Source of the DNA: a virus | Reading direction: 5' to 3' (one strand) | Virus record (IMG/VR): IMGVR_UViG_3300021437_000061 | Location: 1 to 34,701 of that record | Length of the DNA: 34,701 nt | Part shown: positions 1-34,701 of the stretch, piece by piece | Layout: each line of letters begins with the position of its first letter | Numbering within the stretch: the stretch's first letter is position 1 | The notes under the pieces: model-generated | What the model saw: the letters and a program-made list of their open reading frames with translations, nothing else | Told to the model about the DNA's origin: nothing | Databases searched by the model: none | Made by a program: the position numbers and the translations under genes

Positions 1-189
1 TCGAAGCTCATGGCGAATAACCAACTTTTTATGAACATGAGCAGATATTTTCGCCAGAATCAATAAGTCCTGTAATTTTTGATTTGTCTGTTCGCCTAAA
101 GATTCTGAAAGTTGCCAGCCTAGTTTCCCGAATATCCGAAACGCGAAAAGGCTTCCATCTGTTTCTTTTGAGTAGATTCTTATGATCAT
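1..189 (-). CDS. Hypothetical protein, N-terminal part only
   Basis: This is an open frame from an ATG at 189 running off the left edge, with 63 codons visible and no stop. The ATG overlaps the TGA of the preceding gene as ATGA, the usual junction in this genome, and that is the main reason to believe it. The visible part begins MIIRIYSKETDG and contains several Leu/Lys-rich stretches. I recognise no family. It should be the third gene of the transcript that starts from the promoter at 612-640. Confidence 0.5.
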   Translation of the reverse strand, partial: MIIRIYSKETDGSLFAFRIFGKLGWQLSESLGEQTNQKLQDLLILAKISAHVHKKLVIRHELR

Positions 190-383
190 AAGAACCTCAC
201 AAAGTTGCCAGAATCATCCAATTCAGCAACAATCGTATTAACCCATGAAACTTTTCCGGTAATCACACCAAGGTCACGAATAGCAGCATACTTCCCTTCA
301 ATCCCATAGATCGTACATGGTCGTTGAAAGTCTTGAAACACTTTGACTTTATCAAGTTTGATGTAGATTTCAATAGTTGTCAT
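186..383 (-). CDS. Small hypothetical protein (65 aa)
   Basis: The product begins MTTIEIYIKLD. The ATG at 383 sits directly on the upstream stop (TGATG); a GTG one codon earlier is an alternative start. Its stop overlaps the ATG of the next gene. The segment EGKYAAIRD, followed by a Gly/Val-rich strand and the ending ELDDSGNFVRFL, resembles the product of 656-883 (EGQYASIRS, ending TLDENDKLVEI). The two may therefore be diverged paralogues of a small beta-rich family. The function is unknown. Confidence 0.6.
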   Translation of the reverse strand: MTTIEIYIKLDKVKVFQDFQRPCTIYGIEGKYAAIRDLGVITGKVSWVNTIVAELDDSGNFVRFL

Positions 384-586
384 CACATCACACAGTTGAA
401 CCGAAAGTGTAATCCGGCGTGGATTGCGGCTTGTCCAACAAACACCGGGAAGAAGCGACCATCGTCAGTCTTATGGACAAAATACCGAACATCAACTTCA
501 GGCGATACAGCCTTCTCAACCGCTTTGATTGCGTTTGCCTCGGTTGCGTAAGTTTTGCTTGATTCCAGTTTGATGTGACGCAGCAT
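383..586 (-). CDS. Small hypothetical protein (67 aa)
   Basis: The product begins MLRHIKLESSKTYATEANA and includes a helix rich in Ala and Lys, then VRYFVHKTDDGRFFPVFVG. A Shine-Dalgarno AAGGAA stands 5 nt before the ATG. It is the first gene after the promoter at 612-640, and unlike the three leaderless cases elsewhere in this window it has an ordinary leader. The middle looks like a small fold with a conserved aromatic beta hairpin of the kind common in T4-like early genes. I do not recognise a function. Confidence 0.65.
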   Translation of the reverse strand: MLRHIKLESSKTYATEANAIKAVEKAVSPEVDVRYFVHKTDDGRFFPVFVGQAAIHAGLHFRFNCVM

Positions 587-611
587 TTTGATTCCTTGTT
601 ACGATAGGTTA

Positions 612-640
612 ATTATAACCGAGGAATCAATAAAAGTAAA
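612..640 (-). promoter_or_regulatory. Sigma70-type early promoter P1
   Basis: On the minus strand the -35 box is TTTACT (635-640), the spacer is 17 bp, and the -10 box is a perfect TATAAT (612-617). It lies just downstream of the terminator at 642-657 and drives the small genes at 586-1. The -35 box and the bases after it (TTTACTTTTATTGA) match the other early promoters at 13497-13525, 31194-31222 and 32026-32053. Here the start codon is about 25 nt downstream and has a normal Shine-Dalgarno. Confidence 0.75.
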
Positions 641-641
641 A

Positions 642-657
642 AGAGGCCGAAGCCTCT
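642..657 (-). terminator. Rho-independent terminator ending the hypermodification operon
   Basis: Read on the minus strand, AGAGGC-TTCG-GCCTCT is a 6-bp G/C-rich stem with a UUCG tetraloop followed by a run of T. It overlaps the stop codon of the 656-883 gene and lies immediately before promoter P1. It is the clearest intrinsic terminator in the window. Confidence 0.9.
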
Positions 658-883
658 AGTCATTTATGATTTCAACCAACTTATCGTTCTCATCCAGCGT
701 TACCCAAAGAATCTGCATATCATGATACTCCTTGACCGAACCAGACACCGAGCCAAACGCAAACAACTCGTCGCAGACCTCAATCGAGGGGTTCTGGGCA
801 ACAACTCTCAACCCAGAGTCGCTCCACGAACGAATCGAGGCGTACTGACCTTCAGTCTTTGCGATACGGACGGTTTTGATCAA
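656..883 (-). CDS. Small hypothetical protein, last gene of the hypermodification operon
   Basis: I place the start at a TTG (881-883). It overlaps the stop of the glycosyltransferase gene as TTGA, and an AGGAA Shine-Dalgarno lies 5 nt upstream. An in-frame ATG at 928 is possible but would overlap the upstream gene by 49 nt. The 75-aa product contains EGQYASIRSWSDSG and ends in an acidic strand. It resembles the product of 186-383 in the EGxYAxIR motif and in its ending. The stop is inside the terminator hairpin. The function is unknown; its position suggests a small accessory of the modification operon or simply the last passenger gene. Confidence 0.6.
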   Translation of the reverse strand: MIKTVRIAKTEGQYASIRSWSDSGLRVVAQNPSIEVCDELFAFGSVSGSVKEYHDMQILWVTLDENDKLVEIIND

Positions 884-1587
884 AAGAATTCCTGAAGGTT
901 TGAACTGGGTTTCTCTGCCGCCAGCCAACCAATCTTGAGTTTAAAATCAAGTTTCTTCCCAGCGTACACCGACTCTTCGTCGGCCACTTTTAGAAACCTC
1001 GAAAACTCTTTCTTCCAGCGCAACTTTATTTGGTCGTAATTTTGTGTTGCCGCATAATCAGCAGTCCGGTTTGTCGACAAGAACGCCTTACATTTCCGCA
1101 GCTTCTTACGATTATTCAACAACTGAAAATAAAAGTCTGCGTCTTCAAAAATGTCAACTATGTCGTAACGCTCGTTGTCGATCAGAGATTTTCTGTGGGC
1201 AACAAATTTCCAAGTCCCTCGACTTAGCTCTGGCTGCACATGGAACATAAAACGACCAGAGTCGCACAACAAAGCGATATCTGTATTGTCATCAAATGTC
1301 TTCTGAAAATTATAGAAGTCGCCAACCGAAACTTTACTTTTCATATCGGGAGCCTTAAACGATACGTCATCATCAACCATCACAAAGTCTTCCTTGTAAT
1401 AGTCAAGGATAAACTGACGTTTCTCAGCAATCCCAGTCGGAACGAGTATCTGCTTACAATCAGCCTCAGAAGGAGCGCCGACGAACAACGTCACAAACGG
1501 CTTCAGCTCATCTGGCAGCTCGTTGAACGTTGTTTGTACCGACGCGCCGCCTCGGGTTGGAATTGCAATAGGGAGTCGCCAAGTCAT
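880..1587 (-). CDS. TET-associated glycosyltransferase-like protein (second copy)
   Basis: This 235-aa protein has an N-terminal strand LPIAIPTRGG typical of GT-A nucleotide-sugar transferases and an acidic VMVDDDVSF motif (residues 70-77) in the place of the metal/nucleotide-binding DxD. It shares its layout with the product of 4999-5811: IPT start, FNxLPxxxxPFV, IAxxRQxxLD, then the acidic motif. The two are therefore likely paralogues. By analogy with phage TET clusters it would transfer a sugar or related group onto the hydroxymethyl base in DNA. It ends SSNLQEFF, a C-terminal L-x-E-F-F peptide shared with three other operon products. The start ATG overlaps the stop of the P-loop kinase gene. 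The fold assignment is fairly secure; donor and acceptor are inferred. Confidence 0.7.
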   Translation of the reverse strand: MTWRLPIAIPTRGGASVQTTFNELPDELKPFVTLFVGAPSEADCKQILVPTGIAEKRQFILDYYKEDFVMVDDDVSFKAPDMKSKVSVGDFYNFQKTFDDNTDIALLCDSGRFMFHVQPELSRGTWKFVAHRKSLIDNERYDIVDIFEDADFYFQLLNNRKKLRKCKAFLSTNRTADYAATQNYDQIKLRWKKEFSRFLKVADEESVYAGKKLDFKLKIGWLAAEKPSSNLQEFF

Positions 1588-2129
1588 TTGAATAAAGACT
1601 CAATATGATCGAGAATCTTCTTTTGATCTGCGTACGTCTCATTCTTAAACTCAGTCAAGAACTCGCGAATCTCAAAATTTGAAGTCAAATTACCAATCTG
1701 AGTTGCCTTACTCTTCAGGAAAACCGCCGATTGATCTGACCCGCGCAAGGCAAACCGCGCTCGCTTCTCAGACTCTGAAGTCGTCAAAGCGATAACACGC
1801 AAGTCAACTTCTGGGATTGCCAACAGAACGTTAAAGAACTTACCGTTTGACAAACGATCGCCCTCATAAATGACGTTCTTATCTGTTGTGCGAATCCATT
1901 CTTCTGCCTCTGGTTGAACTCGCTTTCCGAGCCGATCAGTACCCGCAAAGGTTCCCTCGTCGGTATATTTCCCAAGCATATACAGATTCAGTTCAGCACA
2001 ATACTCAGCATGAAGCAGCGGCGTGACCGAAACTCGTTCCCAGCTGTGCAAATTCATAATTTCTCGAAACAGCGTTGTCTTCCCAGTTCCCGGTTCGCCA
2101 ATCACAGCAATAATTTTTCTCATAATCAT
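1584..2129 (-). CDS. P-loop kinase, candidate hydroxymethyl-base DNA kinase
   Basis: This 181-aa protein carries a Walker A motif GEPGTGKTT at residues 11-19 and a kinase-like acidic strand NVIYEGDRL further on, in a size typical of small P-loop nucleotide/nucleoside kinases. It directly follows, with an ATGA overlap, the gene at 2126-3169, which resembles the helical domain of 5-hydroxymethyl-dU DNA kinases and amino-acid:DNA transferases. In thymidine-hypermodifying phages a P-loop kinase phosphorylates the hydroxymethyl base in DNA before an amine replaces the phosphate. I infer a similar role here on the TET product. The ending HIESLFK is only a weak echo of the L-x-E-F-F tail. A generic nucleotide kinase is the alternative. 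Confidence 0.65.
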   Translation of the reverse strand: MIMRKIIAVIGEPGTGKTTLFREIMNLHSWERVSVTPLLHAEYCAELNLYMLGKYTDEGTFAGTDRLGKRVQPEAEEWIRTTDKNVIYEGDRLSNGKFFNVLLAIPEVDLRVIALTTSESEKRARFALRGSDQSAVFLKSKATQIGNLTSNFEIREFLTEFKNETYADQKKILDHIESLFK

Positions 2130-3169
2130 CCAAAAAATTCGTTAAGAGTTGAGTTTGGTTTTATCGAAGCCAGCGCCTCCGGTTCATTACCGATCCACCC
2201 ATTCTTCAACCACCACTTTGTTAAACCCGCAGGTATTCCAACAATTCCATGTTCCTCGCCAAGTAAGACTGACGGGTAAACGAATTTGCGAATCTCATAC
2301 ATTTCTTTCCAAAGTAACGCCTCTTCAGGGGCAACCCGCTCAAACTCTCGCAGATATTTCAACTGTCTGTAGTGGTGATACCCGCCGCCGCGCTTACCCT
2401 TGAAGCAGTTCCTGAATGAGCATATCTTTGTGATGAACAGCGGCACATCCACCTCTTTGTTAGGATATTTTAGCTCATACACCCGCTTCAACCAAATAAT
2501 CTTCTCAGACAGGAGCGCGTTCTCCTCGTCTGTTATTTTCTTATTCGCATCAAACTCGTTTGCTCGATCGTCCATATAGAGGATATTAAACAGACCAGAG
2601 GTGAGGTTGGCGCCGTCGTAAAAGTTGATCGACTCGTCTGAACGCATATCGGTTGTTATGAGTCGTTTCTTTGCAAACACCATGACGATCTCGTTAAACA
2701 GATCAGAAGCAAACCGCCCGTACCAAGGACACCGTTGCGACTCTGTCTGGAGCGCATCGTAGGCTTCCCTTGGATTCTTATCTCTTATGGTACGGTCAAA
2801 CCACCCCAGAGGATCGCCAGATACGGTATTAACAAACCAGTTCAGCACCAAGTTTGAGCAACCCTTGTAGCGGATCCACTTACGAGCAGTCCCGTAAACG
2901 ATCAAATCGTTCCATTCAAGTAGAAATTTATCAACCTCTGCGTTTGTTGGAACCTTTCGACCGAACTTCTCAAAGGCAAAGATTGCGGTCAACTCAGAGT
3001 AAAAGTTGCCCATCAAAAACGCAAGAAATACGCACTGGCCCTCGTCCAACTGCCGGCGCTTTGCATATTCAACCAGAAAGTTCTGGTGAACTGGGGGAAC
3101 GAACTCTGCGTAGTCAACGAACTTCTCGGCTCGCCAAACTCCGTCGTTTTTATCGCCTGGGATATTCAT
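2126..3169 (-). CDS. DNA-hypermodification protein resembling HMUDK-helical / amino acid:DNA transferase families
   Basis: This 347-aa all-helical-looking protein resembles, by recall, the group once called alpha-glutamyl/putrescinyl-thymine pyrophosphorylases, now linked to 5-hmdU DNA kinases and amino acid:DNA transferases. The points of similarity are WYGRFASDLFNE, an NLTSGLFN-LYMDD segment, and the basic/aromatic CSFRNCFKGKRGGGYHHY near residue 260. It is followed by a separate P-loop kinase with an ATGA overlap, so the pair may be a two-gene version of a DNA kinase or a kinase plus transferase. It ends NSTLNEFFG, the shared C-terminal peptide. It could bind DNA, be a catalytic transferase, or be a kinase subunit. 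Family membership is a judgement from remembered motifs, not a search. Confidence 0.5.
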   Translation of the reverse strand: MNIPGDKNDGVWRAEKFVDYAEFVPPVHQNFLVEYAKRRQLDEGQCVFLAFLMGNFYSELTAIFAFEKFGRKVPTNAEVDKFLLEWNDLIVYGTARKWIRYKGCSNLVLNWFVNTVSGDPLGWFDRTIRDKNPREAYDALQTESQRCPWYGRFASDLFNEIVMVFAKKRLITTDMRSDESINFYDGANLTSGLFNILYMDDRANEFDANKKITDEENALLSEKIIWLKRVYELKYPNKEVDVPLFITKICSFRNCFKGKRGGGYHHYRQLKYLREFERVAPEEALLWKEMYEIRKFVYPSVLLGEEHGIVGIPAGLTKWWLKNGWIGNEPEALASIKPNSTLNEFFG

Positions 3170-4662
3170 TTCAGTTCTAGAAACTTTTGATAAAACAGCT
3201 CTTGGTTTTTGCGGTTATGCGAATGCAACGGAATCATACTTAGGAACAACGAGGCGGCAAGCTGACGAATCAACCGACGCTCAAAGTCAGAATACCTCGA
3301 CAGAATCTTTGATTGAAACGCTGCCGCAATACCCTCGCGCCCCTTATTATATAACTTATCACCAACGTACAACTCAGCGTCAATCCAGTCATAGTCTGAA
3401 ATGGCCGATTGATATAGCTTGGCAATATCATAGTACTGGGAACCGTACAGAGCACCTCGCGGATCGACCAACTGTAACCGCTTGTAGTTGAAGTCGTAAA
3501 ACATGTTGGCAAAGTGCAAGTCCCCATGAATCAGCCGACTCCCATGAGGGGCTTGATCAACCAACGCGCTCAGGTCATTGACAAACGTTGCGATTTCTTT
3601 CTTGTCACCAATACCTGCTGGGAGAATCTGCGAACGACTCCAGGTCTTTGAAACCATTTCGCGAAGGAACCGCTGACCCCCGTTGTCTGGAATCAACGCA
3701 GAGTCAAGAAACTCGTTGACCGAATCAAACACCTCATTCCAGGTATTCTCTGACCGATCCAGATACAGCGCCAAGTCACGCAGGTTAGTTGAGCAAATCT
3801 TTTCCATTGAGACCGACCCAAAGCTCGTCTCATATACTGCAGGCGCGTATCGCTTCATCGAAACAGGCAAACTCAGATACCAGGTAGCTTCAGAATCGAC
3901 CTTTGCGTCAGATTCAGCGTTTGTCCCAGACTTCTTAACGTATCCGCCGCAGTCTTCCAGTCGATTGAACGACCGGGTTTTACTGATGCCTCGACAGGCG
4001 TTGTACTCAGCAATAGTACCAAAGTCCTTGAGGATTGGAACCTCAACCAGTCGAGTATTCTTGATCAACTGCAGGATACCGGAAATCTGCGTTTCCCCAT
4101 CGGCATTCGCTTTGACCTCGGTTGGAGGCTTGGCAAAGTAATACAACCCAGACAACGCCTTGTGGCTTCCAGGGATACTCTGTTTGTCATGATATTTGAT
4201 GACTGGTCCAGAATCGTCAGCGATACACCACCGAGACGAATCAGCTTCCATCTGGTATGAAACGTCACCGGGCTTCATCTGAGCAACCAACGAGTAATCA
4301 AACAGACTATCGCTCAGGTGAACAAACAGTTCATAATCCTCGTAGGGTATCTGAGCTGCCCCAAGAGTAATTGTCAACCCAGGGCCAGGACGCAACGCCT
4401 CAAAGCGTTCATCAATCTGGACGATCTCAACCCGAGTTCGGTCAATATGGAGCGAGTTCAACGCCTCATCAATCTGCTCCAGATGGAGCTTATTGTTTAC
4501 CACAATATAAAATCTGTCAAACTGATGGGCCGATTCAAGCCCCTCGATAATGTGACAGATTATCGGCCGACCCTCAAAGGGTAGCACAGTTTTCGCGTAC
4601 TGCTTACCGAGTTCACGAAACCTTGTCGACGAGCCTGCCGCCGGAATCATTGCAATTTTCAT
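3166..4662 (-). CDS. Bifunctional nucleotidyltransferase - APH/choline-kinase-like phosphotransferase
   Basis: Residues 1-225 form a GT-A-fold nucleotidyltransferase beginning MKIAMIPAAGSSTRF (the signature loop of sugar/alcohol-phosphate nucleotidylyltransferases), with VHLSDS as the acidic motif. Residues 255-498 form an aminoglycoside/choline-kinase-like domain with HGDLHFAN (379-386) and LVDPRG (398-403), then YYDIAKL. The same order occurs in bacterial capsule-precursor enzymes. I infer that it phosphorylates and then activates a small polyol, sugar or amino-alcohol as an NDP donor for the DNA glycosyltransferases. The start at 4662 places the conserved loop at the N-terminus; an ATG at 4704 is possible. 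It overlaps the HAD gene by about 50 nt, long for this genome. No L-x-E-F-F tail is present, consistent with a soluble metabolite enzyme rather than a DNA-acting one. Confidence 0.75.
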   Translation of the reverse strand: MKIAMIPAAGSSTRFRELGKQYAKTVLPFEGRPIICHIIEGLESAHQFDRFYIVVNNKLHLEQIDEALNSLHIDRTRVEIVQIDERFEALRPGPGLTITLGAAQIPYEDYELFVHLSDSLFDYSLVAQMKPGDVSYQMEADSSRWCIADDSGPVIKYHDKQSIPGSHKALSGLYYFAKPPTEVKANADGETQISGILQLIKNTRLVEVPILKDFGTIAEYNACRGISKTRSFNRLEDCGGYVKKSGTNAESDAKVDSEATWYLSLPVSMKRYAPAVYETSFGSVSMEKICSTNLRDLALYLDRSENTWNEVFDSVNEFLDSALIPDNGGQRFLREMVSKTWSRSQILPAGIGDKKEIATFVNDLSALVDQAPHGSRLIHGDLHFANMFYDFNYKRLQLVDPRGALYGSQYYDIAKLYQSAISDYDWIDAELYVGDKLYNKGREGIAAAFQSKILSRYSDFERRLIRQLAASLFLSMIPLHSHNRKNQELFYQKFLELK

Positions 4663-4999
4663 AGAAGAATTTGTTAATTTCAGGTCCCCGCGCCTTATCA
4701 TCAATTATAAGGTCATAGTACGGTTTTCCAAAAATAATCTCATCATAAGGAACCGCATACTTATCGAGCCAATCTCGGGTGAGTTGTCCGATGTCTACCA
4801 CAACCTTGTCGACATCTCCATTGTGCGTCAACATACGCCGAGCAGTCCAGATTGTGATGTGATTACCCGCTGAATGGAGGCTTCTGATATGCTCGATCAT
4901 TGGCCAGTTTGGCGCTGCGTTCCCGTACTTCAACTCACTCGTTTTCTCTGAATGGTTGGGAAAGCACAACGTATCATCAAGGTCAACAAAAACCTTCAT
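4613..4999 (-). CDS. HAD-superfamily phosphatase, capsule-biosynthesis (BcbF-like) type
   Basis: The protein begins MKVFVDLDDTL, giving the nucleophile and acid aspartates D6 and D8 of HAD hydrolases. It continues with IWTARRMLTHNGD (motif II region) and FGKPYYDLIIDDKA (lysine plus acidic metal motif). This arrangement (TARRM...TH, then GKP.YD..IDD) is that of the small HAD phosphatases encoded beside nucleotidyltransferase-kinase fusions in capsule loci, and here it again lies beside such a fusion. It likely removes a phosphate from a precursor before activation. I chose the ATG at 4999; a TTG at 5002 would add one residue. The C-terminal 50 nt overlap the next gene in another frame. Confidence 0.75.
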   Translation of the reverse strand: MKVFVDLDDTLCFPNHSEKTSELKYGNAAPNWPMIEHIRSLHSAGNHITIWTARRMLTHNGDVDKVVVDIGQLTRDWLDKYAVPYDEIIFGKPYYDLIIDDKARGPEINKFFYENCNDSGGRLVDKVS

Positions 5000-5811
5000 C
5001 AAAAGAACTCAGACAAAGAAGCGGTTGATGAACCTGAAAGGAACGCATCCTTCCAGGCAACTCGCGCCTCCCAGCGGTCAGTATCGCCAGACTCGGTTGT
5101 CCAGGATGCGTCAGTTTTCTTATCAATCGACACAAATTGGGGAAACTCCCGTTGGAGTGCCTCAATACACGCCTTCTGGGTTGCATTGTTCCTGAAGGTT
5201 GAGTTACCTCCGGCTGCTCCGTGCTTTGACTCAAACACATAGTCACAGATCAACAGATTGGGCTTACCTTTGGTCAACAAGCTCAGAATCGCGTAGAAGT
5301 CCTCATACAGCTTGATTGATTTGTCCTTCTGGTACATACCATCAAACGATACGCCTAACTCACTCCAAGCGGCCTTGTTGATACCGTAAACCGAATACAT
5401 CCGAGCAATCTCCTTGGTCGCTTCAAGAAGTCTATTGTTACCCCCTCGGTCGCTGATTCCAACCATCGAGTATGTATCGAGATAGTCGTCAACCAGATCA
5501 AACATATTATGAAAATCTGCCTCAGTCATTGGCTCATACTTCATATCAGCGTTTCGCTTCTTGAAACGGCACTGATCGTCAATAATGAAAACCTTATCCT
5601 CTGGGGATCGATCAAGCAGCTTCTGACGCACGTCGGCGATACCGTCACATGGACCAAGATCGATGACCGCCGCTTTTGGGTTTGCTTCTTTCAACAGACC
5701 TGCTCGACCGCTATGGGTCACAAGCGAAACGAATGGGCGAATATTCTCAGGGAGCGAGTTAAAAGCGACCTGCTTGTCCTCGCGCATATAGGTTGGGATA
5801 TAGATAATCAT
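4999..5811 (-). CDS. TET-associated glycosyltransferase (TAGT-like)
   Basis: This 270-aa protein starts MIIYIPTYMREDKQ, a GT-A-type first strand, and has VFIIDDQCRF at residues 74-83, where IDD is the likely DxD equivalent. GISDRGGNNR and an FYAILSLLTKG helix follow. Location directly downstream of the TET gene (ATGA overlap) and this motif pattern fit the phage family described as TET-associated glycosyltransferases, which decorate 5-hydroxymethylcytosine. It ends TASLSEFF, the shared L-x-E-F-F tail. It appears paralogous to 880-1587 but is longer. The sugar donor is unknown; the HAD and nucleotidyltransferase-kinase genes next to it suggest a phage-made, non-standard donor. Confidence 0.75.
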   Translation of the reverse strand: MIIYIPTYMREDKQVAFNSLPENIRPFVSLVTHSGRAGLLKEANPKAAVIDLGPCDGIADVRQKLLDRSPEDKVFIIDDQCRFKKRNADMKYEPMTEADFHNMFDLVDDYLDTYSMVGISDRGGNNRLLEATKEIARMYSVYGINKAAWSELGVSFDGMYQKDKSIKLYEDFYAILSLLTKGKPNLLICDYVFESKHGAAGGNSTFRNNATQKACIEALQREFPQFVSIDKKTDASWTTESGDTDRWEARVAWKDAFLSGSSTASLSEFF

Positions 5812-7133
5812 CCGAAGAACTCGTCCAGTTTAACGCCCTCAAACGCCTCTTTCAGATGCGGGTGATACGCATCTAACCAATTATCCCCTTCTGGTTTACC
5901 CTTCAAAAACTCATACCACTCCTTGGCGGGCGCGTATTCTTCCAACGGTTTATCGGCAAACATATCAGGACTGATACCGTTCCAACGCATCCGCTGGAGA
6001 GGATGGTCTGCGTTCAGGCGTCGACTTTCTACAAACTCGTATCGGGTTTCCTCGTATTCTTTGGTGCCTCCATTCGCCATACCCTCGCGCAGGTAGCAAA
6101 CGAGGCTCACCCGTTCAGCGTCAGGTTCATGATAAACCATTTCAGTATTACCATGCATCACCTCATGATTATTGATCAGCAGCAGGTCGCCTGGTCTCAC
6201 ATTGAAGGCAACCCGGTACTCTGGGGCAACCAAATACCCACCCGAGTAATTACCATTGTTTGACAGTACCAACAGATTCGACAGACCTTCAGTATAGTCC
6301 CCAGCGTCGTAGTGCATTGCTGTGCGGAACTTCGAGTTCACCGTTACCGTTGTGAACACAGTCTCAGGAACAAAGTATCGAGAATCAATTTTATCAGCGA
6401 ACTTACGCTGGGCTGCGTACCGGGCCGGCAATAACTCAGCAAAGCCCTTGTTCAAACTCTGAAGGAAAGGAAATGATTTCTGAAAATCTTCAAAATGATT
6501 CTTGGTATAGGCGCACTCACGCAGGTACGGGATACGCGGATACCGATCAAACCACCCGGCAATCCCACTATTCACTTGGTTGGCATAGGTGGTATCAGAA
6601 GTCATCCCGATAACCTGCTTGGCCTCAGCCGGCATCTGATCATGAGGCAGTTTGCTGGTTTTTACTGCCCAGTCGTTGAATACGAACCCAGCCTGTTTGA
6701 CCTGTTCAGAGCGCCACACTGACCCGCGATTCTCATTCTGATCGGTATTCTTATGCTTTCGGATAATCTCAGCAATCGGGTCATCCCCAGTCAGGGTTGT
6801 TGTTGGATTTAGGAAATAATTGAGAAGATCTTCCTGAAGAGGAGTTACCCATTCGCGCTTACCAAGGGTTCCATCCCGAGGTCCAGCCGCCAGCCCTCGG
6901 TTCTGCGAGGGAGTTGCCGCCGCTCTCAACCCGTTGTAAGCCTGATCCTGTTGTTCTTTTGAGAAGTAGTTTTTGCGAAACTTTGCAATAATCTTACTCT
7001 CATCGCCTGGAGTCGCCCCTGGCATATACACATCACAGTCACTCTCAAGCAGCGTATCGTACATATCTGGCTCAGCAAACTGCCCAAGCAAATGTGTACA
7101 ATCGAACTTCTGCTCTGCCACAATAACTTTCAT
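5808..7133 (-). CDS. TET/JBP-family 2-oxoglutarate- and Fe(II)-dependent DNA dioxygenase
   Basis: The conserved double-stranded beta-helix core is clear: MHYDAGD gives the iron ligands H274 and D276, NNHEVMHGNT gives H327, and ERVSLVCYLREGM supplies R341 for 2-oxoglutarate. The surrounding strands GGYLVAPEYRVAF and VRPGDLLLI are typical. The enzyme should oxidise the methyl group of 5-methylcytosine (or thymine) in DNA to hydroxymethyl. A long N-terminal region (1-250) contains ATPSQNRGLAAG. The start at 7133 is chosen for its GAGGAG Shine-Dalgarno 6 nt upstream; an open extension to 7238 would overlap the GIY-YIG gene. It ends VKLDEFFG, the shared C-terminal peptide. It is the first of a gene chain down to 656. 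No DNA cytosine methyltransferase is present in this window. Confidence 0.9.
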   Translation of the reverse strand: MKVIVAEQKFDCTHLLGQFAEPDMYDTLLESDCDVYMPGATPGDESKIIAKFRKNYFSKEQQDQAYNGLRAAATPSQNRGLAAGPRDGTLGKREWVTPLQEDLLNYFLNPTTTLTGDDPIAEIIRKHKNTDQNENRGSVWRSEQVKQAGFVFNDWAVKTSKLPHDQMPAEAKQVIGMTSDTTYANQVNSGIAGWFDRYPRIPYLRECAYTKNHFEDFQKSFPFLQSLNKGFAELLPARYAAQRKFADKIDSRYFVPETVFTTVTVNSKFRTAMHYDAGDYTEGLSNLLVLSNNGNYSGGYLVAPEYRVAFNVRPGDLLLINNHEVMHGNTEMVYHEPDAERVSLVCYLREGMANGGTKEYEETRYEFVESRRLNADHPLQRMRWNGISPDMFADKPLEEYAPAKEWYEFLKGKPEGDNWLDAYHPHLKEAFEGVKLDEFFG

Positions 7134-7176
7134 CACAAACTCCTCATAATCAACAATTCTAAACTGAAAACCGCAA

Positions 7177-7641
7177 TCACAAAATAATTTTCTGACGCTC
7201 CAGGTATTTCTTGATGTGAACCGAGGAAACCCGAGCATTCACAATGCCGTTGTACCATTTATCTGGGTTCTCAAGCACCCGAGCATCCATCTGATACCGC
7301 ATCTCAACATACGAGAGCTCTCCCTTACCGTAGCAGAACTCAAGAATCTCCCTCTTAAAGGCAGCTTCCCCAAGTAGCTTCACATCAGCAACCAGATTGG
7401 CGGAGGAACTCCAGTAAGTTCGCCAATCTGATGGGACAAGGCTTCGGGTTTTCTTTTTCTTTTTGACGCCGTTCTTCTGGGTAACGGTCTTCACAGAAGT
7501 TTTGGTAAACCAGCACAACTTCTTCCCATAATACGCCTTCCCATCAGAGAGGCGGGTTATCAGATAGATAAACCCAACCGCACCCTCTGGGAAAGCTGAC
7601 TCATCCTCAACCAATTCATTATTATGATACCAAGGACTCAC
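7177..7641 (-). CDS. GIY-YIG nuclease, SegE-like phage family
   Basis: This 154-aa protein has the GIY-YIG pattern as GFIYLITRLSDG...AYYGKK. Next come the Arg-containing SDWRTYWSSSANL motif and a glutamate in ELSYVEMRYQ, the usual order of catalytic Tyr, Arg and Glu. A run KKKKKTR lies between. T4-like phages often carry such freestanding nucleases as Seg-type mobile elements. It lies about 400 bp downstream of the split, intein-bearing nrdB, so a role in homing of that intein is possible but not shown. The start is GTG, overlapping the stop of the small zinc-ribbon gene as GTGA. Confidence 0.8.
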   Translation of the reverse strand: MSPWYHNNELVEDESAFPEGAVGFIYLITRLSDGKAYYGKKLCWFTKTSVKTVTQKNGVKKKKKTRSLVPSDWRTYWSSSANLVADVKLLGEAAFKREILEFCYGKGELSYVEMRYQMDARVLENPDKWYNGIVNARVSSVHIKKYLERQKIIL

Positions 7642-7775
7642 TCGTCCTCTTCATCAACTTCAATATCAAGAGCAGACCCACACGAGGGGCAGCACTCAAT
7701 CTCATGATCATCGTCTAGCTTGACTGAGCCCTCTGCTCCGCAAGAGTTACAGGTAAAGATGAGTTTATTTGACAA
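7638..7775 (-). CDS. Small zinc-ribbon protein (45 aa), TTG start
   Basis: The start is a TTG at 7773-7775 with a TTGGAG Shine-Dalgarno 6 nt upstream, inside the end of the thioredoxin gene. The stop overlaps the GTG of the nuclease gene as GTGA. The product has FTCNSCG and ECCPSCG, two CxxC knuckles about 17 residues apart, and an acidic tail. This is a rubredoxin/zinc-ribbon-like layout. The non-ATG start and small size make it easy to miss. The function is unknown; many T4-like phages carry similar mini zinc proteins among nucleotide-metabolism genes. Confidence 0.75.
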   Translation of the reverse strand: MSNKLIFTCNSCGAEGSVKLDDDHEIECCPSCGSALDIEVDEEDE

Positions 7776-8025
7776 CGTATTCTCCAAGAAATTCAGTTAG
7801 TTTTTGTTCAGTAATAGGGGTATTGAGACGACGTAGGGAAACGTCATTCTCATCCACCAACAGCAAAGTCGGAATTGACCTGATCCCCCGCGTCATAGCG
7901 GTATCGTAATCGGCATCAATATCCAAACTTTCAACTGGGATACTTATATGAAGTTTATCCAACATCTGGCTAACCGATTTACATGGGCCACACCATTCAG
8001 CGTAAAATTTAATTAGTTTCATCAT
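7765..8025 (-). CDS. Thioredoxin-like protein
   Basis: This 86-aa protein has the active site FYAEWCGPCKS (redox cysteines C12 and C15) and the cis-proline loop SIPTLLL, the complete minimal thioredoxin fold. It directly follows nrdB with an ATGA overlap and probably supplies electrons to the phage ribonucleotide reductase, as the phage thioredoxin/glutaredoxin does in T4-like phages. I chose the ATG at 8025; a TTG at 8034 and a second ATG at 8022 are alternatives. Confidence 0.9.
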   Translation of the reverse strand: MMKLIKFYAEWCGPCKSVSQMLDKLHISIPVESLDIDADYDTAMTRGIRSIPTLLLVDENDVSLRRLNTPITEQKLTEFLGEYVVK

Positions 8026-8627
8026 TTTGCCCAAACATCACTCCACGTACCAACCAACGCACCCTTTGAGTACGAGGACTCTTCCTGCTCAAAGAAGTTA
8101 CTGTGAGAAGGTAGCGCGGTCATTTCATCAACCCAGGGGAGGGGGTTCTTCTTCTGTTTGAAAATGCCCTTCAGACCAAGCGCAATCAATCGACGATCGG
8201 CAATATACCGAATGTACGTATGCATATCTGACTTCAAAAGAGGCTGCTCAAACTCTGCTCCGTCCATTTCCTGATAGGCCAAGTCAATGAACGCGTCCTC
8301 AAGCTCAACCATTTTCTTGGCGATCTCGTACAGTTCGGCCTTCAATTCGTCTGTCCAGATATCGCGGTTCTCCTTGACAAACTCGCGAAACAAATATGTC
8401 ATACCCTCACAGTGGCAGTTTCCAGTGACTGAAATCTTGTCGTTATGACGAATTACGAACGCCTTACCGGGAACTTGTAGGCAATACACATCAGTTGACA
8501 TATCAACTTCTTTGAGGGCAACCTCTGTCGTTGGTTGCCGCACTTGCGAATTGGCAAAATGGGAGATAAGAGATAGGATTTCTGTGTTATTCATGTTTTT
8601 AGTACCGACCGAGTAACGGAACATCAT
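8022..8627 (-). CDS. nrdB: Ribonucleotide reductase small subunit, C-terminal half with C-intein
   Basis: Residues 1-70 are the C-terminal part of an intein. After an NNTEILSLISHFAN helix comes block F (DVYCLQVPGKAFVIRH) and block G (NDKISVTGN), with Cys71 as the first extein residue. Residues 71-201 continue NrdB: CHCEGMTYLFREF (iron-ligand region), then IADRRLIALGL, and a C-terminal tail for binding NrdA. The ATG at 8627 overlaps the TGA of the N-terminal ORF (ATGA), and a GGAGG Shine-Dalgarno lies 10 nt upstream, so separate translation is plausible. A TTG at 8636 is an alternative start. The penultimate intein residue is Gly rather than the usual His. A single-base frameshift or assembly error joining the two ORFs is the alternative reading. 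Confidence 0.8.
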   Translation of the reverse strand: MMFRYSVGTKNMNNTEILSLISHFANSQVRQPTTEVALKEVDMSTDVYCLQVPGKAFVIRHNDKISVTGNCHCEGMTYLFREFVKENRDIWTDELKAELYEIAKKMVELEDAFIDLAYQEMDGAEFEQPLLKSDMHTYIRYIADRRLIALGLKGIFKQKKNPLPWVDEMTALPSHSNFFEQEESSYSKGALVGTWSDVWAK

Positions 8628-9076
8628 TTGGACCAAGCCTCCAAGAATTCTTTACACCAAGAAGAATCAATTTCTGGAATTAAGTCGACGACCCATTCTG
8701 ATAAGTCCAATTCACCGCTCTTTGACAGTTCAATCAATTCTTTATGTTTTTCGGTAAGGGTTTTGATCGAGCCGACCTTTTCCCCAGAAAGAACAAACGA
8801 CAAATCGGGGGAGGCGGTATACTTTTCAGCAGTCGTTTCGACGATTTTCCCATCGAGGTCAAGGATCATTCTATGATCCTTTGACGTATGCTGGGAGATT
8901 GAATCTGATTCGAATTGATAGATTTTATCAACGGATTTTCGCACAATCCCGGTAGGGGAAACGAACGAGGTCTGCTGCGTCTCCATATCAAACTGACAAA
9001 CAGAATCAATCAACTGAACCTGATCAATCCGCTTCCAACCGCCAGAAGTCAAAACTTCAGTTTCTGGCACCAAACA
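8418..9076 (-). mobile_element. Intein in nrdB, divided between two ORFs
   Basis: The intein runs from Cys199 of the N-terminal ORF (CLVPETEVLTSGGWKRID, block A; TSKDHRMIL, block B) to the Asn in SVTGN of the C-terminal ORF. Flanking exteins join as SLIDES|CHCEGM, which restores an ordinary NrdB sequence. The N part is 150 aa and the C part 70 aa. The break falls in the middle, in a region (CKEFLEAWSK ... FRYSVGTKN) that could be the remnant of a homing-endonuclease insert. Splicing in trans is inferred. Confidence 0.8.
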
Positions 9077-9670
9077 AGATTCGTCGATAAGCGACCAGGT
9101 ATTTATCTTGGTCATACCTGGCATCAAGTTATTGCGACCAAAATTCATCATCATCACAAACGTGCTGAACAGTTGCATACCCTCTGTAAACGCTGAGATC
9201 GCACACATATGCTGCACAACCTGATTGGGATTCTTGTTGGCGGTAATCTGTTCAATGAAATCGTGCTTGTCTGCCATTTCCTTATACTTCAGGAACTCGT
9301 TGTAGGTTGTGTCTGGAAACCCTAGAGTCTCAAGTAAATGGCTGTATGCATCAATATGAACGCACTCACGAGCAGCGAACCCCAACAACATCATACGAAC
9401 TTCAGGCTGTGGAAACACCGGCAAGTAGTTGTTAACGTAGCCTGCTGCCACATCAATATCACCCTGTGTGAACAATCGCAGAATCTGTGTCAAGAAGTTC
9501 TTCTGACTTGGAGTCAACCGAGTTTTAAAATCCTTGATATCCTGTTGCATATTGACCACATTTGGTAGCCAATGAATTTGCTCATGTTTCTTCCAAAGCT
9601 CGTAGCACTTTGGATAGCTGAAGGGCTTGAATGTGTTTCGCGTATCTGTCAGTTTCAGTTTTTTCGTCAT
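8624..9670 (-). CDS. nrdB: Ribonucleotide reductase small subunit, N-terminal half with N-intein
   Basis: Residues 1-198 are class Ia NrdB: EQIHWLPNVVNMQQD, LTPSQKNFLTQILRLF, then ARECVHIDAYSHLLETLG with the iron ligands E102 and H105, and FTEGMQLFSTF. Residue 199 starts an intein (CLVPETEVLTSGGW). The ORF ends in the intein at EAWSK. NrdB carries the diferric-tyrosyl radical cofactor that drives deoxyribonucleotide synthesis with NrdA. The remaining extein and the intein C-part are in the next ORF (8022-8627). The gene starts at ATG 9670, 3 nt after nrdA. Unless the intein reassembles, neither half can be active, since iron ligands lie on both sides. Confidence 0.9.
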   Translation of the reverse strand: MTKKLKLTDTRNTFKPFSYPKCYELWKKHEQIHWLPNVVNMQQDIKDFKTRLTPSQKNFLTQILRLFTQGDIDVAAGYVNNYLPVFPQPEVRMMLLGFAARECVHIDAYSHLLETLGFPDTTYNEFLKYKEMADKHDFIEQITANKNPNQVVQHMCAISAFTEGMQLFSTFVMMMNFGRNNLMPGMTKINTWSLIDESCLVPETEVLTSGGWKRIDQVQLIDSVCQFDMETQQTSFVSPTGIVRKSVDKIYQFESDSISQHTSKDHRMILDLDGKIVETTAEKYTASPDLSFVLSGEKVGSIKTLTEKHKELIELSKSGELDLSEWVVDLIPEIDSSWCKEFLEAWSK

Positions 9671-9673
9671 ATA

Positions 9674-11458
9674 TCAACCCTCGCAAGAGATACAGGTTTC
9701 TCCAAGAGCAATAGCTCGCATATCCAATTCATCCTCAATCTTTACCCGCTTTACCTTAGCGCTAACCTTCTCGGTATTTGACAGTTTCTCTGACCGCACG
9801 TAGTACATCCCCTTACCGCCTCCCTTCCACACATTAAAGTGGATCGCGTGAAGCTGTTTGATAGAAATGTCGGGGCGAATAAAGATATTGAACGACTGGC
9901 CCTGATCAATAAACGGCTGACGATCACAAAGCTGCTCAACCAACCAGAGCTGATTGATCTCGGCAGCAGTTTTGAATACGTCCTTGGTATCTTGATCAAA
10001 TTCCTTGATATTTTGGATTGATCCATCTTCATGGACAACCTTCAACCACAGGTCATCGTATTCTAAATCGGTTTTAGACATACCCCTAATAATCTTGTCC
10101 AGGTGCTTGTTCTTCTGAATAAACGTACCTGACAGCGTGTCCTGACGGAAAGCGTTTGCGTGCCAAGGCTCAATCGAGGGAGACACATTACCACAAATCA
10201 GCGCGTTAGATGCGGTTGGTGCTAGAGCTGAACAGTGGGCAAACCGCAGGCCTGTTCCTTCCAGCAACGCAGGGGAACCGCGCTCAGTTCCAAGTTTCTT
10301 GTTGCTGGAATCCAGAGCAGCTTTGAACCGAGAAAAGATACGCTTGTTTGTTACTTTGGCAATCGCGCTGTCAAACGGGATATTGTTCAGCTGGAGATAC
10401 GAGTGATAGCCCATAACGCCCAGCCCAATCGAGCGTTCGCGAATCGCTGACATACGCGCCCGTTCAACCACGCTGGGCGCATTATCAATGAAGTACTGGA
10501 GCACATTGTCCAACATTTCCATCAGATCATCGAAAAACTGCTGATTATCCCGATACTCGTCCCAGTGTTCAAGGTTGATTGAGGACAAGCAGCAAACTGC
10601 GATTGTATCGTCAGTTGTGAGGAAAATCTCATTACACAAATTACTCTGTTTGACCCGATACCCTGCATCCTTCAGGTGCTGCGACAGCGCGTTGTTCACA
10701 TTATCAACAAACATGATATACGGCTCACCGCGCCCAGCGCCTGCTCTCAACTCAAGCAGCTTTGACCACAATTCCCGAGCCGAGACAACCTCATGAACCT
10801 TCCCGCTGTTTGGGTCTTTCAGTTCCCAGGAGTCGTCAACTGACCCGTCTAACATGCTGGCCTCGATGATCTTCATAAACCGATCATCAATCACCACCCC
10901 ATGATGAAGGTTGAGGCACTTGCGACGAGCATCGCCCGTTTCCTTACGCATTTCAAGAAAGTCGATGATATCAGGGTGATCCATACGCAGGTACATCGCA
11001 TACGAACCGCGCCGGGTTGAACCCTGACGAAACGCCATTGACGAATCATCATACACTTTCATATGGGGAATAACCCCCACGCTCTTCTCGTCTGCCCCTC
11101 GGGTATCAAAGTGCACCCCAACACCGCCCCCAAGCATACTGAGCCAGTTGGTCTCAGACAGCGTATTAACCAAGCTCTCCTTGGTATCATCAACGCTCAC
11201 CAGAAAGCAAGAAATTGGCAAACCGCTCTTATTGCGACCAAACGATAACACCGGGGTTGCATAGCCAAACCAATGCTTGCTTGAATAATCATACAGCCGT
11301 TGTGCGTGAGCCTCATTTGAGGCAAACTGGCTTGATACAAACGCATACCGTTCCTGTGGGCTTGTCTCGCTCTCAAGCATATACGAATCCCTCAGCCGAG
11401 ACAGGGAAATTTGATCAAACAGCGCGTCCCGAGACAGATCAATTTTGATATTATACAT
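9674..11458 (-). CDS. nrdA: Ribonucleotide reductase large subunit, class Ia, without ATP-cone
   Basis: This 594-aa protein carries the catalytic landmarks: ISCFLVSV (active-site Cys on the first strand), SNLCNEI (the N-x-C-x-E radical site), GNVSPSIEPW, the tyrosine-containing GMYYVRSEKL pair, and the C-terminal CISCEG redox cysteines. It reduces ribonucleoside diphosphates with NrdB. The N-terminus begins directly in the barrel-leading region, and the about 90-residue ATP-cone that turns most class Ia enzymes off with dATP is missing. That would leave dNTP supply without overall allosteric shutdown. No intein is present. It lies between thyX and nrdB in the early nucleotide operon. Confidence 0.95.
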   Translation of the reverse strand: MYNIKIDLSRDALFDQISLSRLRDSYMLESETSPQERYAFVSSQFASNEAHAQRLYDYSSKHWFGYATPVLSFGRNKSGLPISCFLVSVDDTKESLVNTLSETNWLSMLGGGVGVHFDTRGADEKSVGVIPHMKVYDDSSMAFRQGSTRRGSYAMYLRMDHPDIIDFLEMRKETGDARRKCLNLHHGVVIDDRFMKIIEASMLDGSVDDSWELKDPNSGKVHEVVSARELWSKLLELRAGAGRGEPYIMFVDNVNNALSQHLKDAGYRVKQSNLCNEIFLTTDDTIAVCCLSSINLEHWDEYRDNQQFFDDLMEMLDNVLQYFIDNAPSVVERARMSAIRERSIGLGVMGYHSYLQLNNIPFDSAIAKVTNKRIFSRFKAALDSSNKKLGTERGSPALLEGTGLRFAHCSALAPTASNALICGNVSPSIEPWHANAFRQDTLSGTFIQKNKHLDKIIRGMSKTDLEYDDLWLKVVHEDGSIQNIKEFDQDTKDVFKTAAEINQLWLVEQLCDRQPFIDQGQSFNIFIRPDISIKQLHAIHFNVWKGGGKGMYYVRSEKLSNTEKVSAKVKRVKIEDELDMRAIALGETCISCEG

Positions 11459-11486
11459 TTTACCTTTGAATTTTGTTGCGTTCTAC

Positions 11487-12323
11487 TTAACCGATAAATC
11501 CGCGATGCTGCTTCCAGCCAAAGAAGTTTCCTGACCGATCGCACTCAAACAGCAGAGGAGTAGCCTGATGTTCAGTCGGCGATGAATGTCGAGGAACTGA
11601 CCCAACCAACCGCTCAAACAATTTAACGTCTTCCTCTGGGCGCGGTTTATCGCCCCCATGAGTCAAATATGAGGCTCGCGCGCAGCGAGCAGTTGAATAC
11701 TTGAGCAGCGCGTTAATATCATCCTGCGTTCTGGCCTGCTCCCGCTCTTCAGGTAACACATACGGCAAGTGCCACATACTTTGATCAAATGCCCCTGAAC
11801 TGTACGTCTGCCGCAGTACCGGGTAACTTGATTCCATCGCCTCGATGATACTGACTGCCAGGTCGCGAATCTCAGGCTGCGCGTCCTTATGATTCCTCAA
11901 CTCAAAGAAGTTACTCCACTCGGTCGAGGTCACAACACCCTTTGCCATTGTGTGCCAATCATTCATACGATTTGCCCACTGTTTATGCAAACCCAACTCG
12001 GACAGCCGCGCTGCTGCCGCCTTGTTATGGGCGATTGTCTCGTCCCAGATACGCTTCATTTCAACCTGCGCCTCAGCGCTCACCTCGTCCCCTGACTGCA
12101 TCCCAGGCACATTTGAGCCCCAGAACTTTGGTTCCCATGATTCAATCGCATTGAACTTTGCCGTTGGGATTGCCCTGGATGAACTGAAGTTTCGCGAAAA
12201 TACCCGATGAGTATTGAACTCGGCCAACAGAACTTTCGGTAACACAATCTCAAATGTCATCAGACGTTTGCCGTTGCGGGCCACGCTATCCTCGACGATT
12301 TTTGCACTCGGTTTTACAAACAA
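11487..12323 (-). CDS. thyX: Flavin-dependent thymidylate synthase
   Basis: This 278-aa protein contains the ThyX signature in the form THRVFSRNFSSSR (residues 38-50; canonical R-H-R-x7-S, here divergent) and STARCARASYL near residue 215 for dUMP/FAD binding. ThyX makes dTMP from dUMP using FAD, NADPH and methylenetetrahydrofolate. The start is a TTG at 12321-12323 with a GAGGTG Shine-Dalgarno 5 nt upstream. Because this is ThyX rather than a ThyA-type dUMP hydroxymethylase, there is no sign in the window of hydroxymethyl-dUMP synthesis. That favours modification of the bases after polymerisation. Confidence 0.9.
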   Translation of the reverse strand: MFVKPSAKIVEDSVARNGKRLMTFEIVLPKVLLAEFNTHRVFSRNFSSSRAIPTAKFNAIESWEPKFWGSNVPGMQSGDEVSAEAQVEMKRIWDETIAHNKAAAARLSELGLHKQWANRMNDWHTMAKGVVTSTEWSNFFELRNHKDAQPEIRDLAVSIIEAMESSYPVLRQTYSSGAFDQSMWHLPYVLPEEREQARTQDDINALLKYSTARCARASYLTHGGDKPRPEEDVKLFERLVGSVPRHSSPTEHQATPLLFECDRSGNFFGWKQHRGFIG

Positions 12324-12479
12324 ATTACACCTCTTTTAGAAAAAATACCAATTTCAAATTAGAAAAATCACTCACGTAAGTTATTGATTTTAAAGGGAAA
12401 TTTTCAACGATTTTCACGAAAACTCGTTTAAACGACGATTACCCATACCTACCCCTTACCTCAAGAAAAACCAAGAAAA
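12324..12479. other. Noncoding gap between primase and thyX
   Basis: This 156-bp A/T-rich gap has no supported ORF. It holds the 12-bp palindrome TCGTTTAAACGA (about 12424-12435) and the thyX Shine-Dalgarno at its left end. I see no convincing -35/-10 pair and no hairpin with a T run. A weak regulatory or transcript-processing site is possible. Confidence 0.4.
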
Positions 12480-13490
12480 TCAGTACTTTTTACGGAGCGC
12501 ATATTCCAGCTGAGCGGTGAGCCCCTGGAACAAATTACCATCCACCAGCGCCTTGATTTCAGCAAGGGTCATCCCGGCTTTTGCAAAATCATTCAGGTCC
12601 TTACCCTTTACCGTGTCTGGGAGGAAACACACTTTGAACCCAGCCTTGATTGCTCGGAGAACCTGTTTACCAACCTGCGAGTTTCGCTTCCAATCATTAT
12701 CTGGAATGATGGCGCAGTTGGTCTTGATTGAGTTCATAAAGGGGGTTGAGTAATGAGCCCCGCCGATAGCAACTGCATTATCAAGAAACAACGAATCAAT
12801 CTGCCCCTCAGTCACATATATCAATTTATTTGGGTCAACGCGTTCTGTCCCATAAACAAAGTCATTTGTCCGATCAATCCTCAGGTGATAGTAGCGCGGC
12901 TCAACCGAGGGGCTGAAGGTTCGAGCAGTAAAGCCTAGAACTCGCCCATGCAGGTCAAAATACGGCAACACCAGCCGAGGCTCATCCTTTTCTGGGGTAT
13001 GGATGTCAGGCTTGAAAGCCTTTGCCCAAGCATAGAAGTTCTTCGCCACAAACAACAGATCGTATTTGGACTTTGGAATCTTTCTGCGCTCGATGAACTG
13101 GGTCACCGCTGAAGTCGGGCTGAATTTCTTTAATGGAATCAACCCATCAAGCGAGGCGTCAACCAGCACCTTTGGGGGTTCAGGTTCAGCCGTTATCGTT
13201 GCAATTGGATTGTCTCGATAGTTCTCAAGCCGATACTCGTCGTACAGGGCCGGAGCAACTTCCTTCATAAAGTTGAAGAGGGACTTTGATTCGCCGCAGT
13301 GATGACAAAAGAAGTTGAACCCTGTATTCTCCTTAGGTTGATACAGATATCCCCTGGACTTAGCCTGACCTCGCTTCTTTTCTTCACATGAGTGAGCAAA
13401 CGTCCAAAGCCTTGAGTTCTTCTGTTTGAAGTTGTCAAGGTAAACCCCAAGTCGGTTTACATACTGAATTTGTACATACAGATCGATCAT
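12480..13490 (-). CDS. DNA primase, T4 gp61-like
   Basis: This 336-aa protein has an N-terminal zinc-binding region ending FNFFCHHCGES (C62, C65), with H33/C35 apparently taking the place of the first CxxC, and a toprim core: VTEGQIDSLFLDNAVAIGG (catalytic Glu) and IPDNDW (metal-binding Asp pair). GKDLNDFAKAG follows. It should make RNA primers for lagging-strand synthesis with a gp41-type helicase. The ATG sits exactly 6 nt after the TATAAT of promoter P2, with no Shine-Dalgarno, so the mRNA is predicted to be leaderless. It heads the operon that continues through thyX, nrdA and nrdB to the hypermodification genes. Confidence 0.85.
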   Translation of the reverse strand: MIDLYVQIQYVNRLGVYLDNFKQKNSRLWTFAHSCEEKKRGQAKSRGYLYQPKENTGFNFFCHHCGESKSLFNFMKEVAPALYDEYRLENYRDNPIATITAEPEPPKVLVDASLDGLIPLKKFSPTSAVTQFIERRKIPKSKYDLLFVAKNFYAWAKAFKPDIHTPEKDEPRLVLPYFDLHGRVLGFTARTFSPSVEPRYYHLRIDRTNDFVYGTERVDPNKLIYVTEGQIDSLFLDNAVAIGGAHYSTPFMNSIKTNCAIIPDNDWKRNSQVGKQVLRAIKAGFKVCFLPDTVKGKDLNDFAKAGMTLAEIKALVDGNLFQGLTAQLEYALRKKY

Positions 13491-13496
13491 ACAGCA

Positions 13497-13525
13497 ATTA
13501 TACCGCTTTTCATCATAAATGTAAA
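13497..13525 (-). promoter_or_regulatory. Sigma70-type early promoter P2 (leaderless primase mRNA)
   Basis: On the minus strand the -35 box is TTTACA (13520-13525), the spacer 17 bp and the -10 box TATAAT (13497-13502). The -10 is followed by TGCTGT and then the primase ATG. With the standard 6-nt gap between a -10 hexamer and +1, transcription would begin at the A of the start codon. No terminator is visible between here and 657, so this promoter may serve the whole replication and hypermodification block. Confidence 0.8.
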
Positions 13526-13554
13526 AATAATAGAGAATTATCTCAATTATTATT

Positions 13555-13582
13555 TTGCAATAGATTTAATAAACGTTATAAT
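13555..13582 (+). promoter_or_regulatory. Possible plus-strand promoter, divergent from P2
   Basis: TTGCAA (13555-13560), a 16-bp spacer and a perfect TATAAT (13577-13582) form a sigma70-like promoter reading right, away from primase. It would transcribe the structured element at 13582-13643 and run antisense to the end of the spanin gene. There is no ORF downstream on this strand. The -35 match is only moderate (4/6), and A/T-rich DNA can give such matches by chance. Confidence 0.35.
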
Positions 13583-13643
13583 TACTCTGTAGGGTTGAAG
13601 TAGGTCTAGTTATAGTTACTTCGGTAACAATGAGTTAGAGTAA
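13582..13643 (+). ncRNA. Structured noncoding element, possible small RNA or attenuator
   Basis: TTACTCT (13582-13588) pairs with AGAGTAA (13637-13643), enclosing the hairpin GTTAC-TTCG-GTAAC (13615-13628), which on the plus strand is a C(UUCG)G tetraloop. There is no ORF in the roughly 210-bp gap. The element may be a plus-strand small RNA from the promoter at 13555-13582, or a minus-strand leader/terminator structure. The strand is uncertain. Confidence 0.3.
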
Positions 13644-13669
13644 CTTTAAACTGAACAATAACAAAGCCT

Positions 13670-13697
13670 CTGACGAAGTCAGGTGACCGAAGGTCAC
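13670..13697 (-). terminator. Tandem hairpins after the spanin genes
   Basis: Two adjacent perfect hairpins, CTGAC-GAA-GTCAG (13670-13682) and GTGACC-GAA-GGTCAC (13683-13697), follow the stop of the outer-spanin gene. On the minus strand they are followed by AGGCTTTGTTATTG, only a weak T tract. They probably mark the end of the late transcript or stabilise its 3' end. Confidence 0.45.
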
Positions 13698-13707
13698 AAA
13701 CAGGGAA

Positions 13708-14001
13708 TCAGTTGGAATTGAAGATACGACGTTGTTCAGTTACCCATTGTTGTAATGAGATAAGCTGTTCGCGTATTTGGAATGAAGTTGCGTAATTATC
13801 CATCACAGAGTCAGCAACGTCAGACAGCAACAAGGGCTGTTGCGGGGGGAGTTCACTTAGGGGCGCTGGCGCTTCCATCAGCTCTTTGGGTGGCTGAGGT
13901 AGCTCTACCTTGAGAGGCATCGTCGAGGAGCAGCCTGAAGTTAGGAGCAATGCGGTCAATATCGCCGCAACTGACATCAGCTTCTTTGGGGATAAAGTCA
14001 T
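13708..14001 (-). CDS. Outer-membrane spanin lipoprotein (Rz1-like)
   Basis: I place the start at the ATG giving MTLSPKKLMSVAAILTALLLTSGCSS: a basic N-region, a hydrophobic stretch and the lipobox LTSGC, so the cysteine should be lipidated and the protein anchored in the outer membrane. A Pro-rich linker (ELPQPPKELMEAPAPL) follows, as in Rz1 proteins, then a helical tail. It overlaps the 3' part of the membrane-protein gene at 13853-14320 in another frame, the classic overlapping Rz/Rz1 arrangement. The two together would fuse inner and outer membranes in the last step of lysis. The frame is open upstream to 14061, but that start lacks a signal-peptide context. Confidence 0.8.
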   Translation of the reverse strand: MTLSPKKLMSVAAILTALLLTSGCSSTMPLKVELPQPPKELMEAPAPLSELPPQQPLLLSDVADSVMDNYATSFQIREQLISLQQWVTEQRRIFNSN

Positions 14002-14320
14002 GAACTGGAACCTCTTTGATCTTCTCAACAACCTTGGTATCTGTGATGTATTTAACCACAATATCCTTGGTCGCTTCCTGCAGTTGTTCCTGTTGATGGG
14101 CTATCTTGATCTGAAAGTCCTTTGCCACTTCCTCTGACTTCAGAATCTCGGTATGACGCCCAGCTTCAAACAGTCCAAAGGCAACCAGTAGGAATCCAAC
14201 AACGATCACTGGGACTTTGTACTGGATCAGCGTTACTGGGACAAATAACGATGCGATCAACAGAAATACCCCAAAGCCAATCAGGGGAACAATTGATGCG
14301 AAAATGATTGAATCAAACAA
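13853..14320 (-). CDS. Inner-membrane spanin-like protein (Rz-like)
   Basis: This 155-aa protein has two hydrophobic segments (about residues 4-30 and 34-52), then a charged, coiled-coil-prone region (EVAKDFQIKIAHQQEQLQEATKDI) and a C-terminal tail. The 3' third overlaps the lipoprotein gene in a different frame, which supports an i-spanin role. Two membrane spans instead of one is unusual for Rz. The start ATG overlaps the end of the 14313-15041 gene. A role as a generic membrane protein with an embedded lipoprotein gene is the alternative. Confidence 0.7.
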   Translation of the reverse strand: MFDSIIFASIVPLIGFGVFLLIASLFVPVTLIQYKVPVIVVGFLLVAFGLFEAGRHTEILKSEEVAKDFQIKIAHQQEQLQEATKDIVVKYITDTKVVEKIKEVPVHDFIPKEADVSCGDIDRIAPNFRLLLDDASQGRATSATQRADGSASAPK

Positions 14321-15041
14321 AATCAGTCACCTCAATATCATATTCAACAATAGCAGCCTCAACGATCTGCTTTGGCTTTCGGGAAATCCCGTGCCAGTTA
14401 CCGCCCCCAGTTTTTGAGTAGCGGATACCTTTAGTCTGACCCCGAGCGTTTGACAGAATCAGAATACCCCTGGGGTGCTTCTTGGCAAAGTCGTACACCT
14501 TCTTCTCATGCTCGTCCTCAAGGTTCAGGTACGAGGCCCAGCGACGAAACTTCGCCTTCCCGTTGCTGAATTTATCAAACGTCGAATCGGTGCAGATGAA
14601 CTTTCCAACCTTACGCCTACCCGTTGGTACATTGGTTGAAACGGCCGATCCAGTCGCGTTGGCAGGAGCATCTTCAATAATACTCACCAACAACTCTTCA
14701 ATTTCCTCATCTGCGTAGGTTTCATCATACGCTTCAGTCAATTGTTCAGTCGAGGGGGTATAGTTATCTGTATCAATACACTCTTTCACCAGAGCATAAG
14801 CAGCAACCATAGAGCCGAGCTTGGACGAACCGCCAGGTACCAAATTAACGAAACGCTTGATGTTCCAAACCAGTCGGAAAAGCATATTAGTTGCCGCAAC
14901 CTCTTCGGGGGTCTTTGCTTTCTTGATTCGGTTCCCATTGGCATCAATCAGTCCAAGTTTATACGCGTCGTAGCTCTCAAATGGAGTAACGAGCAACCAG
15001 AGGATACGCAGCGCGGCTATGTTGTCAAGGACTTTTGGCAT
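14313..15041 (-). CDS. Conserved T4-like phage protein, probably virion-associated
   Basis: The N-terminal third (LDNIAALRILWLLVTPFESYDAYKLGLIDANG, in pieces, then FVNLVPGGSSKLGSM) matches my memory of a protein conserved in T4-like cyanophages and relatives, found with the next two small genes. The C-terminal part is basic and Gly-rich (SKTGGGNWHGISRKPKQ). The order 15385-15041-14313 looks like a conserved late-gene block. I know of no demonstrated function. Confidence 0.7.
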   Translation of the reverse strand: MPKVLDNIAALRILWLLVTPFESYDAYKLGLIDANGNRIKKAKTPEEVAATNMLFRLVWNIKRFVNLVPGGSSKLGSMVAAYALVKECIDTDNYTPSTEQLTEAYDETYADEEIEELLVSIIEDAPANATGSAVSTNVPTGRRKVGKFICTDSTFDKFSNGKAKFRRWASYLNLEDEHEKKVYDFAKKHPRGILILSNARGQTKGIRYSKTGGGNWHGISRKPKQIVEAAIVEYDIEVTDFV

Positions 15042-15388
15042 CAGATTTCTCGCAATTTCTGTACAACGAACTGGTCCATCAAGAGCATATCGTCCTCGGG
15101 CAGGCGGTTGATTTTCACAATAAACGCATAGGCAACTGGAAAGTGCCGATGATCTAGCTTGTATTTAATCAATTCAAGCGCCGTGGCCCCAAACACATTA
15201 AACAGCACAATAAAATGATTGAGGACGAGTCGAAAATTCAACTCGTCCCCTTGATTGTACCTATTGATACAGCGACCAATTGTCTGAACCCGGTACAGGT
15301 CCTCGCGGAACTCGTCCAGCGATATGCACTGGGGATTATCGTAGCTGCGCAGGGCAGCTGCAATATACGAGTTCTCGTCTCGAATCAC
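15041..15388 (-). CDS. Conserved small T4-like phage protein (DUF7207-like)
   Basis: This 115-aa helical protein contains YDNPQCISLDEFREDLYRVQ and RLVLNHFIVLFNVFGATALELI, a pattern I recall from a family that is widespread in T4-like cyanophages and marine phages and is usually encoded next to the gene that follows here. The start overlaps the upstream stop and the end touches the next start. The function is unknown; it is often assumed to be structural or regulatory. Confidence 0.65.
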   Translation of the reverse strand: MIRDENSYIAAALRSYDNPQCISLDEFREDLYRVQTIGRCINRYNQGDELNFRLVLNHFIVLFNVFGATALELIKYKLDHRHFPVAYAFIVKINRLPEDDMLLMDQFVVQKLREI

Positions 15389-15729
15389 TTGGTCGGCACT
15401 TTGGTCGATTCCAGGTGATCAGCGCGGTAGCGGGTTGCGCCCGTTTGATCAACCCACTCGGTAAACTCATACAAACCGACAGACTTCATGCCCTTCTTGC
15501 GGAACTCTTCAGATTGAGCCTGCTCTTGGGTAACAAAAATCTCCTTAGTTGTCGGAGCGGCCTCAACTTTAACTTCAACCGGAGCCTCAACTTTCGGTTC
15601 AGGTTTCGCTTCAACCGGAGCAGCCTCGACTACGCCCTGGGATACCTTTGCCGCTTGGACTGCTTTTGCCACTGCCTGAACCGCTGCTGCAGCCGACATA
15701 CCAGCGGTGCTTACCATATTTGTTGCCAT
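15385..15729 (-). CDS. Ala/Pro-rich hypothetical protein
   Basis: Residues 1-70 are low-complexity Ala/Val/Glu/Pro repeats (for example VEAKPEPKVEAPVEVKVEA), probably a flexible stalk. Residues 72-114 look folded (KGMKSVGLYEFTEWVDQTGATRYRAD). A good AAGGAA Shine-Dalgarno precedes the ATG. Its place among head/prohead-like genes suggests a virion or scaffold part. No family is recognised. Confidence 0.6.
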   Translation of the reverse strand: MATNMVSTAGMSAAAAVQAVAKAVQAAKVSQGVVEAAPVEAKPEPKVEAPVEVKVEAAPTTKEIFVTQEQAQSEEFRKKGMKSVGLYEFTEWVDQTGATRYRADHLESTKVPTK

Positions 15730-15738
15730 GTTATTTCC

Positions 15739-16248
15739 TTATTTTGATGCGTTGTACAATTCTTCTTGACGCTTCTTAATCGCAGCGTTCATAGAATCCT
15801 TAAACTCTTTGCGGGCAGCAAACCCATCGGCCTTTGCTGCCATCACCTTCGCTGACAACTTCTTCTTGTACTCAGGGTCGTCTCGGGTTGCTTTGTCAAT
15901 TTTGTATGAGCCGTAGGTACCAGCCGGACGACCGATACCCTTCTTTTCCTTGGGCGCTTCAACAGGCTTCTTGGCTGTGTGAATAGTACCCCCAGCACTG
16001 GACTTTTTCTCAGGTTCCCCGTTCCAGCTCACCTCAGACTTCTTACTCTTCCAATCAAATGCATTCTCATCGACGACTTCCTCACCCAGACCGCCTGCCT
16101 TTTTAGCAGTAGCAGTGGCGATTGCCATCTTCTTATCCATACTGATGCCCGGGTTCTCCCGCTCGATCGCTTTTGCGACCTCTTCGCGCTTCTTCAGCTC
16201 GGCTGGAGTCAACGTGCGTTCAACCAGATATTCTTTAAATGATTTCAT
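15739..16248 (-). CDS. Lys-rich protein with a capsid-targeting-like N-terminus
   Basis: The first residues MKSFKEYLVE closely resemble the T4 capsid-targeting sequence MKTYQEFIAE of internal proteins, which directs packaging and is cleaved after the Glu by the prohead protease. The rest is hydrophilic, rich in Lys/Ala/Glu (170 residues), with KKGIGRPAGTYGSYKID (an AT-hook-like GRPAG core). That suggests a DNA-binding internal head or scaffold protein. No Shine-Dalgarno is evident before the ATG. The N-terminus resembles that of 27956-28783. Confidence 0.65.
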   Translation of the reverse strand: MKSFKEYLVERTLTPAELKKREEVAKAIERENPGISMDKKMAIATATAKKAGGLGEEVVDENAFDWKSKKSEVSWNGEPEKKSSAGGTIHTAKKPVEAPKEKKGIGRPAGTYGSYKIDKATRDDPEYKKKLSAKVMAAKADGFAARKEFKDSMNAAIKKRQEELYNASK

Positions 16249-16256
16249 GATTTTAT

Positions 16257-17405
16257 TTATTTGTTGGAAAGACGGTTACGCTCAATTGCTCGGACTTTCT
16301 GGGTCATCTTCATCGCCATACGGTCAATAGTCTTTTTGCGTTTAGAAATAATCTTCTCGACCCGCTCTTTGTCGGCAACGCTCATCTGGTCCAGGGGCTT
16401 ACGGGCAAGTTTGATTTTCATCATCTTGATTGCCATAGTACGTGCCCGGTGATTGATCTGTGCCGAGCTTGAATGCTTCTTCAAAGCGACTTTGAGTTTG
16501 CGTTCCCGTTTGGCTTCAGATTTATGAAACCACATACGGGCGCGAATACGCTCGACCCGAGACATAACCTCATTCAGCTCTTGTTCATCCAACTCTTCTT
16601 TGAGTTCATCAACGACCTCACCAGTCTCTGGATCAATAATGATCAACTCACCCGGTTCGTATGCGTCAATAATATCTTCCCAGTCGTCAACCGTATCGAC
16701 TAGCTGATCAATCTCAGAGTCGCTCCACTCGTCTTTATCTTGTTCTTCTGATTTTTCTTCTTTTTCGACGAGTGGAGCAATTTCTTCAATTTTCGGTTCT
16801 TCTGATTCAACAATTTCTTCTGGTGGAATCGTCGCCGAGGGGAACAGGTCGCGGTTAAAATCCACCCCGACCGCCTCAGCCAACGCCAACATTTCCTGCA
16901 CAGTTTCGATCTGTTCAAGCGTCAACGCAGAGACAGATTCAATTGCCGAGTTGATAATTTGACCTGGCGTTTCATTCTTGGTTGGAGAATAACCAAGCGA
17001 ATTGGCGATAATCGTAGCGGCCTGTACTTTGCGGAGTTGATCTTCCTGCAACGGACCAGATTTGACTGCGATTGCGACCGATTCTTTGACGACTTTCTTC
17101 TCAACCTTCGGTTTAATTTTGAATTCGACCAGCGGTTCAAACTCAACCTTTTCGCTGAGTGGGCGATAGAACTTACCGTCCAGAACAACGTCAAGGTGTG
17201 CAGGGTAGATACCTGAGCTGATGATATTCTTCAGGGGAGGAACCTTTGCGCTAACTCCAGTAGAGGTTCGCTCGCATGGAACGCTTACCGAGAAGTCCTT
17301 CCCCTCGATAACAAACCGAACTTCTGGATGACCGTCAGCGCCAGAAATCGCAACCCCAAAGTCAAGGACAGTTGCTGTGTCTAATTTTAGTTTTGCGATT
17401 GTCAT
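16257..17405 (-). CDS. Conserved T4-like structural/prohead-type protein with a basic C-terminus
   Basis: Residues 1-95 look beta-rich, 190-285 are very acidic (EEPKIEEIAPLVEKEEKSEE, then DELKEELDEQ), and 295-382 are basic and helical (INHRARTMAIKMMKIKLARK ... IISKRKKTIDRMAMKM). The last part matches my memory of a conserved C-terminal module in T4-like phage head-region proteins. The sharp acidic-to-basic switch is like a scaffold or condensing protein. The leader (AATTTGAGACACTT then ATGACA) has no Shine-Dalgarno and nearly repeats at 22663. Confidence 0.65.
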   Translation of the reverse strand: MTIAKLKLDTATVLDFGVAISGADGHPEVRFVIEGKDFSVSVPCERTSTGVSAKVPPLKNIISSGIYPAHLDVVLDGKFYRPLSEKVEFEPLVEFKIKPKVEKKVVKESVAIAVKSGPLQEDQLRKVQAATIIANSLGYSPTKNETPGQIINSAIESVSALTLEQIETVQEMLALAEAVGVDFNRDLFPSATIPPEEIVESEEPKIEEIAPLVEKEEKSEEQDKDEWSDSEIDQLVDTVDDWEDIIDAYEPGELIIIDPETGEVVDELKEELDEQELNEVMSRVERIRARMWFHKSEAKRERKLKVALKKHSSSAQINHRARTMAIKMMKIKLARKPLDQMSVADKERVEKIISKRKKTIDRMAMKMTQKVRAIERNRLSNK

Positions 17406-17421
17406 AAGTGTCTCAAATTGA

Positions 17422-17429
17422 TTATTTAG
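17422..17429 (-). promoter_or_regulatory. Candidate late-promoter box CTAAATAA
   Basis: On the minus strand CTAAATAA lies 16 nt before the ATG of the 16257-17405 gene and includes the stop of the previous gene. It resembles the T4 late -10 element TATAAATA, which needs no -35. Similar boxes lie before other virion genes (18475-18482, 22502-22509, 23820-23827). Confidence 0.3.
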
Positions 17430-17817
17430 CGGCCACCGAGTCTAATATGGCTGTTATAACTGCAGCAGGAACCTCTGTTGAATTGATACTCTTCACAACG
17501 ACCCCGGTTGGATTTATAGTCATCCCAATTAAATCTGCAGTAACCTGCGCGGTCGATTGATCGACAGTATTGGTTGTTGTCCAGTACTTGCCGTCTTTAT
17601 TGATCGTTATTGTGACGTTGTACGTGTATGGTACAAGTCCTGAATAGTTATTCTGCGGAATCGGCCCAGTAAGCGGCGCTCGTTGTTTCGGATAACCGCT
17701 GAATATTGGGCCGCCACCAGAATCTCCCCCAGATATGCGAATTTCAATCTCAAAGTGGCCGAGATTGGCAATTGTCTGGGTTGTGGCGACTCCGGGGAAT
17801 AACCCCAGGAGAGCCAT
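17422..17817 (-). CDS. Virion-associated hypothetical protein (about 131 aa)
   Basis: A beta-rich protein beginning MALLGLFPGVATTQT, with GGDSGGGPIFSGYP and TYNVTITINKDGKYWTT, then an Ala/Val-rich C-terminal helix. The ATG at 17817 is preferred over a GTG at 17835 that overlaps the stop of the previous gene; neither has a clear Shine-Dalgarno. Its place between tail/fibre-type genes and prohead-type genes suggests a small virion protein. No family is recognised. Confidence 0.6.
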   Translation of the reverse strand: MALLGLFPGVATTQTIANLGHFEIEIRISGGDSGGGPIFSGYPKQRAPLTGPIPQNNYSGLVPYTYNVTITINKDGKYWTTTNTVDQSTAQVTADLIGMTINPTGVVVKSINSTEVPAAVITAILDSVAAK

Positions 17818-17827
17818 GTTTTTATGT

Positions 17828-18454
17828 TCAAACACGAGTCACAAGAGTTTGAGACGCGTCGGTAACGATAACCTGATTGATCGAACCTGCAGTCCGGTTG
17901 TTTGCAGTAACTAACAGCGGTTTTGTCGGATCAAGCCCAAGCAATTCATACATTTCAAGTAACATATTCGCCTGAGCTGTCGTGAGGCCGGGGTTCGCTG
18001 CCATAGCAGTAATTGCCGCCAACTCTGGGGTCAATTCTGTTCTCACCCCAGAGGCGATCTGAGCCATAACAGAAGAAGAAATCGCTGCGCCAACGTTGAT
18101 AGCCTGAATTGGCTGAGAATATCTAATACGAACTGTAAACCCGCCCAACGTATCAACAAACGGGTCTCCGCCGCCCTCGACCAACAACACCCCGTTCGTT
18201 ACGTCCAACGTATGATTCGCTTCCTGGGGGCGAATTCTCCATCCGTTCTGCAAATACACATAAAATGGAATAGAGGAACCGGCAGAAGGGTCAATATCGT
18301 CCCCGCCGAGTAATCGCATCGCGGTCAAAAACTTACCATTATCCGAAGTCGCGTGCCAACGAACCCATTCGCTCCAAAGAGCCTGGACAGATAGTGACAC
18401 CGTTCCCGCAGATAGCAGAATCAGTTTATTGGGACCATCGAATGTAATTGCCAT
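17828..18454 (-). CDS. Phage structural protein (tail/fibre-associated family)
   Basis: The N-terminus MAITFDGPNKLILLSAG and the segment GGDDIDPSAGSSIPFYVYLQ, then NGWRIRPQEANHTLDV and GGGDPFVDT, match a structural family I remember from many phages of betaproteobacteria and pseudomonads, often next to fibre genes. A C-terminal helix (MLLEMYELLGLDPTKPL) follows. It probably forms part of the tail-fibre or baseplate assembly. Confidence 0.7.
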   Translation of the reverse strand: MAITFDGPNKLILLSAGTVSLSVQALWSEWVRWHATSDNGKFLTAMRLLGGDDIDPSAGSSIPFYVYLQNGWRIRPQEANHTLDVTNGVLLVEGGGDPFVDTLGGFTVRIRYSQPIQAINVGAAISSSVMAQIASGVRTELTPELAAITAMAANPGLTTAQANMLLEMYELLGLDPTKPLLVTANNRTAGSINQVIVTDASQTLVTRV

Positions 18455-18463
18455 TTTGTTATT

Positions 18464-18490
18464 GGGGTGACTTGTTATTTAAGTCACCCC
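18464..18490. other. Perfect 10-bp intercistronic hairpin
   Basis: GGGGTGACTT (18464-18473) and AAGTCACCCC (18481-18490) form a perfect 10-bp stem with a 7-nt loop between two structural genes. No T run follows on either strand, so it is not a standard terminator. On the minus strand the candidate late box TTAAATAA lies in the loop and stem. It may protect or process the 3' end of the upstream mRNA. Confidence 0.6.
18475..18482 (-). promoter_or_regulatory. Candidate late-promoter box TTAAATAA in a hairpin loop
   Basis: This A/T box lies 20 nt upstream of the 17828-18454 start codon in a true intergenic space, inside the 18464-18490 hairpin. It resembles a T4-type late -10 element. Confidence 0.3.
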
Positions 18491-18499
18491 CCAAAACTA

Positions 18500-19876
18500 T
18501 TAAGGCAAGTATGCGCGGTCAATCTCAGACACCAGACCAATGGTAATGCCCTTGGCCTTGGTGATGGTCGCGCCGAACAACACAGGCTTAGCTGTACCGG
18601 GCTTACCGGCAACCACAGTCACGTTAGCATCAGTGCCGCCTGTGCGACCGCCTTGTACGTTGTTATCGTAGTCGAAGGTGAAGCTGATTGCGCCAGTCGG
18701 GAATGAGCCTGTGATTGGTGTACCAGAAGCATCATTCACAGTAATAGCACCAGACTCACCGAAGTCATCCAACACGCCGGGGAGCGTTGTGAAGAACATA
18801 CGATAGTAAGAACCAGTGCCGATCAATGGGTTATTTGGAACCAATGTACCAGCAGAAACGTATGGGTATGTGCGGTCAACAGAGTTTTGATCCTTGAACA
18901 CAATACGGTTGGTATCGTTGGCATTCAAATTCGTGATGAATACGCCCTGAGTTGTGTACAGCGTATCGCCCAAGAAGTTAGCCAACAGCGCAGCAGTTTT
19001 ACCGATAACCGTACCTGCACCAGAATCAATATCAGAATTCTGACGGAGCAGATATTGAACTTTGGTGTAGATTTGTTCAAGCGTTGCGCCGTTACCATCA
19101 ATAACCACGCGGAATGGGTATGAACCTGCGCCGATAGTCTTATTCTGATTTGATGCAAAATACGTGACTGTGATACCAGAATATGGAGCATTTGCCATAT
19201 TCGCATCGGTATCGGTAATCTTCAAATCCTGTTCGTTTGACAACAGCATATTGACAATGTACGCGCCCGTAGCAGTCTTACCCGTATCGGCCAGAACAGA
19301 GTCTTTGTACTTGTAGCCGTATTCACGGACATAGCCCTTGAAATACGAACGGGTATCAAAGTTACCATTAGTCGCATCACCATACACTTGAATGCCGATA
19401 TTAGCACCGTCAGTGAATGTGAAGTTTGTTGGTGCGCCAGTGCTGGTCGTCTGATAGTATTCTTGAGCGCCAGTGTTAACCGTGCCCAGAGCAACAATAC
19501 CAGTATAAACCCGGTTCAACGTACCAGAAGAAGTGAATGCAGGCAAAGCAGCAATACTGGAATATTCTTCCCAACCACCATCACGCAACATATTACGGGT
19601 TGTGTCGTTGGCAGGCTTCCAACTGTTGTAGTATTGACCATCAAAACCGAAGCGATACTGGCCTGACAATGCATCAAGTGCATACATCGGGAATGGGCTA
19701 TCTTGGTACGTTGGGGTTGTCCACAAATCAACGAATTTAGAATAAACGGCTTGAAGCGTCACGCCGTCTTTTGCGACCAGATTACCAGCAGCGACCAGCG
19801 TGAATGTTCGTGTAGTCTCATCAATAAGCAGTTCAGTGCCTACGGTCAACAGACCCTTATTAGTAATTTTTGCCAT
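18500..19876 (-). CDS. Large structural protein (458 aa), fibre or decoration type
   Basis: A Thr/Gly/Ala/Asn-rich, beta-rich protein beginning MAKITNKGLLTVGTELLID. It contains YFKGYVREYGYKYKDS and LEQIYTKVQYLLRQNSDIDSG, and ends in a domain with TFDYDNNVQGGRTGGTDANV. A strong AGGAGAT Shine-Dalgarno lies 5 nt before the ATG, implying high expression. It sits in the fibre gene cluster, so it is probably a virion surface or tail-fibre protein. I do not recall a defined function. Confidence 0.7.
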   Translation of the reverse strand: MAKITNKGLLTVGTELLIDETTRTFTLVAAGNLVAKDGVTLQAVYSKFVDLWTTPTYQDSPFPMYALDALSGQYRFGFDGQYYNSWKPANDTTRNMLRDGGWEEYSSIAALPAFTSSGTLNRVYTGIVALGTVNTGAQEYYQTTSTGAPTNFTFTDGANIGIQVYGDATNGNFDTRSYFKGYVREYGYKYKDSVLADTGKTATGAYIVNMLLSNEQDLKITDTDANMANAPYSGITVTYFASNQNKTIGAGSYPFRVVIDGNGATLEQIYTKVQYLLRQNSDIDSGAGTVIGKTAALLANFLGDTLYTTQGVFITNLNANDTNRIVFKDQNSVDRTYPYVSAGTLVPNNPLIGTGSYYRMFFTTLPGVLDDFGESGAITVNDASGTPITGSFPTGAISFTFDYDNNVQGGRTGGTDANVTVVAGKPGTAKPVLFGATITKAKGITIGLVSEIDRAYLP

Positions 19877-19892
19877 TATTATCTCCTTTTAA

Positions 19893-22478
19893 TTATTGGT
19901 AGGATCGGTCTGTTGACTGTGCAACTGGCAAAGTCGCAGCAGTCGTGGTTAATTGATAATTGCGAATAAAGTACGGAACAAACCCCGGACAGAACAAACC
20001 AATATCAACTAATTGCGGTGACATATATGCATACGTGTAACTTGTTGAGGGGATGCTGTTGCCAGTGTCCAACACCGTTGTTGTGCCAGCCTGATACACA
20101 ACAACGTCTGAACCCGGTTGGATTCCGCTCAACGTCAATCCAATAGTATCTAATGGATATAGAGCAGCATTCTGCAATGCCAATGTAGTCGTTCCGTTGA
20201 TTGCCAGCGAGGTTAACGTATTGGTTGTGTTTGCAACAGTACAAGTAATCCGCAATTTGAATTTCAAACCAACAGTTGGACTAATTCCAGTCTCAGCAAG
20301 CAAATTCGCATTACTTAGCGTCTTGAACAGACCAGTAAATCCAGCGCCCTTATCAATATCATATTCAAACGTATGATTCGTTGTTGCGTTTGTTCCAGTG
20401 ACCGCAAAACTTGATAACCCATTCCAACCAAGAATATAGTAGCTCCAAGTCCATGTAATCTTATCGCCAACCGTCTGCATAACCAAGTTACCTGTAGAGG
20501 TGAACTTTGGCGAACCACCATCAACCGAATATGCGCTGGTTGTGCTTAACGATTTTTCAGTAAAGACTAAGAACGCCCTTGTGGTCGTATCAGCGGTAAA
20601 CGAATCGTAGAAATGCATCCCATCAACGTGCGTATAGCTTGACGGAACAGACCCGCTATTTTGACGATTACCGCGAACTAATGAGTTATACCAGTTCGGC
20701 CCCTGTGTCAATGATGCATTTGTATTGTAGCAATTTTGAAATCTTACAAATTGTGTTGTATTCGTAGAACTTGACAAACCAATGCGGAGGTTATTAGTCC
20801 AGATACGTTGGAACTTGATATTTTTATTCAAACCGCCATCAGCATAGATGTAACCAGACCTAAACGATGCGTTCGACCCGCCCTCATACGGTACTGCTGA
20901 TGTTCCTATCCCGGTAACAAGAATATCAAAGCAGGTGTTCATATAAACTAAACCACTAAGGGCATGGACATCAGCAACGCCAACCCAGTTAGCAACATTG
21001 GTAAGAACGCCTTGTTTGCAATTTGACATCAACTCTATTGCCTGAGTTGGTACTGCGGAACCCGTTGTTGCCTTTGGATTGTCGGCATAGTAAACATTCG
21101 ATACTGACCAGTTAGAGCATGCGGACATAATCAAACGCTTACCAACAAGTTCTATGTTCGTAACTGTCAGGCTATCGCATGTATTAAAAAATACAGGGCC
21201 AGCTAGGGCCGTTGCATCGGATGCGTATTGACCGCGAACATCAGTAATAGTCCAACCGCCATACAAATTTACAAAGTAAACCGCATACCCTGCTGTAGAA
21301 ATTTGCTGTGATCTTAGACCGCTAATATTCGTAGCTGTACCGCCATTTAAGCACTGCTGAATTACAAATGCGTTTGATGCATACGGGATTGATTGATTTG
21401 AACACCCGATATGAACGTTGTTTAATATCGCAGGGGTAGAAGTTTCTGCCAAAACGAACTGTTCACAACCATGCATATTCTGGATATTAACAGAGTAGGG
21501 TTGTTGGATATTCCAGTACCAAGTCCCAGTTACTCTATCCACGCTAACAACGCCAGAACTTGAAGTTGCAGTTTCATATCGAGTACCGACTGTACCATTT
21601 GGAACAGAATTAACCCCATACCCGATTGTTAAATTTGTGTTACTGCATAAGATATTTGGAATTCTAATGTTGCAACCAGAAACTGGTAAATCGCCCGCTG
21701 CTGCGGCATCTCTACCCATACCGATAGTCATTAGATTATTGTCAGAAATTCCAACATACCGGCATCTATTATCTGTACTTAAACTCGATGCAAGGAATAA
21801 ATTTCCAGCATTGGCCCAGAATTTATATACACCAGACCCCGGTGAAGTCTCTATCTCAACCCCGCCTACAACCGTTGTTCCAGAACCAAATGATGGTAGC
21901 TGAACTGTTTGACCACGAACTCCTGTGGTTGTACCCAAACTAAACCAATCGCCAGACACCGTGAGTGAATTGAGTCGGTTAATTGTCAAGGCCATAGTTT
22001 CTACGCCAACAATCTCGATCCACCCAGTCTCTTCTGGGCCTGTCGCTGTCGCAGAAATCCCTGTAAGAGGCCCAGCGGCAAAACTCCCGCCCGTCACACT
22101 ACGAACTTTCATCCAACCGGATGTTGGCATTGCCGAACCAGCAGAAGTTACCGTCCCGCCGACGCGAGTAGACATCACACACATTAATTCAGCAGTAACA
22201 CCACTGGAAGATATTACCGTTCCAGCAGCGGGTACATTCCCAGAACCAGAAGTGAATGCAATTAGCTTTACGTTTAAGCCAGAAATCGTAAGATTTCCGC
22301 CTAAGTTGGCCGACAAGTTGATATTACCAAACGGCCCAGTTGCAATGGACGTATTTGGCCCATACCTAGTGTCCGAATCAATAGTTAGGTTGCCACCGTT
22401 GACGTTATATGTGTCATTACCGCCCTTACCAGTCAGGGCAGTAATATTCGTAGTGGTCGTAATCGTGTAGGTCGTCAA
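19893..22478 (-). CDS. Large phage fibre/spike protein, probably beta-helical
   Basis: This 861-aa protein begins TTYTITTTTNITALTGKGGNDTY (in pieces) with repeating Thr/Ser/Asn/Gly strands, as expected of a parallel beta-helix. It matches a family I remember from phages of betaproteobacteria. Sections such as GCSNQSIPYASNAF and LVTGIGTSAVPYEGGSNASF are typical helical turns. The last 180 residues look like a separate C-terminal domain. The start is a TTG at 22476-22478 with AAGGTG 7 nt upstream. It likely contacts the host surface or forms a tail spike. No catalytic motif for polysaccharide cleavage is evident. Confidence 0.75.
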   Translation of the reverse strand: MTTYTITTTTNITALTGKGGNDTYNVNGGNLTIDSDTRYGPNTSIATGPFGNINLSANLGGNLTISGLNVKLIAFTSGSGNVPAAGTVISSSGVTAELMCVMSTRVGGTVTSAGSAMPTSGWMKVRSVTGGSFAAGPLTGISATATGPEETGWIEIVGVETMALTINRLNSLTVSGDWFSLGTTTGVRGQTVQLPSFGSGTTVVGGVEIETSPGSGVYKFWANAGNLFLASSLSTDNRCRYVGISDNNLMTIGMGRDAAAAGDLPVSGCNIRIPNILCSNTNLTIGYGVNSVPNGTVGTRYETATSSSGVVSVDRVTGTWYWNIQQPYSVNIQNMHGCEQFVLAETSTPAILNNVHIGCSNQSIPYASNAFVIQQCLNGGTATNISGLRSQQISTAGYAVYFVNLYGGWTITDVRGQYASDATALAGPVFFNTCDSLTVTNIELVGKRLIMSACSNWSVSNVYYADNPKATTGSAVPTQAIELMSNCKQGVLTNVANWVGVADVHALSGLVYMNTCFDILVTGIGTSAVPYEGGSNASFRSGYIYADGGLNKNIKFQRIWTNNLRIGLSSSTNTTQFVRFQNCYNTNASLTQGPNWYNSLVRGNRQNSGSVPSSYTHVDGMHFYDSFTADTTTRAFLVFTEKSLSTTSAYSVDGGSPKFTSTGNLVMQTVGDKITWTWSYYILGWNGLSSFAVTGTNATTNHTFEYDIDKGAGFTGLFKTLSNANLLAETGISPTVGLKFKLRITCTVANTTNTLTSLAINGTTTLALQNAALYPLDTIGLTLSGIQPGSDVVVYQAGTTTVLDTGNSIPSTSYTYAYMSPQLVDIGLFCPGFVPYFIRNYQLTTTAATLPVAQSTDRSYQ

Positions 22479-22482
22479 AGCA

Positions 22483-22662
22483 TCACCTTAGTTTTATCCA
22501 TTTATTTAAAGGGCACTTTGCGTCAGTCAAGACGACTTTACCAACCAATACGCACTTACACTTACCACATACGTCAGCGCCAACCGCAACGGTTTTTTCA
22601 GGACAAGAATCGCAAATTCTTCTGCGATCTGCCTGTTGTTGAGTTGTTGCAACGTATGTCAT
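22483..22662 (-). CDS. Small Cys-rich zinc-binding-like protein (59 aa)
   Basis: A complete ORF from ATG 22662 to TGA 22483. The product has ICDSCP, CGKCKC and a final AKCPLNKW, a pattern (CxxC...CxxCxC...CPxxKW) I recall from small zinc-binding proteins in many tailed phages, often near fibre genes. It fills the gap between the beta-helix and Ala-rich genes. The leader AATTTAGAACACTT has no Shine-Dalgarno and nearly copies that of 16257-17405. The function is unknown. Confidence 0.75.
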   Translation of the reverse strand: MTYVATTQQQADRRRICDSCPEKTVAVGADVCGKCKCVLVGKVVLTDAKCPLNKWIKLR

Positions 22663-22673
22663 AAGTGTTCTAA

Positions 22674-22701
22674 ATTGGGGTCAGATTTCTCCAACCCCAA
22701 T
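22674..22701 (-). terminator. Hairpin after the Ala-rich fibre gene
   Basis: On the minus strand ATTGGGGT and ACCCCAAT form an 8-bp stem with a 12-nt loop, just after the stop of 22708-23601. It is followed by TTAG only, not a real T run. It is therefore a weak terminator or an mRNA-stabilising hairpin. Confidence 0.4.
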
Positions 22702-22707
22702 CAGACT

Positions 22708-23601
22708 TTAGGCGCTCAAGCCCATACGGGTACGCATAGAAGCGCGGAAGGCTGCGCCGATAGCAGCACAGTTAACATCCATCACTTCGGCTTTGGTGAC
22801 AAAGCGACCGTGTTCTTGACCATTTCGCGTGTCCAAATCAGCGACAGCGGCGGCAGCGGCAGCGGCGGCTGCTTGTGCAGAAGCGGCAGCGGCAGAAGCA
22901 GAAGCAGCGTTAGCAAGAGCAGCCTGAGCAGTGGCAGCAGCAGCGTCAGCAGTTGCTTGTGCAGCAGCGATACCGGCAGCAGAAGTAGCGAGAGCTTCAA
23001 TAGCTGCTTGCAGACTAGCGATCTGTGATGCGGTTTGTGCATCAGCAGCGGTCAGGTTCGCAATAGCAGTTGCTTGTTCTGCAATAGCAGCAGTCAGCGC
23101 AACACAGTCACACGGCGTTTGGGCACCAGTGCTGTTCTGAATTGCGATGATGCTTTGGCTCAACTGGTCAACGGTAGACTGAATCGAGGTGATGTTTTGC
23201 TGTAGAGCAGCGTCAGCATCAAGGCGGTTCTGCGTTTCAGCAGCAAGAGCGGTTTGTAGACTGGCAACAACAGCAGCCAAGTCAGCAACAGCGGTGGAAC
23301 CTTCCAGAGTGGAAACGCGAGCGCCAATGCTGGTGATAGCAGCAAGGATAGACTGAGCAGAAGCAGCGTCACCAGCGGTGTTGGCAGACAACAGGCTATT
23401 CAGGGTTGCGATTTGCGCTTGAACAGCAGCAATATCAACGCCTTCAATAGCAAGAACCGAGGCAACCTTTTCGTTGACTGCTTGACCAACTTCATCGCCG
23501 AAGCTAGAAGCAATACAAGCGATCAGGCTAGTCAGATCGTCGTTGTAAGAAGAAACCGGTGTACCAGAAGCGGTAACGAGGTCGTGGTAATCGTGGGCCA
23601 T
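22708..23601 (-). CDS. Ala-rich coiled-coil tail-fibre-like protein
   Basis: This 297-aa protein begins MAHDYHDLVTASGTPVSSYNDD. It continues as a long Ala-rich heptad-like coil (residues about 40-260, including runs of eight or more Ala) and ends in a small C-terminal domain (GQEHGRFVTKAEVMDVNCAAIGAAF). The layout fits a trimeric fibre stalk with a terminal adhesion or attachment knob. The DNA of residues 210-255 is a GCN trinucleotide repeat. It sits next to the other fibre-type genes. Homology is recalled only for the N-terminal segment. Confidence 0.7.
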   Translation of the reverse strand: MAHDYHDLVTASGTPVSSYNDDLTSLIACIASSFGDEVGQAVNEKVASVLAIEGVDIAAVQAQIATLNSLLSANTAGDAASAQSILAAITSIGARVSTLEGSTAVADLAAVVASLQTALAAETQNRLDADAALQQNITSIQSTVDQLSQSIIAIQNSTGAQTPCDCVALTAAIAEQATAIANLTAADAQTASQIASLQAAIEALATSAAGIAAAQATADAAAATAQAALANAASASAAAASAQAAAAAAAAAVADLDTRNGQEHGRFVTKAEVMDVNCAAIGAAFRASMRTRMGLSA

Positions 23602-23635
23602 GAGAATATTCCTTAAATTTTAAAATTTCCGCCTC

Positions 23636-23857
23636 TTACGCTGGCGGATTAGCGTCCCCGCAAGTAGCCCCATTTAGAACTGCTTGCAATTGATCGATTT
23701 TTGATATATGAGAGGCGATCTCAGCCTGAACTATACATCGAATCAGGTCGCCGATTTGGGCCCCAACATCAGAAAATGCACAGATTAACTTTTCCTCAAG
23801 CTCATTCATATCGCCTCCATTATTTAGTTCACCAAGCGCGCCTACCAGATTGATCAT
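23636..23857 (-). CDS. Small hypothetical protein with two possible starts
   Basis: The ATG at 23857 overlaps the previous stop (ATGA) and gives 73 aa. An internal ATG at 23809 has a perfect GGAGG Shine-Dalgarno 5 nt upstream and gives 57 aa (MNELEEKLICAFSDVG). The latter may be the main product. It is helical, with three Cys, and of unknown function. The candidate late box CTAAATAA (23820-23827) precedes the internal start. Confidence 0.55.
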   Translation of the reverse strand: MINLVGALGELNNGGDMNELEEKLICAFSDVGAQIGDLIRCIVQAEIASHISKIDQLQAVLNGATCGDANPPA

Positions 23858-24165
23858 TTCGGTTCTTCTGAGCTTGGCTTCTTATCAAGCCACTTATTTA
23901 CCAGATTAATACCAGACCAGGCAGTCATATAAAACACAAAGAGCCACTCGGACAAACGACCCGCGCGAGTTTCGTTAACCAGAGCCCAGCTTGAAATGAC
24001 AAGTGCCACAAGCTGTCCAAATTTATACAAGGATACGTTGCCAGTCTTCGCGTCAAGCAATATGCAGCGAAGATCGAATTTATCCTCTGCAGTTTGCCAT
24101 AGAAAAAGGATTACCGTTGCGACGACTGTAATTATCGCAAGTACGATGGTATCGTAATCCATCAA
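23854..24165 (-). CDS. Small membrane protein, possible holin
   Basis: This 103-aa protein has three predicted membrane-spanning segments: IVLAIITVVATVILFLW near the N-terminus, LVALVISSWALV in the middle and WLFVFYMTAWSGINLV before a charged C-terminal tail (DKKPSSEEPK). Length and topology fit a class I holin, but many phages also carry such proteins with other roles. It is 10 kb from the spanins, so the lysis role is only suggested. Confidence 0.6.
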   Translation of the reverse strand: MMDYDTIVLAIITVVATVILFLWQTAEDKFDLRCILLDAKTGNVSLYKFGQLVALVISSWALVNETRAGRLSEWLFVFYMTAWSGINLVNKWLDKKPSSEEPK

Positions 24166-25259
24166 TCACCCTTCAGCTTCTTGATGATTTGTTTGCGAAT
24201 CTGTTCTGAACCGCTCGAATTCATCGTGTGACCGTGTGGCAATTCATTTGTCTCAACATCAGGGGTTGGCGCCTCAGGGAGGCGGGAAGCCATCTTCATT
24301 TCTTCTCGCAACTCAGCGAAAGTCTTACTCTCAGCCACAGGCTTCTTCAGATTGGCAGTGAGCCGATCATTCATCTTCTTCATCTCATCCTTGTGGATTC
24401 GATCATGACCGCGCTCAACCCCTGCAAATCGCTTTACCACTTTGTGTAGGTTACTTGGGCGGCTGGCTTTCGCCTTATCCATATAGGAATTGACAGTATT
24501 GATTGACAACTCATCCAGGGATTCTGACTCTTTGACTTCATCAAACGCCGAAGGGGAAACCTTGATACCCACATCCCGAGCAATCTTGATCATACTCTGG
24601 AGAACTTCTCTGTTCTTCATCAGAGCTGGGTTCTTCTGAGCCTTGCGGATTGCAGCGTTAACGAGGTTGTCGGGGGACGATACCACATCGTGGGGAACCC
24701 CAACGGTATCAGCGATAATCTTTGCAACCGTCAATTTGTCGGTCGGCTTGTACGAGTTTTCCATAGATTCTTTCAATCGATCAAAGGGTAGTCCGAGACG
24801 ATTGAACGCCTCCTCAAGAGCATCTGTATTATTTATATAACGCTCATTTACCGAATTAATCAACTTGATTGAGCCTACTGCGTCGGTATTCAATACTTCC
24901 TCAAGTATTTCTTTGAGAATATCAGCGGTTTCCTTAGTAAGATCGACCTGAATAGAGGCCCCGTATATTGAAAGGGAATCAATATCAACGCCAGGCATAT
25001 CGGCTTCTGATAGGGAAAGACTATCGGGGAATTTCCTTATTAGGGTTCCGCTATCATCAATAACCTGATAATAATTACTCTTCTTTTCCAGAACCCGGTA
25101 CAACTTTCCATCAGATTCCACAATATCGCCTAACGAGAAAAGGGAGCCGCTATAGAAGCGCTCCCTTGACTCAGACACTGGAATAGAATTGGATAACCGC
25201 TTGGACGCTGAGCGACTCAGTACGTTTTTGTTGCGGTTAATCAATTCTTGAAGTTTCAT
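24162..25259 (-). CDS. Prohead-core-like or head-associated hypothetical protein
   Basis: This 365-aa protein is mostly hydrophilic. It contains GDIVESDGKLYRVLEKKSNYYQV (a small beta-barrel-like segment near residue 45) and the segment ESLDELSINTVNSYMDKAKAS, whose LSxxTxxSYxxKA pattern I remember from T4-like prohead/internal proteins. It is rich in Lys and Glu. The start overlaps the stop of the A1-like gene (ATGA). A scaffold or internal head role is inferred. Confidence 0.6.
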   Translation of the reverse strand: MKLQELINRNKNVLSRSASKRLSNSIPVSESRERFYSGSLFSLGDIVESDGKLYRVLEKKSNYYQVIDDSGTLIRKFPDSLSLSEADMPGVDIDSLSIYGASIQVDLTKETADILKEILEEVLNTDAVGSIKLINSVNERYINNTDALEEAFNRLGLPFDRLKESMENSYKPTDKLTVAKIIADTVGVPHDVVSSPDNLVNAAIRKAQKNPALMKNREVLQSMIKIARDVGIKVSPSAFDEVKESESLDELSINTVNSYMDKAKASRPSNLHKVVKRFAGVERGHDRIHKDEMKKMNDRLTANLKKPVAESKTFAELREEMKMASRLPEAPTPDVETNELPHGHTMNSSGSEQIRKQIIKKLKGD

Positions 25260-26794
25260 AGCCTGTATTTACCATTGGTGATAAACACCAGTTGCCGTTT
25301 GCCGTTACGGTGCACAATGCAGTGAGCGTGATGCCAGCTGCTGGCCCCGTTGTTGTACTCGAGTTTCAGCTTGGACGAGGTGCCCACCTGAATACAGCCC
25401 TTCTCAATACCAGGGGAGTGCGAGTGGCCGATGATGGATTTTGTTGGGAGGTTTGAGAACTGTTTACGGGAGCCGCGCGAACCGTTTGAGCCGATATCGC
25501 CATGCGACTCCATCATAATCCCATGCACGTTCAACTGTTCATTACGTCCAACAAAGTACACATTATCATTCAGTTTACCCTTGGAGTACAACTGAAACGC
25601 GTCGGCGCTCTTACCCATATCAATCTGATCAAGCATCTCATACATTAGCTTGTGGTAAACCTTGGCATTCCAAGGCTCAACCTTTGGGTCACACTCATTC
25701 AACCACCGGGTCAGGTGCTCGTTGTGGTTTGACTGCACAATATACGTCTTGCAGTTATCAGGGGTTGTGTCGTTAATATAGAAAATCGTATCGTTCAGCT
25801 CGGCCTCAACCGAATTCATCCCTGTACCGTATTTGCGATACTTGGTGAAGAAGTTCTTCTCATGATGGTGGCTGATCGAGTAGGCGTCCAACACATCGTG
25901 CCGCACAATCATATCAGGCTTGAGTGCGTTGACCATCGAATCTTCAGCGTAATACGTAGCGTCAGAAACTGTTTGATCGCCAAACATCACATGCTCATCA
26001 CCTGTCACCAGCGCCTCAATCGACCGCTTGATAACTGCGCCGTTGGTGAATGTCAAGTCCAGGTCAGACATTGAATTGGTTGCCGCGCTATAGTTCAGGT
26101 GACGGATATGGACGAACCCGTCATCAAACTCGACCACAACGGCTGAGTAAGAGTGATTGAAGTCAGCCTTGGTACCTGTCTTGGACTTTGAGTAATTCTT
26201 CTGGGAAACGCATCCAGTCGTCGTCACAATCGCCGGATACTTCTCATGCACCCGCGAGAGCGTTTTCAGCTGTACCTGTGGATGTCCAACAATAACGCTA
26301 GCCCCCTTGGAGATTGGATCAAGCCCCGCCAGCGGGTTCTCAATCGAGGCTGAAATCTTCAGCGCCCCAAGGATCTTCAGTTTATAGTCTTCAAAATGTA
26401 CGTTTTCCTTGAGGATATACTGCTCAATCGACTCGTCATACCCCTCAACCAAATCCTCACCGATTACCCTATGGATAGTTGGGATTGCCAAAATCGGACA
26501 ATCATGATACTCTGCGTAAAGTTTCAGTGTTTCAAAGAACTTGCTCTCGGCCGAGACCCCGTTCATCACCGAGGTAATAACGACCCGACGAGCAGCCAGA
26601 ATTTGTTGCTTCAGCTCGTTATCGCCTTTGTAAACTGTCTCATCCTGAACGATATTCTCGACAGGCCGAGCTGAGTCTGAGAACGACCGCATGCACGAAT
26701 AGCAACGATACCGGGGCTTGACTGCCCCTGACTGGACTGTGAATTGCCCATGCTTCTTCACATTGGTTGATTGGCAGTGCTTACAAAAAATCAT
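25256..26794 (-). CDS. A1-like metallophosphoesterase with N-terminal zinc ribbon
   Basis: Residues 1-38 are a transposase-type zinc ribbon: CKHC (C4, C7) and CYSC (C31, C34). Later come the ordered metallophosphoesterase motifs GDEH (265-268), SNHNEH (355-360), HGD (431-433) and GHSH (456-459). They form the usual two-metal site of a nuclease or phosphatase. The family resembles what is annotated as the T5 A1-type DNA-transfer/host-DNA-degrading protein, an assignment I hold loosely. The zinc ribbon suggests DNA binding. It is encoded just before the prohead-like genes. Confidence 0.65.
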   Translation of the reverse strand: MIFCKHCQSTNVKKHGQFTVQSGAVKPRYRCYSCMRSFSDSARPVENIVQDETVYKGDNELKQQILAARRVVITSVMNGVSAESKFFETLKLYAEYHDCPILAIPTIHRVIGEDLVEGYDESIEQYILKENVHFEDYKLKILGALKISASIENPLAGLDPISKGASVIVGHPQVQLKTLSRVHEKYPAIVTTTGCVSQKNYSKSKTGTKADFNHSYSAVVVEFDDGFVHIRHLNYSAATNSMSDLDLTFTNGAVIKRSIEALVTGDEHVMFGDQTVSDATYYAEDSMVNALKPDMIVRHDVLDAYSISHHHEKNFFTKYRKYGTGMNSVEAELNDTIFYINDTTPDNCKTYIVQSNHNEHLTRWLNECDPKVEPWNAKVYHKLMYEMLDQIDMGKSADAFQLYSKGKLNDNVYFVGRNEQLNVHGIMMESHGDIGSNGSRGSRKQFSNLPTKSIIGHSHSPGIEKGCIQVGTSSKLKLEYNNGASSWHHAHCIVHRNGKRQLVFITNGKYRL

Positions 26795-26804
26795 AATGAA
26801 GGTC

Positions 26805-27959
26805 TCACTTTGTTAAAAACCACTTTGGAATCGAGATATTTACCCCAGTTTTCGCTGAATTGATCGTTATCGTAAACAGGTTCTTTCTCTCACCTGACTC
26901 ATCCTCAAGATTGAAATTGATCGCGCTTGTCCCGGTATCAATAAAGGCGCGACGCATGTTATTCTTTAGAAAGTTCAACGACTCTTTGTCGATAGTCCTT
27001 ACGCCTACCGATTTGGCCTTGGTATCAACCTTAAAGAACGTATTGGTCTCGCTTCCCTTGATAACCGCGTCCATTAGCGCCAACATCAATTTAGGCGACG
27101 CCTCATATTCGCGACCCCTTCGAACAAACTCAAAGAATTCCTCAAGGAACGCGATCCTCGCAACCTTATTGGTCAACCCAAATGACATTGGAAATACGTT
27201 AACGCAATAGTCCTTCAGGTCACGGTCTGTGGTTACCTTATACACCATCGAAATGAGTGAGCTTGCCCCGGTACTCTCGACTGTGTTGGAGTTACCCTTG
27301 ATCGAGAAGGCAACCGCTCCCTGCTGGTTTATTTGACGTCCCTTGATGGCCGTTACCTTGTAGGAAATCTTGGCATCAGACTTCACCACCATCTTGAACG
27401 TATCTGTAATTTTAGGCTTGATCGGCTCATCCAACTTCTTCTTACCGTCGCGGGTGGTTGCGTCCTTGTTTGTGGCAGACCCAATCCCATCGTTCTCGAT
27501 ACTGATTGAAATAACCTCGGCAACTGGGTTCTTCAGAGCATCAATAATAACGTCCACCACCTTGTGGATTTCCCTGAACGGAGCAGACCGACTCAGAAAC
27601 CAACTGTTGGTGATACTACTCTGACACAGTACTCCCAGAATAACCCGTACCGTATCATGATGGATTGTGTGGGACTTGAACTCATCAATAAACTGTGTTG
27701 CGATCACAGTTGACTTCATAAAAAGCCGAATGGTCAGACGGTCAAGACCAATCTGTTCCTTTCGCATGATCACATGAGTACCAAACTTGTACTTGTTCTG
27801 CATCAACCCGCGAAAGATCGTTTCCTCAGCGGCCTTGATATTGAACCCAGGGAGGAACTTCCGCTTCCCAAAATCCATATTGGCAAATATCTCAGCAAAG
27901 AACGCGCTAACACATACCTCTGTGATATGACCAAAGTTGATTTTGAGCTGATCGCTCAT
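26805..27959 (-). CDS. Hypothetical protein (384 aa)
   Basis: I do not recognise this protein. It is probably soluble, with no membrane segment, and mixed alpha/beta. The N-terminal half includes FLPGFNIKAAEETIFRGL and LDRLTIRLFMKS; a Lys/Asp-rich linker (TTRDGKKKLDEPIKPK) follows, and then a second domain with SIKGNSNTVESTGASS and LEEFFEFVRRGREYE. The start overlaps nothing; its end is 10 nt from the A1-like gene, and the PRTase gene precedes it with an ATGA overlap. It may act with its neighbours, but no catalytic motif was found. Confidence 0.55.
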   Translation of the reverse strand: MSDQLKINFGHITEVCVSAFFAEIFANMDFGKRKFLPGFNIKAAEETIFRGLMQNKYKFGTHVIMRKEQIGLDRLTIRLFMKSTVIATQFIDEFKSHTIHHDTVRVILGVLCQSSITNSWFLSRSAPFREIHKVVDVIIDALKNPVAEVISISIENDGIGSATNKDATTRDGKKKLDEPIKPKITDTFKMVVKSDAKISYKVTAIKGRQINQQGAVAFSIKGNSNTVESTGASSLISMVYKVTTDRDLKDYCVNVFPMSFGLTNKVARIAFLEEFFEFVRRGREYEASPKLMLALMDAVIKGSETNTFFKVDTKAKSVGVRTIDKESLNFLKNNMRRAFIDTGTSAINFNLEDESGERKNLFTITINSAKTGVNISIPKWFLTK

Positions 27960-28783
27960 TTGGACGACTGCATAAACATCACACAGCCAGCAACCTCACT
28001 GGCACCACACTCGTCCATCACAATCCGAAACATATCCATCATAGTGCCGCCAGAGCTGAATGAATCATCGACGACTAGAACTTTCTTATCAAACAACTGG
28101 TATTCAAGGTGGACTTCCCGGCGCATAAAGTTGCTGGCAAACTTGGCCACAGGCTTGTATAATTTCTTCAGTTCAACCTTACCGCTTGAGTTAAGGCTGC
28201 GGACTATCCCCGAGGCTAGACTATTCAGAACCTTTGCTCGCTCATCAGGATCAGGCTGAGTATAGTCCAGGTTAAACCGCTTCATGTCAATGAAGTTGTT
28301 GATAACGTACTGGATTGCTTCTTTCCGGTCTTTTGGGAGAACGATCTTTGATTTGTCAAACGTATCGTAGATCACCTCAGTGGCCGAGTATTTGCCAACC
28401 TTCATCGCAAAAAGTCGAACTGCATCAGACGAGCTCTTTGGACAAACAATACAATCAAACTTAGGCATCGACTTGGTCATTGATAATGCAGTCTTATCGA
28501 TCATCCGATCAAGCTCGATTTTATCAACCTTATGCGAACCTGAGCCCTTGATCGACTTGAGCAGATCGGTTATCTTTTCAGCAGTCTGATAGGTGTATGC
28601 ATAGTACACCGGGTTGCCAAGGGTCTTCTCTTTTGAGGTTCTCGCCTTGACCTTCTTGATTGGGGGTAGGATTATCCGCTGCTCGTCTGAAGCGCCAGAC
28701 AAATCAAGGGAAATCTTGATGTATCCTGGACGCTGAGTCGAGTAGTTGATTGATTCCTTGACGTAATCGGCAAATGATTTCAT
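27956..28783 (-). CDS. Phosphoribosyltransferase-like protein with capsid-targeting-like N-terminus
   Basis: Near residue 235 the strand-loop VLVVDDSFSSGGTM is the PRPP-binding motif of type I phosphoribosyltransferases (two acidic residues, then the small-residue loop). IVCPKSSSDAVRLFA fits an upstream part of the same fold. The N-terminus MKSFADYVKES resembles T4 capsid-targeting sequences and the product of 15739-16248. It could therefore be a nucleobase-salvage enzyme, or an enzyme packaged in the head and injected. The ATG at 28783 is preceded by TATAAATA, which is also coding for the previous gene's end. Confidence 0.7.
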   Translation of the reverse strand: MKSFADYVKESINYSTQRPGYIKISLDLSGASDEQRIILPPIKKVKARTSKEKTLGNPVYYAYTYQTAEKITDLLKSIKGSGSHKVDKIELDRMIDKTALSMTKSMPKFDCIVCPKSSSDAVRLFAMKVGKYSATEVIYDTFDKSKIVLPKDRKEAIQYVINNFIDMKRFNLDYTQPDPDERAKVLNSLASGIVRSLNSSGKVELKKLYKPVAKFASNFMRREVHLEYQLFDKKVLVVDDSFSSGGTMMDMFRIVMDECGASEVAGCVMFMQSSK

Positions 28784-28786
28784 CAA

Positions 28787-29152
28787 CTATTTATAAGTCA
28801 CAACCCGGACTGGCTTATCAGCCTTCTTGGCAAGCTCAATCGAGTTCTTTGTGCCTTTTGAGGAACCGTCCCAAAAGGCAAATACCACATCAGCCTCTGC
28901 AATAATCTGTTTGTTACGAACCATACCTGCCCCGCGCCCATAGCGATTCCAGTCAGGTTTAAACACAGTTATCGCCTTACCAAACTCGGTCGCGTACCGT
29001 TCAGCCAGCCGATCGGCTCCGGCTGCGCCTCCAGACACAATTGAGAAGTCGTATCCGAACGTACCAACCACCTCTTTGAGGAGCTCGTAGTCTTCAAACG
29101 ACCTTGACCCGATGATGGCAACCTTAAACACCGATGCCCCGAATTTCATCAA
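28787..29152 (-). CDS. SLOG-superfamily protein (YspA/DUF2493-like)
   Basis: This 121-aa Rossmann-like protein has the motifs AIIGSRSF, VSGGAAGADRLAERYA and GMVRNKQIIAEADVVFAFWDG in order, which define the SLOG/DUF2493 group related to LOG and DprA. Members bind nucleotides or nucleotide-derived ligands; some act as phosphoribohydrolases. A neighbouring PRTase-like gene suggests a nucleotide-related role. The ATG at 29152 overlaps the ClpP-like gene by 29 nt; a GTG at 29131 giving MFKVAIIGSRSF is a credible alternative. Confidence 0.75.
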   Translation of the reverse strand: MMKFGASVFKVAIIGSRSFEDYELLKEVVGTFGYDFSIVSGGAAGADRLAERYATEFGKAITVFKPDWNRYGRGAGMVRNKQIIAEADVVFAFWDGSSKGTKNSIELAKKADKPVRVVTYK

Positions 29153-29687
29153 ACAAATTGAATGCTACCGCCTCAGCCGGGCTCATCCAAACGTCCCGAT
29201 TTGGGATCAACTTCTCCCGCACCTCAGCTTCAGACATACCTGTGCAACGGATATACTGCTGAAGGATACGCTCATCGGTAAACTGAAACTCCTTCTGGAC
29301 ATTCATCAGTTCATGGTACGAGCCGCCTGCCCCGGTACTAAAGTGATGCGACATGATTGAGCAGGTTGGCGTCACAATACGCATACCCGGTTTGCCGCTC
29401 ATCGAGATCAACAGACCTGCTGAGATGGCCTCACCCAACGCAATAGTGCGCACTGGAATACGACTTCCATTCATGATCTCAATCAACGCAAAGGCAGACG
29501 ACAGTTCGCCCCCTGGACTATTGACCATCATTGTCAGAATATCTGGGGGATTATCGCTCAAGTTTTCAGCCAGAATCCAGGTTGACGCCTCCTGGACGAG
29601 CTCGGTTGTCACATCGCCGAAAAACAAGAAAAGTCCAGGGGACTTCTCAGGAACGATTTCTTCTGGGGCTGGATTTCGCTTTGCCAT
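29124..29687 (-). CDS. ClpP-type serine protease
   Basis: This 187-aa protein has the ClpP fold markers MVNSPGGELSSAF, then GEAISAGLLISMSG with the candidate nucleophile S89, and IMSHHFSTGAGG with the catalytic His. Phages use such proteases as head-maturation enzymes or as ClpP-like helpers; here it is far from recognisable capsid genes, so the second is as likely. The start at 29687 has TAGGAA 5 nt upstream. The frame is open further, but that extension overlaps the SleB gene. Confidence 0.8.
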   Translation of the reverse strand: MAKRNPAPEEIVPEKSPGLFLFFGDVTTELVQEASTWILAENLSDNPPDILTMMVNSPGGELSSAFALIEIMNGSRIPVRTIALGEAISAGLLISMSGKPGMRIVTPTCSIMSHHFSTGAGGSYHELMNVQKEFQFTDERILQQYIRCTGMSEAEVREKLIPNRDVWMSPAEAVAFNLFDEIRGIGV

Positions 29688-29694
29688 TTGATTC

Positions 29695-30126
29695 CTAACG
29701 ATAAAATACATGATTACCAATCGAGGCCGATACGGTTCGATTGAATGCCTCAACGTCAGCGTTATGAAAGAATAACGCGCCCCTCGTTGGGTCTTTGTAT
29801 TTATTTGTTAACACATCCAACGCAATCTGAAAGGTCGCCTCAGGTATCCGCACTTTGTTAAAGTTGGGAATCTGTTTGATCCAGCTAAACTGTCCAGGCT
29901 GCATCACAACCGAACAGATACCTGAAGGAAACCGACGACTCTTTGTCCGGTTGATTGTCACATGAGCAACCGCTATTTTGCCAAGTTTCTGCTCCCCGCG
30001 AGCCTCAAAATGGATATTCTGAGCCAGGCAGGTAAGTTCTTTTGCAGTGAAGGTTGCAATCGGCGCATCAGCCGAGTACAATCCCCCACAAACAAAAACC
30101 AGAGACAAAATAGCAAGTTTGATCAT
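29695..30126 (-). CDS. SleB/CwlJ-type cell-wall hydrolase, secreted
   Basis: A 21-residue signal peptide (MIKLAILSLVFVCGGLYSADA) precedes LAQNIHFEARGEQKLGKIA, with the catalytic Glu of the SleB/CwlJ hydrolase_2 family, then SVVMQPGQFSW and ALFFHNADV. It should cleave peptidoglycan from the periplasm, as an endolysin or as a host-entry/exit aid. As it is exported by its own signal, a holin would be needed for timing rather than for release. The start overlaps the previous stop (ATGA). Confidence 0.8.
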   Translation of the reverse strand: MIKLAILSLVFVCGGLYSADAPIATFTAKELTCLAQNIHFEARGEQKLGKIAVAHVTINRTKSRRFPSGICSVVMQPGQFSWIKQIPNFNKVRIPEATFQIALDVLTNKYKDPTRGALFFHNADVEAFNRTVSASIGNHVFYR

Positions 30127-30323
30127 AAGTCAGTCGTTTTCAGCGTTTCCAATAGTTCTTTGATTTCATCAGTCAGGTCCAATGCGAGTTCTTGACGGCG
30201 CTTGATCGCAGAAAGAACTGAGGAAAGCGGTTCTGACGTCGTTTTGCCAAGGTCACGATACTCGTACTCTTCGCGGATATCTGCATCAGAAAACTCGTCC
30301 AACTCAACTTTCACATATGCCAT
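30123..30323 (-). CDS. Small conserved phage protein (66 aa)
   Basis: MAYVKVELDEFSDADIREEYEYRDLG is a compact acidic sequence seen, as far as I recall, in a family of small T4-like phage proteins. A helical C-terminus (ELALDLTDEIKELLETL) follows. A good CAGGAG Shine-Dalgarno precedes the ATG. The stop overlaps the SleB gene. The function is unknown. Confidence 0.65.
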   Translation of the reverse strand: MAYVKVELDEFSDADIREEYEYRDLGKTTSEPLSSVLSAIKRRQELALDLTDEIKELLETLKTTDL

Positions 30324-30325
30324 AA

Positions 30326-30913
30326 TTACTCCTGATGTTTGTTAAGACGTTTGAGGCGGCGGTCAGACCGATCCTGAAGAATCGCGGCAGTCACCTCTGG
30401 GATAGAATCTGATTCGGCGATTGAGGTAACGCGAGCAGTCTCAACGTCCTCATCAACTGAATAGAACGATCGACCCGCAACAAGTTCTTTTCCAGACTGT
30501 CGATCAGTAATAAGGTACTCTGATACCTCGTAACCAGACTGATCAGTTCGGCGAACTTCGCGAGCGCGGTTTTCAGGGTCAACCATAACGCGCTCAAATT
30601 TTCGAGCAAACTGGCAAATACGCATACCCCGCTTGATGTGTCCGATTTGCACATTACGGGTCAACTGATCAACCAGTTCCTCGCCACAGCTATCACCAAA
30701 CGAAATGTCCTCGCGCATCAGCCGGAGGCTATTGGCCACAGTTTTCGCACTAAGGTACTCGCACTGATAGGCGGTAACAAGCTCGCGGACCTGGGTTGCA
30801 GTTGCAGTGATTCGCTTTCCAACAGACCGAACCAAAGCTGCATTCTGATACTCTGAAAGATACTGCGCAAGGTACTTAGCCGCAGGAGTGCCGCCAAAGG
30901 TCGTTTCTTTCAT
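30326..30913 (-). CDS. Hypothetical helical protein (195 aa)
   Basis: A soluble, helical, charged protein. It includes YQCEYLSAKTVANSLRLMRE, then an acidic segment YSVDEDVETARVTSIAE, and an Arg/Lys-rich C-terminus (DRSDRRLKRLNKHQE). No domain is recognised. The start overlaps the small ORF at 30910-30996 as ATGA. Confidence 0.65.
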   Translation of the reverse strand: MKETTFGGTPAAKYLAQYLSEYQNAALVRSVGKRITATATQVRELVTAYQCEYLSAKTVANSLRLMREDISFGDSCGEELVDQLTRNVQIGHIKRGMRICQFARKFERVMVDPENRAREVRRTDQSGYEVSEYLITDRQSGKELVAGRSFYSVDEDVETARVTSIAESDSIPEVTAAILQDRSDRRLKRLNKHQE

Positions 30914-30996
30914 TCTTCGCTCCAGGAGATATTCGTCTCCAACAAAGAATCAACAATGTGCTGCCAAATTTGAGTTTCGTTCATACGGTTCTCCAT
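30910..30996 (-). CDS. Very small ORF (28 aa), overlapping start
   Basis: ATG at 30996 has GGAG 6 nt upstream; a second ATG at 30984 is in frame and also has GGAG. The product (MENRMNETQIWQHIVDSLLE then TNISWSEE) is an amphipathic helix. The TGA overlaps the next ATG. Support is the fit with the neighbours and the Shine-Dalgarno only. Confidence 0.5.
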   Translation of the reverse strand: MENRMNETQIWQHIVDSLLETNISWSEE

Positions 30997-30998
30997 GA

Positions 30999-31187
30999 TT
31001 ATCTCCAGGTTAGTCGGATTTCTGAAAGGGTGGTGCGTAAAGTCAAAATGAGAATCAGCATCTGGTAGAATTCGATTGGCTCAAAGTAAGTGATTGGAAT
31101 CAGGATTTGATTCCAGACTACGGTTGCAACGCCAGATACGACGATTGCAAACAGGACTTGAATTATGAGGTTTATTGCAGTTTTCAT
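30999..31187 (-). CDS. Small membrane protein (62 aa), leaderless
   Basis: The start ATG at 31187 follows TATAAT of promoter P3 by exactly 6 nt and has no Shine-Dalgarno. Two hydrophobic segments (INLIIQVLFAIVVSGVATVV and a second around FYQMLILILTL) indicate a membrane protein. The function is unknown. Confidence 0.6.
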   Translation of the reverse strand: MKTAINLIIQVLFAIVVSGVATVVWNQILIPITYFEPIEFYQMLILILTLRTTLSEIRLTWR

Positions 31188-31193
31188 AGGGTT

Positions 31194-31222
31194 ATTATAG
31201 CTGATCAAACAATAAATGTAAA
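31194..31222 (-). promoter_or_regulatory. Sigma70-type early promoter P3 (leaderless)
   Basis: -35 TTTACA (31217-31222), 17-bp spacer, -10 TATAAT (31194-31199) on the minus strand. The -10 is followed by AACCCT and the ATG of the 30999-31187 gene. It lies directly after the metallophosphoesterase stop codon. It shares TTTACnTTTATTG with the other early promoters. Confidence 0.75.
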
Positions 31223-31819
31223 TCAACGGTCATGATGATTCTTTGAAACTGGAATCTTTCGCATCATTTCGACGACCTCATCAAGGTTCCATGGAGTCAG
31301 ATTATGCCCATCCAGTCCAACGTCCATGCGGCGGCGCTCTGGATCAATCATCAGTTTATCTGGAGGCGAATGTAGGTGTCCATGGAGCATAATCGTCCCA
31401 TGATGTTGCCCGTTCCATGAATGAAATGGAAAGTGACTCATCACAATCGGTTGCTTGATACCTTCTTTCCGGTAAGTGAACTCAAGGTAGTCCTGCGAGG
31501 ATGCAAACAGGTCGGAGAACTCGGGCAGCTTCACAATAGTCTTATCATGATTACCAAGAATCAGATGCTTGATGCCGTTCAGCCGACTAACGCATTTTGG
31601 CGCCTCAGCGATCTTTCCCATTGCCACATCGCCTAGAATGTACACCCGGTCAAAGACTCCAACGACCTTGTTCCAGTTCTCAATTATCTTCTCATTCATA
31701 GTCTGAACATCAATCGAGTCAGGTTCTGGGAACCCTCGATTGTCAATCCAACGGTCAGGGCAGTACTTTATACAGCTGACGTGATTGAAGTGAATGTCAG
31801 CTGTCACAAAAGTTTTCAT
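31223..31819 (-). CDS. Calcineurin-like metallophosphoesterase
   Basis: The motifs TADIHFNH, ILGDVAMG, LILGNHDK, MSHFPFHS and MLHGHLHSP occur in the standard order (D-x-H, GD, GNHD, H, GHxH), defining a two-metal phosphoesterase of 198 aa. The substrate (nucleic acid, cyclic nucleotide or phosphoprotein) is unknown. Phage members are common. The next gene starts with an ATGA-type overlap on its upstream side. Confidence 0.85.
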   Translation of the reverse strand: MKTFVTADIHFNHVSCIKYCPDRWIDNRGFPEPDSIDVQTMNEKIIENWNKVVGVFDRVYILGDVAMGKIAEAPKCVSRLNGIKHLILGNHDKTIVKLPEFSDLFASSQDYLEFTYRKEGIKQPIVMSHFPFHSWNGQHHGTIMLHGHLHSPPDKLMIDPERRRMDVGLDGHNLTPWNLDEVVEMMRKIPVSKNHHDR

Positions 31820-32019
31820 TCTTCACATTTCATTGAAATTACCTTGGCAACTCTGACGCCTTCAACCTCTGCAATCAACCGCTTGATCTCAAGCTTCCCT
31901 GCGTCTGAACTACAACTCAACCCATATTCCTGCGAATAAGTCGTCTGATTGACTCGAGTCGTTTTCTGTCCAAGCATTGATGTTGACAGGGTTGTGGCGA
32001 TGATCAGAGTAACTATCAT
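31816..32019 (-). CDS. Small secreted or membrane-anchored protein (67 aa), leaderless
   Basis: MIVTLIIATTLSTSMLGQKTT is a signal-peptide-like start, followed by YGLSCSSDAG and VEGVRVAKVISMKCEE with two Cys that could form a disulfide. The ATG lies exactly 6 nt after TATAAT of promoter P4. The frame is open to 32130, but that start lies inside the neighbouring gene. The function is unknown. Confidence 0.6.
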   Translation of the reverse strand: MIVTLIIATTLSTSMLGQKTTRVNQTTYSQEYGLSCSSDAGKLEIKRLIAEVEGVRVAKVISMKCEE

Positions 32020-32025
32020 GAGGCA

Positions 32026-32053
32026 ATTATAACTGAAATTCAATAAAAGTAAA
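32026..32053 (-). promoter_or_regulatory. Sigma70-type early promoter P4 (leaderless)
   Basis: -35 TTTACT (32048-32053), 16-bp spacer, -10 TATAAT (32026-32031) on the minus strand. TGCCTC follows, then the ATG. The -35 directly adjoins the stop of the 32054-32401 gene. Confidence 0.75.
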
Positions 32054-32401
32054 TCAGAGATAAACGGGCTTCCACATCTTCTCACCGCCCAGTTCAAGCT
32101 GTTGCAGGGCAGGGTCAAGGCGGGATGCAAACACAGGCTGCATACCAGGGGTTGTCATTACCCAACCGATCTGATCATGAACCCCGTCGCGGAGGGCTTT
32201 GTTCTGCTCCATTAACTTTCCAATTAGCGCGGTCTTCAGAGCTAACAATTCGGTCAAATATTTCACCTCAGCCTCGGCTGAAGTCTTTGGGATTGGCTTG
32301 CTAAGAATCGAGGGATTCTCATAAGTTGGGTCGTTGAGGAACTGTTCCCCGAATTCTCCAATTGAGATAACTCCGCTTTGTTGCATTTGATGGATATTCA
32401 T
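32054..32401 (-). CDS. Hypothetical protein (115 aa)
   Basis: A soluble, helical protein with AEAEVKYLTELLALKTALIG, probably a coiled coil, and a C-terminal GMQPVFASRLDPALQQLELG. No family is recognised. The start overlaps the stop of 32398-32559 as ATGA. Confidence 0.6.
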   Translation of the reverse strand: MNIHQMQQSGVISIGEFGEQFLNDPTYENPSILSKPIPKTSAEAEVKYLTELLALKTALIGKLMEQNKALRDGVHDQIGWVMTTPGMQPVFASRLDPALQQLELGGEKMWKPVYL

Positions 32402-32559
32402 GCTGCCTCGTAATCTTGAATGAACGCCTGCTTTGCTGCCTCAAGCATCCCCAGTTTCAGAACTGTACCTGCCACAACCCCATCATCAACGAACTGCTCA
32501 ACCTCAATAGAACCGTCCTGTCTGAGGGAAATTGTCAGTTTGACTCGAACTTCATCCAT
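32398..32559 (-). CDS. Small hypothetical protein (53 aa)
   Basis: A complete ORF beginning MDEVRVKLTISLRQDGSIEV, beta-rich at first, then a helix (LKLGMLEAAKQAFIQDYEAA). The TGA overlaps the next gene's ATG as ATGA, which supports it. The function is unknown. Confidence 0.6.
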   Translation of the reverse strand: MDEVRVKLTISLRQDGSIEVEQFVDDGVVAGTVLKLGMLEAAKQAFIQDYEAA

Positions 32560-32626
32560 AATTATAAACCTCTGGTGTGCCGTTTGTCACGGGAGTTTCT
32601 TCGTCTGAATCATCACATACATCCAT
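32552..32626 (-). CDS. Tiny acidic ORF (24 aa), tentative
   Basis: An ATG 3 nt after the upstream stop and an 8-nt overlap with the next start give a fit consistent with this tight genome. The product is acidic (DVCDDSDEETP). The Shine-Dalgarno is weak. It may be chance. Confidence 0.3.
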   Translation of the reverse strand: MDVCDDSDEETPVTNGTPEVYNYG

Positions 32627-32629
32627 TTC

Positions 32630-32815
32630 TCATGTCTTATTGAGAACAAGATCGACGGTATGGAACGCCAAACCAGGATCGAGTGATTCTAGTTCTGCAA
32701 TTCGAGCATTTCGTTTCTCTAGTAAATCGAATGCTTCTACGGGTGTATAAAAGGTGTTCCAATTCTCTCGACTACCGCCTTCTTCGTCATCGTAAAACAA
32801 TAGGTAAATTATCAT
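32630..32815 (-). CDS. Small hypothetical protein (61 aa)
   Basis: Begins MIIYLLFYDDEEGGSRENW, with a C-terminal helix (VEAFDLLEKRNARIAELESL) and a short tail. The DxxD-rich start and aromatic strand resemble small T4-like early proteins. The function is unknown. Confidence 0.55.
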   Translation of the reverse strand: MIIYLLFYDDEEGGSRENWNTFYTPVEAFDLLEKRNARIAELESLDPGLAFHTVDLVLNKT

Positions 32816-32873
32816 GATGTTTGTGCTCGTTTCGTGATTGCCATTTTAGTTTCCTTCATCTTCGGTTGATTGA

Positions 32874-32960
32874 TCAGAATTCTGCGTTGTACCGAACTTT
32901 TCCACCACAGCGTTGTCGATGAGCATCATAGATAACCCGGACTTCTTTGTAGAATTTCAC
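32874..32960 (-). CDS. Small basic ORF (28 aa), GTG start
   Basis: A GTG at 32958-32960 overlaps the previous TGA as GTGA. The product begins MKFYKEVRVIYDAHRQRCGG and is basic. Only the fit with the neighbour supports it. Downstream, 32812-32859 could encode a 10-15-aa peptide with an AAGGA Shine-Dalgarno. Confidence 0.4.
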   Translation of the reverse strand: MKFYKEVRVIYDAHRQRCGGKVRYNAEF

Positions 32961-33178
32961 GGTTCAACTCCATCGTATTCAATACCAAGGGAATTACAGA
33001 CATCAATCGCCGCCTGAATCGCTTCCCCGCGCTCAGTCAACATCGCATCCCATCCTTCTGATGTGTAACTGTCTCCGCCACAACCGCAGTCGCAGCCGTA
33101 TCTAACGCTCGCGTCATAATCGTTATACAACATATCATTATAGTCGCCAACAAGTTTAGCCAGTTCGGTGAATTTCAT
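32957..33178 (-). CDS. Small Cys-rich acidic protein (73 aa)
   Basis: Begins MKFTELAKLVGDYNDMLYND and contains YGCDCGCGGDS, three closely spaced Cys, then a helical C-terminus (GEAIQAAIDVCNSLGI). Metal binding is possible but not shown. The stop overlaps the next GTG. Confidence 0.6.
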   Translation of the reverse strand: MKFTELAKLVGDYNDMLYNDYDASVRYGCDCGCGGDSYTSEGWDAMLTERGEAIQAAIDVCNSLGIEYDGVEP

Positions 33179-33519
33179 TTCTTTTCCTTGGTTGAAATTT
33201 CGTCAAGTTTTGTTTCAATTGTCAGTAGTAATTTGTTCCCAACGCGCCGCGCATCCTCAGATTCGTAAACAGTCTGAATTCCATAGGCTGCCGCCATTTT
33301 GTAGATTGCCTTTTCAGATGGGATAAACGTCGCAACAAACGCAGAAACGATACTAACCGAAATTAGCCAATATAACTTCTTATTCCAAACCGCGTCTCCC
33401 TGTGCCATACCGATCCACCAGAAAATAGACACAGACAACGAAACTAACGACGCAACAAATAATAAAGCACCGAAACTTGGTAAAACGTCGGCCAGATACA
33501 CAAACAGAGCTAAGTTCAT
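33175..33519 (-). CDS. Membrane protein (114 aa)
   Basis: Three hydrophobic segments: around LADVLPSFGALLFVASLVSL, IFWWIGM, and LYWLISVSIVSAFVATFI. A cytoplasmic C-terminal coiled region (LLLTIETKLDEISTKEKK) follows, after PSEKAIYKMAAAYG, a motif I recall from many small phage membrane proteins. The function is unknown. Confidence 0.7.
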   Translation of the reverse strand: MNLALFVYLADVLPSFGALLFVASLVSLSVSIFWWIGMAQGDAVWNKKLYWLISVSIVSAFVATFIPSEKAIYKMAAAYGIQTVYESEDARRVGNKLLLTIETKLDEISTKEKK

Positions 33520-33746
33520 TTCAAACCTTTCAAGAGTTCAATAACAGAGGGAAACGATTCTGAAGATGATAGAGTATCTTCGAATGCAAGCTCGGCCGCC
33601 CGAATTCGCAGGATACTATCGTACGTTTTCAGCAAATTATCGGCGTACTCAATATCCTCAATCGAGGTATTCTTGTACCAGTCAGCAATAGTTTCCTTTG
33701 ACGCAGTCATAAGAAAATCAAGGTTCTTTTCATCGCGGTCGTTCAT
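33516..33746 (-). CDS. Hypothetical helical protein (76 aa)
   Basis: Acidic and helical throughout (KNLDFLMTASKETIADWYKN, then YADNLLKTYDSILRIRAAEL), perhaps an adaptor or inhibitor type. The stop overlaps the next start. No family is recognised. Confidence 0.6.
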   Translation of the reverse strand: MNDRDEKNLDFLMTASKETIADWYKNTSIEDIEYADNLLKTYDSILRIRAAELAFEDTLSSSESFPSVIELLKGLK

Positions 33747-33973
33747 TTTGATTCTACCATACGTTTGTGAGTTGGAGCAAATATATCATTGATTCCACAT
33801 AGGGTGCACAATGAACCCTCATGCGCATAGTAAGGGTTCGTCGCGCCCCAGATATGATCGCAATAGGCTCGGGAATCCTCAAGTTTCTTCAGTTCTTTCT
33901 TGAGGGTGTCTATTGCCGATTCCCGCATGAAAATTTCACGCTCGTATTCGTTGATCTGTTCAAGTAGCGTCAT
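33743..33973 (-). CDS. Small coiled-coil protein with a C-terminal zinc-like site (76 aa)
   Basis: Residues 1-35 are a charged coiled coil (EQINEYEREIFMRESAID), and the C-terminal part has YCDHIWGATN and EGSLCTLCGI: Cys/His then CxxC, a likely zinc knuckle. Similar small proteins are common in T4-like phages. The function is unknown. Confidence 0.65.
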   Translation of the reverse strand: MTLLEQINEYEREIFMRESAIDTLKKELKKLEDSRAYCDHIWGATNPYYAHEGSLCTLCGINDIFAPTHKRMVESK

Positions 33974-34248
33974 AGGATTTTCTTCCAGATTGAAAATGAT
34001 TCTTTGAACTTGGCTTTGTACTCTGCTCTGGTTTCGTACAACCCTTCATCAAGGTTTGGGTCTGGACTGAACCAAGTCGTATTACCCACAATAATTTCCC
34101 CATATTCATTGATGGTGAAGAATTTGCCTTCGCGCTCTATAGGTTCCCCATCGTAGAACACAGTTCCCTTGAGGTAATCTGCTTTTGCCTGAAATTTCTC
34201 AAACAGTCGAATCGCAGCATTATACCTTGATTGGTGAAGTTTGTTCAT
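33970..34248 (-). CDS. Hypothetical protein (92 aa)
   Basis: Starts MNKLHQSRYNAAIRLFEKFQ, then a beta-rich middle (GTVFYDGEPIEREGKFFTIN), and a helical end. I chose the ATG at 34248 because it falls just after the upstream stop; an ATG at 34284 would overlap that gene. The function is unknown. Confidence 0.6.
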   Translation of the reverse strand: MNKLHQSRYNAAIRLFEKFQAKADYLKGTVFYDGEPIEREGKFFTINEYGEIIVGNTTWFSPDPNLDEGLYETRAEYKAKFKESFSIWKKIL

Positions 34249-34249
34249 G

Positions 34250-34471
34250 TTAATACGCGCTCCCGTAGGCTGTCCATTTGCCATCAGAATCTTGTGATGT
34301 TAGCAATTCAACCCGACGATTACCGCAATAGCAACGGCGAGACTCTCCGTCCCAACCTTCGCATTCTTCATCACCAAAGCCAAGGTAATCATTGCAGTTC
34401 ATTCCATCGAAGCTATCGACTCCATTTTCTTCAACGTAGTCAATTGCTTCTTGTTCAGTATCAAATCTCAT
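34250..34471 (-). CDS. Small Cys-rich acidic protein (73 aa)
   Basis: Begins MRFDTEQEAIDYVEENG, and contains DEECEGWDGESRRCYCGNRR with several Cys that may bind zinc. The C-terminus is aromatic (DGKWTAYGSAY). No family is recognised. It resembles, in general character, the product of 32957-33178. Confidence 0.6.
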   Translation of the reverse strand: MRFDTEQEAIDYVEENGVDSFDGMNCNDYLGFGDEECEGWDGESRRCYCGNRRVELLTSQDSDGKWTAYGSAY

Positions 34472-34480
34472 GATAATTCC

Positions 34481-34651
34481 TTACGCGTACCATTTATCAA
34501 CATTATGGTATGCAGCGACGACTTCTGCATACCCAAGTTCTGTGAGAAGATCGCAAAGAACAGAATCTGCTTCATGGTGAGCGATCTCTGTATCATAACT
34601 TTTTGAGATTTCAAGCAAATCGTTAATGGCTTCTTGTTTGAGTGTGTTCAT
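34481..34651 (-). CDS. Small hypothetical helical protein (56 aa)
   Basis: A complete ORF (ATG 34651, TAA 34481): MNTLKQEAINDLLEISKSYD, then HHEADSVLCDLLTELGYAEV and a short VDKWYA end. Length, start codon and tight packing support it. The function is unknown. Confidence 0.55.
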   Translation of the reverse strand: MNTLKQEAINDLLEISKSYDTEIAHHEADSVLCDLLTELGYAEVVAAYHNVDKWYA

Positions 34652-34678
34652 GATAATTAATGTGTCAGGTTAAAGATT

Positions 34679-34695
34679 GCATCCTTTTTGGATGC
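34679..34695. other. Short hairpin at the right edge
   Basis: GCATCC-TTTTT-GGATGC is a perfect 6-bp stem with a 5-nt loop just before the first gene. On the minus strand it is followed by AATCTTTAA, so it may be a weak terminator for a gene outside the window. Confidence 0.4.
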
Positions 34696-34701
34696 GCCAT
34701 A

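Follow-up and report, generated by a model that had tools for sequence, protein, structure and literature searches.

A composite operon for probable DNA hypermodification in a T4-like phage, with clamp-type tails on its decorating enzymes

What does a phage do to its DNA with a TET/JBP dioxygenase, two glycosyltransferases, a capsule-like donor pathway and a kinase encoded side by side, and which base receives the modification? We address these questions for the window, the whole 34.7 kb stretch of viral DNA analysed here (IMG/VR record IMGVR_UViG_3300021437_000061), which is a fragment of the genome of a T4-like phage. Our overall model, which we consider probable, is a composite DNA-hypermodification operon that acts after or during replication.

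Gene content and predicted chemistry

The initial annotation had proposed a DNA hypermodification operon at this locus. We confirmed all eight reading frames on the minus strand, from 7133 to 656, in one overlapping operon with the following order:

5808..7133, minus strand: TET, a TET/JBP 2OG-Fe(II) dioxygenase, 441 aa (Tet_JBP 5.1e-23, above cut-off)
4999..5811, minus strand: TAGT1, glycosyltransferase, 270 aa, DD motif (PHROG 842 9.2e-46)
4613..5002, minus strand: HAD phosphatase, EcbF/BcbF type, 129 aa (TIGR01689 1.4e-17; subfamily, below curated cut-off)
3166..4662 (longest frame from 4704), minus strand: NTK, nucleotidyltransferase-APH kinase fusion (NTP_transf_3 7.6e-8 and APH 6.9e-5)
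2126..3169, minus strand: ADDT-like helical transferase, 347 aa (PF18724 3.3e-4, below cut-off)
1584..2129, minus strand: P-loop kinase, 181 aa (Ploopntkinase3 1e-10, 41.9 bits, cut-off 27)
880..1587, minus strand: TAGT2, divergent second glycosyltransferase, 235 aa, DDD motif (PF20691 0.012, PHROG 842 1e-5)
656..883, minus strand: small protein, about 75 aa (TTG start, 4-base overlap)
642..657, minus strand: strong intrinsic terminator, AGAGGCTTCGGCCTCT-TTTT, directly after the last gene, closing the operon

The gene identities proposed earlier are borne out by Pfam, PHROG and TIGR profiles, by relatives in the case of the ADDT-like protein and TAGT2, and by fold. Their catalytic motifs are intact (TET HxD..H..R, HAD DLDDT, P-loop GEPGTGKT, APH HGDLHFAN..DPRG, TAGT DD/DDD). 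The small protein had no family match in profile searches and no relative in the searches made. At five junctions (TET/TAGT1, TAGT1/HAD, NTK/ADDT, ADDT/kinase and kinase/TAGT2) the neighbouring genes share exactly 4 bases, as do TAGT2 and the small gene if the latter starts at TTG 883. However, HAD and NTK overlap by 50 bases from ATG 4662 or by 92 from TTG 4704, so the description of the genes as linked by 4-base overlaps throughout is close but not exact.

The first gene starts at 7133, the position where its relatives also start, and its product belongs to the Tet_JBP family. Iron ligands H274-x-D276 and H327 and the 2OG arginine R341 are invariant in 20 relatives, and the AlphaFold model, which includes the double-stranded beta helix, matches CcTet (5.5e-10), NgTET1 (2.6e-7) and TET2 (3.1e-6) in a fold search. 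From this family assignment, made by sequence and fold, we infer that TET oxidises a pyrimidine in DNA at its 5-methyl group, and hydroxylation there would be the first step of the pathway.

The next three genes would then build and attach a sugar. TAGT1 scores 23 bits against Pfam TAGT (PF20691), under the 27.5 cut-off, and its homologue in phage DLP6, 50% identical, passes that cut-off; we assign TAGT1 by sequence to this family, as a GT-A like domain with an acidic motif, and predict that it transfers sugar onto the hydroxymethyl group. TAGT2 is a paralogue of TAGT1 (E 4.2e-9) that reaches 16 bits against the same profile (cut-off 27.5). Solved relatives of HAD include 1xpj (5e-18) and the "capsule biosynthesis protein" 9iqw (3e-9), and NTK matches models of MurU, RmlA and GlmU at E 1e-5 to 1e-7. 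The HAD gene lies immediately upstream of NTK in nearly all NTK loci of sufficient length. In the second step, HAD, as the donor-pathway phosphatase, and NTK may make an NDP-activated donor from a sugar or polyol (phosphate), much as the MupP-AmgK-MurU shortcut does, and TAGT1, whose gene is observed together with theirs, would load the donor sugar onto the hydroxymethyl. That HAD falls in a capsule-phosphatase subfamily would also suit a role of HAD-NTK in capsule or surface chemistry, with TET as an accidental neighbour. This we consider very improbable: HAD-NTK adjoins TET/TAGT, or thymidylate-synthase homologues with a glycosyltransferase, in unrelated phages, and the surrounding genes include no surface genes.

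The remaining enzymes point to a phosphate branch. The 347-aa protein shares 35% identity with the ADDT-like product of a gene next to HMUDK (5-hmdU DNA kinase) in phage LysYB1. With relatives added, hhalign gave 96.7% against ADDT members above cut-off, compared with 4% for the single sequence, and the closest solved fold is the 5-PmdU glycinyltransferase 8z2n (probability 1.00, E 0.05), with further fold matches to named ADDT proteins. By these two comparisons the protein holds a helical ADDT domain. Searches of PDB sequences with the protein and its family returned chance matches only. Single-sequence scans of IMG/VR with the ADDT-like protein and with NTK found no relatives; two- and three-row alignments of both recovered them. 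The kinase matches PF18751 only; it has no PF18748 kinase or PF18723 helical domain, falls outside the HMUDK_HMUD1 family, and had no relatives in the cellular genomes searched. A PHROG label for it, "terminase small subunit", is an old annotation that we set aside.

The ADDT gene lies at most two genes upstream of the kinase in 30/31 related freshwater loci, and the pair recurs in L127/L128, in 9 marine loci and in phage Cr30. From sequence and fold, we assign this pair to 5-phosphomethylpyrimidine chemistry. The P-loop kinase probably adds a phosphate to the 5-hydroxymethyl base within DNA, a phosphate that the ADDT-like enzyme probably exchanges for an amino acid or amine. These reactions and their order would form the third step, in which TAGT2 may glycosylate the ADDT product or add a second sugar to the first. 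The tight pairing could instead mean that the ADDT-like protein is no transferase but a helical protein that binds DNA alongside the kinase, the role HMUDK_hel has for HMUDK; the branch would then end at the phosphorylated base. Consistent with this, the ADDT protein of T4-like phages carries a clamp-type tail and their kinase does not, and 11 marine loci have TET and the kinase without ADDT. We nevertheless regard a mere partner as improbable, given that HMUDK_hel was rejected as the family of the protein by profile comparison (0.2%), that a glycinyltransferase gives the best match among solved folds, and that LysYB1 has one gene each for the ADDT-like protein, HMUDK and HMUDK_hel.

Two joined cassettes

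The set TET-TAGT-HAD-NTK occurs in 11 IMG/VR contigs and in DLP6, with one further contig in which TET is cut by the contig end. The order is that of the window (TET-TAGT1-HAD-NTK) in L129-L131, L134 and L135, and TAGT-HAD-NTK-TET in L136-L138, L140, L141, L144 and DLP6. Phage S-CBWM1 has TET-TAGT-HAD-NT-APH, with NT and APH as separate genes. The combination of TET with a capsule-like donor pathway, part of what the initial annotation found unfamiliar, is therefore not unique to this phage. What does hold is how unusual it is to find a sugar branch alongside a kinase/transferase branch. Among 110 TET loci from two unrelated phage groups, not one has both; both cassette types are present in the window and in Cr30. 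The operon joins two cassettes, uniting sugar and phosphate/amino-acid branches that usually occur in different phages.

L129/L131 also share the window's upstream genes (primase, nrdA, nrdB and SegE) and lack the kinase/ADDT part. Because they have the first cassette alone at the same place, the cassettes appear to have been joined by gene exchange. This history, and the occurrence of the cassettes apart and mutually exclusively elsewhere, would fit two independent modifications, with TET/TAGT1/HAD/NTK glycosylating one base population and kinase/ADDT/TAGT2 modifying another. We find this unlikely, as there is a single TET while both cassettes require a hydroxymethyl group, and one overlapping operon suggests co-expression. 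For the composite pathway, the data fit one base carrying all additions and two positions modified separately equally well.

Clamp-type C-terminal tails

TET, both TAGTs and the ADDT-like protein end in an L-x-x-F-F tail:

5811..5828, minus strand: TET tail LDEFFG (L436 and F440 unchanged across 20 relatives)
5002..5016, minus strand: TAGT1 tail LSEFF (in other NTK loci, TAGT1 has the strict form in 12/13 and the loose form in 13/13)
2129..2146, minus strand: ADDT-like tail LNEFFG (in the freshwater ADDT family, 16/37 have the strict form)
883..897, minus strand: TAGT2 tail LQEFF (C-terminal L-x-x-F-F)

HAD, NTK and the kinase are without it. Only 4 of the 52 window genes carry the tail, all four within the operon, at a shuffling expectation of 0.44% per gene. 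The same tail ends the DNA polymerases of related phages; its strict form is found in 80 of 83 closed TET relatives, compared with 39 of 40 DNA polymerases of the same phages. Further counts are 12/12 for TET and 6/6 and 12/13 for TAGT, and the tail is absent from homologues of HAD (0/19), NTK (0/19), helicase (0/75) and UvsX (0/58). These C-termini are hydrophobic, acidic and polymerase-like, as for clients of the sliding clamp; gp43, gp55 and gp33 bind gp45 through similar hydrophobic, acidic C-termini (PMC2988020). The tails on the decorating enzymes are a new element of this analysis. They were missed by the initial annotation, and we rate them its most informative feature.

Given these tails, we predict clamp-coupled modification, the fourth element of our scheme, in which the L-x-x-F-F peptide probably tethers TET, TAGT1, TAGT2 and ADDT to the phage's sliding clamp. 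In phages without their own clamp, homologous decorating enzymes end in QxxLF, the bacterial beta-clamp motif. Marine phages have QxxL[FLW] on the glycosyltransferase (52/53) and QxxLF on the kinase (20/20) and almost nowhere else; their TET has no QxxLF tail. T4 alpha-GT binds gp45 (PMC13216743), and the same study finds, as a point against a benefit from tethering, that the T4 glucosylation pattern is not set by this contact. By sequence alone, the tails separate likely DNA-acting enzymes from makers of small-molecule donors, and they suggest that base decoration in phages is linked to the fork via two clamp systems with convergent tails.

The oxidised base and known systems

On balance we lean towards thymine as the oxidised base, with 5mC a plausible if less favoured candidate. 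Cytosine-C5 methylase (PF00145) is absent from the complete TET phages DLP6, Cr30, C48C1, S-CBWM1, P12024L and HTVC112P, from 160 kb TET contigs, from the window, itself a genome fragment, and from the kinase/ADDT-type loci tested. Of about 75 TET records only 2 have it, and these are marine contigs of the glycosyltransferase type. With C5 methylases missing from almost every TET record tested, thymine rather than 5mC may be the base that TET oxidises. The window fragment has no thymidylate-synthase-family dUMP hydroxymethylase and encodes ThyX instead, and among the TET records searched PF00303 is found in one only, a thymidylate synthase (TS) in Cr30. A C5-methylase or a hydroxymethylase may still lie in the part of this phage's genome beyond the window. 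The initial annotation had assumed 5mC as the TET substrate; host-made 5mC is possible, and the gene content of relatives favours thymine or is neutral.

In the alignment TET has Asp at the position of human TET2 Asn1387, which we take to be a base-contacting residue and which is presumably also Asp in the 5mC-binding NgTET1. Where the human enzyme has His1904, a position whose role we likewise assume, CcTet, which we take to be a 5mC enzyme, shares the Arg, so these active-site positions are not decisive between the two bases. A cytosine route would have TET act on 5mC from a phage or host C5-methylase, with the TAGTs, kinase and ADDT all decorating 5hmC. It would agree with the Asp, with PF00145 in the two marine contigs, and with phage TET activity on 5mC made by a C5-methylase, which Burke et al. 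are said to have described in 2021. We hold it doubtful in view of the methylase-free phages, contigs and loci listed above, and because the closest ADDT relatives are in or like 5hmdU pathways. The main text of MetaGPA (PMC8670742) does not mention phage TET and therefore cannot decide the base.

Returning to thymine, we tentatively propose a scheme, somewhat short of probable, in which TET hydroxylates thymine at the clamp and tethered enzymes glycosylate, phosphorylate and aminoacylate the 5hmU, so that thymidine is hypermodified with no precursor hydroxymethylase, and in which clamp tails of the polymerase or QxxLF type would be a general rule for the DNA-decorating enzymes of phages. If true, this would parallel base J synthesis in a bacterial virus and carry the chemistry further.

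Phage TET oxidation followed by TAGT glycosylation, paired with a cytosine-C5 methylase, has reportedly been described by Iyer in 2013, Burke in 2021 and Pyle in 2024; those cytosine systems have a C5-methylase partner, whereas most relatives tested here are without one. Stenotrophomonas phage DLP6 (KU682439), like the window, has the same four families adjacent (TAGT-HAD-NTK-TET; PMC5349666), with identities of 45% for TET, 50% for TAGT1 and 35% for NTK and with L-x-x-F-F tails on TET and TAGT. Unlike the window, it has no P-loop kinase, ADDT or TAGT2. Its cluster genes are annotated as SNF2 repair or hypothetical, it encodes a gp45 homologue (AMQ65962.1), and its paper (PMC5349666) lists 18 restriction enzymes. 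Caulobacter phage Cr30 (NC_025422) likewise has TET, ADDT (1e-52), a TAGT with tail LSKLF and the P-loop kinase (34% identical) in one region, but these genes are scattered over about 9 kb, inositol-1-phosphate synthase lies between decorating genes, HAD-NTK is absent, and the phage has its own thymidylate synthase. As isolated, published phages, DLP6 and Cr30 are suited to settling whether TET acts on thymine or 5mC.

Thymidine hypermodification in M6, ViI, PaMx11 and SP10 shares the kinase and ADDT logic, in which a 5hmdU kinase phosphorylates the hydroxymethyl base in DNA and an amino-acid or amine transferase then displaces the phosphate (PMC6449724). In those phages a thymidylate-synthase homologue provides the 5hmdU ahead of replication and the kinase is of a different P-loop family, whereas in the window TET would make the hydroxymethyl in DNA. 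For DNA labelling, the TET-kinase-ADDT route would supply bases that bear an amine or an amino acid; it could also account for restriction resistance. In the RB69/NP arabinosyl-cytosine cluster (PMC13390438), a phage sugar kinase and NTP-transferase have been suggested to supply the donor for a DNA glycosyltransferase; unlike in the window, the base is made by a TS-family enzyme, and TET, a kinase/ADDT branch and an HAD-NTK fusion are absent. Finally, MupP-AmgK-MurU peptidoglycan salvage (PMC5371407) uses an HAD phosphatase, an anomeric kinase and a nucleotidyltransferase in series to make an NDP-sugar. Although these are not close homologues of the window proteins, whose NT domain is weakly MurU-like and whose HAD is from a different subfamily, the pathway may serve as a good working analogy for HAD-NTK.

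Organization of the operon

The main genes of the 34.7 kb IMG/VR fragment all lie on the minus strand. Upstream of the operon are nrdA, an intein-bearing nrdB, a thioredoxin, ThyX, primase, and a SegE-type endonuclease.

7133 to 656, minus strand: operon encoding TET, TAGT1, HAD, NTK, an ADDT-like protein, P-loop kinase, TAGT2, and one small protein
657-642, minus strand: terminator closing the operon

The gene identities of the initial annotation stand: a TET dioxygenase, two TAGT glycosyltransferases, an EcbF/BcbF-type HAD phosphatase, an NTP_transf-APH fusion (NTK), an ADDT-like transferase, a P-loop kinase, and a small protein. The single chain of 4-base overlaps that it described holds at five junctions, and at a sixth if TTG 883 is taken as the start of the small gene, but not at HAD/NTK (50 or 92 bases). 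This is a real, functional-looking DNA hypermodification operon. In the neighboring nrdB (8022-9670), an intein-like segment breaks the gene into two overlapping frames of 348 aa and 204 aa; nrdB is intact (325 aa) in relatives L129 and L131, and the segment could be a split or a frameshifted intein.

Two cassettes and the oxidized base

Using a profile-based search, we find NTK in 21 viral loci. HAD lies directly upstream in all but a few, the exceptions reflecting a contig end or a small intervening frame. The window's order, TET-TAGT-HAD-NTK, recurs in L129, L130, L131, L134, and L135, and in L133, where a contig end cuts TET; the alternative TAGT-HAD-NTK-TET is found in L136-L138, L140, L141, L144, and phage DLP6. 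Phage S-CBWM1 keeps the gene order but encodes NT and APH as separate genes. In phages bearing a thymidylate-synthase homologue (Enterococcus 9183/L149, L146, and L148), HAD-NTK comes after that gene, and in L146 and L149 another kind of glycosyltransferase follows. Given that HAD-NTK accompanies TET/TAGT in some phages and thymidylate-synthase homologues in others, we propose that it is a portable donor-making module. The donor would be an activated sugar or alcohol. With a HAD phosphatase, an APH-type kinase, and a nucleotidyltransferase acting in turn, the module resembles MupP-AmgK-MurU in its logic (PMC5371407). RB69-type phages likewise own kinase and NTP-transferase genes, which are thought to feed a DNA glycosyltransferase (PMC13390438). 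Separately, two HAD-NTK contigs with no TET near NTK (L142 and L146) encode PF00145 cytosine-C5 methylases, and one has a thymidylate-synthase homologue.

The second cassette comprises the ADDT-like protein and the kinase. The former shares 35% identity with a LysYB1 protein encoded next to HMUDK_HMUD1 (1.8e-24), HMUDK_hel (6e-41), and a homologue of thymidylate synthase. Its AlphaFold model (pLDDT 80, pTM 0.82) matches proteins named as ADDT in mycobacteriophages and in Salmonella phage 38, and its PDB match is the 5-PmdU glycinyltransferase (prob 1.00, E 0.05). Across 80 freshwater T4-like TET loci, 30 of 31 kinases have ADDT at most two genes upstream, and a GATase, an amidoligase-like protein, and GNATs are frequent companions; among marine flavophage-type TET loci, 9 of the 20 with a kinase have ADDT. 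In L128, two ADDT/aGPT-Pplase-like proteins precede a Ploopntkinase3 kinase, and a cytidylyltransferase-like gene immediately behind ADDT and kinase (2632-3072) is possibly another donor-activating enzyme. In kinase-type freshwater phages, TET and ADDT are separated by a GATase_6 gene and a weak amidoligase-like one (L045, 10305-11857). These suggest that an amide is formed on an attached amino acid, an idea akin to that of CmoY in phage S-B43 (PMC12783734).

The two cassettes rarely meet. Exactly one cassette separates TET from a fixed downstream gene in 37 freshwater loci (kinase/ADDT in 24, a c21/c22 pair in 8, TAGT in 5). Of the marine loci, 20 carry the kinase and 53 a TAGT-type glycosyltransferase, and none carries both (hypergeometric 2.5e-13); some contigs are short, which weakens the exclusion but fails to explain it. 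The window breaks this rule, as does phage Cr30 in a looser arrangement, which supports the earlier impression that the combination is unusual. As to its novelty, the sugar module recurs elsewhere, and it is the union with the kinase/ADDT module that is rare. L129 and L131 have primase, nrdA, nrdB, and SegE in common with the window and lack kinase and ADDT; we therefore propose that in the window a second cassette has joined the first.

Other TET neighborhoods vary further. In L022 (11100-12107) and its relatives, c21 (336 aa, no known family) stands after TET in place of TAGT or kinase/ADDT, and the HAD-like c22 comes next; 10 of 11 c21 proteins begin with MSLHEFLG, resembling a clamp tail placed at the N-terminus. 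In phage C48C1 (L006, 11317-13349), the genes after TET encode a protein with no known family and a UDP-galactopyranose mutase, which suggests galactofuranose on DNA, and in Cr30 (L004, 15290-16471) an inositol-1-phosphate synthase adjoins ADDT and TAGT, which suggests inositol decoration.

As to the base, we lean towards thymine. TET needs a 5-methylpyrimidine, and where no C5-methylase is present thymine is the only one that is always available; the kinase and ADDT families also point to thymidine chemistry. PF00145 is missing from all six complete TET genomes (DLP6, Cr30, C48C1, S-CBWM1, P12024L, and HTVC112P) and from 160 kb TET contigs. It occurs in only 2 of about 75 TET records, both marine contigs of the glycosyltransferase type; the thymidylate-synthase family PF00303 occurs, among the TET records searched, in Cr30 only. 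A possible alternative is 5mC made by the host or by a methylase encoded outside the window.

Clamp-type tails on decorating enzymes

A strict L-x-x-F-F tail ends only 4 of the window's 52 genes (chance per gene 0.44%): TET (LDEFFG), TAGT1 (LSEFF), TAGT2 (LQEFF), and ADDT (LNEFFG). Freshwater relatives carry it on family-B DNA polymerases (39/40; SSLEDFFG), TETs (80/83), TAGTs (6/6), one GNAT family (19/22), and ADDTs (16/37); the kinases, GATases, amidoligase-like proteins, helicases, and UvsX examined all lack it. Within NTK loci it ends TET (12/12) and TAGT1 (12/13), and neither HAD (0/19) nor NTK (0/19). A DNA_PPF-type clamp match, mostly weak, was found in 6 of 7 T4-like or large TET genomes searched, and the DLP6 clamp is also annotated; no such match turned up in S-CBWM1 or in the 68 kb fragment G033.

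Marine TET records gave no DNA_PPF-type match, and the P12024L annotation lists neither polymerase nor clamp. Here the ends read QxxL[FLW], which we take to be the consensus bacterial beta-clamp motif, on glycosyltransferases (52/53), kinases (20/20), and a 151-aa protein (42/60), against 0.17% expected by shuffling; hardly any other family carries such an end. As L-x-x-F-F goes with phages that mostly show a clamp match and QxxL[FLW] with those that show none, we propose that enzymes of a given kind end in the tail that suits the clamp used by their phage. Tails on the marine kinases hint that this kinase acts on DNA. The 151-157 aa protein follows TET in L153 (2539-2994), L155 (5864-6337), and 58 other marine loci, with an E-x-K motif (GEN..G.EIKND), mostly a QTKLF end, and no Pfam match; it is perhaps a PD-(D/E)xK nuclease and, held at the clamp, might cleave DNA that lacks the modification.

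Judged from their sequences, the tails probably bind the clamp, a prediction that is easily tested. So far as the literature searched and general knowledge go, such tails would be a new, general feature of decorating enzymes, the contact of T4 alpha-GT being the only clamp link of this kind that we found described. T4 gp43, gp55, and gp33 have similar C-termini, which bind the sliding clamp gp45 and are interchangeable (PMC2988020), and gp45 is bound by alpha-GT and not by beta-GT (PMC13216743).
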